The notes beneath the pieces were generated by a model. The model worked only from the letters and a program-made list of their open reading frames with translations, was not told the DNA's origin and searched no databases. DNA of 64,000 nt. Source: Arabidopsis thaliana (taxonomy: Eukaryota > Streptophyta > Magnoliopsida > Brassicales > Brassicaceae). Each line of letters starts with the position of its first letter. Position 1 is the stretch's first letter. The stretch spans positions 25,485,835-25,549,834 of the forward strand of contig NC_003076.8 in the NCBI RefSeq assembly GCF_000001735.4. Reading direction: 5' to 3'. Made by a program: the position numbers and the translations under genes. This document shows positions 1 through 64,000 of the stretch, one piece after another.

Positions 1-61
1 TCAGTGTTACGTGATCTATCTCCATTCTTATGTGTTGCATTTTATTTGTGTAATTAAATAG

Positions 62-228
62 AGGAGATCATTGGGGGTGAAGGAAGGACATGCCAATCAA
101 AGAGCCACCACTTCAAATACATGTGTACGTCCAACCACAACTGTGCCATAGTTTGCCGTAACGAGGGATTTTCCGGTGGTCGCTGCCATGGCTTCCATCG
201 CCGTTGCTACTGCACCCGCCTTTGCTAA
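62..228 (+). CDS. PDF2.5: Plant defensin, last exon (5' part outside window)
   Basis: This is the terminal exon of a secreted cysteine-rich antimicrobial-type defensin. The exon opens after an AG acceptor at 60-61 and reads to TAA at 226-228. It holds the mature domain with eight cysteines: GRTC, then MC, HNC, IVC, GGRC, RRC, YC and a final LC. This is the plant defensin CS-alpha-beta spacing, with the gamma-core around [11 protein letters not shown]. The signal peptide exon must lie left of position 1. Family knowledge places such peptides in the apoplast. The locus order suggests PDF2.5/LCR74 (AT5G63660). The antisense frame over this stretch is a shadow. Confidence 0.85.
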
Positions 229-1198
229 CTAGTTTATTTTCCATTAATCCATTTAAATGTACTTTTTCTTTCTTTTTATTTTGAATACTAATAAAGTTCA
301 TCTTCTTCTTTTTCTCGTTTGACATCTATTGTTGGGTAAATCTCGATTCTAGAGGAACGAACTGAGATATATGTATTAATAAAAATCTCACGCTGATTCT
401 GAAACAAGCAATGTACTAGAACGTTGTGTCATGTGTGTTTATTGATTAACTAGAGTTAAATTTGATTTAATAAAAATGTCATTTGATCTATGTTTTGAAT
501 CAGCACTCCAATAAAGATTATCAATATCATAAAGAAGTTTCTCTTAATTATGAGAATATTTATAACAATATACATTTTTAGTTATCATTTTAACCCAAAG
601 TCCACATTTTCTTTTAGTCAGTTATTATCCAAAAAATCGTTTATACTTCCCGGCCAAAGGTTTCCTTAAAGGGATTTTCAACAATCATTTTCCAAAAACA
701 TTTGAAGAAGCATATATATACACATTTCTATGGAAAAAAGCGTTCAAGAAATCACATACAACATCTAACATTTATGCAAACTATTTTTTCATATAAAATC
801 TGATAATTTTTATACACAATATTCTGTTTATTTTTACACAATGTTCTGAAATTTGCCGATTTTGATTGAGTTTCAAATGACCAAAGTTAACATTTGACCA
901 ATTTCAAGTATGGATTTATGGAAATGTCATAACTAGAGCAAGAGAGACATAAAAGAGAAATAGTACTAAGAAAAATGGAAAAAGTACATCATCAACATAA
1001 GAGCAAATGTCTCAATGCATTATTCTATATATTTTTTTTTATCTATCGGTTCTGTTATAATAGTCAAGAGAAGTAAAAATAATAGGAGTATGAAGAATGC
1101 AACAACCCACACTAAGATGTTTATAACATCATATGTACACGATGAATGCCAAATGAACTAATTTGCGGTCTAAGTCATCATCATCTGTTACCATTGAA
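229..1198. other. Intergenic, AT-rich; first copy of a diverged direct repeat
   Basis: No gene is seen. About 450-910 is the first copy of a sequence that returns at about 1595-2015, described as separate repeat features. The 910-1198 stretch shows no recognisable element. Confidence 0.6.
450..910 (+). repeat. Diverged direct repeat, copy A
   Basis: Blocks in the same order and orientation recur in copy B. They include 'ttatcaatatcataaa', 'aatatacatttttagtta', 'acacatttctatgg', 'catataaaatctgataa' and 'aacatttgaccaa'. Between the blocks there are indels, so identity is partial. The origin is unknown: it could be an old local duplication or two copies of one mobile element. No terminal repeats were recognised. 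Confidence 0.7.
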
Positions 1199-1381
1199 TC
1201 ACTTCAACTTTGTGTCAAGTCCCCAAATCCGGATTGTTCCATCATCACTTGCTGAGGCCACCATATAGAGGTTAGTCGGGTTTCAACTGACACACTTCAC
1301 CGATCCTGAGTATCCTCGCAATACACTACAAGATTACGTCAGTGTTCTTCGTATGACCCATATGTATACCTGACACATCAA
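1199..1381 (-). pseudogene. WD40-repeat (WDR26-like) C-terminal relic
   Basis: On the minus strand this reads as the last one and a half WD40 blades. It contains QVYIW, then GYSGSVKCVS, a stop, NPTNLYMVASASDDGTIRIW and G-L, ending in TGA at 1199-1201. A TGA stands where WD repeats have Trp (CVSW), and an earlier TAA interrupts the fragment, so it cannot be translated. The ASASDDGTIRIWGL ending resembles Arabidopsis WDR26-type proteins such as AT5G08560 (from memory). No N-terminal blades are present. The position beside SPT4-2 and pyruvate kinase suggests a decayed whole-genome-duplication copy. Confidence 0.75.
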
Positions 1382-1594
1382 AGAAATATTACTCGGAAGA
1401 CTCTAAAAGAGATTGATAAGAACTGTTTTCCCCCATATCTATGTCTTTTTTACGTTGTAGATTAATTATTCTTGATTTGGGTATCATAAATTTAAATTAA
1501 ACAATCTAGTTAAAAATGATGAGATCTATTTGGAGTGAAATTAAACAATTTTAATAAAAATGTATGTGTTATATGTATATATACATATATAGAT

Positions 1595-2015
1595 TAAGTG
1601 GAGTGAAAATTAACTTAATAAAAATATCATTGATATATGTTTTGAATTAGCACTCTAAAGGTTATCAATATCATAAATGAGCTTCTCTTACGAGAATATA
1701 TATATGTAAGAATATACATTTTTAGTTAATTCAAAATTTCATTCGATTATTTGTTTGAACCCAAGGTGCACATATGTTCCCGTAAGCCGATAGTCATAAC
1801 ATTTGAAGCATTAACACATTTCTATGGGGGAAAAACGTTCAATCAACCACATAATTGTAAACAACTAACATTTATACAAACGATCGTCTGAAAAAAATTG
1901 ATTCATATAAAATCTGATAACTTTAGTTTATAGTATACACACTGTTTTGAAATTTGCGGATTTAGATTGATTCAAGTTCAAAAAATTTGAAAATGTCCAA
2001 AGTCAACATTTGACC
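1595..2015 (+). repeat. Diverged direct repeat, copy B
   Basis: This is the second copy of the 450-910 sequence, with the same block order and several small indels. A partial third start ('ggagtgaaattaaacaa' near 1531) precedes it. Copy B runs into the SPT4-2 promoter, so it may supply upstream sequence for that gene. Confidence 0.7.
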
Positions 2016-2064
2016 AAGAAGTCGAGTGTTGTTTTTAATATTGATGGCTAATATGATTTTAAAG

Positions 2065-2098
2065 CCCATACATAAAAGCCCAAATACGGCCCAATAAA
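2065..2098 (+). promoter_or_regulatory. Site II (TGGGCY) cluster in SPT4-2 promoter
   Basis: Three GCCCA/GGCCCA motifs lie within about 35 bp ('aagcccatac', 'aagcccaaat', 'ggcccaata'), 80-110 bp upstream of the SPT4-2 ATG. Such site II elements are typical of promoters of plant housekeeping and translation or transcription genes, where TCP factors bind. Confidence 0.55.
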
Positions 2099-2177
2099 GG
2101 AAAAGACTCCTCTGGGAAGAAGAACTAAAAAAGAAACTGGGATTTTGGAAGAAGTGGTCGAGAGAAAACAAACGATA

Positions 2178-3413
2178 ATGGGAAGCGCACCAGCTCAGAT
2201 TCCGACTAGCTTCGGCCATGAGCTTAGGGCTTGTCTTCGTTGCCGACTCGTCAAGACCTATGACCAGGTTTTTCTTTACTCTTCTTTCACTGTTTCTTCC
2301 TTCTTTTAGGGTTTTGGTGTTTGATTTGCCTTTCTATAAGCTGGGTTTTTTTTTTTTTTTGGTTCAAACAGTTTAGAGACGCTGGTTGCGAGAATTGTCC
2401 TTTCTTCAAGATGGAAGAGGATCATGAGCGTATCGTGGAGGTCACTACCCCTAATTTCAATGGGTATGTATTTCATCAATTCTAAACCTTTACTTTAGGC
2501 TTCTTTGGTAGGAAAGTCTTTGCGTTGATGGGTACTGTTTCAAATTACTTCTTTTAGGGTTTCATAAGATTTACTTAGCTGTATAGTAATGGAAAGTTCT
2601 CAACTTTAGAGTGATTTTGCGTCAGGATGCTTCGTGGTTTCTAAGATCTCTTTGAACTTGGATTCTTTGTTGGATTAGTGATTTAGCTTTTAAGAGTAAT
2701 TTTTAGAAAGTTCAGTGTTAGAGCTTATTAGTGGGTTTGTGTTCTTTTTGTTAGTTGATATCTTGATATTCCTAGCTACTGATATCAAGATTGTTTTGCA
2801 GTATAATCTCTGTGATGGATCCAAGTAGAAGCTGGGCGGCTAGGTGGTTAAGAATCGGTATGTTGATCGCTTCCCTTAACTATCGACTTGCTTATTCCAT
2901 CAATGTGTTCTTATTATCCCATCATTATACTCTATTTACTAAGGAGATTACTGTTACATTTATTAACACATCTCTGTATTAAAGAACGACCATGAGATCT
3001 CCAATGAAAGATTACATTACAAGATTTGTGTGATTCTCTGTTTCTAGAGGCCTAAAATCTGATATAAATTGGAATGTGGCTTTAGATCTGAAGATTTTCA
3101 AGATACTTTGCCTCCTTGTTTGGTTTATTGATTGCATAATGTTGCTAAATTTGTGCAGGGAAGTTTGCTCCTGGTTGCTACACACTTGCTGTCTCAGAGC
3201 CACTCCCTGAGGAAATGCAGGTAAACGATTAGCAGGACAATATTTTATCTTCGTGGTTTGAAATTGTACTCAGTAACACATTAGCCTTCTTCTTCAAAAT
3301 TAGATCATATTTTGTTCACTTGTCTGATTTTGTGTGTTTCATTCGGTGGTGATTTAATGTAGCACTTATGCCAAGAGGAGCGTGTACAATATGTTCTGCC
3401 GAAACGCATGTGA
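2178..3413 (+). CDS. SPT42: Transcription elongation factor SPT4 homolog 2
   Basis: Small zinc-finger subunit of the SPT4-SPT5 (DSIF) complex, which binds RNA polymerase II and supports elongation in the nucleus. Coding exons are 2178-2267, 2372-2463, 2802-2857, 3159-3220 and 3363-3413, giving 116 aa, the usual SPT4 length. The protein opens MGSAPAQIPTSFGHELRACL. The C4 zinc finger uses CLRC (about C19/C22) and CENC (about C36/C39). The SPT5-binding region follows (MDPSRSWAARW). All introns are GT-AG and phases join cleanly. The paralogue SPT4-1 is, from memory, AT5G08565. Confidence 0.95.
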
Positions 3414-4672
3414 AGAAATCTATCACGATGAAGGCTAGTAGGGAAGACCAAGTATTCCACTTTTTCATTAAAAGCTTCTTGAAACATTATTAGGTGCTTT
3501 ATTTGAATCTTCAATCTTGTGGAATGGTCGATGTTAATGAAGTCAGAGACTCCTTAACACTCTTCTATGTAAGGCGTTAGTCCGAAAAGAAAAAAAAAAG
3601 AAAAAAAAAATCTGTGTCTGAACAAAAAAGTCTTCTCTTATCTAAGGTTTAGACTTTAGTTAACCAATCGGACCCTAACTAAAAATATTAATGAGAGTAG
3701 GAAGAATAAATTTGTGTGGACTCTAAAGATCAAGACAAGACAATTATAATTCTTCATAAAGTCATGCAATTAATAATAATAATAAAAAAATAATAATTTT
3801 CTTGATTAATTGCTCAAAGTGAAAGTCAATCTAAAATTTGTTCGGTTTTTCAATTCTACAATTTTTATTTGAAAATATATAAAATAAAAAAAAATGGTTA
3901 ATAAAGAATTGCTTAGAGTTTCCTCTTTTTCTAGAACAAACAAAAATGCTTAGACCTTCTCGAAAGAATAGCACATCACGTTATATCCAAAAGCATATTC
4001 TTTTGTTAGATTAATCGTAGTCATATGGTCATAAGTCATACATAACATGTAACATGTTAGTTCGATCATTATTAACTTTCAATTAAGTATTTTCGTAAGA
4101 CGTAATTTTCAACAATAAACAACAAATCCGCGATATACGGTTTTTGAAAGGGCAGGCAATTGTTTTTTTAAATTATTAATACTATAAAACAATTTTCTTA
4201 TTGGCTATAAACTAATATTTAATTCCACGTGGAAGTTACTGTTCGTCGATATAAAACTTTCTTCGTTACCATTTTGAGTCTCCGGCGGCTTTCACACTCC
4301 AGAAAAAAAACACAGAAGCTACGTTTTTCAGGTAATATGAAATTCTCTCCGATCACCTCTTCTTCGTCTGGCAGTATCTCTGTCTCAAATTTTGTTAGAT
4401 CCATTCGAAAATCCGTTTATCGAATCACTCTTAGTCTCTTACCATTCGTCGAATCTAAAAATCCCGTCTTTTTCGCTAGTTTGGTGGACTGATAAGCTGT
4501 GATTTGTATGAAGAATCGATATAAAGTCTCTGCTTTTTTGTGTGGGTTTTGTCGCTTCTTTGGTAAAATGGATCTCTCTGTGAGAAAGTGACGATCATGA
4601 TCTTAGGTTTTTGATTCTTATATCGATTGTTCATTTGCAGGACTTTGATTAGGTTTTTGGAGATTTACAAAA
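3414..4672 (+). other. Intergenic plus pyruvate kinase 5' leader with intron
   Basis: 3414-4230 is AT-rich with no gene seen. A leader exon appears to run from about 4260 to 4331. A 309 bp leader intron then spans 4332-4640 (GTAATA donor, 'atttgcag' acceptor). The second leader piece, 4641-4672, precedes the ATG. Reading frames over the leader do not continue into the enzyme. Confidence 0.6.
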
Positions 4673-6696
4673 ATGTCGAACATAGACATAGAAGGAATAT
4701 TGAAGGAGCTACCTAATGATGGGAGGACTCCTAAGACTAAGATCGTTTGTACATTAGGTCCTGCGTCTAGGTCTGTGACAATGATTGAGAAGCTTCTTAA
4801 AGCAGGCATGAATGTAGCTCGATTCAATTTCTCTCACGGAAGCCATGAGTACCATCAGGAGACTCTTGACAATCTCCGCACCGCTATGCAGAATACCGGC
4901 ATTCTCGCTGCTGTTATGCTTGATACAAAGGTTTATCTTTCTCTTCTTTTGTTAAGGCTTTTATTCTTGAACTGTTTTTTCACAAGTGTGTAAACATTAA
5001 TTGGGTGTTGATCTAGATTGTGTTTCGTTATGATTTTGCTCAAGACTGTTTACACTCTTTGTAGTTGAGTTGTGAAATGTTCAAGTTTGATTTTAGCTCC
5101 ATGCGAAAGAACACGACTTAGAACATCGTTGATCTTAAGAGTGTCGTTGTTTTACATTAGGCATTTAGTGTTTTCATATTGTTTATGGATCCCTAGGTCT
5201 CAGAAACATGTGTTTATTGATGACGTTGGCTCAAACTAGCAACTGATAGATCTTATGTGTTACTTAGAGAAACATTATAGTTGGAGTCTATGTCTATGTT
5301 AGAACCATTTCAGTAAATAATATGAGTGTTACATCACAGGGGCCTGAGATTCGTACCGGTTTCTTGAAAGATGGGAACCCTATACAACTAAAGGAAGGCC
5401 AAGAGATCACAATTACCACTGATTATGACATCAAGGGCGATGAGAAAACGATTTCCATGAGCTACAAAAAGCTCCCAGTGGATGTGAAGCCCGGAAATAC
5501 CATACTATGTGCAGATGGAAGCATAAGTCTTGCTGTCGTGTCATGTGATCCAAACGCTGGGACTGTTATATGTCGATGTGAAAATACAGCCATGCTAGGT
5601 GAAAGAAAAAATGTGAATCTCCCAGGTGTTGTTGTTGATCTCCCCACATTGACTGACAAGGATGTAGAAGATATTCTTAAATGGGGTGTTCCAAACAACA
5701 TCGATATGATTGCTCTTTCATTTGTTCGCAAAGGTTCAGATCTTGTTAATGTCCGGAAAGTCCTTGGATCACATTCCAAGAGTATAATGTTGATGTCGAA
5801 GGTACAAAGTTACACCTTATTTCACTTGTGGCTAAAGTTGGTTTTAAAGGTAGGATTGTGATTAGAATTTTTATCTTATTAAGGTTGAGAACCAAGAAGG
5901 AGTCCTGAATTTCGATGAGATTTTGCGTGAAACTGATGCATTCATGGTTGCTCGTGGTGATCTTGGGATGGAGATTCCGATAGAGAAGATCTTCTTGGCT
6001 CAGAAGATGATGATCTACAAGTGTAACCTTGCAGGTAAACCGGTGGTCACAGCCACTCAAATGCTCGAGTCGATGATCAAATCACCACGGCCAACACGAG
6101 CAGAAGCCACAGATGTAGCAAACGCAGTTCTCGATGGCACTGACTGTGTGATGCTTAGCGGAGAAAGTGCTGCAGGAGCTTACCCTGAAATAGCAGTGAA
6201 AACAATGGCTAAAATCTGCATCGAGGCGGAATCATCGCTTGACTACAACACAATCTTCAAGGAGATGATTAGAGCAACTCCACTTCCAATGAGCACTCTT
6301 GAGAGTCTTGCATCATCAGCTGTACGAACGGCAAACAAAGCCAAAGCCAAACTCATCATCGTGTTGACCAGAGGAGGTACAACAGCTAAACTGGTGGCCA
6401 AGTATAGACCGGCTGTTCCAATTCTATCGGTGGTTGTTCCGGTCTTCACCAGCGATACGTTTAACTGGAGTTGCAGCGATGAGTCACCGGCGAGGCATAG
6501 TTTGATATATAGAGGTCTGATACCGGTTTTGGGTGAAGGATCTGCAAAAGCAACTGATAGTGAATCCACAGAGGAGATTATTGAATCTGCTTTGAAGTCA
6601 GCGACAGAGAAAGGACTGTGTAACCATGGTGATGCTGTGGTGGCTCTGCACCGTATTGGAGCTGCTTCGGTTATCAAGATCTGTGTGGTGAAGTGA
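4673..6696 (+). CDS. Pyruvate kinase, cytosolic
   Basis: Catalyses phosphoenolpyruvate plus ADP to pyruvate plus ATP, the last step of glycolysis. Exons are 4673-4930, 5340-5801 and 5884-6696, giving 510 aa. There is no transit peptide, which points to the cytosolic form. Visible motifs are TKIVCTLGPASRSV and the substrate region NFSHG at the N terminus, DTKGPEIRTGF across the first junction, the signature MLMSKVENQEGVL (catalytic Lys) across the second junction, and VARGDLGMEIP for metal and substrate binding. The C-terminal domain carries LTRGGTTAKLVAKYRP. It matches AT5G63680; the closest relative I recall is AT5G08570. Confidence 0.96.
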
Positions 6697-7029
6697 TTTT
6701 TCTACTAAATATCTTGAATTTTATTCTTGGTTAATGTTTCTTGATGAAATAATCCAATAAAGAACCAGGGAATAGGTTCCTGAAAGTGTTTTGTGTGGGG
6801 CATTTCTTCTCTTTCTTTTGCTGTTTTAGCTTATAAGATTATGAATGCACTAATGACTCTTGCTCATATTATTATAGTTTAATTAGCCAATAATAACAAT
6901 TTTTAAGGCTCGTTTTCTCATCGTTTTTGCTTAGCAACTTCAACATTTAGGTAAAAATTGTATGTAATTTTTCGATACAATCAAATGCAACAAAAACTTT
7001 ATCAGTTGATCAAATCCAAAAATCTTAAA
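6697..7029. other. Convergent 3' region
   Basis: This is the 3' flank shared by pyruvate kinase (plus) and the OB-fold gene (minus). It contains AATAAA-like signals ('ccaataaag' near 6750) and AT-rich sequence. No further gene is seen. Confidence 0.5.
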
Positions 7030-7449
7030 TCAAGGCAAAGGAGGGAAGATACGGGAATAAGCTGAAACGACGCCGCTCTGAATATAGCGTTTGGGATTCT
7101 CAGGATCAGGAATCCATTGGATCTCACTAATGTTTGGCGTTTCGACAAACGCAACCGTGAACTCTCCCATCTTCTCCATCTTCCCACGCTTCCCAGCTCT
7201 GAGAATAAGTCCACTGTTACGCACGTATGAGAAAATCCCATTGGTGAGCTTCACGATATCTCCTGCCTCGAACGCGTCGCACTCATCTCCCCACAGCTGT
7301 ATGTGAACCGCAGCCGTTTCATCCGCCGCCAACGCAATACAATAATTCTTCCCGTTTGCCGCAGACGATTTGGCTTTGTCGAGGATGATGAAACGCGTGT
7401 CTATGTTGTTCTGCGCCGCTGGAACTATATCCTTGAGAAACAATTGCAT
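7030..7449 (-). CDS. OB-fold nucleic-acid-binding protein, SOSS-B/hSSB1-like
   Basis: Predicted single-stranded DNA-binding protein of the SOSS complex B-subunit type (human hSSB1/NABP), which acts in DNA-damage signalling. The 139 aa protein starts MQLFLKDIVPAAQNNIDTRF and carries a single OB fold: strands around FIILDK, CIALAADETAAVHIQLWGD, GDIVKLTNGIFSY, LILRAGKRGKMEKMGEF, then FVETPNISEIQW. The pattern KDI-P...GDI-LT-G...L--G-GG---K-GEF...E-PN-SE parallels hSSB1. The ATG at 7449 lies just inside the second exon (acceptor at 7469-7470). A longer frame upstream has no ATG. A noncoding first exon lies in the antisense of 7720-7800. Matches AT5G63690. Confidence 0.88.
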   Translation of the reverse strand: MQLFLKDIVPAAQNNIDTRFIILDKAKSSAANGKNYCIALAADETAAVHIQLWGDECDAFEAGDIVKLTNGIFSYVRNSGLILRAGKRGKMEKMGEFTVAFVETPNISEIQWIPDPENPKRYIQSGVVSAYSRIFPPLP

Positions 7450-8099
7450 CGTTTTGGCAAATCGCCCCCTGAAATTGAAATATGAAGGATTCAAAAACAG
7501 TGAATTAAATCAAAGGAACAGAGCTTTGTGGATAATCAGACGAAACATAAGCTTTTAAAGGAATAGCATAGCATCACCCCACTTGAAACTTGTAGCACAA
7601 GCAAAGAAATAACAAAAAAAGTTTGACTGAAAACCTAACCATATTTTAAAAGTTCACTTAGACATTTTATCGAACAGTTGATCTGCACAATTTTTTTAAT
7701 AAAAAACCCAGTAACTTACCGACTATAGCAAAACGCCGATACTTGAGGAGGATACAACGGTGACGGAGAAAACGCCGGTTCGAGTAAAGAAGACGTGAGA
7801 AGAAAATCACGTCGGGAACTTGGAGACCAAGTCAATGTGATTTTTTTCTAAACAGAGAAGGAAATAAATAAAGGAAAAGGAGGGTTTTCAAAAGTTATGG
7901 CATTAGGCATATATACATACATGAACATAAAACATACCATGTCACTTTGATGCTACTACATACATGACCATCTTACAAAAAGAGTTAGCTTCCTGTTTCC
8001 GCAAAAGCTTAGAAATATTTAGCCGAGTTTCTTAAGTTGTAATATTCCAGCCCAAAAAACAACAACATCAACCTTCTTCCTTTTGAAGATGCTCTTTGG
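7450..8099 (-). other. Leader exon and intron of OB-fold gene; 3' flank of PHD/SWIB gene
   Basis: On the minus strand a leader exon ends at 7720, a GT-AG intron spans 7719-7469, and leader sequence 7468-7450 precedes the ATG. About 7860-8099 is the 3' untranslated and flanking sequence of the next minus-strand gene. Nothing else is seen. Confidence 0.55.
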
Positions 8100-11000
8100 T
8101 TAATCGATATTTATAACCGCCTCATGTGACAAACCGCCGACACATGGTTCTTGTTTAATCTCGATGAAGTCTTCAATGATCCTTGGAATTTCTTTTAGTA
8201 ACCTCTCCTGCTCTGAAGGTTTCTCCAGAAGTTCTCTCTGCTCTAGATACTCCTCTAATGTAAACAAATGGATAGAGTTAAGGTGTTTCAAATGTAACCA
8301 TGTCAAATCACCATGTGAAAATGTGTGTGCTTTTTGTTGAATCTTAAAGGATATTCTCTTCTCCATCCTTTCTCATTAGCACAGTTGATGCGCTTCTGCA
8401 GAATGTTAAGCTGCCTTGCAATCCACTGGTTTTTTTCAAGATATTTACACAAGAACAAAGTGTGAGATGCAGTTACAAAACAAACTGTCGTATTTAGCTT
8501 ATGTGTTTTCAGAGATACTCACATGTTTTGTTATATCATAATGGAGAGCCTTAGCCTTCTGCTCCATCTCCACCTGTCAGATTTAAAAAACCATTGGTGA
8601 GTTTAAGCGCCTGAAAGAACGGAACATGATTTGAGTATGAGAATGCAAATGCCAAATGATTTAACTACCTCTCTGTCTTACCAGAGGATTCGTCATGTTA
8701 ATGAATAAACAGAGAACCAAATCTTGTGATATACACAACTTACAACAGTTGTCTGTCTCAGAAGACCATTCATCACTTTTTGCTTCAAATCTTTAATCTC
8801 TTCCTGAAAATGAATGTGTACAAGAGGAGGTTTTAGCTTCTACGAAGTTTTTGACCAGCCAAATATAAGATCATGAATAAGAACAAGTCACATAGGAGGA
8901 ATATTATAAATATACTTTATCAGCATTTGCAGCAGATTTGTCATATTTTTATCCCAAAATCAAGGAAATATAATGGTAAAATATGAATTCAATTCAGACA
9001 TGATTCACCTCTCTTATGTCAGAATCATCCAGCTTGGAAATGCTAACACCACTTGCCATACCAGAAACATGAAGAAGCACGCCCTCACTCTGATCATCAG
9101 CATTTTTAATGCCTAACAGAAAAGGAAAAATATCAGGTGTGACAGTGATTCTGATGCAGTGATCATGACATGGATCAGAGAAATTCAGGTCATGACATGC
9201 AAGTCTTGGTTACCTGTAACCTGCAAGATCTGGTACGCCATAAAGTCCCTAGGGCCATTCTTCACTTTCACAAAGCTTCCCACCACTTTGTCCACAAAGC
9301 TATCATTCTGCTTCAACAACTCTAAGACTAAGCTCTTACGTAGATAAACAAGCTTTAGATTATCTGCATTGATCGTGGCGAAACCAGTTGCTCGCATTTC
9401 AGGTTGCACTTCCTTCTCACAAATTTCGTCATCTGAACTTTCTGTTTTTTGCTTCTTGCACGGCATCATAACCTTATCATTCTTTTCACTGAATCGCTTT
9501 TCATTTTTTTCAATGAAGCCAAGTTCCAAAGGTGTGAAATACTCCACCTGATCAAGGTTTTCTTTCAGGTGAGTATTCAAAAGTGTATAAATCCTTTTCT
9601 GATTTATAGACTTTTTCCTGAAGATAGAGTACAGCTTCTCATCACAATGAACTTTCTTCTTCTTTTCACGGTCAAGCAGGTTTTTCTCACGAATGTACCT
9701 GCGGATAACTGACTCAACACTATGTTGTGACATTGCCTCTCTGGTGTCTTCCCCTATGGACGTTAGGAAATCAATGAGAGGCTTTGAACCCCATCTGATA
9801 AACTCCATTCTCTTGTTTTTGCCAACCTTTTTATAATCAACTGCATCTTCAACCGCATGGTCAGATACTAAAAATTTGGGATCATCTTTGTTCTTCAGCT
9901 TGACGCCTTTCTTTCCTGACTTTGAAGTGTGGGCATCACCAAGCGCAAATTTGGGATCATCTTTGTTCTTCAGCTTGTCGCCTTTCTTTTGTGACTTTGA
10001 AGTGTGGACATCACCAAGCGAAAATTTGGGATCATCTTTGTACTTTGACTTGACACCTTTCTTTTGTGGCTTTGAAGCGCAGACCTTGCGGACATCGTCA
10101 AAAGTTAGACCTTCTTGTTTTTTCGCAATTTCCCAATACTCAAGAAACAGACACTCAAATGTATTCCGATCTGTCAAGTCAAGCTTATCCTGCCAAACCA
10201 GTAAAGGAGTGTTAAGCAAACAAAAGTTTTAAGACAAGCTTGGGAGATAGACATATACAATAAGACATACCAAATGTGTAGTTGATTCATCCTTTTCCTA
10301 AGCCTAACCAAATTATCTAATTGAAACTTTTAGAGTTGTTTCACTCAGATTCATCCAATTTCATACTCACTTTTGTTTCAAATGGACATAAATCTCTTTA
10401 ATACAGAGTTTACAAATCCTAAACACCTTAGTTATTTGCAATGGATGGAAACCAAAATTTCAAGGTTAGAGACTACTACTATCCAAAGTTGAGTAATAAC
10501 AGTTTGAAACATACCCCAGCAGCATCATATTCTTGAATTTCTTCTAAAGCAAAGACATACTCCTGGCATTGATTGCATAACCCTTTATCCCCTTTAAGTT
10601 GAATAAACTCAGCATGAGTGACACAGCCTTCACATACAGCATGTGAGCAACAAAGGCAGCATAGCTTTGGTGTTTTCTTACACAAGTAGCAACTGTGCCA
10701 CACTGAAAGTTGAAAAATTCACAATTAGCCCTTCTGACTACAAATATGAACCTTTATCTACACTCTACAGATACAGGGGTATATCTTACAATTCAAAGGA
10801 ACCAAACTACTTCAAAATGATAATAACATTGCAATGAACATACAAATATATATAGAGAAACTTTAGCACTTACTACAGATATACGAGTCTCCATTCTTGC
10901 TTGCTGAGCTATCCTTTTCAACGCAACTTTCATGATAAACTTTTGGACAGTCTCTGAAACAAGCAAGCACAATGAGGTGCACAGTTAGATGCATACATTT

Positions 11001-11798
11001 AAACTAGACTAAATATCACAAGTGTACTGACAAACTGACAATACTTTAATATTCATCTTGACAATCTTTTCATAATGAAATTGTTAATTTTCATGCAAAT
11101 CATACATTAACAATCTGCTGCAATTTAATAGAAGGAAAAAGTCAATGTTGCTACATTACCTAAGCTCCTAATTAATGAACTAAAGAAAAAAGAAACATCT
11201 TTATACCTTTAACTACAGAATAATACACAATGTCTCTCCTCAAGCGCATTCATATGAAAGAATCATCAAAAAAAACCAAAGCAGTAACATTTTTTATAGC
11301 TTCATCATTCAGAGGAAATGACTTCTTTTGGCATAAATCACTGCCTCCAAACGAAATCCCCTAATCGTCAATTTGAATAAACAAAAGTAACTTGATTGAA
11401 AAAGAAGTACTTTCCTAGTGAAGAACACAAAGTTTCCTGTTTCCACTTAGACAAACAAATCTATAAAAAAGAACCAATAAGACAACATACATGTTCACTC
11501 GGTACAATCCTACATTGAAATTGACAAATCCTCGTTATAATATAAGCAAAACCCAACAAAGACTAAAACACCCTTCATCATTAGAAATCAAGAACATGCA
11601 AAGAACAAGCAAACAAAAAAAACTAATCCTCTACCGAAGCAGCAGCAGCATTATGCTTAACTAAGTGAGAGAGACTCACTTGAAGTCACAGAGCATTAGG
11701 TTTCCACCATCTTTACAGATAAAGCACCAATCCTCACACTCCTTCTCATCCTCCTCCTCATCATCCAAAATCTCCACTACATTCATATCTCTCGCCAT
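8100..11798 (-). CDS. PHD-finger / SWIB / Plus-3 domain chromatin protein
   Basis: Predicted nuclear zinc- and DNA-binding protein, 602 aa by my assembly. Exons from the 5' end are 11798-11680, 10953-10874, 10702-10515, 10189-9214, 9112-9009, 8803-8744, 8573-8523, 8425-8355 and 8259-8100. Domains: an acidic start, then a PHD-type zinc finger from C25/C28 (WCFICKDGGNLMLCD) continuing through Cys-rich exon 3 (about 21-120). Three 25-aa repeats lie at about 167-241, a SWIB domain at about 257-341 (FIRWGSKPLIDFL), and a Plus-3 domain from about 395 (YLRKSLVLELL...FVKVKNG). The C terminus is WRRELEEYLEQRELLEKPS. Relatives such as NERD also carry a GYF domain, which is not seen here. The last intron is AT-AC type. 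Matches AT5G63700. Confidence 0.88.
8260..8354 (-). other. AT-AC (U12-type) intron
   Basis: On the minus strand the intron begins ATATCCTTT at 8354 and ends TTTAC at 8260. A branch-site-like CCTTAAC lies at 8283-8277, about 18 nt before the end. Removing it joins GA|ATT to read WRRELEEYLEQREL, the expected family sequence. No GT-AG pair in this stretch restores that frame. Confidence 0.85.
9857..10078 (-). repeat. Three in-frame 75 bp tandem repeats in coding exon
   Basis: Three successive 25-aa units share the core KKG-K-K-KDDPKF, ending SLGDVH, ALGDAH and LVSDH. They lie between the zinc-finger region and SWIB in a Lys/Asp-rich linker. The DNA units are nearly identical, which suggests recent expansion. 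Confidence 0.85.
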
Positions 11799-13640
11799 CG
11801 CTCTCTCTCTCTCGATCCGATGTTACTTGGCGGTGACCTAGTTAGTGGCGACAGAGCAAGAAGAAGAAAAACTTATCTCTCTAATTCTGATATTAAGGCT
11901 GAAAATTAGCCAAATAAATAGCTGTTTGAGTGACCTGTGTCAGTATTACTAGATTCTTAAGGATTCGCTTTGACCAATCACCCAAACGCCAACCTCTACT
12001 TTCCTAAAGTCTCTATTATACCCCTATCGTATCCAGGACACGTGTCCATTAAACACAGTTTCATAGGGGTTATTTCGTAAATTGAATAAGTCTTGCGTTC
12101 AGATGGACCTTTTTTTTTTACTTAGCGATTGCGTTTTGTGACCGGGAAGTACAATGCTCGCAAGTACAAAAGATATCGAACCAAGTTTTGTCTTTACCTA
12201 AATTTTGGATTATAAGTGATATTTGTTGTTAAAATTAATTTACTAATTATAACATTTTTATGAACAAATCATTTACAAGTTATAAGATTTTAATAAGTAA
12301 GAAAAGTAATCTGGCATTTGGTTTCACAATGTTCAAATTTATCTTTCTTTCTTTTTTTTTTGCTCTGAAGGCTTTTTTCTCACTTACCTAAGTTCATTTT
12401 TTCCTGATAAAAATAGAAAATAAATTTGAGTTTGTTTTATTTGTGAATGTTGATGAAATTTAACTTTTGAAATATACGTTCTAGATTGAGATATGATCAT
12501 CAGATCTTTTTGCAGATCGAACAAAAGTCTCAATAAGGTGAAGAATCGTATGACAACATATAAAGGGAGGAGCATAAGAACATGTCCAACTAATCAAGCA
12601 TATTAGTATTGATATCATTATTCCGTATATATTCTTAGTCTCTTCTTCCTCACATTATGTTCTCTTTCTCTTTTCTTCACCTAATTTTCCTATTAAAAAT
12701 ATCTATCTTTTTTTCTCTTCTGCCTACATTTCTACATGATGTTTCAACATAGCTCTTAAGGGAAATAACCTAAAGTTTTCTAAACATTGATGTTTTACTA
12801 CGTCTTTTTTGAAAGGCGGTAACTAAATTTGTTTTTTTTTTTGTTTTTTAAAAGGATATCAAAAGATCAATTACTTACCTTATAAATGTTAAAAATGTAA
12901 ACTTCTCAATGTTTGAATTTATTTACTCAAAAACAGATAGTTAAATATATATATATATATATATAGTTATAGGTTATGTTAAAACTATTTTAGTTTGTAT
13001 CATATCCTTTGATTTGAAGGTCAGAGAAGAAAGGAATATATACAAAAACGCCCTTTTGCATTGTCATCGTCCAGAATAGTGGAGTAATATAACACGAACA
13101 AGTGGAAGTGTGGAACCTTCTTACACATGCTTCTGTCTCTTCCTAAAGCATAAGCCATTTTCCCAAACATTATTAAGTTCTTAATTAAGTCATTGGTTTG
13201 TTTTCTATTACTAATTCGTTTAAATCATTCTTTATTACTTTATGTTTATTTTGGGCCATCTATATCCTTTTTTGTTAAAATTGATATCCTTTTTAGCCCC
13301 AATCACATCCCAAGTTACACACTTGCAAAAGAGATCTCACCCAAAATAAAGAAGCAAAAGAAGATGGAAAAATACACCTCCATTAAGAAATCAAAGATGT
13401 TTCAACTTAGTGGGATTCTCTTTCTCTCAAAGCAGCATTTCTTCATCTTCTTTTTACATCATAGAGATAAAAATATGAAAAATACCTTTTGTGGGTCCTT
13501 TATAAGCACTAACTTCTCTTTCTTTAGATGATTTTACATTATTGTTGCTTTTATTGGCTTCATTATTATACAAATCCTCCATTTCTCTCTTCAACCCCAT
13601 GTTTTCGTTCTCTTCCGTTTAGAGTGTTTTCAGCTCCTCT
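11799..13640. other. Shared divergent upstream region
   Basis: This is about 1.8 kb between the minus-strand PHD/SWIB gene and the plus-strand receptor kinase, so it holds both promoters. It is AT-rich, with an (AT)n run near 12947-12965. No supported coding sequence is seen, and reading frames here lack family signatures. Confidence 0.5.
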
Positions 13641-16600
13641 ATGGCTCACTCGGGTATTTAAAAGCTTTGTTTTACTTATACTTTAATGCCTATCTTTCTC
13701 CATTGTATATTAATTAGGTTTCTTGGTTTTTGTTGTTTATTTTACATAACTTTATTGTTTCTTTTAGTTTCGAGTTACAAAATATTTGGTACATATTTAG
13801 GTGAAACGGAGAGGTTTTTGATCATCAAAGCAAAGAGTCAAAGACAGAATTATAAATTTTGTTGTTCTTGATACTTATAAGCTTTCATTTTTCTTAATGT
13901 TTTCGGTTCAAATGAGCTCTGATAGAGGAGTTATGGATTGATCTGACAATGTTTCACATCAGAAAGCAATCAAAGCTGTTAGTTTTTAAGACATAATTAG
14001 ACCCACAAATCGGTCTTTTCTTTTCTTTGCTTTCTTATGTTTAGTTAACATAGTTTGATCACACAAGTTATGTGTTTCTTGTATAGTAAGTTAACTTTCT
14101 CCATCGATTTGCTGCAATTTAGACTATAGATTCTGCAGCAGAAAAGAAAAGCTGTTTAAACTGAGATTGACTGATTTAATAAACTGCAGGGAACGGTGAA
14201 AGTTTCCATGATCCTCTTCGAGGATTCATTCAAAGAAATTGCTTTAGATGGAACAATCAGAAATTGATCTTACAATGTTTCATGGCCTTAGCTTTTGTGG
14301 GAATCACTTCGTCAACAACTCAACCAGATATCGAAGGTCTATATATAATTAGCCTTTGTTTATAAATCATTAATGATCTTGTAGTATTAACTCGCTTCTT
14401 GATTCATTTGCTAGGAGGAGCTCTGTTGCAGCTCAGAGATTCGCTTAATGATTCGAGCAATCGTCTAAAATGGACACGCGATTTTGTGAGCCCTTGCTAT
14501 AGTTGGTCTTATGTTACCTGCAGAGGCCAGAGTGTTGTGGCTCTGTAAGTACTCTTAAAGATCACTTCTCAAGTTTTAGTTACCAAGATTTCTCATCATG
14601 TTGAAAAACTTGTTTTGTATCAATCTGTAGAAATCTTGCCTCGAGTGGATTCACAGGAACACTCTCTCCAGCTATTACAAAACTGAAGTTCTTGGTTACC
14701 TTGTAAGAGATCATAAACCAATTCCATTACAAGTTTCTTTTTAGGTTCCATTACTCATAGTAATTGTTCTTGATGCAGAGAGTTACAGAACAATAGTTTA
14801 TCTGGTGCCTTACCAGATTCTCTTGGGAACATGGTTAATCTACAGACTTTAAACCTATCAGTGAATAGTTTCAGCGGATCGATACCAGCGAGCTGGAGTC
14901 AGCTCTCGAATCTAAAGCACTTGTAAGTCCACTCAAAAACTCTTTAGGAACAATCTTTGAAATGTGACTCTGTGAGAGCGTTTGGCTAAGATAAAACATT
15001 GAAATTTAATTCACAGGGATCTCTCATCCAATAATTTAACAGGAAGCATCCCAACACAATTCTTCTCAATCCCAACATTCGAGTAAAAAAAACTATTTTC
15101 CTCATGAATCTACCTAATTAGTCACAGTGACTTGTCAGTACTATAATCACGTTTTTGTGATTTTTCTGCAGTTTTTCAGGAACTCAGCTTATATGCGGTA
15201 AAAGTTTGAATCAGCCTTGTTCTTCAAGTTCTCGTCTTCCAGGTTCTTAATTATTTCTTCTTTCTCCAATTCACATACAAACAGAAAGACTTAACTTAGT
15301 ATCTTTATGTTCAGTCACATCCTCCAAGAAAAAGCTGAGAGACATTACTTTGACTGCAAGTTGTGTTGCTTCTATAATCTTATTCCTTGGAGCAATGGTT
15401 ATGTATCATCACCATCGCGTCCGCAGAACCAAATACGACATCTTTTTTGATGTAGCTGGTAAGAAGTTACATATACTTATAGTCAAACATCTCATTAGAT
15501 CAATATGAACTCTTGAGCCAATATCCTTTTTCCTTAAAAAATGCAGGGGAAGATGACAGGAAGATTTCCTTTGGACAACTAAAACGATTCTCTTTACGTG
15601 AAATCCAGCTCGCAACAGATAGTTTCAACGAGAGCAATTTGATAGGACAAGGAGGATTTGGTAAAGTATACAGAGGTTTGCTTCCAGACAAAACAAAAGT
15701 TGCAGTGAAACGCCTTGCGGATTACTTCAGTCCTGGAGGAGAAGCTGCTTTCCAAAGAGAGATTCAGCTCATAAGCGTTGCGGTTCATAAAAATCTCTTA
15801 CGCCTTATTGGCTTCTGCACAACTTCCTCTGAGAGAATCCTTGTTTATCCATACATGGAAAATCTTAGTGTTGCATATCGACTAAGAGGTATATATACTT
15901 AGCTTCTCTATCACTTAACCAAATAATAGATTCTATAATGTGTGTGTACATATGTGACATTGTAGATTTGAAAGCGGGAGAGGAAGGATTAGACTGGCCA
16001 ACAAGGAAGCGTGTAGCTTTTGGTTCAGCTCACGGTTTAGAGTATCTACACGAACATTGTAACCCGAAGATCATACACCGCGATCTCAAGGCTGCAAACA
16101 TACTTTTAGACAACAATTTTGAGCCAGTTCTTGGAGATTTCGGTTTAGCTAAGCTTGTGGACACATCTCTGACTCATGTCACAACTCAAGTCCGAGGCAC
16201 AATGGGTCACATTGCGCCAGAGTATCTCTGCACAGGAAAATCATCTGAAAAAACCGATGTTTTTGGTTACGGTATAACGCTTCTTGAGCTTGTTACTGGT
16301 CAGCGCGCAATCGATTTTTCACGCTTGGAAGAAGAGGAAAATATTCTCTTGCTTGATCATGTAAGATTGACTTCTTTTACATGCTTTCTTCTATCTGAAA
16401 AGACTTGAAACTAATCTTAAGTTGTTGGATGTGTATGAAACAGATAAAGAAGTTGCTTAGAGAACAGAGACTTAGAGACATTGTTGATAGCAATTTGACT
16501 ACATATGACTCCAAAGAAGTTGAAACAATCGTTCAAGTGGCTCTTCTCTGCACACAAGGCTCACCAGAAGATAGACCAGCGATGTCTGAAGTGGTCAAAA

Positions 16601-16764
16601 TGCTTCAAGGGACTGGTGGTTTGGCTGAGAAATGGACTGAATGGGAACAACTTGAAGAAGTTAGGAACAAAGAAGCATTGTTGCTTCCGACTTTACCGGC
16701 TACTTGGGATGAAGAAGAAACCACCGTTGATCAAGAATCTATCCGATTATCGACAGCAAGATGA
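13641..16764 (+). CDS. LRR receptor-like serine/threonine kinase (LRR-II type)
   Basis: Membrane receptor-like kinase, 614 aa, with 11 coding exons: 13641-13653, 14190-14336, 14415-14544, 14631-14702, 14779-14922, 15017-15082, 15172-15242, 15315-15458, 15547-15888, 15966-16360 and 16444-16764. The exon pattern of 72/144 bp LRR units matches SERK-like genes. It has a hydrophobic signal segment ([15 protein letters not shown], about 31-45) after an unusually long N-terminal stretch, LRRNT-type residues, about four LRRs, and a transmembrane helix ([17 protein letters not shown]). The kinase domain has [22 protein letters not shown] (RD type), DFGLA and APEYL. All catalytic residues are present, so the kinase is probably active. 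Matches AT5G63710; ligand unknown. Confidence 0.94.
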
Positions 16765-18830
16765 AGAAGAAACAGAGAGAGAAAGATATCTATGAAAACA
16801 AACTTGCATTACAGAAGATAAACTTAGAAAGTATTTTAAGCTGCTAATTGTATTGAACCAGGTGGGGAAAACGAAGCAAACACACAACGTTGATTTGTGT
16901 AATAGATGATATGATATACATAACTAGTTGTGTTTTGTATATATATGAATTTGGTTATTTTCGTATGATAATGATGATCATGGTTGTTATGGTGGCAGTG
17001 TTTGCTCTGTTTTTCTACATACGTCGTCGTTTCGTGTGTGTCCCGTAAAAATTATAAACTTCTGAATCCAGTCCTTGAAGTTTAGTTGGTTTTTCAATTT
17101 TACCTTCAACTTTTGTATTCTAACAATTTACCCCACTTGTGACATTGTTTATGGCTAATTTTACGTCGAGTATTCTTGTTTTTTTCTGCACGTCGAGTAT
17201 TCTTGTTTCTAGATTGTAAATGATGTACTATCAAGAAAACTAATTGTCCAGTCTATGTATCTCATGAAATTATTAGACTAGTGATTTATTGGAAGGGATG
17301 ATACAGTGACAGAACAAAACAAATCTAGATGTTTTTGTTGTAGTGACATGGATTCAGAGTGTAGATTCATAAGAACAGAACTTTCATGGATTAAGATTTA
17401 TTCTTAAACTCTAGATCCTCTGGTATTAAAATACAGATTGTTAATTTTGGTGTTGTGTACTTTGGGTGCGTTAAATGAAGGATGAGGCAAGGAATGGGAC
17501 CGGAGACAGACGTAAGCGGTCAGTGAAAAAGAGAACTCCTTTCTAACTTCCTCGTAAACCGGGCTGTTTTTCTCGGTTCTTGGTGCTTGGTTTCCGCTGA
17601 CACCGACATGTCCGGTTCCCAGGTAACTTTCTTCTCCACCGTCCGATTCAACTATGAATGAACGTCCAGATCTTCGTTTTCCTTTTCTATCTCTTTGGTT
17701 TGTTATGACGTGTTCTTCGGTATTTCTCCTGAGCCTCTCAGACGTACCCTAAATAACAAACAACGGGTCCCCAAAAAAAAAATTTTATATGCAAAATTTT
17801 ATTAAATACGCAATCAATAGGGAGACAATGTTACAAGCTATATGTATGCATATTTACTCCCTACAAAAAAAAATATGTATGCATATTTTACATGTTGAAA
17901 AAAAAAGAGTTATCATGTGAAAAAGTGGGATGATATTCAAAATATAGTAGATATATCAACCATGATTCATATTAGTATAGATAGATTTTGTTACTAGTAT
18001 AAAACCTATAACATTGAAAAAAAACATTTCTAACCAGTATTAGTATTAGTATATACATGACTTGGTAAAAAAAAGAAATGTAAATCATACTACTTTAATT
18101 TATAACTAAAAAAAAGACAAAATTTAGTAAGTCGTTGAGGTGGAGCCAAAAGCAATAATAAGGTAATAATAAATCGAGAGGAAGGTACTTGTCTTGCATT
18201 CAATACCATTAGACATATTATATGCACATTTACCATTATGTATAATATTTTATTTATTTTAAATTGTGAATTAGACACTTATATTCAGAAAGGAAAAATG
18301 ATCCTATAACTACAGCATGTAACTTTTGCAGTAGAAATCAATAATATTCGGTCTAGAAACTACAACAAAATTGTTCAAACTATGAATTTTCATTACTTCG
18401 TATATGGTACTAAAGACAAACACTCAATCCTTGATGTATATATTACAACATGTGTCTTTTGGAGACTTTTTCCTTCTGATAAAAGCTTTTGGAGACTTGA
18501 CAGAGATTTTAAATAAGAGGAAGATTGCTGTTGGCCTCGGAAATGACTGAAATTAAATATACACAAGAAACAATTAAAGACAATTGTAGATATTTTCTTA
18601 AAAAGGAGATTGAATCTAGTCATGGAAATGGTTTGAACTTTGAATGTACTAACTCGAAGTATGTCGGATTTTACCACTCTCGAGTCTCGACTACACTGTA
18701 AAGTTCTATTTTAGGTAACCCTACACACACCATATAAAGACAATAACCAAAATTAACCAAAACCTATTAAACCAAAGTTACTAAATCGATGTAAAAAAAT
18801 GCAGAAGAAAAATCTAGGGCTTAGATCTTT
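16765..18830. other. Intergenic region upstream of MIR166g
   Basis: 16765-17460 is 3' flank, with a short direct repeat 'cgtcgagtattcttgttt' near 17164 and 17193. 17465-17690 is a higher-GC island with no assignable gene (see findings). 17750-18830 is AT-rich with no feature recognised apart from the promoter of the next gene. Confidence 0.5.
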
Positions 18831-18839
18831 TGTCCTCTC

Positions 18840-18847
18840 TATAAATA
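18840..18847 (+). promoter_or_regulatory. TATA box of MIR166g
   Basis: TATAAATA lies about 140 bp upstream of the miRNA hairpin and is followed by a pyrimidine-rich leader. It is the expected distance from a Pol II start for a plant pri-miRNA. Confidence 0.6.
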
Positions 18848-18976
18848 GAAGAGACTACTTGGGTCTCTTTGCCCTGTCACATGCTTCCTTCTTCTTCTTC
18901 TTTTTTACTTACATAAAGTTGCTTACATTCTTGTCCTCTTCATCTTATTCTTCTTATAGTGAAGCGATTTAGGGTT

Positions 18977-19072
18977 TAGAGGAATGTTGTTTGGCTCGAG
19001 GTCATGGAGAGTAATTCGTTAACCCAACTCAAAACTCTAAATGATTCTCGGACCAGGCTTCATTCCCCTCAA
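18977..19072 (+). ncRNA. MIR166G: MIR166g precursor hairpin
   Basis: The mature miR166 sequence, TCGGACCAGG then CTTCATTCCCC, lies at 19048-19068. The star strand (GGAATGTTGTTTGGCTCGAG then G) lies at 18981-19001. The two arms pair over about 21 bp with the few mismatches typical of this family, and a loop of about 46 nt separates them. miR166 guides cleavage of class III HD-ZIP mRNAs (PHB, PHV, REV, CNA, ATHB8), setting organ polarity and meristem and vascular pattern. The locus corresponds to AT5G63715. Confidence 0.95.
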
Positions 19073-20514
19073 CCTATTTTATCGCATTTTTCAGAAAATC
19101 TTTTCACATTTTATATCACTTCTCAGTTCTCACCCCATTCAAAACCTATATATGTTTCAGAAGCTTTTTGGCCCATCTAGAGTATAACCATGTTACAGTG
19201 TTTTTTTTTTTTTTTGCTAAAACCATGTTACAGTGTTAATTCTTATATATAACCATTGACAAACTCTTTGAATAGCTAGAATTATGTTCCCTAGAATATA
19301 AACTATTTATTTCTTCTATCTTTCACTGTTTCCCCTTTTGATTTACTTTGAAACGTTTCTAATCTTTATTTGCACGCAGTAGCTGTTCTTTTTACTAAAA
19401 AAAAAAACACGAACAAAAGAAATCTGGATTGGATCTATGCATGCAAATCTTGTTTTTTATACACTTTCAGAGGCATTTTATTTACTGATTCTTTAGCGCT
19501 AATATTATTAACTTTGGAAACACAATCTGTTAAGGCATCTTGGAGGATATATAAATAAGATCGAGGGAGTAAATCTTGTAATTTGTGAATTGTTCCATTT
19601 TTCACATCTTTGAGTTCAGTGTATGATTTTTTGCAACCTTTAAATCAGTATATAAACCATAACCATTGACATATGATCATTTCATTTGTCTTCCATTTTA
19701 ACTGAGGTGAAAAAGGAAGAGAAAAATAAGGGTTAAACCAAAGAACAAAAGAAATCTTTGCACGTGAATATGATGATATGGAATGGATGGCTTCTCCTCA
19801 ATATTAAAAGTCTCGTCAAGTTGAAATGCTATTTACACATCTACACGTAATTGAAAAGGACCTTTTATTGAGGTTTTACATATTGTAAATTCACAGATTG
19901 TGATTGATTGTTATTTTCATGAAAGAAGCGAGATTGGACGTGATTTGCGAGTGTATATATATGAACTACGCTACCAAGTATACAGTGTTGACTATTGCTT
20001 TATTTGGGTGTGTTAAATAGTTTAGGTAGACTTGAGGAGTAACTTAGAATTTCAAAAAGTTGGTAAGCTTTTTTATACGAGCAAAGTCAGTTTAATTTGT
20101 ATTTTTATAAAAAAAAGTCTATCATCAAGTTCTTTTGTCCATGAAGACTCGTAAGTAAACGATGAATCAGTCAGGAAAAAAAAAAAAAAAATCTTATCTG
20201 AAAATGGAATATCGGAATTTACAAAAACAACCTCAGATTTTATTTTTATTTTGTCAACAAACCTCGAATTATTTAAATGGAACATAATCAACCAATGTGA
20301 TTTACAACTATTTCGTAAACGGTGTCGTTTTGGTGTTTGACGAAGACGAACCAACGTTGCTTTTCAGACACGAAAGCAATTCGGTTAATTTGTTTCCACT
20401 CCATTACTCGCATCTCTCTGCTTCTTCTTCATATTCTTCTTTACTCTGTCTGAAAATCTCCTTCTCCTTCTTCTTCTTTCTTCTTCTTCTTCGTTCTTTT
20501 CTGAATTATTTTCA
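19073..20514. other. Intergenic; 3' part of pri-miR166g and KPL promoter
   Basis: The sequence is AT-rich. A 16-bp direct repeat 'accatgttacagtgtt' flanks a T-run near 19187-19238. A CT-rich leader (20400-20510) precedes KPL. No coding sequence is supported. Confidence 0.5.
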
Positions 20515-22183
20515 ATGGAGCCCAATAACGTAGAGCGTAATCTTCAATCTCTGAGAAGATTATACAGTCTTCTCGTAGCAAATGCAAGGAACGAATATAT
20601 TCCTGAGGCATATAAGGTAAGTTTAATTTCTCTGTAATTTTCATCTTCAACCTCAGAATCATATTTCTATATCATCGAGTAATCTAACATTAGGAATCTT
20701 CTATTCGCAGTTGGACGACAACACTCAGTTTTTATTAAAGCGATTGCTCGATTTTGCTTCCCACGAACACTTTGTTACACAATCAAACGTAAGTAACCGT
20801 CAATATTCTATCGAGTAAATACTCTGTTTTCACATGTTTCATGTTTCTGAATTTTGGTTACTATAATTTTAAATTTTGTTACAGTTACTTGCAACACAAT
20901 TACGTGTGTTTCCTAAAACGGTTTTACACGGTGCAAAGCCGTCGAACGTGGCGGATTCTTCTGAGACGACGCCACCTGCAATGTTGTCTCAGATCAATGG
21001 TTCTCATATTACGCGAGTTAGTAAACCATTGGAGGCGAAAGGAACATTGCAGAGAGATCTGAGAGTTGATCAGATTCGGAGCAATCCTAGTAAGGATGTT
21101 TTGACAGAAGAAGTCGTTGATGCAATAGAGCAAATCGATACACAACTCTCCGCTTTAAGTTTCGTTTCTAGTCGTGTTGACTCTGATGAAAGAACAAGGT
21201 CTGTCAAGTCCTTTGTAACTCCTCCCACTGAAGAGTGTAGACAAAACAGTCAAGCTTCTATGCCTTGTTTAAGAAGCAATTACATGACGGTGAGTCAGAA
21301 AAGTGTGATTAGTGGTGCAGAAGTAACTTTCCCTTATAATGATCAGTTAGTTCGGGTTACGTCACCACCGCAGCCATTACCGCCTCGTGCTGTGAGTGGT
21401 TTCAAGAAGCCAAATCAAAGTAATAGAGCGTCACAAAAGATGCCGATTATGAAACCTACTTTGATGGATCAAGAAACCGAAACGTTTGATGATGATTCTT
21501 CTGAAACAGAAGCTGACCAAACACCGTCTGCGACAGGTTCTGAGTCGGAAGACGAAGAAGTTTCAACTAGTCAAGAATACTCTGGGGAAACAGGGTCAAG
21601 CTCTGGCTCGGAGTGGGAAACTCAAGCAGAGAATGACACCGAGTCTAAGTCAGAATCATCATATCCACCACAGAATGATGACTCTGTCTCTGAAGTCAGC
21701 ACTTCTCCTCCGCATACAGACAGGGACACATCAAGAGAACCTGGAAAACAGAGAAGAAATGTAATGGGGCGGTTTAAAAGGATAAAGAATAAGATAGGAC
21801 AAATATTTCACCATCATCACCACCACCACCACCATCATCATCACCACGACAAGGAAAAGCCATCAGCTTGGAATAAGTTGCAGAGTAAATTTCACCATAA
21901 GCACCAAGAGAAATCAAAAGAGAGGAAAAGACCGATGTCAGAATCCAAAGGTCTTACTACACATAAGCAGCAACATCAAGGTGGCCACTTTCATGCGCTA
22001 GTGGAAGGGTTGGTGAGACACAGAAAACACTCAAAAAAACAAAAGCATCAGCTGAAGAGTGATGCCAAGAAAACAGAGTGGTGGAAATTATTGAAGAAGC
22101 GTCAAGGTGGTGGCGTGAAGATTCCCAAAAGAGGACGTGTGAAGTTGGGAAAAAAAAAACATTATTTGTCCAAAAATGTTTAA
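20515..22183 (+). CDS. KPL: KOKOPELLI, sperm-expressed plant-specific protein
   Basis: Exons 20515-20616, 20711-20788 and 20885-22183 give 492 aa starting MEPNNVERNLQSLRRLYSLL. No catalytic domain is recognised. After a helical N terminus come a Pro-containing linker, a Ser/Glu/Asp-rich acidic stretch, a run of 13 His (codons at 21809-21847) and a very basic Lys/His-rich C terminus. Mutants of KPL (AT5G63720) are reported to disturb double fertilisation. The gene faces ARI14 tail to tail and the two transcripts make a sperm cis-nat-siRNA (established knowledge, Ron and colleagues). The molecular role of the protein is not evident from sequence. Confidence 0.88.
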
Positions 22184-22265
22184 GAAACAAGTCTCGATTA
22201 TTATATTGCAGAGCAAAACAATTGTAAAATATACAAGTTGAAAGTTTCATGCCTCCCTCGTGTTT
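22184..22265. other. KPL/ARI14 convergent 3' overlap zone
   Basis: Only 82 bp separate the KPL stop (22181-22183) from the ARI14 stop (22266-22268 on minus). Ordinary 3' UTR lengths force the two transcripts to overlap. This matches the published nat-siRNA pair. Confidence 0.8.
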
Positions 22266-23872
22266 TTAAGAAACTTTGTTAAGAAACAAATCACTTATCT
22301 CTCCCACAAGAGAGGCACTATCATCATAGCACATCTCACACTCATTATCCTCCCAAGTGTTTGCATACGTGCAGCGATCACAGTACCAGAAAGGACCAGT
22401 CCCGCCGTTGTATGACTTCACCTTTACATCGACCAAACCATCTTGTAAAGTTTTCATAAAATCATAAAAGTAGTTACCAATGTTGCTTGTCGCAGTAGGT
22501 ATCGTATGTCTGAAGAAAGTACACTCTTCATAAGTAGCTGCAGCGAGGACGATATCTTTTTGCTCTTGTAAAGTGTTTGAGTAACTCTGGAGCGTGGCGA
22601 TTGCATTTCCTTGGAGGTATCGTAGATACTCCTTCGAGTTCTCATACTCTGTGTGGAAATAGTCATACACACAACACCATTTAAGGACTCGTCTGCATTG
22701 AACAATCAACATCAACCCTTCTCTTATAATCATAATGTCTTGCTCCCTTAATAAGTCACTCGGTTTCTTGATGTTGGTTTCCTCGAAAGCTTCTAGATCG
22801 GATTTGGCTTGCTCCAGTAACTTCTGACACACGTTCCAGCGATCCTCACATAAAATCCCCACTTCTGTTTTAATACAGAATCCAGAGTCTACTGCTTCAA
22901 TTTTGTGGGCTTCCTCTGACCGCAAACACCTCGAACAGAAACGAAGCCTAAAGCAAGATAACACAAAAGAGTAAGGATCAAGACTTAAACAGAGAAATCC
23001 AATTCTATGTAATTGTCAAAATTAGGGTGAAACCTGCAGACACAAGTCAAGAACTGGGGCATTTTTGTATCAGACTCCAGAGAACAGAGGCAATGAGGGC
23101 AAGTCACTGTCTTGGTTTTGGTCGGATAAAGGCTAAATGATTCATCTGATATTTTCATTGTGGCACTACACAACCAATCAGAGGCCTTGTTACAACTCAC
23201 TGGTCTGTGTGACTCAAGTCTGCATCTCCAACAGAAGATATGACCACAGATACACACCACGTTTAAACTATACTCATCATCATCATCATTCTCTTGATGA
23301 AACTCAATAACATAATCGCAATTCCGTGCAGGACACTGTTTGATCATCAATACCTTGTTTCCTTCAATGTAAGATCTCCAAATGTACCTCTCGTACATCT
23401 CTTGATCACGTACTGTTAGTTTCTCAATCGTGTCTGGTCCAACCGCAGATCGACAATCTTGATCAGGACAAGAGATTGTGGTTTGGATTTTCTCCACATA
23501 GTAGAAATTCTTCTCAAGATACTCTCTCCAATATTTTGAGTCGAACTTGTGAGAACAAAAGGGCATGGAGATTAAATCATTATCACCATCAAACTCATAA
23601 ACATCAGTCTCCAAGCTAATCTCGCTAGATGAATCTGGACTGGGATCGATCATGACTGATTTCAAACCTGAATCCATCAATAATTTCTCCTTGTTTTCAC
23701 CTAAACGCTCTGAAACACGAAGCGAGTCCCATCGGAGATACATAAGAAGTACGGTCGCATCGGAGTTTGATATGAAGAAGATGTCAGAGATTTCATTGAT
23801 CTGTTTCTTCATCTTTACGGTAATTTCATTTCTCGTTAGAACAGAGTAGGGTCTCCGTCCATCGTACTCCAT
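22266..23872 (-). CDS. ARI14: ARIADNE14, RBR-type protein with degenerate RINGs
   Basis: Member of the ARIADNE RING-IBR-RING (RBR) ubiquitin-ligase family. Exons 23872-23034 and 22947-22266 give 506 aa. The N terminus has a UBA-like segment (DATVLLMYLRWDS). RING1 lacks its first Cys pair: where paralogues have CGIC, ARI14 has DVYEFDGD, and its CSHKFDSKYW has also lost a Cys. IBR is present (CPARNCDYVIEF ... CGHIFCWRC). RING2/Rcat reads TCPHC...QFLTCVC with no catalytic Cys. The C-terminal Ariadne helices end in a RanBP2-type zinc finger (WYCDRCTYANTWEDNECEMC). Ligase activity is doubtful. It is antisense to KPL at the 3' end. Matches AT5G63730. Confidence 0.92.
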
Positions 23873-24941
23873 TGTTTTCTTGAAAATGACAAAACAAAAA
23901 TCAGAAAGACAAATCGATAAATTAGTAAAGAGCTAGAGAAGATAAACTTGTAAAGAAATAGGGTTAAGGCTTACTAGTAGCTTGCGCCAGAAACAACAAG
24001 ATTGAATCGAAGGTGGAGATAGCTAATTATCGTCTAGGGTTTGCCATTTTTCACTCTCCAACGGGGGAATTGGGGATATCGTCAAGCTACAAAATTATTA
24101 TGTTTTCGCTATTACATAATGTTTGATAAAAAAGATTTTTGACAGCATAAAGTTTGATAATGATATCTTTTTAATTAAGAAATTTTACGTTGTTACATAA
24201 TTAAATAAAATATGACCAAAATCATTTATTATATTGTTATTCATCACTAAATATATATTGGAGCAAAATTTAAATTTTTATATACTTAATTATTTACTAT
24301 TTAGTAATATTAATTAAATTTATACGATATGTCAATAATCAATTATGGTACTTAAGTGGTTGAAAACTTATCATAGTTTTAGAAGACCATATCTAGAGAC
24401 TAGAGTCTTCCTTCTACTATTTGGACTAAATTCAATAATTGGCATAAATATAAATGGCGCAAAATAGGTATAGTCACAAAATGTGAAATTTTTATATATA
24501 TTTAAAAATTATTTAGTAACATTAAATTTATACAAAGTAGAAAAGAATCACAATTTTTATTTGAAATTTTTTGGCACGAAATAGATATATGGGACGAAAT
24601 AGATTTGTGGCGCGAATTTTGTTTTTGTTATATATAGAATTTAAATCTATGACAAAGTAAAAACAAAACTATAATGTATGGTTAAAAACTTATCATGGTA
24701 ATAAGAGAAAAGATTTTCGAGTCTTAATCATAAAAAGATTCAATCATTTGACTGTAAATAATGTTTTTAATGGCAAGAACATGATGTTTCATATATATAA
24801 GTTTTGAAAGACTATTACACTGATCAGCTCGACATCCTCGATAATTTAAAAATAAAATAAAAAAATGGAATAAATGCATTTCATAAAAGAAGAACCAAAT
24901 TTTCCTTTTGAGTAAATTCAAATTTGGTCAAATATAATGGC
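23873..24941. other. Intergenic, ARI14 leader and AT-rich gap
   Basis: On the minus strand, just upstream of ARI14, is a leader with a probable intron: donor after 'agctacta' near 23974, acceptor at the ATG-proximal 'tttcaag'. The leader-exon sequence (about 23974-24020) is shared with the other ARI copies. 24060-24940 is very AT-rich and holds no gene that I can see. Confidence 0.55.
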
Positions 24942-25315
24942 CTAGTTGTCATCCGGTGCAGGGAGCTGTTTGCTCTCATTCTCAATGTAAACTCTCATAA
25001 CATAACTCAAGTACATGTCTTGATCATGTACTCCTAGTTTCTCAATCGTTTTTAGTCTAACCGAAGCTCCACAATCTTGATCAGGACATGAGATTACGGT
25101 TAAGTTTTCCTCCAGAGAGTAGAAATTTGTCTCTAGGTACTCCCTCCAACAAGTTTTGCAGAACTTGTGAGTACAATAGGGTGTGGAGATTAAACGATGA
25201 CTATCATATTCATCATCGCACTCTTCATCATTTTCATCATCATCATCATCATCATCATCCTCATCTTCATCGTCATCCTCGTCATCATCATCTTCATCAT
25301 CATCAGCATCATCAG

Positions 25316-25357
<42 letters not shown>

Positions 25358-25622
25358 CGTCCTCGTCCTCGTCCTCGTCCTCATCCGCATCCGCATCCTC
25401 ATCCTCATCCTCATCACCATCACCATCACCATCACCATCACCCTCACCATCATTGTTATGATCATCATAAACCTTAATATATTCATCTTCAGCCGTACGG
25501 CAAATACCACAAGTTGAATTAGATAAAACTAGATTCGAATCAATGACAACGGTTCTGATCCTTTTCTCCATCTCTTCCTTATCCTCATCTCTCAAGTACG
25601 ATCCTTGTTGATCGTTCTCCAT
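24942..25622 (-). CDS. Truncated ARIADNE-like protein, RING1 only, with acidic run
   Basis: A single-exon frame of 226 aa starting MENDQQGSYL (ATG at 25622). It keeps an intact RING1: CGIC, CTHKFCKTCWREYL, CPDQDC. It stops soon after IEKLGVHDQDMYLSYV, before the IBR domain. A D/E-rich block of roughly 80 residues sits between CGIC and the rest of RING1, encoded by the trinucleotide repeat at about 25225-25455. The N-terminal UBA-like part of the paralogues is shortened. Without IBR and Rcat it cannot act as a normal RBR ligase. It may be a RING-only protein or a gene on the way to loss. Matches AT5G63740. Confidence 0.8.
25225..25455 (+). repeat. Trinucleotide repeat (TCA/TCC/TCG) inside coding sequence
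   Basis: An imperfect (TCA)n tract with hexanucleotide TCATCC, TCCTCG and TCACCA variants. On the minus strand it encodes the Asp/Glu run. The other frames give meaningless poly-His, poly-Met or poly-Ile peptides. Confidence 0.9.
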
Positions 25623-27203
25623 TGTTTTCTTCAAATTAACAAAATATCAGATTGATTAATCGATAAACTACCAAAAGAGAGAAATATAAACTTGTAAAGA
25701 ATAGAGTTAAGGCTTTTACTAGTAGCTTACGCCTCAAACAACAAAATTGAGTCGAAGGTGAAGGGAGATTTTCCCTTCTCTATTGGGATATATCGAGATA
25801 CAAACTTGTTCTGTTTGTGCTATATTTATAGTTTGATAATCCAGTTTTCTAATTAATAAAATTGTCCCATTTGATCTTAATCTTGCTACAAAATGGTGAT
25901 TTGTATTAACTATACAATATCCAATCTAGGTTGATTTTTCTTTTCTTTTGGGGGACAACCTATATAGAAGTTTATTTAATTCACCATTATGTTTCCCAAC
26001 AGATGGCACAAATTAAGTTAGGTAAAAGACAATATTTGTCCAAAACAAATTCAAGAACATGAAGAAAACTAATCTTAAAAGAGTGTAAAGAAAATAAGAG
26101 GACAAAAGAATTGTAATCAAAGCCTAAAAGGCTAAAACCTTTAATGTTTCCTAAATCTTTTGTTTATCTTCAAGAAAACATAGAGGACATATTTCACTAA
26201 GATTTCAAAAAGAGTTTTTTTTTTTAATGTCAAATCCCTTATTATGGAACTTATGATTTAATAATCTTCTCAAATCTAGTCTTACTGAATTTTATACTAA
26301 AATCATTCAAAATATGATGGTATTGGATCAATAACTTATAAAAGTAATTAAATGATAACCCGAGATGTGTGCGCGCGAAATAGAGAGATTAGTAGATTAA
26401 TTCAAAATAGCATTAGTTAAAGAGTAGAATAATGTTTTTTAAAAACTTTCAATTTGATGTAAGGAGATTATATCAATATATATGTAACATTTACATGTAC
26501 TCCCTCTTCGAGATCTCATATAAAAATGTAACATTTACATGTAATGACTTTTTGTTGGTTTAACTTGAAATATGATCGTCTTTTGATTTCTTAAAGATAA
26601 ATTAGTTGATGTTCTGAGCTATGCACGGGAGAAACTAGTTCTTAAGATTTGTCTTTGCGAAACTAAAAGTGTATGTTAGTGTATGATAAAACAAAAATAT
26701 GAAAATTTAAAATACTCATTTTAGTGCTTTATAATTTTGCCAAGGTTCATCTAAATAACTAAATGTCGCTGAGTTAACTGAAATCATGCAACTAGCCAAA
26801 CATATTTAGTAAAATATTTTTTTTGTAATCTACGCTGGTTTTGACATATCTTACGTAGAAGCGAAATAAGAGAACTTGTTAACTCATCTTTTTCCATTTA
26901 GCCAATGTTAGAAAAAGAAATACAAAAAATATCCATTTATGTACATATATATATATATATAGGTGCTATGTCTCATCTCTTCATGATATATGATTTTCTA
27001 AGTGCAAAGATTGTCTATATTCTATGAGAAAGTTTCAACGAGTTATGTATGCAAGGGATAATGCCAAACTAGATGAAGTAAAAAAGATATTATTTGAGAC
27101 GAATTCCAAATCGCAGTACCTTTGAATTATTAGAATATCTCTGAATTTATTTAAAAACCCCACCAAAACAATTAAAATTCTTAATCCATTAGAGCTCCCT
27201 TAG
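25623..27203. other. Intergenic between truncated ARI copy and ARI13
   Basis: 25640-25770 is the leader (with probable intron) of the truncated ARI gene and resembles the ARI14 and ARI13 leaders. 25800-27200 is AT-rich with an (AT)n run near 26945-26961. No gene is supported. Confidence 0.5.
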
Positions 27204-28895
27204 TTAATTAAGAGACATATCACTTAGATCCACACGAGCTGCAATATCATCACTGCACATCAAACACTCTTTATGGAACCAAGTGTTTCCATATGTGCAG
27301 CGATCACAGAGCCAAAAAAGACCACCATAGTCGTCGTAGGACTTCACCTTCACGTCATCCAAACCTTCTTGTAAAGTCTTGATGAAATGATAAAAGTAGT
27401 TCCCAATGTTGCTTGTCTCAATGGTTACCTTATGCTTGACGCAACAAAAATTTTCATAAGTAGCTGACGAGGCTCTTCCTATCTCCTCATTTAGCGTCTT
27501 TGAGAAACTCTCCACCAGTGAGGTCGCGTCTGCTTGCAGGAATCGCAGGTACTCCCTCTTCGACATCTCATACTCTGCATGTAAGTAATCATATACACAG
27601 CTCCATTTAAGGACTTGCCTGCATTGGACAATCAGCATCAATCCTTTTCTTATAATGGTAAAGTCTTTCTCGGTCAAGTCACTTGGATTCTTGATGTTGG
27701 ACTCCTCAAAAGCTTGTAGATCAGATTTAGCTTGCTTCAGTGAAACCTCACTCGCCTTCCAGAGTCCCACGCACGAATTCTCCGGTTCTGCTCTTCCCTC
27801 GAGTGTCTTGGGTGCTCTTCCCTCGAATGTCATCGATACATTACAGAATTTATAGAATCCTGATTCCGTTTTGTGGGCTTCCTCTGGCTGCATACACTTC
27901 CAGCAGAAACGACCGCTAGATCAAGAAACACACAAATTAGTATGATCAATAATGCTTCAAATAGAGAAATCTAATTTGCAAAATAGGGTTTCTTACTTGC
28001 AGGCACAAGTCAAGAACCGGAGGTATTGTTTAGTACCAAGATCCGCAGGACGAAGACAATGAGGGCAAACTTTCTTGGTGGCTTTGATCGAGGAGAGAGG
28101 GTAAGTCTTTTCTCTGGTTTCGAACGAGGAGAGGCTCAATGGCTTTTCACCTGATTCCTTCGATAAGCTATTTAGGTCTCGAAACAACCAATCAGACGCG
28201 TTGTTGCAGGTCACTGGTTTGTGTGACTCAAGCATGCATCTCCAGCAGAAGATATGACCACAGAGACACACCACGTTGAAGCCATAGTCTTCCTGATCAG
28301 CACCATCATGATTCTTCTGATGAAACTCAATGACGTAATTGCAATCCTGTGCAGGACAGTATTTGATCTCCAATACCTTGTTTCCCTCAATGTAAGATCT
28401 CAGAATATACTCCACGTACATCTCTTGATCACATACGGTTAGCTTCTGAATCGTGTCCGGTCCAACCGCGGCTTGACAAGCTCCATGAGGACAAGAGATT
28501 CGAGTTTGGGTTTTCTCCACCAAGTAGAAATTCTTTTCAAGATACTTTCTCCAACAAGATTTGCAGAACATGTGAGAGCAAAAGGGCGTGGAGATTAAGT
28601 AATCACCATCATCACAAGTCTTAAAGCAAATCCCACAAGAAGAAATCTTATATAAGTCTTGATTCGGATCAACTACCACTGGTTTCAAACCTGATTCCGA
28701 CAAGACTTTTTCGTTGTTTTCAACCAAAAACTCAGAAACTTCATGAGAGTCCCATCGGAGAAACATGAGGAGTACGGTCGCATCGGGTTTTGATAACGAG
28801 AAGATCTCAGAGATTTCGGCGATCTGCTTCTTCATATTTCCTTTAAGTTGATCTCTCGTTAGAACAGAGTATGGTCCCTCTCGATTGTTCTCCAT
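27204..28895 (-). CDS. ARI13: ARIADNE13, RBR-type ubiquitin-ligase family protein
   Basis: Exons 28895-27997 and 27915-27204 give 536 aa, the longest copy here. Order: UBA-like N terminus (DATVLLMFLRWDS), RING1 complete (CGICFKTC, CSHMFCKSCWRKYL, CPHGAC), IBR (CPAQDCNYVIEF, CLCGHIFCWRC), RING2/Rcat (CPHCLRP ... RFLTCACNGRFCWKC), Ariadne domain and a RanBP2-type finger (WLCDRCTYGNTWFHKECLMC). RBR ligases pass ubiquitin through a Rcat Cys in the G-C-x-H-M motif. Here that stretch reads QYLRF, so the thioester Cys appears absent. Matches AT5G63750. Confidence 0.92.
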
Positions 28896-30420
28896 TGTGT
28901 GCCTAAGATTGACAAAAATCAGAAAAACAAATCAATGAATCATAACAAAGAGATCGATCGATGGATACACTTATAAGGAATAGGGTTAAGGCTTACAGGT
29001 AGCTTGCGCCTCAATCAACAAAAAGAATCGAAGGCGAGAGTTATCGTTCTTAGTTTTCTCTTAATCGTCTCTAGATGATTTCTGTTTCAACTTTTTAGGG
29101 TTTTACCTTTTCTCACTCGCTTATGGGAAATATCGAGTTTTATAAGTAAACAAAACTATTGACCAACAAAAAAAAAACAAGTAAAAAACTATCTGTTTTT
29201 GCTAAATTGCCTGATAAGTTTTTAATTGGACCATTGGACCTTCATCTAAGCTAAACAATCGTCTAATCAATAAATATGGCCCATTAGCACTTCTTGTTTT
29301 GTCTTTTTGGGCCCAATTCGGTTTATATAGTAATCTTCTGAGGTTTCAGTTTTTGAGAACAAAACTAGTCGAGTGAGAGATGGAAAAAGGGACGACAACA
29401 GAACCACATATTTTCTTGTGGAGTCAGAGGACTGAGAACATAAGAATCATAAACTTATGCTTAATGCATAACACTTACACTTTCTTGAAGTATATGAACT
29501 TAAGACATCCCCTACAATTTCCTACATATGTCTCCTTCAGTTTCTCTTCAGAGAATCCACTGATTATTTCAATAAACTCTTCATCTCTGTGTTCTTTCTG
29601 AACTATCAGAACAACTTGATCTTTTGGTGGAATTTTTCATCAACAACTTGATCTGTCTCAGCATCACTTTCTGTCTCAGTTTTACACTCCTCGAATCAGT
29701 TACTAATTTTGTTGTGTGTTTGAGGTTTTAGAAAGCTAAGTCTTGAGCCTTAAATAAACAATTGATTTTTGTTGTGGGCTGAGTCTGTGGAATTGATTGA
29801 GGAACCTAATCCATGATATGAAGAGGTAAATGAAATCCCTGTTAAACCAGACGTTTTCTACTAACTACATGGTTTTGATTGATCAAGAGTGTATTAAAAA
29901 AGGCCAAGGGGCTCTAATTTCGACTATGATAATTTATTTTACCAAGAGCAAGTAAATAAAAAGATAGAAATTATTCTGATGACTAATGAACATTTGAAAA
30001 CACAATTTATAAGTCTAAAGAACAAAGTTCTTTATCAGTTGACAAGAAATTTGGGATCTTCAGATGTAAAAGCAGTGCTCTTCATCTTCTGTTTTAGTCC
30101 ATCTTCAGGGCTTTTAGTTCCTGAGAGCAAAACTACAGTAGTAGAGCGAGGGATGAAAAAAGACAACAACAGGACCACATATTTTCTTATGGAGTCTGAG
30201 AACATCAGAGCCAAACGTTGCTTGTCACAAAGCATTGTAACTGTGAACTATCAGGAAAGAAAGAAAAAGTCAATTCGACATTGAAAGTTGGTAGTCCAAT
30301 ATAAAACTGCAGAAAGAAAGAAAGAAAGAAAGCAAAAAAAAAAACAGAACTTAAAGAGTTGCAAGGTTACTCTGTCTCCTAGAACCTTTTGTTTTATCTT
30401 TAAGAAACCTAGTTAAGCGA
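28896..30420. other. Intergenic between ARI13 and ARI15
   Basis: 28896-29060 is the ARI13 leader with a probable intron. 29351-29450 and 30120-30214 are diverged copies of each other. A GAAA run lies near 30313-30332. Two short frames spanning the duplicated copies show no domain and are not called. Confidence 0.5.
29351..29450 (+). repeat. Intergenic direct repeat, copy 1 (copy 2 at 30120-30214)
   Basis: Shared blocks include 'accacatattttctt', 'tgagaacat' and 'gagagatggaaaaag' versus 'gcgagggatgaaaaaag', in the same order. The origin is unknown. Confidence 0.65.
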
Positions 30421-31884
30421 TCAATCACTTAGCTCGTCCATCTTAGACGCAGTAGGATCACAGCACATCTTACAGGCCCTCTGGAACCAAGAGTTTCCAT
30501 ATGTGCAGCGATCGCACAACCAGTAAGGACCACCATAGTTGTCGTACGACTCCGCCTGTACCTCGGGCAAACCTTCTCGTAAAGTCTTGATGAAATGATA
30601 AAAGAAGTTCCCAATGTTGGTTGTCTCGCTCAATAGCTTACCGCAAGTAAGCTCTTTGGCTTCTGTTTCCTCCTTTATACTCTGTGAGAAACTATGGACA
30701 ATGCCAGACGCGTTTTGTTGGAGGAATCGCAGGTACTCTCTCTTCGCCATATCATACTCTGTGTGGATATAGTCGTACGCACAGCTCCATTTGAGGAACT
30801 GTCTGCACTGAACAATGAGCATCAGTCCTTCCCTTAGTACCTTAACGTCTTGCTCCTTCAAGTCACTAGGTTTCTTGATTATGGATTCCTCGAAAGCTTC
30901 TAGCTCGTATTTAGCGTTCACCAGATTCACTTGACTCGCATTCCAGAGATCCAAACACGAAATCCCCGGTTTTGCTCTGTTCCAATGATTGAAACCAACA
31001 TTGCTCGAACGCGCCGGTGCCAAACAGGATCCTGAGGTTCCGTGAGTTTCCGGTGACCGAAAACACTTCCAACAGAAACGACCGCTGAATCAAGAAAACA
31101 CACAAATTAGTATGATCAAATAATTAAGATAGAGAAATCTAATAATCTGCGAATAGCAAAAAACAGTGTTATTTTCATAAGAGTGAAACCTGCAGACACA
31201 AGTCAAGAACTGGGCCCATGGTCGTTCACCATCAATCTCCACAGGAATAAAGCAATGAGGGCAAGGCTTGGTATTGGCATCAATCCAGGAGACGGTCGAT
31301 GGCTTGTCTACTTCTTCTATCAATTTCTCCAAGTCTCTAGACAACCAATCAGAAGCGTTGTTGCAGGTCACTGGTCTGTGTGACTCAAGCATGCATCTCC
31401 AACAGAAGATATGACCACAGAGACACACAATGTTTAAGCTATGCTCTTCATCTTCACTTGCCAGATGAAACTCAATCACGTAATTGCAACCCCGTGCAGG
31501 ACACAGTTTGAGCTTCCATCCCAGGTATTTCTCACGGTAAGATTTCAGAATATACAACTCGTACATCGCTTGATCACGTACGGTTAGCTTCTCAACCGTC
31601 TCCGGTCCAACAGCAGCTCGACAATCTCGATCAGGACAAGAGATTGCAGTGTGGTTTTTCTCCACAGAGAAGAAATTTTTCTTAAGATACTTGCTCCAAC
31701 AAGCTTTGCAGAACTTGTGAGAACAAAAAGGCGTGGAGATCAAATCACCATCAACAACAACAGCATCACCATCATAATCGTCATCACCAATATTAGAGCA
31801 GATCCCACAATATACACGAGATAAATCTTGATTCGAATCAATAACAACTGGTTTCAAACCTGATTCAGTCATTAGTTTCTCCAT
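30421..31884 (-). CDS. ARI15: ARIADNE15, RBR-type protein with lost N terminus
   Basis: Exons 31884-31190 and 31084-30421 give 452 aa, about 80 aa shorter than ARI13. RING1 is intact (CGIC, CSHKFCKACW, CPDRDC), as are IBR (CPARGCNYVIEF, CLCGHIFCWRC) and the RanBP2-type finger (WLCDRCTYGNSWFQRACKMC). RING2/Rcat reads CPHC...WAQFLTCVC, without the catalytic Cys. The start is the first in-frame ATG left: homology to ARI13/14 continues upstream through RWDSNRVLERLGED to about 31923 and then breaks off at a TGA. So the true ancestral start has been deleted. Matches AT5G63760. Confidence 0.9.
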
Positions 31885-33458
31885 GTCTTCACCCAAACGC
31901 TCCAAAACCCGATTCGAGTCCCATCGGAATCAAGATTGACTCCGAAGGTAAACAGAGGAAAGCTTTAACAGACGAGAGTTTTCTTGTATCTACTGTTCTA
32001 GGGTTTTCCTTTTTTTTTTGCTTTGGAGATATCGATTGCTTCTCTACAAATTGTTTTTTTAATCATTATTAATTGGACCCTAATCATTCTAAATATTTGT
32101 GATTTATATAAGATTACAACAGCCAATTATGGTTTACATTGATTTTTTTTTTAAAAAGCCTATAAATAGTTTTTTTTTATTAACTCAACATTATGATTCT
32201 TTATTATTTATCAATTTAATAACAAAAGTTGACAAACAAAAATAAATCTAAAAAAAAAGATCTGTACTAAATGTGATTAAACTTGTTAAGAAATGTTACT
32301 GAAAGCAAAAGGCAAACCAAATCTAAAGTCAATAAAGAAAATATCCACCTCCATGATTCAATAAGCCCCCTAAATGGCTAAATCAATCAAAAATAGGAAA
32401 CAAACATAGACCCAAAAGTATATTTAAGTAATATATTTGACTTTCAGCTAATTTTATTATCTTTGGTCAAAAAAAAATAAAAAAAAATTTTGTTTATGTT
32501 TTGACTTGGTGAACACTAAATCTAGTGCATGTGGTTACCAACTCACAAACTAATAAGCAATGCGATTGGTTCTTTATCATGCAAGTGACGTCACAAGAGT
32601 TGAGTGAAGGGTATAATAGTAAAATCAGTAAGAAGAGGCAACGCCGACGAACCCGTGGCCCGCACGTCGTGAGAAGAGAAGAGAGTCTGTGTGAGCAGAA
32701 CAGAGCGAGGAAAGGCGCGTTTGTTGCGTTTTGGCCCCAAAGGCCAAAGCCCGCCTTTTGCTTTTCACCTTTCGTTATAAAAAGCGTTTCCTCTCCTTCT
32801 CTTTCCATTTCTCTCTCTCTCCTCTCTCGCTCGCTGGCTTCGAGGAGAAAAAAGAAAAATTGGAGAAATAATTTAACTGGTTCTCGGAGAATCTAGGGTT
32901 CTTTTTAGCCACGCCTTGCTGATCTCCTTCGTGAATTCGATTCCGATTCTCACCTGGTACGGTTTTTTATATTTACTCTTGGTTAGAATTCGCGTCAGAT
33001 CTGGAATTTTTGTCATACTTTTTTTTTCTTTCGATATCGATTCCTATGATGACCTCTTCTGTGTCATATTTTTGTGCATTAGGCTTGATTTGTGTGTTGT
33101 TGTTTCGCCGAATTGCTTGATCTCGTTTAGTTTTGGTGGTCTTAGACGATTTGTGGCTTAGACTGTCCAATGTGGAATTGAACAGAGTTTGATGTCTAGC
33201 TTTAGAAATACAGTAATCTCCTAATTGTTCAGGATTTGGTTTAGGAATTATGAGATTGTGCTATCTCTGGCACGATAGAAAGGGAAAAAACTAGGTCACT
33301 AGCTTTGTTGAAGCGGAATTGTTGAGCCATTATTGAATCTGTGATTATTGAGGTTATCTCTTCTTACGGAGACTTATCTGGCAGGTCTTTTGTGGCCTAA
33401 AGCTCATAAGTTTATGCTAGTGCAAGAAGTTATATAGGAATGACATATTAGATTTACA
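31885..33458. other. ARI15 upstream remnant and DGK2 promoter and leader
   Basis: 31885-31960 holds the decayed ARI15 5' end. 31990-32500 is AT-rich with nothing seen. A TATA-like TATAAAA (about 32777) precedes a CT-rich leader. A probable leader intron runs from 32957 (GTACGG) to 33384 ('tctggcag'), with leader exon 2 from 33385 to 33458. Confidence 0.55.
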
Positions 33459-36400
33459 ATGATGGAAGTGGGGTTCTCTCTTATTCAGTGGTTGATCAGT
33501 TCTGGTGCTGACAGTCCGTTTATATTTGGATGGCTTGTAACTGGATCTGTTGGCCTTCTGGCTGTTATCTACACATTTCTTAAATGGCAGAAAAAAACTT
33601 CTTTAAATTGGGTTAAAGCTGCTGCTAGAGAGAAGAAGAAGGTATGGAAAAGACTGAGAGTTCCACTTTCTCATCATCAATGGACTGATGATTATGGTTA
33701 TGGGCAACAGCCATCCACTTGCTGTGTTTGTCTCTACTCCCTTGTTCCAGGTCAAAATGTTTCTAATAAAGCATCTCTGAGTATTCCCGTCCACCGATGT
33801 GCTGTATGCGGTGTAGCAGCTCACTTTTATTGCTCAAGCTCTGCAGCAAAAGACTGCAAATGTGTTGCACAGGCTGGGTCTGACCATGTCCGACATCACT
33901 GGTCTGAGCGATGGGTTAACATGGATGATAATGCTGACATGACTGCCTTTTGCTTCTACTGTGATGAACCTTGTGGTATTCCTTTCATTGAAGCTTCTCC
34001 TATGTGGCACTGTCTTTGGTGCCAGCGCCTCATACATGTTAAGTGTCACATGATTATGTCCAAGGAATCTGGTGATGCTTGTGATCTTGGCTCTCTCAGA
34101 AGAGTAATCCTCTCTCCAGTACATGTAAAACTCAATGAAGCAAATGGTGTCGATGGAGTACTGACTACTATTAAAAACGAGTTAGCATCTATACGAGGGC
34201 ATGTGAGAAGAAAGCGCCACAGGGGAAAAAATGGGAATGGCCAATCTTTAAATGGTAAGCTACTGGAGGATTCAGTCAGCGATCCAGTAAAAACCGTAGT
34301 TAATGGGCTTGTAGTGAAGAAACTACGCAGAGATAGGAGCATAGATTGCTTAAAGCAAGTCTCGGACATGCCTAATGCCAAAGGGTTGCAAAATGGTATA
34401 GGCGGGCACAAACGAAATAAAAGTGCCGCTTTAAATTTTATGAAGAAGTTTTCCTTGGTTGATTTGCCCCCAGATGCAAGACCGCTTTTAGTCTTTATTA
34501 ACGCCAAAAGCGGAGGTCAACTCGGTCCTTTTCTTCACAGGAGACTTAATATGCTATTGAATCCAGTACAGGTACGTTTAGAAGTTTGTCTGCTTTTAAA
34601 CATATTGAATTTATATCACTGATTGATAATTGCTTTGGTGAATTTACAGGTCTTTGAACTTGGCTCTTGTCAAGGGCCAGACGCTGGTTTAGACCTATGT
34701 AGCAAAGTGAAGTATTTTAGAGTTTTGGTGTGTGGAGGAGATGGAACAGTTGCATGGGTGCTTGATGCTATTGAGAAGCGCAATTTCGAATCCCCTCCAC
34801 CTGTCGCTATTCTTCCTTTAGGCACAGGAAATGATTTATCTAGAGTTTTGCAGTGGGGAAGAGGTATTTCAGTAGTTGATGGACAAGGAAGTCTAAGAAC
34901 GTTTTTGCAAGACATTGATCATGCTGCAGTTACAATGTTGGATCGATGGAGTGTTAAAATTGTAGAAGAGAGTACAGAAAAATTTCCAGCAAGAGAAGGC
35001 CATAAGTTTATGATGAATTACTTAGGTACAATAATTAAGCATATTCGGTTGGTCCCTCTCATGGATCATGAACAATTTCTGACATTTTCCTTTGTTTAGG
35101 TATTGGCTGCGATGCAAAAGTTGCATATGAATTTCATATGATGCGGCAAGAGAAACCTGAGAAGTTTTGTAGTCAGGTACTGCTGTTGTGACGATGATAT
35201 ATTGAGAACCAGAATCTGAATAGCGCTTTGTTTCATTGTTTTTTTTTGGTGTAAAAATTGTGGGTGTAAAAATTGCGGCTTAACCCGTTAAGTAACTAAT
35301 TTCAATGAGAAAAATATGGCTGATATATTATATCTTGTTTTCTTTGCAGTTTGTAAATAAATTACGATATGCTAAAGAAGGTGCGAGGGATATAATGGAT
35401 CGAGCATGTGCCGATTTACCATGGCAAGTTTGGCTTGAAGTTGATGGAAAAGACATTGAAATTCCTAAGGTATCTTACTGAAATGACATTAGTCCTTCAT
35501 TCCCCATCTTGTGTGGTGTGTTCTTACAGGATTTGTCCGTATCACTTTCCTCATACTGTGCCTTTTTGTTCTTTGCTAATATGGAAACCCCAACCAATAC
35601 TCACTAAACATATATTAAGTAAAAATTGAGCATGAAAGATAGCGCATAATTGCTTGATAAAAAGTAAAAACCATAGCTGACAACGACATTTTAGTTTCCT
35701 ATCTGGAGAACGTTTTGATTATGTGGGAACCGAGCGAGAGAGGTTGACATTACCAAAAAGGCTAAAATTATTGTTGTTACCTCTGGAAACTGATGTCCCT
35801 AATTTGTTATCCTCTCAGGATTCAGAGGGTCTAATAGTACTTAACATTGGAAGCTATATGGGTGGAGTAGATCTTTGGCAAAATGATTATGAACACGATG
35901 ATAATTTTAGCATTCAGTGTATGCACGACAAGACTCTAGAGGTGGTATGTGTCCGTGGAGCGTGGCACCTTGGCAAACTACAGGTCTAGTCTCATCTCGA
36001 ATTGCTCCTTACTCATGTTTCTGATACTTTTAATTCCGTTTTCTTTAGACCTGCACATAAATTTTGAGCAGTAATCCTTACTTAATGTGAGGCTAAAAGA
36101 TTTAATTGAATTGATTCAGCAGATTTATAACATGTGATTGTTCCTTACAGGTCGGTCTTTCTCAGGCTAGGAGGTTAGCACAGGGAAAGGTAATAAGAAT
36201 ACATGTTTCTAGTCCTTTTCCTGTTCAAATAGATGGAGAACCGTTTATCCAGCAACCTGGCTGCTTGGAGATAACTCACCACGGGCAGGTATATCATTTC
36301 GCTCTATCAATCACACGGCAAAACCTTGAGACAAATTGTACATTACATTGAAAGTAGAGCTGAAGAAACTCACTGTACCATGTAATTGATGATGTTCTAA

Positions 36401-36570
36401 GGGTTGGTTTGTGTATGCAGGTGTTTATGCTAAGAAGAGCATCGGATGAACCACGAGGGCATGCCGCAGCCATAATGAATGAAGTGTTACTCGATGCAGA
36501 ATGCAAAGGAGTCATAAATGCATCTCAAAAGAAAGTACTACTACAGCAAATGGCTCTCCATCTCTCGTAG
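33459..36570 (+). CDS. DGK2: Diacylglycerol kinase 2
   Basis: Phosphorylates diacylglycerol to phosphatidic acid at membranes, in lipid signalling (cold and stress responses in plants). Exons 33459-34571, 34650-35025, 35100-35176, 35350-35469, 35819-35983, 36151-36288 and 36421-36570 give 712 aa. An N-terminal hydrophobic helix ([20 protein letters not shown]) should anchor it, probably in the ER. Two C1-type Cys/His zinc modules follow (from [12 protein letters not shown] and from [10 protein letters not shown]), then a basic linker. The catalytic domain has [15 protein letters not shown] and the glycine-rich [12 protein letters not shown], then [10 protein letters not shown]. The accessory domain ends the protein. 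Two Met codons open the frame (MMEVGF). Matches AT5G63770. Confidence 0.95.
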
Positions 36571-39325
36571 TAAAAAAACAAAAACAGATCATCCTCTCAC
36601 CAAATTTTGGTAACAAGAAGAGTTAACTTACAATCTTGTCTTACCCACTAGAAAGCCAGTCCCGGGTACGAGATTTTTTGTCTATTTAACCTTAATTTTT
36701 GTTTCAATTTTGTTTTGTTTTGGTGTTTGTGAAGAGTGCCATATGTATAGATAGTGTGCCCATACGAAAGCCACTGAGATTGGCGTCAAAAAGTGTCAAG
36801 TAGAGAAAGTTTGATTATATACATCATACAGTGATCGGTTTTAGGGTAATACAAAGGCTCTATTACCCATGAGTTTTCTGATATTCGTTTTTTGTTACTT
36901 AACATTATTTACGCAATTACGCTCCATGTGTCATAAGATCCAACTACGTGTATTGCCAGACCCACCGCCTAAAAAGCAGACCCTTGACCTCTCTCTATAT
37001 ACAGAAGCTTGACTTGCTGAGAAACTTCGATTTCTCATTTTACATTGTTTCCTAAAAATACCATGATGTTATATTTGTGGAATCATTTTATACCAAACAC
37101 GGAATATTTTGTTCAAGGGAATCAATGATATTTTGGCTAATAAGTACTTACTAAAGTTTATCTATCATTTAATTACCTTACTAGTTTTGTTATTTCCTTA
37201 AATATTGGGCTTATCCAGAGCAATTAGTCTTTTGTATCATTAACAGAATTGGGTGCAACACTCTGATTCTTTAGGTAGTGTCATCCCTTATCTCACTGCT
37301 ATAAGCCTATAAAACAAATACCTTTAATCGTAGGATCTCATGCATTAATGCTAGTACAATTGCATTGCACTTAGTAGTAGTTTATCATATACACAATACA
37401 TAATCTTTTTTTTTGGTAAGTGGATAAATAAAACAGCTTCTTTCCATCCATCATGCGACCTCCAAAGAAAATATCTACAGAAAGAAACAGAATAATTTCA
37501 AAATTCAGAGCAAAATAATATCAAGAAAAAATTAGAACCAAAAAGAGACATGTCATTTGATTTTAGGGATATTATATTATCCGGATGGGAATTTCATTTA
37601 TTATTTGATTTGCTCAATAAAAATGTATGATGCTTGGATCTAGTTTAAGAAAATTAAATCTAATTTCTAATTCTGCTAGATTATATTGGACTATTTAGTC
37701 AACAAATGATAATTATATTATCAAAAGATATAATTTTGAATACGACAATTAAATTACTTATTTCAACTATTTGAAAAAGAAAAAAAAAACGGTTATATCT
37801 TCTACATGAAGTCAAGATTTTTTTCCCCCAAAATCAACAAAATCATAAATTCAAAAAATAATATTTCAATCCAAAAATTTATACATCATTTATTATTACT
37901 TATCATTATCTTTTTCCTTTGGTTTATATATATTGTGAAATCTGTACAGTTTTTTTTTCATCTTTATAAAAAAACGTTATATATAGTGAAAAAGAAGAAG
38001 AAAATAAAAAGAATCTAAAACCACTCAGCTCTCCGCACCATGTGAAAGGTTGGTGTAGTGGCAAGAACTCTTTCGAATCTGAACGCCTTAAGCTCTGAGA
38101 GACGAGCATTTTCCAGAAAATTCCCATTACCTAATCCCCAGGATTCGATGAACCCAGAAATGATGGTTTTCGAAAGGCTCTAGCTTTCTCAAATCCAGAT
38201 TTTGCTGAGGTTTGTTTACTCTAAACCCTATAGATTCGTTTTCCTTTTCTTCTACGTTTATGAAAATTCGTTTGCTTTCTTTCCAAAATTCATTGACGCA
38301 TAATGTTCTCAGATTCGCACATGCTTGATCTCTCATTTTACAGATCGTTTAAATCTTGATCTCGTGATTTTTGTCTCTGTTTTTAGTCGGTGACCCATGA
38401 GTTCATGAGAGAACGAAATTGTTTGATTTTGTCTTTTAATGAGTTCATGTTTTATCAGAATCTGTGTGGTGGGAATTTGGTGGAGTGCTTAAAAATAAAT
38501 TGAATTAATTAGTTGCTTAATTTTGCTTGTGTTAAAAAAAATTAAGAGTAATGGCTGCTTTAATCTGCTTCTGGTTAAAAAATTTGGAGTGATGGCTACT
38601 TAATTTGCTTATGGTTAATAAAATTTGGTGTAATGGCTGCTTTCATCTGCTTAGATATGTATATTTTATACACTTTTTAGTGGTTTCTTGTGTTTGGATT
38701 TGGTGAAAAATCTTTCCTGCTCAGTTACAACCTGAAGCATGATCTTATTGCTTTCAGACATCATTTTGTTCACTTTCTTTTGTTTTGATCGATCTCAGCA
38801 TGTTTTTGACTCTTCTGACATCTGAAAGGTTGAGTGGGATCTATGATCTAATTGTTTATAAATGATACATTCTTTTCACATTCATACTACTATAAGCCTT
38901 TTTTATAACTAGATCACAGAATCCAGATTTAGCTTGCTTCATCACCATTAGTTTATGTATAGTCCCTTTTACATGTAAGCTTAGGTTCCGTTTATATATA
39001 TTGTTTTGTTAAAAGTGGTATGTTACCGTATGCTTTCATGTTGAGAGTCTTGTGTTTATGATATCTTTATTGTTTTCGCTGCAGGAGCTCGTTGAAAGAA
39101 TGCAAAATAGACCATCTCTCTCTTGTCCTTTGTCTTTCAGATCGTTTCTCTTTCAACGTGATATTAGAGTACAATACTAGATACCGTGAGGTCCTTTGTA
39201 TTATTGGACCTTGAGTTGTCTTGTCTAAGTGGGATAACCTTTCTAGTGAACATTTTCTTGGTCAGTTCATCTAGTGAACTTTTTTTGGTCTCGTGAAGAA
39301 ATAGAAGTTTTCTTTTTCGGGCTTG
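36571..39325 (+). other. Intergenic and long spliced leader of SHA1
   Basis: 36571-38020 is mostly AT-rich. A TATA-like 'ctctatatac' lies near 36992 but no transcript can be assigned. A leader exon runs about 38030-38210. A leader intron then extends to 'gctgcag' at 39084 and contains tandem repeats (38518-38651). The last leader exon carries a short upstream frame, ATG 39100 to TAG 39180 (26 codons). Confidence 0.5.
38518..38651 (+). repeat. About 41 bp tandem repeat, three copies, in leader intron
   Basis: The unit runs 'ttaatttgcttatggttaa' then a spacer then 'gtaatggctgc'. Copies start near 38518, 38559 and 38600, with a partial fourth. There are several mismatches between copies. It lies inside the putative SHA1 leader intron. 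Confidence 0.75.
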
Positions 39326-40612
39326 ATGGGTAAAGAGAATCAGTTGGAGACAACAAATTGTGGAGTCAATGATCACGATTGTCCACCCGTCAAGAACGAG
39401 GAACTAGCAGCTGAGGCGCGTTATAGTACAGACAGTGACTCGGGTTTGCCAACCTGTCGTGTATGCCATTCTGCAGAATCCGACAGACGAGGAGATACCG
39501 CCTTGGGGTTTTTGGGGATTACCCCTCCGGTTCCAGAAGCTCGTAAAAGCAATGTAGATGGAACCGCTGATGATGTCAGCAAAGCTACAGAGTCTGAGCT
39601 GAAGAATTCTGTTGTCAAAAGCAATGGAAGGGAATCTGGCTTCATCGAATTAACAAGTCCTGATGCGGAAGTTTTCATTTGCACAAATGATATAGAAATG
39701 GGAATCCAGCAGCATCAGGATGCATTGCTTGAGCTTGGATGTTCTTGCAAAAACGAGCTTGCTTTGGTACACTACGCTTGCGCGCTCAAGTGGTTTCTCA
39801 ACCATGGATCCACCGTGTGTGAAATCTGTGGACATCCTGCAGAAAATATAAAGACTGCTGATTTCAACAAAGTGGTCATTGCCTTGAGAGATTACACAGC
39901 AATAAGAGAAAGAACTGCTGATGGAGGAGATCAAATCCCTGTATTACCGGTGAATACAGATTCAACCATTGATTCAGATGAAGTTGCTGTCATTCGAAGG
40001 CAACGACTTAGTGAGATAACGTCATGGTTTGGTCCCCATTCCCTGAACAACAACAACAACAACAATAGTTCTGTTGCGGCTATCCCTGACCAACCTTTAG
40101 GTGTTGTGAACTTCGACATCTTACCTATGGAAAACCGTGCAACTAAATGGGCTGTGGAAGGTACTGGGATTCTACTTGCTACAGGTTTACTCACTGTTAC
40201 TTTGGTCTGGCTCATTGCCCCTCGTGTTGGAAAGGTATGCCATCGATCTAACCTTGTATATCTAAGCCTCTCTGACTGGTATATCGATAACGTTTATTTG
40301 GTTAACGGTTGTTTTGAATTTGTACAGAAAACTGCTAGGAGCGGACTTCACATACTTCTTGGTGGTCTCTGTGCTTTAACAATAGTCATCTTCTTCAGAT
40401 TTGTAAGTAAATCTCTCAAGTGATAGATCCATTCTAACAGATAAGTAGTTCCTACTTTTTACTAATCCAAACACACAAAAACTTGTGAACAGGTTGTGCT
40501 CACTAGAATCAGGTATGGTCCTGCACGCTACTGGGCAATCTTATTCATCTTCTGGTTTCTTGTGTTTGGTATTTGGGCTTCTCGTTCTAATGCTTCTCAC
40601 AATAGCCCTTGA
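39326..40612 (+). CDS. SHA1: RING-CH (RINGv) membrane protein SHA1
   Basis: Likely membrane E3 ubiquitin ligase of the MARCH-like type. The gene name comes from shoot apical meristem arrest in mutants (AT5G63780). Exons 39326-40234, 40328-40402 and 40493-40612 give 367 aa. The C4HC3 finger is split: CRVC at 44-47, then CSC at 139-141, ALVHYACALKW and CEIC. The gap between the first two ligand pairs is about 91 residues, much longer than usual. An Asn run sits near HSLNN. Two transmembrane helices follow (LLATGLLTVTLVWLIA and LLGGLCALTIVIFF), with a third hydrophobic stretch near the C terminus (YWAILFIFWFLVFGIW). Confidence 0.9.
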
Positions 40613-41052
40613 ATCCACCATCTCTCTCAATCTCTCATGTCTCTCTATCTATCTGAGTCTGTGTATTCTTTCTCTTGGAGAAAAATGTACATTGCTTCAT
40701 TAAAGAAGAAATAAGCTCATGCTTCATTGAATATATATATGATTCATAATGGTTGGTCACAATTGCTTTTACAGTTCTTCTGTATCTACTTCGTGATATC
40801 TTTAGACATTTAATCAATCATTACAAAACAAAACCAAAAAATCGAAACTTGCTGACTCAGTGTGATTCACCTGTGCAAAACCCCCCAATTACCCCAGAAT
40901 CCGTTAAGTTGGTTAGTCTCGGAAATCCAAATGTGGAAATCTCAATAACCCGATTATGTAATCGTATGACCCGACTTGGTCTCCGGGTCAGGATCCGACA
41001 CAATGCCGGTGATCGAAGACTCTGAAAAGCTTCAACTTTTTGCCGATTATTT
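40613..41052. other. Convergent 3' region of SHA1 and NAC102
   Basis: A 440 bp gap between two stop codons on opposite strands. It contains the two 3' UTRs. No other feature is seen. Confidence 0.5.
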
Positions 41053-42179
41053 TTACCCTTGAGGAGCAAAATTCCAATTCAAGAACGGTTTCTGCTCGAA
41101 CGGGTCCTGAAACGAATCGACGAAATCGGAGGACTGGTACTGAAACTGAGGAACAAAGGCGTCATTTTGCAACAAACCAATGGAACTAAACATGGACGTG
41201 TCATCATTAAATGCCTCTAACGCGTCTTCCAGATTAATCCATTTGGGCTCACTCTCAACCTCCCAGTTATCAGAACACGTGACGTCCGGTGAAATCACGT
41301 GACTTGAGCATCTTGAGTCCGACGTACTCATCTTTTCCGTCGGTTTCTCAGCCGCCGCCGGTAAATACTTCTCCATTGTTCCTTTCTTATTGTATATCCG
41401 ACACAAAACCCAATCATCAAGCTGCAAAATTTCAACCAAAAAAAACCCATTAATCATCATCAATTCATCATCATCACAAAAATCGAAAAAAAACCCAGAA
41501 ATTAAAAATCAGAAAAGCTTACTCTTAAGTTGTTCTTCTTGTTGGTAGAAGCAGATCGATCGACATTAGCGAGACGATACTCGTGCATAATCCAATTCGT
41601 TTTAATCCCTTTCGGAGCTTTTCCTGCGTAGAAGACGAGTGCTTTCTTAATCCCTAACGTCTTCGGTTTTCCGATCGGTTTATCAGCTCCAGTCGCTTTC
41701 CAATAACCGGTTCCAGCTGCCCGGTTTGGTCTCGACCCGTTTGGGTATTTCCGGTCTCTATGCGAGAAGAAGTACCATTCTTTCTCACCGTACAACGCCA
41801 TTTCTGGAAACAAAAATTCGAATTCTCTTCAAAATCTCAAAGTCAATTCACAAAACCATATGTCAATCTTGTCGTGGACTGAAGTTTTACCTGGAAGCTC
41901 CCATGGATTGAATTTGTACAAGTCAATCTCTGCGATAACCGGAACGTTAATCGGTTCTGACGCACATCTCCGGCAAAGATAGAACTTGACAAGCTCTTCG
42001 TCCGTCGGATGAAATCGGAATCCCGCCGGCAAATTCAACTCCGCCTTCATTTTTGGAAAAGTACCTTGTTGTTTTCTTGTGGATAAGATTCGATTTTGAG
42101 TTTTTATAAACCTTCGAATCGGAGGATCTTTGTGGTTTATCTCAAAGATTGAAATCGAGGAGAAGAGAGCAAAGTCCAT
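41053..42179 (-). CDS. NAC102: NAC transcription factor NAC102 (ATAF subfamily)
   Basis: Plant-specific DNA-binding regulator of stress responses; NAC102 is reported to act in low-oxygen germination and chloroplast/xenobiotic stress. Exons 42179-41891, 41803-41523 and 41421-41053 give 312 aa. NAC subdomains A to E are complete: [75 protein letters not shown] and [13 protein letters not shown]. The C-terminal activation region is acidic and Phe/Trp-rich ([10 protein letters not shown] at the end). A 43-aa extension precedes MKAELNLP, the usual start of ATAF proteins. An internal start at 42050 would give 269 aa. Matches AT5G63790. Confidence 0.93.
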
Positions 42180-44488
42180 GGAGCTTTTATAAACGAAGGG
42201 GAGGTTCATGAACCACACGTGTGTAGTTTTCTTTCGGACACGTGTGATAAAAACCAACCTTTTTCTTTTTCAACGTTGACCGCGCAGCCAGCTGAGGTTT
42301 ACACGTGGCTTGGACTAATTGGATGATCGACATACAGAGTATGTGATGATGTCATTGCTTCCGTCAGCCGCACGAACCTTTTCGTGGTTGTAATCTGGTA
42401 CTTCACGGTGTAGCAGCTTGTGCACGATGTTCTCTGGCTGATATTTATATTGTGACTTGTAAGTGGACTGGTCAGAGTATTACTGTGAGCTTCTCCGCAG
42501 CGGATTTCTTCTCTGTTCATGTAATTGCATACGTCATTGAGAATAGATGACTTCATCTTAGTCACACGCCGGCTTATATGTATACGTAAAGTCTGAAAGA
42601 TGCGATAATCGACCAGTTTCGTGGACCAAATTTTCCACATAAACGACAGTTACTATTTAAAATGAAATGTATTATAGTTTGCTTATTCTTTTCCCTAATA
42701 TTTTATAAAATGTTGTTTAGTAACAAGTACTAAGACCATCTTCATTGGTAATCTTTAAGAGTTTCTAAGCACAAATCCTTATGAAAAAAGTTTAAAAATA
42801 ATTCAAAAATGTGAAATTAAGCAAGGTATGCACCTTAGCTTAGGTATTCTTTGGTTTCTAAGAAACTTATATGTGGCAGTTTTTCATTGACTGGAGAAGA
42901 ATACAAAACAAAACATAAAATCTTTCACATTTTTTTTATATCTTCTGAAGATAAATTTGAAAATAAATCTAATTGCTTTTGGTTTCTTTTAATTGAATAG
43001 ATAGCAAAAATATTATCTGAGTCAAATTTAAATTTAATCGTTATTCCAATTTTTTATTTGTCTTTTTATATGTTTTTATGTCATATATGTTTATGATTTA
43101 AGAATTTTTAATAATTATTATGCTTTATCAAATCGAAATACTTATGATTTTTCATTTTAAAACTAACTTTTTTTCTTTAAAGAAACCCACTTAAGGATTC
43201 CACCATTGGACAATAAAAATAGTAAAGACTCAACAAAATCTCTAAACTTCAAAATAATCAAAATTTATTCTTAAAAAAATTAAAGGATTCCACATTAGGA
43301 CTCCACCAATGGGGGTGCTCTAATGAATGTAAGTAAACTGATCTTATATGTTATAATTTATATTGGGGTATGTTTGACAACTGTGACAATTAGAAAAATG
43401 GGCTTTTTGAGAAGAAAAAGAATGTAAAACTCAATGGAAGATATAAAAATGGCTCCCAAAATCATAAAACATACGAAAAATATTTATGTGTGTTTAGAAA
43501 CATATATCATGTTTAATAACCAAAAAAGAAGAAGAAGAAGATATTTATAAACTAGAAAAGAAAAGGTAATGCTTAGCTAGAGCATCAAGATTGTAAAAGC
43601 CCATATGGGGCTTAACTATAACTTCCCTTTTAAAGGCCCATTTTATCTTTACGTGAAGGCTGTGTTGGGTCCAAGTCTTGTCTTCCAAGTTCCAGTTGCA
43701 ATGTCGTATACGCAAAACCTCAACACCTAGGTTTCAACTTTTTCCCAAATTTTGCTTAGACAAGTGTATATGCAAAATGAAGAACTTTAATCGAATAACT
43801 TTTCTTGTCAATAATTTTTTTTTTTTTTTTTGCTTTAAGGTTTTAATTAACCTATTTAAAATACAATTTGATATGTTGAAATTTAAAACATATATTGTAA
43901 AAATAAATTTACAAGAAATCTTTACAAAACAAGATTGGACCATTTTGTTGTTTTGAAAAATATTCAACTTGCTCATTTTTAGCATTGACTTGAACTTATT
44001 CAACATAAGTATCACTTAATCACTTTACTAATTCAACTGATCAAAACTTCTTTTTTGGTGGGATATTCAACTGATCAAAACAGTAAAGGTTGATTATTAG
44101 TTTGCCTTAGAAGTTGAAGATCATATAGATGCTAGTCAAATTAGAAGGGGCATTTTGGTAATTCAGTTGTAGAATCGTAAGACAAAGGTGAAAAGCATAA
44201 TGCTATTTTCAGGATTATATAACACATCAACAGAGGATCCAAACTTTTCCCAATTATTGCAAGTCAATCGATTTGTTTATCTATATAAAGCTCCCAAATC
44301 TCAAATCTCAAATCTCAAATTTTTTATTAAACGCCTACATATATTACTCACACTTGTTTTCAGATCATAAAGTTTTTTCTTGGATTTATATATAATGCAC
44401 TAATACATACACACCCACATGCTTACACACATGTTCGAACTGTAATCAGTAAAAGAAACATCAGAGAGGAAGAGAAGGAGAAGAAAAG
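42180..44488. other. NAC102 / BGAL6 shared upstream region
   Basis: 2.3 kb between divergent genes. It holds the NAC102 promoter with CACGTG-type cores ('cacacgtgtg', 'acacgtgtg' near 42218 and 42238) that suit ABA and stress regulation. A Harbinger-like MITE (42731-43323) lies in the middle, and a TATA ('tatataaagc', about 44281) serves BGAL6. The 113-codon minus-strand frame at 42299-42640 shows no family signature. Confidence 0.55.
42731..43323. mobile_element. Harbinger-like MITE (non-autonomous)
   Basis: Bounded by a TAA at each end (42731-42733 and 43321-43323), as expected of the PIF/Harbinger TWA target duplication. Terminal inverted repeats are imperfect: GACCATCTTCATTGGT on the left, GAGCACCCCCATTGGT as reverse complement on the right (12 of 16 match). 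The interior is AT-rich without a transposase. Confidence 0.6.
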
Positions 44489-47400
44489 ATGGAGATGGGT
44501 CGTCTGGTCTTCGGGTTGTGTTTGATTCTTATTGTGGGTACGTTTCTTGAATTCTCCGGCGGTGCTACGGCGGCGAAGGGAGTAACGTACGACGGACGGT
44601 CTTTGATAATCGATGGACAGAGGAAGCTTCTCTTCTCCGGTTCCATCCACTATCCTCGCAGCACACCCGAGGTAAATGTTTCCATCATACATAAACTAGA
44701 TGTGATTTAATGTGATAATAACATTTCGGCAAACCTCTTTAACCCAAACATTTTTGGCAAATGAACCTTTTATCAAATTAAAATGGTAAACATTTTTGGC
44801 AAACGTAAATAATTATGGTTGGACCATAAACTTGTGTCATATCAACTATTGATGTAATATGACAAAACTAAGCTATCAAAAAACAAAACTATACGTATAT
44901 GACAAAATCAGGAGTATAATTTTGGATATATATGAAAGCAATGTTTTGTTGATAAGATCTAAAATCATATGCTAGATATTGCTGCAAAACTATGTATCGT
45001 AGTCGACCTAATTGATATATATGATGTAATGTACATCTATATACTACTACTTTCTAACGAATTCTGTTTCACGAGTTTCTTTGCATTTAAAATTTGGTTT
45101 CACTTTTTATCATGTACTTTTTGTTGCGTGATAAACTTCTATTTTCGCCAAAAATGAAAAAACAAACTTCTTTCTTTCTTGAAAATTAAGAAATGTCATT
45201 TTTGGGTTTTTTTTTTGTTTTGTTAAAGTGAAACAAAATTCTAGCGGGGATCAATTATTGGATAAATTAATCATATAGTTATCAGACACAACATATTCAT
45301 GATTTCATATTACACTAGATATCTTCTTCAATTTTAATTTATTTGCGCGATTTTAAAACACCAAATTAATCTACACCTTATGCACTTTTATATATATAAC
45401 TGTTAATTCATTTTCTATGATTAAATTTCGAGAGATGTATTCAATCAAACATTTTAAGTGATTTGTGTTAAAATAACAAATCCAATGTTATTCAATTATG
45501 GATTTCTAAAAATCTCATGAAATCTAATGTTATTGAATTTATGATTTTAAAATTTACTTTAAAATCCCATGTTATTAAAAACATTTTAAGGATTAGATTA
45601 TTACTGATTTTAAGAAACTTAAGTAAATTTTAGTGGATTTCCTTAGTTAAAAATACAGAATTTTAAATCTCATGGTCTTAGGTGGAAATCGAAAAGATTT
45701 AACAATAAATCATAACAACTTCTTTAAATTTATCCAAATTCTTCAAAATTACATAAAAACTCAAAATAACTTAAATCACTCAAAATAGAAGATTAAATAC
45801 ACTCATATTTTTAGAAAAATTCTAATCACTAAATGAAACGAAAAAGACATGCATTACGTATTGAAACGAAATTGATCTGTTATTATTTGGTTCACAAGAT
45901 TTGTTATACCTTCACTTTCAAGATTAAGACATAGATATCATCCACAACACAACATCTTTGACTCCTTGACTCTGCTGATAATGAAACAGTCACGGGTCTC
46001 AACACGACATCGTTTTTGATTCTTTTTATGTTCTAATTTTGTCATTGTCCACTTCTTTGACACTCTTAAAAAAATTACAGATTTATCATTTAATTAGTTA
46101 AACATTACTAAATCAAATACATCGACTGATAGAATGGCAATGATCCATTTATAATCTAAAACTAAATTAGACACAGATCCGTTGTCTGTGCTTCCATTTA
46201 ATGTTCTTCTCATAGTTTCGATATACAAAATAAAATAATATCGAATAAATAAGTTTTGTGTTAAAAAAAAAAATCGAATAAATAAGTGAATAACTAATAA
46301 TGATATATCAAATAAAAAGTCAAAATGTGAAAAGTATTAAAACTAATCATGCACATAATTGATTCTGTTTTTCTGTGTCTTACTATCTATTGGTCTTTGA
46401 CAACTCTAACACAATCACGTGAACAAATCTCATTTCATTAACTAATCAATGGGATCCAAAGACAGCTAATTATTCATTACCAAATGCATCATCATTTCAA
46501 TCATTTGAATAAGCGAACGCGTTTTTATGTTAAATAATTTTGTATTGAAGATGTGGCCGTCTCTGATAAAAAAGACAAAGGAAGGAGGCATCGATGTGAT
46601 CCAAACGTACGTTTTCTGGAACCTCCATGAGCCTAAGCTTGGACAGGTCCGTTCCATTTATGATTTCTCAATATGACTTTTAAAATTTTTCATTTTCTTC
46701 ATATGGTAGGAAAATTATAGAATATATAATTACTTCGAATAAAATGAATATTGCAGTATGATTTTAGTGGAAGAAACGATTTAGTGAAGTTTATTAAAGA
46801 AATTAGATCACAAGGTCTCTATGTCTGTCTACGTATTGGACCCTTCATCGAAGCCGAGTGGAATTACGGGTACTAATCAACTGACCAAAATTATTGTTTG
46901 TCAACGTATATTTAACATTGAAATGATTTTGACGACCGGTTTGATTAACCAGGGGATTGCCATTTTGGTTACGGGATGTACCCGGTATGGTATACCGAAC
47001 CGACAATGAGCCCTTCAAGTTCCACATGCAAAAATTCACCGCTAAGATCGTAGATTTGATGAAATCTGAGGGCTTATATGCTTCTCAAGGAGGTCCAATT
47101 ATTCTTTCTCAGGTATTTAATCTTTTCAATCTTATTCGTCAAATTCAATGTCACCAAACCGAACCAAATCCTTTGCATTAAATACATTAACCGGATCATT
47201 GCTTAGACAAATAAGTTTCTTATTTGGGTTCTTTTGTAAGATCGAGAACGAGTATGCAAACGTGGAGGGGGCTTTCCATGAGAAAGGAGCATCGTACATC
47301 AAGTGGGCAGGTCAAATGGCGGTCGGGCTTAAGACCGGAGTGCCATGGATCATGTGCAAGTCGCCCGACGCTCCTGATCCCGTGGTTCGTACCGGTTACT

Positions 47401-49844
47401 TATCTAAGATCAATCATCAATGACTCAATGTTTCTTATACTTCTTAGAGATCGAATATTTTCATCTGTAGATCAATACCTGCAACGGGATGAAATGCGGC
47501 GAGACTTTTCCTGGACCAAACTCACCCAATAAGCCGAAAATGTGGACTGAGGATTGGACTTCATTGTAAGGGTTTTACTTCATTGTCTATTTCGATAGGT
47601 TTCTTGTTTTAAAAGTTAACTATGTTTATTTTATTTTTTTGTGATGAAAAAGCTTTCAGGTTTATGGAAAAGAGCCTTATATTAGATCTGCTGAGGATAT
47701 TGCTTTCCATGCCGCTCTTTTCGTTGCAAAAAATGGAAGTTACATCAACTATTACATGGTAAATAACAACATCTTTATCAAATATTAGTCGCATTATATG
47801 ATCATCAATAACTCACCACCTTGTTTCAATACAGTACCATGGTGGAACAAACTTTGGAAGGACTTCATCTTCGTATTTCATTACAGGATACTATGATCAA
47901 GCTCCTCTCGACGAATACGGTTTGGTCTAAATGCATGTTCTCTGTTTGAAAGAACCTGATAATTTGATTCTGATTTTGTTTTGTGTGTTTCAGGTCTTTT
48001 AAGACAGCCTAAGTACGGTCATTTGAAGGAGCTTCACGCTGCGATAAAATCCTCTGCAAATCCTCTGCTTCAAGGAAAGCAAACGATTCTCTCCTTGGGA
48101 CCAATGCAACAAGCTTATGTCTTTGAAGACGCGAACAATGGATGCGTTGCGTTTCTGGTAAACAATGACGCTAAAGCCAGTCAAATACAATTCAGAAACA
48201 ATGCGTATAGCTTGAGTCCCAAGTCAATTGGTATTCTTCAGAACTGCAAAAACCTAATTTATGAAACTGCAAAAGTAAGTCTTTTTGCGACCTTACAGAT
48301 CATACTAATAGTAATCAACAACTATTCAAGCATTTTAACCGCTTAATTAATAAAGGTGAATGTGAAGATGAATACGAGAGTTACAACGCCGGTTCAAGTG
48401 TTCAACGTTCCCGATAACTGGAATTTGTTTAGAGAAACAATCCCTGCATTCCCAGGCACATCTTTGAAGACAAATGCTTTGTTGGAACACACTAATTTGA
48501 CAAAGGACAAAACTGATTATCTTTGGTACACTTCAAGGTAAAATATTATAGACATTACACATTACATTTCTAATGTTCATTTATCTTTTCTAACGCAAGT
48601 TTGGCTCTTCCAATGTAAGCTTTAAGCTGGATTCACCCTGCACGAACCCGTCTATCTACACAGAATCATCAGGACATGTTGTCCACGTGTTCGTCAACAA
48701 TGCACTAGCAGGTACATAAGTATTGAGAGTAACAACGGGGAAGAAAAATGTGTTCACAAACTCTGCTTCGGTGTTGATTTTGACGGTCCATTGCACTTAG
48801 TTTGCAAGATACACATACTTTACTCTCTAGTATAGCTTAACTACCAAATAATTCAATATTCATATTTATGAACATATTAAAAGCGTGTTGTTGTAGGATC
48901 TGGACATGGAAGCAGAGACATAAGGGTAGTTAAACTACAAGCTCCGGTTAGCTTAATCAATGGACAAAACAATATATCGATCCTCAGCGGCATGGTTGGT
49001 CTACCGGTAAGACGTTTACTGATACTAGAACCCTGTTTATTAAGTGAGTAGATAGAATCATAACATTTTTTTCAACCTTAATAATAAAAGGACTCTGGAG
49101 CTTACATGGAGAGGAGATCTTATGGACTAACCAAAGTACAAATTAGCTGTGGCGGGACAAAACCCATCGATTTGAGTAGATCTCAATGGGGTTACTCGGT
49201 AATATGATGAATAAGCCTTTCATTTTATGAGTGATGGAAGATTGTGTTGATACATAACCTAGTATGTATATGTGTTGTGAAGGTGGGTTTGCTTGGAGAG
49301 AAAGTTAGGTTATATCAATGGAAGAATTTAAATAGAGTGAAGTGGAGTATGAATAAAGCTGGACTAATTAAGAACCGCCCCCTCGCTTGGTACAAGGTAT
49401 GCCTATTTACATATGTAAATAAGTACTATATGTGTAATTTATGAATAGTATCGGTGACGAATGTGAATATGCAGACAACGTTTGATGGGCCGAATGGAGA
49501 TGGGCCCGTGGGCCTACACATGTCGAGTATGGGTAAAGGAGAAATTTGGGTGAATGGTGAAAGCATTGGTCGTTATTGGGTCTCGTTTCTCACCCCTGCT
49601 GGACAACCTTCTCAATCTATGTAAGTGTCACACACACACCTGGAAACACAAAATTATGTTTGTTGTTACTTTTTGATATGGAATTGGATTTGGTTAATGC
49701 AGATATCATATTCCTCGGGCGTTCTTAAAACCATCTGGAAATTTATTGGTGGTATTTGAAGAGGAAGGTGGTGATCCTCTTGGGATATCTTTGAATACAA
49801 TATCGGTTGTTGGTTCGAGTCAAGCTCAATCTCAATTCTCCTGA
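44489..49844 (+). CDS. BGAL6: Beta-galactosidase 6 / MUCILAGE-MODIFIED 2 (GH35)
   Basis: Secreted beta-galactosidase that trims galactan side chains of seed-coat rhamnogalacturonan I so that mucilage can swell (AT5G63800, MUM2). Sixteen exons: 44489-44671, 46551-46646, 46757-46869, 46953-47112, 47241-47384, 47471-47565, 47653-47758, 47835-47919, 47994-48274, 48356-48537, 48620-48711, 48897-49006, 49091-49198, 49283-49396, 49475-49620 and 49703-49844, giving 718 aa. It has a signal peptide ([20 protein letters not shown]). The GH35 acid/base motif is [13 protein letters not shown] and the nucleophile region is MWTEDWTSF. There is no C-terminal lectin domain. Intron 1 is 1.9 kb, much longer than the rest. 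Confidence 0.95.
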
Positions 49845-51407
49845 AGATTATTTTTTTAAAAATGGTTTTTGGGTAATTGGGGGTGTTTTATAAACCAAAC
49901 AATACATTATATTGAAATGATACAATACACAAATTGAATGAAATATACAGGTTTCATAAATCTTAGTGTCACATGTAAAGAAACTTCAGATATATCAGTT
50001 TCACAAATTTCGTTTAATTTGCTCAAGTACTCAAAATATTCAAAAGATGCAAAATACTAGAAAAAAGAGAGATCCACCGATCACGCTCGTATCCCAAGTA
50101 CGAAGGGTCCAGTCTAGAGCCTGGCTTTGTTGGTTCGGCGAATCCAGTTGGCTCTTCACCGACACCAAATTGGCAAACACTTTCAACGCGCCGTTTAATT
50201 GTTGAAGCGATATTCGTTGTATATCACATGCGTATCTGAGAAAGTGTGGCTCACGCTCCAATAGTGGCTTGTTGGTTTAACAAGTAGCAAAGTCCGGGAA
50301 CTGTGGGGCCTACAAATTTAAGATTTCAACACTTTCGGTATTGTATTCGTTGGGGCTGGACCAGATATTTCCTACATTAGTTTTGATATTTGGTTTCCTA
50401 AATAATCGAAAAAGAAGCCGACGACCCACGTTTTAACTCTTAAGGCCAAGCCATAAAAACTTGGAATTTTGAAAAGAATTAAAATAGAGGATTATAAGGA
50501 GACATGAATGTACCAGAAAACGTGGATTGGCTGGAGAGCAGCGTTTTTGAATAATCCGTGTCGATAAAAAATCTGCCTTATCAATTAATTTCATTTAATT
50601 TTGGATTCTTTTTCATGTGATGTGTTTCCTTTGATGATCAAAGTAAAAAAACAAATAATCAAATGACCTGTTTTTTTAGATTTGTAGATGATCAAATGGA
50701 TATTATTTTTGTTTTTCTCGTAGATATACAAAGTTTTTTTTTTTTTTTGGTTCCTTTGTCTGTGACGATGACGATTGTTACGTGGTGAGAGGATCAGGAT
50801 ATAGAAAGGGTTTAGATCTTTTTTGTAAGGAAAGTCAAATTTGGGTAAGGGGCTAATGACTTCACACTTTCTCTCTATATACATACAGTACGTCTTTTTC
50901 GTTCTTGAAGTTGGCTTTACTTCTTCCCTAATCTATGGACCATGACGAATGTCTGTTTAAGCGCCACGCCATATATATATATCATAGTGTTTCTTCGCGT
51001 ATGGTGAAAAGGGTATTTCTTACTTTTATTATTGAAAGAAAAATTACAACCTTTATATGATTATGAGGATTGAGGAGACAGTTACTATTAGTTAACAATA
51101 AAATGATCTCACTCAAATATGCATAAATGGAATCTGATATCTACATCAAATGGTATGAATAAATAAGCAAAAAAAAGAAGAAGCTTATCCTAATAAGAGA
51201 CAATCTGATATAAATAATAATGATATCATAATCCACAGTGGAGAGTGATTTGGTCACACTCAAACAAGCACACAAAACAAGAAAGATATTTGGAAGCTCT
51301 AAAAAGATAAATCTTGTTTTTCCCTCCTAATTGTAAAGAAGAGGGCTTTAGACTTTTAGAACAACACTCGAGGGAAGTACGACGACGAAGAAGAGCTAAC
51401 AACGATA
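49845..51407. other. Intergenic between BGAL6 and BGAL10
   Basis: 3' flank of BGAL6 to about 50000. A higher-GC patch at 50050-50300 has open frames on both strands but no recognised family. The BGAL10 promoter follows, with 'ctatatacat' near 50875 and AT-rich sequence to 51400. Confidence 0.5.
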
Positions 51408-54400
51408 ATGAATCGGGTTACTACTGAAAGCATTGCGTCTACGGCGATACTGGTGGTGATGGTGTTTCTCTTCTCGTGGAGATCTATCGAGGCGGCGAAT
51501 GTATCCTACGACCACCGTTCTCTCACCATCGGCAATCGCCGTCAGCTCATTATCTCCGCCGCCATTCACTATCCCAGAAGCGTCCCTGCTGTTAGTGACT
51601 TCTTCTTTTTCTTTGATTTTATCACTTGGTGAATGCTAAAGTTGAAAGCTTTTTGGATTTGTGCTTTATGCTCACATTGAATCGAACAAAGTTTCGAGCT
51701 TGTGAGGGTTTAGTTGAGGGAGATTCTAGAATCAGTCTCTAAGAGACATTTAAAATCATGGGTTTGATGGGAAATTTCTAAATTTCTTGCATTTTCCATC
51801 CTCTTCTCAAAATGATTAAGAAAATGCAATTTCAGTTCTTTAGTTATGAGTTTGGATGATTTAGGCCTCTGTTCTTAAATTGTGCTTTATTCTCAATTTC
51901 ATCCTCAATTGATTTTTTGTTGTAGATGTGGCCATCTCTTGTTCAAACAGCAAAAGAAGGAGGCTGCAACGCAATCGAGTCTTATGTCTTCTGGAATGGC
52001 CATGAGCCATCTCCTGGAAAGGTTCTAATTTCAACGAGCTTGCAATTATTACTCTTGGAAGATATCTTCTAGATGATGTTTGTTGAAACATTGCTGAATA
52101 ATCATGTTGCTGTCTTCTAGTATTATTTTGGTGGCCGGTATAATATAGTGAAGTTTATCAAGATTGTTCAACAAGCTGGAATGCATATGATTCTACGAAT
52201 TGGTCCTTTTGTTGCCGCCGAGTGGAATTACGGGTAATGAGCTTTCTATACAATCCTTCCTTTCTCAAATATTGTTGCCCCCTTTGTAGTTTTTCTAATT
52301 GAATCTTGTGGTTATAGGGGAGTCCCGGTTTGGCTGCATTACGTGCCAGGAACAGTCTTCAGAGCGGATAATGAGCCATGGAAGGTTAGACAGGAAAATA
52401 TTGCGGAATTTGTTTTTTCTTCTCTGTTACTGAAAATTCATTTGCTGTGTGAATTTTCTTGTTTCAGCATTACATGGAGAGTTTCACGACGTATATAGTA
52501 AACCTGTTGAAACAAGAGAAGCTTTTTGCACCTCAGGGCGGTCCAATAATCTTGTCTCAGGCAAGACAAGACAAACGACAACATATAATATTTCAGCATC
52601 GTTTTGTTTCCTTTAGAATGTTTTTTTCTTGATATTGTGATTCATTAGGTGGAAAACGAGTACGGGTATTATGAAAAGGATTACGGAGAAGGAGGGAAAA
52701 GGTATGCTCAATGGTCTGCTTCTATGGCTGTTTCACAGAATATTGGTGTTCCATGGATGATGTGCCAGCAATGGGATGCTCCTCCCACTGTGGTAAGTCT
52801 ATATCGAATCCGAAACACAAGATCTATACACACCTTCATCTTTTTGATTCATTGCATGCTTTCTTGTATCGAGATGTTAGCAGATGCTTTCTGATATAAA
52901 CAAGTGAAAAATCTTTCAACTAGTTCCAGTTTATGATGGATTTCTCTTATTTCCTTTTGCAGATTAGTACCTGCAATGGCTTTTACTGTGACCAATTCAC
53001 ACCTAATACACCAGATAAACCCAAGATTTGGACTGAGAACTGGCCTGGATGGTAAGTAGATTGGTTCCGCTAACATTTCCTGTTACAAGTTTCATACAAA
53101 GTTGGAGTCTTTTGGAGCTTCTTGTTCATTAGCAAGTGAATCTGACTTTCGCGGACTAAAAAGAGTTTTTCTTTTCTTCCAGGTTTAAAACTTTTGGAGG
53201 CAGAGACCCTCACAGACCAGCAGAGGATGTAGCCTACTCTGTTGCTCGGTTTTTCGGGAAAGGTGGAAGTGTTCACAACTACTACATGGTAATATTTGTT
53301 AGTTTCTTCAAGACGAGGAAGTTAGTTAGCTCTGTATCAGTTTGTAATCTAAATGGATTTTGGTTGTATGTTTTGTCTGAAATTTGGTGTAGTATCACGG
53401 AGGAACTAATTTTGGACGTACTTCAGGAGGACCTTTTATCACTACAAGCTATGACTATGAAGCTCCCATCGATGAGTATGGTGAGTTTGTAACAAAGAAG
53501 ATCACTGTGTAGTGAGATAACTCTTCAACGGTTATATAACTAATTTTTGTGTGCTATTATTCCTTTATCAGGATTGCCTAGATTACCAAAATGGGGACAC
53601 CTTAAGGATCTCCACAAAGCTATAATGCTCTCTGAAAACTTGCTGATAAGTGGCGAGCATCAAAATTTTACATTAGGCCATTCACTCGAGGTACACTTTC
53701 TGTATTTAAACCCGTCGGGAAAGACTTCTGTTTCTGTCAGAATGTTCTTTCTGATGGTTTGTTTTCGATTTTCAGGCTGATGTGTACACAGACTCTTCGG
53801 GAACTTGTGCTGCGTTTCTGTCAAACTTGGATGATAAAAATGACAAGGCGGTGATGTTTCGAAACACATCATACCACTTGCCTGCTTGGTCAGTTAGCAT
53901 TCTACCTGACTGCAAGACCGAGGTTTTCAACACAGCAAAGGTAACAATAACTGGTTTGGACAATGACATAACAGAAACACAAGTTAGCAAAAGGCTGATT
54001 TGACATTTTGCAACAGGTAACTTCGAAGTCCTCCAAGGTTGAAATGCTACCTGAAGATTTGAAATCTTCATCAGGTCTTAAATGGGAAGTATTCTCGGAG
54101 AAACCGGGTATTTGGGGCGCAGCAGATTTTGTGAAAAATGAACTTGTTGACCACATCAACACCACAAAGGACACAACTGACTATCTTTGGTACACAACAA
54201 GGTCAGTACCTGAATACTGTTATTGTTAGATTAATTGAATTCGTCGAGAAAGAATCTGAAGCAAATGTACTCAATCTGCTGCAGTATAACAGTCAGTGAA
54301 AATGAAGCGTTCTTGAAGAAAGGAAGCTCCCCGGTTCTGTTTATTGAATCAAAAGGGCATACTCTTCATGTTTTCATCAACAAAGAGTACTTAGGTACCT

Positions 54401-55481
54401 TCAACACTCTCTACAATTCGTTTGTTATTTCACTCAATTTTCTAATTGATTGGTCGTAAATGTGACAACTGGTTTCTAGGAACTGCGACAGGGAATGGGA
54501 CTCATGTGCCTTTCAAACTCAAGAAACCAGTTGCTCTCAAAGCGGGCGAAAACAATATTGATTTGCTTAGCATGACTGTTGGTCTAGCGGTAATTCTATA
54601 AACAAAAATCCAAATATCATTGCAGTTTTGCTACATCATCCGCACTCATACATTCGGTTACTTTTTTTCTGCCACAGAATGCAGGATCCTTTTACGAATG
54701 GGTTGGAGCTGGACTTACAAGCGTCTCAATCAAAGGTTTCAACAAGGGCACATTGAATTTGACAAACAGCAAATGGTCCTACAAGGTAATATAGTTCTCG
54801 TGCCTAGAAACCTCTCATGTGCTCCTGAGTGATTCTGTTTCTAACAACATTCCCATGAATCTTGCAGCTCGGCGTGGAAGGAGAGCATCTAGAACTGTTC
54901 AAGCCAGGTAACTCCGGGGCTGTGAAATGGACGGTGACTACGAAACCTCCCAAGAAACAGCCTCTGACTTGGTATAAGGTAATGTAGTAGCAACTCTTGG
55001 ACAAGAAGCAAGATTGTAGAAGATAAAGTTGTGTCTCTAAAATATCTGATCTTTTGGTAGGTTGTGATAGAGCCACCTTCTGGGAGTGAGCCGGTTGGGC
55101 TTGATATGATCAGTATGGGGAAAGGAATGGCATGGTTAAATGGTGAAGAGATAGGAAGATATTGGCCCAGGATTGCTAGAAAGAACAGCCCGAACGACGA
55201 GTGCGTAAAAGAATGCGATTACAGAGGCAAATTCATGCCGGATAAATGCCTAACTGGATGTGGAGAGCCATCTCAGAGATGGTAAAACTAGTAGAAAGCC
55301 ATTAATCAGAGTTCCTTTGTTCAAATTTGGTTATTGTTTTTTTTTTGTTTTTTGGATGATTAGGTATCATGTTCCAAGATCATGGTTTAAGTCTTCCGGG
55401 AATGAGCTGGTGATCTTCGAGGAGAAAGGCGGCAATCCCATGAAGATAAAGTTGTCCAAAAGGAAAGTATCGGTGGTGTAA
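51408..55481 (+). CDS. BGAL10: Beta-galactosidase 10 (GH35)
   Basis: Apoplastic beta-galactosidase, reported as the main enzyme acting on xyloglucan galactose in Arabidopsis (AT5G63810). Eighteen exons: 51408-51590, 51926-52021, 52121-52233, 52318-52384, 52468-52560, 52649-52792, 52963-53051, 53183-53288, 53393-53480, 53572-53690, 53776-53940, 54017-54201, 54285-54394, 54480-54589, 54678-54785, 54868-54978, 55061-55281 and 55364-55481, giving 741 aa. It has a signal peptide ([19 protein letters not shown]), acid/base motif [13 protein letters not shown] and nucleophile region IWTENWPGW. No lectin domain. The intron after SQ is GC-AG. Compared with BGAL6 it keeps one extra intron and a Cys-rich insert ([11 protein letters not shown]) near the C terminus. 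Confidence 0.95.
52561..52648 (+). other. GC-AG intron in BGAL10
   Basis: The exon ends TCTCAG and the intron starts GCAAGA; the acceptor is 'ttcattag'. Joining gives [13 protein letters not shown], which must be contiguous in GH35. No GT donor in the region produces this. CAG|GCAAG fits the strong-consensus rule for GC donors. Confidence 0.9.
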
Positions 55482-55741
55482 GCAAGTAGAACAAGTTAAA
55501 GATGATGATGCAAAACGTGAGATTGCAATCAAGAAAGACGAGATTTTGTTTGTGTTGTATTTGTTTGTTACAACAAGTCGGAACTCGAAAAACGATGAAA
55601 CAAAATCCCCAATTTTATGAACTTAACACAGTTTTTCATCATCACAAGCTGTAACTGGGCCACCGACCACTGATATTTGTTACAGTTTATGGGCTTTTGA
55701 TTCAACTGTTTTTATATAAGACAAAGGAATGCGAGAGATTT

Positions 55742-57059
55742 ATGGCTTGGCTAATTATGGAAGAGGAGGAGGTTGACGGCATACCGGTAAATGAATTCGG
55801 GAGGCTTGAAATTGTAAGAACATCAACGGCAAAGCAAAAAAAGAAAAAGTGAAGGGCTTGTTTGCGTAAGAGAAAATCCCAGCAGGCCTATGTATGTAAA
55901 ATCCGATTTTTATTTTGATCTCTTATTAGGTTTCCTTGTCGTCTCAGGGATGTTTTTTTTATTGAATTTGATTTTGATTTTCCAGGGTTTTGATTATGGA
56001 TTTGACTTTACTGGCATAGTTACGCCTCCTGTGAGCACTGATTATGATGTCACCCTTTATGCTAAGCTTGGACTTTACTGCTACAATTTTCAAAAGGTAA
56101 CCCTGAACTGAATAATATATATTGTCTCTTTATTCATCATGTATTATAATCAATCTCCTAACCTTGATTCCTCTCTTCATATATTGCTTGCTTGTCAGGG
56201 GACAAACTTAAAGTTTGTGCGCTGGGAAAAGTATAATACGTCTACGGGCACTGCTTACATTGATAACTACATCACTTTGGAGGCAATGGATCCGTCCTGC
56301 AACTCTGTCTTCTCTTTTCAGACTGTGTTCAGTGCTGCTGGATGTTATAACCAAGATACTTATCATGTACAAGACTGGAGGGTCTTGGCCTGCAGACCAA
56401 CATGTACGTATGCTTTTCTTCTTTACCACTGTCTTTTCTTTCGAGATCAATCACCAGAGAGGACTAACTGTTTATAGAGATCAGGTGGCAAGTCTGTGAA
56501 TGAATATTTTGACCGGCATGAGGCAATGGATCCCTTCTACACAGGTAAAATGCCCAAATGGTTGTCTGATGACGCCTTGGCCTTTGACAACAAAAAGTAT
56601 TACGTGGTAAGATGTCCAGAACTGGAGTTTAATCTTCTTTTTTAGTTTGAGAAGCAGTTAGAGGTGAATGCATTTTTGTCACAGGTGCAAGAATCAGACT
56701 TGCATGAGAATGACTGGCTGCTTGTATTCATGGAAATGGTATTCTTACAAGAAAAATCCTGTAAGTCCTTGAATTTCTTCTTCTTCTTTTTCTTCATGTT
56801 TCTTTTCTCTTACGCTTGCTTGCCAGTGTGACTTTAGGAATTGAAGGTTTCCCCACCCTTGGAGATCAACAAGGTAGTTGTAGAAACTAAAGAAGATTAC
56901 ATAACTGAGGCGCGTGAGAAGCTCCACGCAGAGAATGCAATCTTCTACATAAGTTACAAGTATACAGGTGTTTCTTCAAGTGATCACAAAGCTATCATAA
57001 GGAAAACCATGGATGGGGTACCAGAACACATGAGTCTTGAAATTGCTTTGGTAAAGTAA
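55742..57059 (+). CDS. DUF626 / UPF0725 (EMB2204-like) protein
   Basis: Plant-specific protein of unknown function. Exons 55742-55813, 55986-56096, 56199-56403, 56485-56606, 56685-56738 and 56838-57059 give 261 aa. A second in-frame Met (MEEEEVDGIP, 55757) would give 256. Recognisable family stretches are GLYCYNFQKGTNLKF, SFQTVFSAAGC, DDALAFDNKKYYV and INKVVVETKEDY. Exon 5 uses the weak donor ATG|GTATTC. A stronger donor 22 nt downstream (CCT|GTAAGT) would create an immediate TGA. The function is not inferable from sequence. Matches AT5G63820. Confidence 0.8.
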
Positions 57060-57750
57060 GTCGAGAACAAGAAGAAGAAGAAGAAGAAGAAGGAGAATAG
57101 ACAGACACCTCTTGTATGCATCTGGTCTGTTGCAATCAATTATTAAGCGCTATTCAACTTTTATCTTGTTATATGACTATGCACGATGTGTAAAGATAAT
57201 GCTGGGATCTATATGACTATAGCGAGTTGGGATCTATATGTATTTTAACCTTCGCTAACTGCTGGATATCTGTTTGCAATGCATAATAGTACTTTGTATG
57301 ATAAGTTGATAACCAATAACACAAGCTGTACCAAACCGTGGAGGTTATTGATATGATCAGTATGTGGAAAGGCAAGGCATAGTTAAATGGTAAAGAGATT
57401 GGCCCAGGAGTTCTCCAAATGACGAATATGTTAAAAAATCCGATTAGAGGCAAGCAAATTCGTGCCACTGGTCACTGGATGTGGAGAGCCATCTCTGAGA
57501 TGGTAAACTAGAAAGCCATTAGAGTTCTCAGATTTTTCATTGTTTTTTTGGCTAAGGTATCGTCAAGTTCCAGGTACGATCATGAAGATTTGGGATTCAT
57601 ATGCTACCAAGGGAAACCAAGCAAGATATATATATATATATATCGTTTGCCTAGTTAACACACCTTACATTTTTTAATTAGGAACACCACAAGATATTCA
57701 TTTGTTAACATACCTTACATCATCAAGCTATGTAACTACGACATCAGAAC
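57060..57750. other. Convergent gap with BGAL10-derived fragment
   Basis: 3' flanks of the DUF626 gene (plus) and the HIT zinc-finger gene (minus). 57335-57610 is a dead copy of BGAL10 sequence, listed separately. An (AT)n run lies near 57625-57642. Confidence 0.6.
57335..57610 (+). pseudogene. BGAL10 fragment (exon 17, intron 17, start of exon 18)
   Basis: Same order as BGAL10 55100-55440. It contains 'gatatgatcagtatg', 'gttaaatggt', 'attggcccagga', 'tggatgtggagagccatctc', 'agatggtaaa' (the exon 17 donor), 'agaaagccatta' and 'ggtatc' (the exon 18 acceptor region). Deletions, a GCATAG stop and a frameshift destroy the frame. Because the intron sequence is kept, the copy arose by DNA duplication and not by retroposition. 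Confidence 0.85.
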
Positions 57751-58971
57751 TCATTCTATCTCCTCAATCACCACGCCACCACCTTTTCGAAATTGATCTT
57801 TCTTCTTCATTTCTGGAAACCCTCTGTAATCGTTGAGCTCAACCACCGAGTTCTTCTCTGCCCTTACAGATGGTTCCAGAGCTTCCCATACTTCAGAATT
57901 CTGCTCATTGACCCAACACATCATGTAGAACACTTTCCTCTCTGCAAGCTTTAGTTTCTTCTTCAGATCACGCCCTGATGATGATTTTACTTCCTTTATT
58001 GCACCAAGAATCAACCTTTGGAGATCACCGAGCAGACATACCATAGCTCCAGAGCCAAGAGAAAGAAAACAAATCACATCATCCACCAGATTCAATCCGA
58101 ACTTCAGACCACCACCAAGGTTTTTATAAGCTGAAGAGCATGTCTGTTCCAAGCAAAAGGACAACACTTCCTTTATGGTCTCTGGTTGTCCATTGTGACC
58201 CAAAACTGATGAAACAGTCAACACCATTGTTGCTGCACCAAGCGAATCAGATTGCCACTCTCCATTATAGATACGGAGCGTAAAGCAATAACTATATGCA
58301 ATGTCAATCAAATGGATTGGTAAGAGAGGAGATGGATTCGTGGAGGTAAGCTTGCTTAGTGAGATCAAAGGTGTATCAGGCCCTCGTGGGATTTCACTCA
58401 CAACTGTGGTCTCTTCTTCGTCTTCAACGCATTGAACAAGTTGTGTACCTCCGAGTCCAAGATTGATCGTTCGAGCTGAAGCAAGTAACCACCAAGGATC
58501 CCATGGTTGGATCATTTTGCTTAATTCTCCAGAAGCTAAGGCTCTTTGGAATCCTTTTCTCTCTTCTAAGCTCAAATCATCAAGACTCACTTCATCTCCG
58601 TTCATTATCTTCTGAATAATCTCCTCCGGTAAGCTCAAACCTTCATCATCCGTGATGCTATCAATTCCCCCATCATCTTCCTCTTCTTCTTCGTGAAACC
58701 TTTTCAAAATTTCGAGCATCTTCCTTTTCGTTTGATCATCAGATCGAACTTGCTTCAATTCATCGTTTACATTATCTCTCATGAATGATTCAGTACATTG
58801 GACACTGTGAGATTTGTAACAAGGAAGGGAACAGTACCGGAAGTTGCAGCGAGGACAAGTGTACTGCGAGAACTGCTTATTACATACATGGCAGATAATC
58901 CGCGTAGAAGAAGGGTTTAACGGAGACGAATTTGAACTCTCCGACGAAATAATCGTCTTCTCCGGCATCAT
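57751..58971 (-). CDS. HIT-type zinc-finger protein, ZNHIT2-like
   Basis: An intronless 406 aa protein starting MMPEKTIISS. The N-terminal HIT finger is complete: CHVCNKQFSQYTCPRCNF and YCSLPCYKSHSVQC (about 28-59). An acidic stretch follows. The block LEERKGFQRALASGEL then IQPWDPWW resembles animal ZNHIT2, a cofactor of the R2TP/RUVBL chaperone system in assembly of U5 snRNP and other complexes. The C-terminal half is helical without other domains. It is divergent from RSW3, with 250 bp between start codons. Matches AT5G63830. The ZNHIT2 assignment is by pattern only. Confidence 0.85.
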   Translation of the reverse strand: MMPEKTIISSESSNSSPLNPSSTRIICHVCNKQFSQYTCPRCNFRYCSLPCYKSHSVQCTESFMRDNVNDELKQVRSDDQTKRKMLEILKRFHEEEEEDDGGIDSITDDEGLSLPEEIIQKIMNGDEVSLDDLSLEERKGFQRALASGELSKMIQPWDPWWLLASARTINLGLGGTQLVQCVEDEEETTVVSEIPRGPDTPLISLSKLTSTNPSPLLPIHLIDIAYSYCFTLRIYNGEWQSDSLGAATMVLTVSSVLGHNGQPETIKEVLSFCLEQTCSSAYKNLGGGLKFGLNLVDDVICFLSLGSGAMVCLLGDLQRLILGAIKEVKSSSGRDLKKKLKLAERKVFYMMCWVNEQNSEVWEALEPSVRAEKNSVVELNDYRGFPEMKKKDQFRKGGGVVIEEIE

Positions 58972-59221
58972 CTTCAGAAAGCTATTCCAAATTAGGGTTT
59001 TGACTTTTGATTGAAGAAGACAGGTCTAGAAACTTACATACACCAATTTTAAAATCGAGTTTGGGCCGAATTATGGACCGTACTTTGGGCTATGGGCCTT
59101 CATTTTAATAAACAGGTCGGATATATCCACCGGACCCGGAATGATCGTCTTCCTCAGTGTTGTATTTTGGCTTTCCTCATTGCTTCCTCAATCTAAGGAT
59201 TTCCATGAACAAGGAACTAAA
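58972..59221. promoter_or_regulatory. Bidirectional promoter, HIT zinc-finger gene / RSW3
   Basis: 250 bp between two divergent ATGs. It contains three TGGGCY-type site II motifs ('tttgggccgaa', 'tttgggctat', 'atgggccttc') at about 59060-59100. This compact arrangement is typical of co-driven housekeeping genes. Confidence 0.6.
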
Positions 59222-62200
59222 ATGAGATCTCTTCTCTTTGTACTATCACTCATTTGCTTTTGCTCTCAAACAGCACTTTCATGGAAGAAGGAAGAGTTTC
59301 GCAGCTGTGACCAAACTCCATTTTGTAAACGCGCTCGATCTCGTACTCCCGGCGCGTGTTCTCTAATTGTCGGCGATGTTTCCATCACTGATGGAGATCT
59401 CGTAGCGAAGCTTCTACCGAAAGCGCCTAATCAAGGCGATGGGGATCAGATCAAGCCGTTGATTCTTTCTCTCTCAGTTTACAAGGATGGGATCGTGCGG
59501 CTTAAAATCGATGAGGACCATTCGTTGAACCCGCCGAAGAAGAGGTTCCAAGTTCCTGATGTGGTAGTGTCTGAGTTTGAGGAGAAGAAGATCTGGCTGC
59601 AGAAAGTAGCGACGGAGACGATCTCTGGAGACACTAGTCCGTCTTCAGTAGTTTATGTATCCGATGGTTACGAGGCGGTGGTGCGACACGATCCGTTTGA
59701 GGTGTATGTGCGTGAGAAATCAGGTGATCGCCGTCGCGTTGTGTCATTGAATTCTCATGGATTATTTGATTTTGAGCAGTTGGGGAGGAAAACTGAAGGA
59801 GATAACTGGGAAGAGAAATTTAGGACTCATACAGATTCTAGACCATCTGGTCCTCAATCTATTAGTTTCGATGTTTCGTTTTATGATTCCAGTTTCGTTT
59901 ATGGAATTCCTGAACACGCCACTAGCTTCGCGTTGAAGCCTACCAAGGGTCCTGGAGTTGAGGAATCTGAACCCTACAGGCTTTTTAATCTAGATGTGTT
60001 TGAATACGATCATGAATCACCGTTTGGGCTTTACGGGTCGATTCCGTTCATGGTTTCGCATGGGAAGTCTGGTAAAACTTCAGGATTTTTCTGGTTGAAT
60101 GCTGCGGAAATGCAGATTGATGTGTTGGCTAATGGTTGGGATGCAGAGAGTGGTATTTCTTTGCCTTCTAGTCACAGTAGGATCGACACATTCTGGATGA
60201 GCGAGGCAGGGATTGTGGATACATTCTTTTTCGTTGGGCCTGAGCCAAAGGATGTTGTAAAGCAGTATGCAAGTGTGACAGGTACTTCAGCCATGCCTCA
60301 GTTGTTTGCCACTGGTTATCATCAATGTAGGTGGAACTACAAAGATGAGGAGGATGTGGCACAGGTGGACTCGAAATTCGATGAACACGATATTCCTTAT
60401 GATGTTCTCTGGCTTGACATTGAGCATACAGATGGGAAGAGATACTTTACATGGGATAGTGTGTTGTTTCCTCATCCAGAGGAGATGCAAAAGAAATTGG
60501 CTGCAAAGGGTAGGAAGATGGTGACCATTGTGGATCCTCATATCAAGAGGGATGACTCATACTTCTTACACAAAGAGGCTACTCAGATGGGATACTATGT
60601 TAAGGATTCATCTGGAAAAGACTTTGATGGTTGGTGCTGGCCTGGTTCATCATCTTACATTGATATGTTGAGCCCAGAGATTAGAAAATGGTGGGGTGGG
60701 AGGTTCTCGTATAAGAACTATGTTGGTTCAACTCCATCATTGTACACCTGGAATGACATGAATGAGCCTTCTGTATTCAATGGTCCCGAGGTATAACTTT
60801 CTGTCTGAATGGTCTTTTTTTCTTGTTCCGTTATTGTTTTTCTGTAATCTGTATAGCTCATTTCTCATATTCATTTTGGGATTGCAGTTGAATATAGCAA
60901 TCCATTGTTTTTCTATTGCACAATTATGGATATGTTTGAACTCTGATAGATTATACATCCCTTATCTTGCATACTATGACACCTTTTATTAATTATTGCA
61001 CTACTAAAGCAAGTATTTTAAGATCCATTTTATGTTTATGTGGTTTTACATTGGATATTTGTTTCTGTGACTTCTTTAAGAGTGGAGTGTAAGCTATGGT
61101 TGCATATCTCCACCTCTGATTTGCTTATATCGTAGAAAGTTTATCATATATGTAAAGGTCTATTACTGAGATGAAGACTGGCACTTTTTTCTTTCTTTTT
61201 TGTTGGAGTAGGTTACTATGCCAAGAGATGCATTACATGTTGGGGGTGTTGAACACAGAGAAGTTCATAACGCATATGGATATTACTTCCACATGGCGAC
61301 TTCCGATGGACTTGTTATGCGTGAAGAAGGAAAGGATAGGCCTTTTGTATTGTCAAGAGCAATCTTTCCCGGCACTCAAAGATACGGAGCAATTTGGACT
61401 GGAGATAACACAGCCGAATGGGAACACCTTAGAGTCTCCATTCCAATGATATTGACACTTGGTCTTACTGGAATTACATTCTCTGGTACAAACAAATTTA
61501 GCTGTTCAAATTCTGCTGGCGTTTTTTTTTTCTTTCTCAAATTTAATGGAAGTTTTCTTTTCTTTTGCAGGAGCTGATATTGGTGGGTTTTTTGGAAATC
61601 CTGAACCAGAACTTCTAGTTAGGTGGTACCAAGTGGGTGCTTACTATCCATTTTTCAGGGGTCATGCTCATCACGATACCAAAAGACGAGAGCCTTGGTT
61701 GTTTGGGTAAGATGTGATTTAGTACTTAATTTTTTCTTGTCAAGAGGTATTATTTTAGTATGCGGTCCAGGTCTAGTCTATGGATATTTGCTTGATGGAT
61801 GATCAAGCAGATTGAAATGTAGTGATACTGGTTATTGAGAAAAGAATACAATTGCGGAAACTAAAACCTGGTGTTGCACTCTAGTCAGTTGATTGTCTAA
61901 ATAGTTAGGCCATTAGTTTCATCAAGTAGGCATTGCAACGGTTGTCCAGAAGTCTCTCTGCCTTTGTTTTGCTGGCTCATAAATGTTGCACTTTCTCATT
62001 CGAATCAAATCAATGTTCTCTTGTTTCAGTGAACGGAACACAGAACTCATGAGAGATGCCATACACACTCGTTACACACTGCTCCCATACTTCTACACGT
62101 TGTTCAGAGAAGCAAACGTTACGGGTGTTCCTGTTGTACGCCCATTATGGATGGAATTCCCGCAAGATGAAGCTACTTTTAGCAACGATGAAGCCTTCAT

Positions 62201-63088
62201 GGTCGGTAGTGGTCTACTGGTTCAAGGAGTTTACACCAAGGTACTTGAGCGCTAAGTACAACTTCCTACTTATTTATATTTTGGCCTTTGTATCTCTTTA
62301 CTTAATCATATACTCCAGATAAATGATCAAACCCTGCCACATACCCTCTTCTCGTCTTTCTGCAAAATTAGGGAACAACGCAAGCTTCCGTGTATTTGCC
62401 TGGCAAAGAATCATGGTATGACTTGAGAAACGGTAAGACTTACGTTGGAGGCAAGACTCACAAGATGGATGCTCCAGAGGAGAGTATTCCTGCGTTTCAA
62501 AAGGCAGGAACCATCATCCCAAGGAAGGACCGGTTTAGGCGAAGTTCCTCTCAAATGGACAATGATCCTTATACTTTGGTACGTACAACACTTGCATCAC
62601 ACTGTTTTATCATCTGCTATCAGCACCATGAACAAAGTAAAACCGGTTGGTAAAAAGATTATCTCTGAAAGTGAAATCCCAATGATAAACTATGTGATCT
62701 AACATCTAAAACCCTTCAGGTGGTAGCTTTGAACAGTTCTCAAGAAGCAGAAGGTGAACTCTACATCGATGACGGCAAAAGCTTTGAATTCAGACGAGGC
62801 TCTTACATCCATCGTCGCTTCGTCTTCTCAAAGGGTGTTCTTACATCAACGAACTTAGCTCCTCCAGAAGCTCGTCTCTCTTCCCAATGCTTGATCGACA
62901 GAATTATCCTCTTGGGACACAGCTCAGGTCCAAAATCTGCGTTGGTGGAACCGTTGAATCAAAAGGCAGAGATTGAGATGGGACCTCTGCGAATGGGTGG
63001 GCTTGTAGCTTCCTCGGGTACAAAGGTGTTGACTATCCGCAAACCGGGTGTTCGAGTGGACCAAGACTGGACCGTAAAGATTCTGTGA
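59222..63088 (+). CDS. RSW3: Glucosidase II alpha subunit (GH31), RSW3/PSL5
   Basis: ER-lumen enzyme that removes the two inner glucoses of N-glycans in the calnexin/calreticulin quality-control cycle; needed for cellulose synthesis (rsw3) and EFR immune receptor folding (psl5). Exons 59222-60790, 61212-61485, 61571-61706, 62030-62240, 62372-62578 and 62720-63088 give 921 aa. It has a signal peptide ([20 protein letters not shown]) followed by the conserved [16 protein letters not shown]. The GH31 nucleophile motif is [10 protein letters not shown], the acid/base region [10 protein letters not shown] and the substrate region HQCRWNY. The frame extends 27 codons upstream to 59141, but the signal peptide begins at 59222, so that start is preferred. 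Matches AT5G63840. Confidence 0.96.
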
Positions 63089-64000
63089 TTGAACGGTTTG
63101 AACCAGTTTCACTCATGGCCGTTAGAGTGGCCGAAATCTGCTTTTCCGGCGACGGAATATCACACTTTTTAATATATGTTTGGAGATTTAGACTTAAATA
63201 GTTGTAAGAGCTAACAGTTTGAAAGTCACTTTGCATTGTTGTTTATCTTCATATAAATGAGTTTAGATTTTGATAATTTCAGAATTCGTGGAATCATAAT
63301 TAACAATTTTGATAGGGAAAAATAATTTGTTTTTTTTAGTCAGAGGGTCAAATAATCTTACCTTCCATCGTTGCCTAATTATTGTCAAATCCTTTTACTT
63401 TTTACCTAATCAACCCATGAAAAATCTTGAATTACACGTTTTAAGAGTCATGAAGAAAAATCAATCTGATTCTGTTGGCTAGATTTGTTTTTTTTATACT
63501 GCTTAGTGTTTACTGTTATAGAAAGGGTTCTAAGTATGCAAAGTTTGCCCTAATTAGATAATGTTAGATCCGTGTAGGTGAAACAAGAAGCCAAAATTCT
63601 GTGTAAAAAGAGTCACGTAACTACCTAACTCTTGTAGGTCTAAAGACCATCTTCACTTTAAATTAGAACCTCATGTTTCCCAAACAATATATTCCGTTCA
63701 TGAATCTCGTTTCGAATTAAAACTAAAATATTACACATTTTAGAATGTAAGAAAAACACACTCAAAATTAAGAATCTTGGAATTGAAAACGAGATTTTGA
63801 ATGTGTTCAAAGATACTCTTTAGAAATTATAATGGTAGATAATAGCACTTGCATGACAAATTCGATTCTCTCTTCTCATCATGCATTTTTGCTTTACATT
63901 TTGTTCCTTTAAACCAAGAATATTTTGACTCACCTAAAAGATAAACCAAACATATCTGAAATCTACAATTGACAATTAACTTCTCTTTTTCTTTTCTCTT
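63089..64000 (+). other. RSW3 3' flank, AT-rich
   Basis: 3' untranslated and intergenic sequence. A 'taaagaccatcttcac' at 63641 resembles the left end of the MITE at 42731, but no partner end is visible before the window stops. No gene is seen. Confidence 0.45.

Follow-up and report, generated by a model that had tools for sequence, protein, structure and literature searches.

How does KPL act on its convergent neighbour ARI14 in sperm of Arabidopsis thaliana, and what kind of protein is the ARI14 that it is said to hold down? The pair is already known and published: citing papers credit Ron et al. 2010 (Genes Dev 24:1010) with describing KPL and ARI14, their sperm nat-siRNA and the associated single-fertilisation phenotype. 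The genes, their order and their strands in our data are those of the published cis-nat-siRNA pair, as the original prediction held, and from the sequence alone we found no difference from the locus as citing papers describe it. Our analysis covered a window of 64,000 nucleotides (C5:25485835-25549834) within a searched genome of 119,662,809 bases. The names of neighbouring genes follow PMC7154859, which gives ARI13 as At5g63750, ARI14 as At5g63730, ARI15 as At5g63760 and ARI16 as At5g08730, and were assigned here from gene order and domain content.

With open frames and GT/AG splice sites as guides, KPL resolves into three exons encoding 492 aa and ARI14 into two exons encoding 506 aa, the latter separated by an intron of 86 bp (coordinates in the table below). 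The two genes are adjacent, on opposite strands and tail to tail, which is the arrangement of a 3'-end cis-NAT pair, and exactly 82 bases lie strictly between their stop codons, the distance originally predicted. No AACCGY motif, a DUO1-like site, occurs in the 1 kb upstream of either gene, compared with 34 across the two strands of the whole window. Within KPL, a CAC/CAT run at 21809-21847 (plus strand), read by eye, encodes a tract of 13 His and is a possible length-variable site.

Features of the KPL/ARI14 locus, in window coordinates
Feature	Position	Strand	Remarks
KPL exon 1	20515..20616	+	GT/AG splicing, open frame; starts at ATG 20515
KPL exon 2	20711..20788	+	GT/AG splicing, open frame
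KPL exon 3 including stop codon	20885..22183	+	aa 251-360 acidic, aa 361-492 basic and His-rich; stop codon ends at 22183
Stop-to-stop gap, 82 bp	22184..22265	.	No second genomic match among the best candidates scored
ARI14 exon 2 including stop codon	22947-22266	-	End of Rcat, Ariadne-like region, NZF-type finger; stop codon 22268-22266
ARI14 exon 1	23872-23034	-	UBA-like, RING1, IBR, start of Rcat; starts at ATG 23872
ARI14 RING1 region, aa 85-143	23444..23620	-	From alignment; no Pfam RING match
ARI14 IBR domain	23192..23401	-	Pfam PF01485, 51.4 bits; 8/8 ligands
ARI14 Rcat, exon 1 part	23034..23101	-	First ligands retained; no cysteine at the catalytic position (alignment)
ARI14 Rcat, exon 2 part	22875..22947	-	Remaining ligands
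ARI14 C-terminal RanBP2/NZF-type finger, aa 467-486	22329..22388	-	Matches to Nup153, NPL4 and TAB3

A 3'-end cis-NAT pair requires mature transcripts that overlap by more than 21 nt, and from usual UTR lengths the 3' ends of KPL and ARI14 are likely to overlap. The original prediction had stated that they must, which is too strong, because a 2018 study describes the TAIR10 models of the two genes as non-overlapping (PMC5946162); that study also reports pollen RNA-seq in which the pair was not detected and ARI14 was low in the wild type. Hexamers within one mismatch of AATAAA are present on both strands around the stop codons. On the minus strand five lie within 22051-22300 (22280, 22207, 22202, 22166 and 22092), some of which would place the end of ARI14 close to the KPL stop codon or past it, and on the plus strand ten start within 22150-22449 (22150-22154 in an A run, then 22182, 22228, 22268, 22281 and 22285), some of which would let KPL extend into the end of ARI14, such hexamers being common and weak as signals. 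When 22100-22500 was compared with the genome, the best candidates scored included a single second match, to ARI13 (79% over 22279-22494), and none to the 82-bp gap.

None of the 62 21-mers in the gap matches ARI13, ARI15 or the AT5G63740-like gene at up to three mismatches (the best have 6-7), and siRNAs from the gap should thus spare all three. Silencing of paralogues in trans by overlap siRNAs was considered and set aside on this ground, and wider siRNAs might reach the paralogues: at the same tolerance, the final 185 bases of ARI14's coding sequence yield 28 of 165 21-mers that match ARI13, 11 of 165 that match ARI15 and 0 of 165 that match the AT5G63740-like gene, counts that have no shuffled control. 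ARI14 and ARI15 also share exact stretches of 32 nt at 23027-23058, crossing the exon 1 donor, and of 30 nt at 23221-23250, lengths that would suffice for cross-silencing should siRNAs spread as far as exon 1. The AT5G63740-like gene is an ARIADNE-like frame at 24942-25646 (minus strand) with a very long Asp/Glu tract inside RING1 and a stop before any IBR; its RING-type Pfam matches fall below their cut-offs, and it is probably AT5G63740 itself, a name taken from gene order. ARI15, as read here (30421-31929, minus strand), has no UBA-like N-terminus, its frame starting at the match to ARI14 residue 46.

The explanation that we prefer, and to which as a whole we would give an even chance, is an siRNA brake on a catalytically dead decoy. 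In sperm, KPL transcription would lower ARI14, most likely via small RNAs from the overlapping 3' ends; ARI14, with no acceptor cysteine in its Rcat, would not be an active RBR ligase; and an excess of it would serve as a decoy, tying up ubiquitin, cullin complexes or ligase partners. The siRNAs, the rise of ARI14 in kpl and the effect of its overexpression are taken from the literature. Both transcripts are reported to be present in the same cell, with siRNAs arising from the overlap, and papers citing Ron et al. 2010 describe nat-siRNAs, raised ARI14 in kpl, raised ARI14 RNA in dcl1, hen1, hyl1, rdr2, sgs3 and sde4, and lowered seed set on ARI14 overexpression (PMC10582762).

The claim that the nat-siRNA lowers ARI14 therefore has reports behind it, but a 2012 review (PMC4030863) holds that ARI14 cleavage has not been convincingly shown and suggests translational inhibition instead. 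According to the same review, null dcl1 passes normally through the male, that is, through pollen, the weak dcl1-9 has more ARI14 transcript, no other mutant of the nat-siRNA pathway phenocopies kpl, and the antisense pair occurs only in Brassicaceae. The doubt over cleavage, the normal transmission of null dcl1 and the missing phenocopy together leave the siRNA step unsettled.

Because evidence both for and against the siRNA step stands, we consider it possible, at a lower probability than the siRNA brake, that KPL is a protein-coding fertilisation gene, that loss of its protein leads to single fertilisation, and that its antisense arrangement with ARI14 is a minor by-product of recent origin. 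KPL has an open frame of 492 codons and no second copy in its own genome at E up to 0.01. Its orthologues are reported from monocots and dicots and are described as straightforward to identify (PMC10469538), and a kokopelli orthologue is reported to lie within a maize haploid-induction QTL (PMC10582762). This breadth of KPL, set beside a pair reported only from Brassicaceae and a phenotype that no nat-siRNA mutant is said to reproduce, makes a function of the KPL protein a serious rival. The kpl phenotype thus has a competing explanation in a conserved KPL protein, which the original prediction did not take into account. On the other hand, KPL matches no Pfam family at E up to 1, and a model based on the protein does not readily accommodate the finding that overexpression of ARI14 alone lowers seed set, or the increase of ARI14 RNA in siRNA-pathway mutants.

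Citing papers disagree on the number of sperm in kpl, which matters for any mechanism. One describes the delivery of two apparently normal sperm, with about 40% of fertilised ovules singly fertilised (PMC10582762), and another describes some single-sperm pollen, with double fertilisation in 80.8% of 631 seeds (PMC8279741). Jacquier et al. 2023 obtained haploids from both kpl alleles (4/1179 and 1/1389 plants), with significance reported for kpl-1 (PMC10469538). This low-rate maternal haploid induction is of interest to breeders, and if KPL acts as a protein, haploid induction by kpl could be feasible in crops with KPL but without the antisense pair.

A less probable, and in our view unlikely, alternative is that convergent polymerases interfere with each other, in which case KPL transcription would lower ARI14 and the small RNAs would be by-products. 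The stop codons converge at a distance of 82 bp, evidence for ARI14 cleavage is lacking in the account of the 2012 review (PMC4030863), and convergent Arabidopsis pairs with shared polyadenylation regions are known (PMC3032780); nevertheless, the rise of ARI14 RNA in several siRNA-biogenesis mutants does not fit small RNAs that are by-products.

The second half of the preferred explanation, the catalytically dead decoy, can be examined in the ARI14 protein itself. Zinc ligands were aligned among ARI14, ARI13, ARI15, ARI16 and six further ARIADNE loci. These outgroups enter the alignment as exon pieces, two of which (L005 and L006) lack RING1, so RING1 was compared with four outgroup rows and Rcat with six. 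In RING1 of ARI14, C1, C2, C5 and C6 are absent and C3, H4, C7 and C8 are present (4/8). The four absent residues are those that form zinc site 1 of a cross-brace RING, which is accordingly at 0/4 in a protein where the other RBR ligands stand at 20/20, including 8/8 in the IBR and 8/8 in Rcat. Were four losses distributed at random over 24 ligands, they would strike one site in 6 of 10626 ways, a figure calculated post hoc and without regard to shared history. No RING was matched in ARI14 by Pfam at E up to 1, where only IBR and UBA_ARI1 were found, unlike ARI13, in which the Pfam RING also scores above its cut-off. The degenerate RING1 of the original prediction is thus borne out, and a RING1 without a whole zinc site is not expected to allow normal E2 docking.

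The UBA-like domain of ARI14 (PF21235) scores 27.7 bits against a cut-off of 26.9. The C-terminal Ariadne domain has no Pfam match, and the corresponding region shows only a short, non-significant match to ARIH1 and aligns with ARI13, ARI15 and ARI16. ARI14 presents an intact IBR, but neither the complete RING1 nor the catalytic Rcat cysteine expected of an RBR E3. In ARI16 (L004, C5:2.85 Mb) RING1 is also broken and the catalytic place of Rcat has no cysteine. A structure prediction for ARI14 exon 1, with the exons of ARI13 and ARI15 in a three-row alignment, returned a mean pLDDT of 33 and was useless.

The degeneracy predicted for Rcat takes the form of a missing cysteine at the catalytic position, and ARI14 shares it with its relatives: the catalytic cysteine is present in 0/4 of ARI13-16 versus 10/10 of the other ARIADNE loci examined, all ten of which have Gly-Cys at this position, in the segment that separates Rcat ligands 2 and 3. 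Six of these loci were assessed by alignment (L001, L002, L003, L005, L006 and L007) and four by pattern (L008, L011, L012 and L017), a set that excludes ARI5, ARI12 and other RBR families (there are 51 IBR matches genome-wide, several per gene). The stretch between ligands 2 and 3 is 1-3 residues longer in ARI13-16, and in ARI14 the catalytic column is a gap, the one other Rcat cysteine lying two residues after ligand 2 and not at the catalytic place. At the Rc-8 column ARI15 and ARI16 have Ser, with Cys close by, probably through local misalignment. That ARI14 retains E3 ligase activity and, in excess, degrades a fertilisation factor is very improbable given the gap in its catalytic column and the absence of RING1 zinc site 1, even though the literature names it a putative ligase and ARI12, the only subfamily A/B member with Ser at the catalytic Cys, is active in vitro (PMC4503874).

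ARI13 and ARI14 are absent from the text of PMC4503874, whose relevant passages are silent on subfamily C. Among the literature surveyed, which did not extend to Ron et al. 2010 and Mladek 2003 themselves, we found no evident statement of the cysteine loss in ARI13-16, and one may be in print. This loss, together with the exact anatomy of ARI14 inactivation, is what the present analysis adds. PMC7154859 traces to Ron et al. 2010 the view that ARI14 lacks activity and works through binding, and also relates a proposal that ARI14 counteracts ARI13. Because ARI13 too has no acceptor cysteine, antagonism of a live ARI13 by ARI14 is weakened as an idea, and if all of ARI13-16 lack this residue, the proposal needs rethinking.

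What ARI14 keeps is consistent with binding. A C-terminal RanBP2/NZF-type finger is common to ARI13, ARI14, ARI15 and ARI16, and that of ARI14 matches Nup153 best (E 3.7e-5), followed by NPL4 (E 0.002) and TAB3 (E 0.0029). NZF fingers have the spacing WxCx2Cx3Nx6Cx2C, and a Thr-Phe/Tyr pair and a Met are their ubiquitin contact residues. The ARI14 finger, aligned with NPL4, has this spacing, a Thr-aromatic pair and the Met, and its best match remains Nup153, whose finger binds Ran and is not known as a ubiquitin binder. A role for ARI14 as a ubiquitin-binding decoy via this finger is therefore plausible at most from its residues, and since ARI14 retains the UBA-like region, the IBR and the finger, an excess of it would be a binding decoy.

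Evolutionary rates are less accommodating to a strong claim about the protein. Over the 437 codons for which ARI13, ARI14 and ARI15 could all be aligned (ARI16 was excluded), branch omega is 0.79 for ARI14 (bootstrap interval 0.53-1.28; at least 1 in 12.4% of 1000 replicates), 0.53 for ARI13 (0.36-0.83; at least 1 in 0.3% of 1000) and 0.83 for ARI15 (0.56-1.31; at least 1 in 21.4% of 1000), and the rate of ARI14 does not clearly exceed that of ARI15. Pairwise values are 0.62 (NG86) and 0.65 (YN00) for ARI13-ARI14 and 0.72 and 0.91, respectively, for ARI14-ARI15; ARI14-ARI16 gives 0.34 (NG86) at a dS of 1.46, near saturation. Because its interval reaches 1, constraint on the ARI14 protein is unproven and the gene is indistinguishable from one that is drifting, a result that speaks against strong claims at the protein level. 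Changes found only in ARI14 are more frequent in RING1 (11 changed, 26 unchanged) than in the linker plus IBR (6 changed, 49 unchanged; Fisher p 0.03, uncorrected). The comparison of RING1 with the rest of the protein is not significant (p 0.15), that of the IBR with the rest gives p 0.036, and regional omegas, on 28-160 codons each, are noisy. The same doubt about constraint is voiced for tandem RBR duplicates generally, with the remark that expression of the low-expressed genes is raised in pollen, and most of the duplicates are reported to be missing from Brassica (PMC2904391). A B. napus gene named as the ARI14 orthologue is reported to be expressed most highly in root (PMC9181464), and so gives no support for a conserved sperm role.

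Taken jointly, these observations allow a broader scenario that we put forward only tentatively. ARI13-16 would be a pseudo-RBR clade that lost ubiquitin transfer and kept modules for binding ubiquitin, cullins or partners, and ARI14 would be a pure decoy that has also discarded the E2-docking zinc site. The main cause of the kpl fertilisation defect might be the absence of the conserved KPL protein, and the antisense brake on the decoy, confined to Brassicaceae, would have come later.

KPL/ARI14 is a much-cited developmental case of a plant nat-siRNA. The P5CDH gene is paired with SRO5. Like KPL/ARI14, the P5CDH pair is antisense and its siRNAs are said to lower one partner (Borsani 2005), but it is described as induced by salt or stress and not as sperm-specific. 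With the ARIADNE RBR ligases, such as human ARIH1 and Arabidopsis ARI8, ARI14 shares the UBA-like region and the zinc ligands of IBR and Rcat (phmmer match to ARIH1 5udh, E 5.7e-20), but unlike them it has neither RING1 zinc site 1 nor the catalytic cysteine. It also resembles the other members of subfamily C, ARI13, ARI15 and ARI16, which likewise have no Rcat cysteine at the catalytic place and end in the same type of finger; ARI13 and ARI15 differ from ARI14 in retaining all eight RING1 ligands, whereas ARI16 has lost three (C1, C2 and C5) to the four of ARI14.
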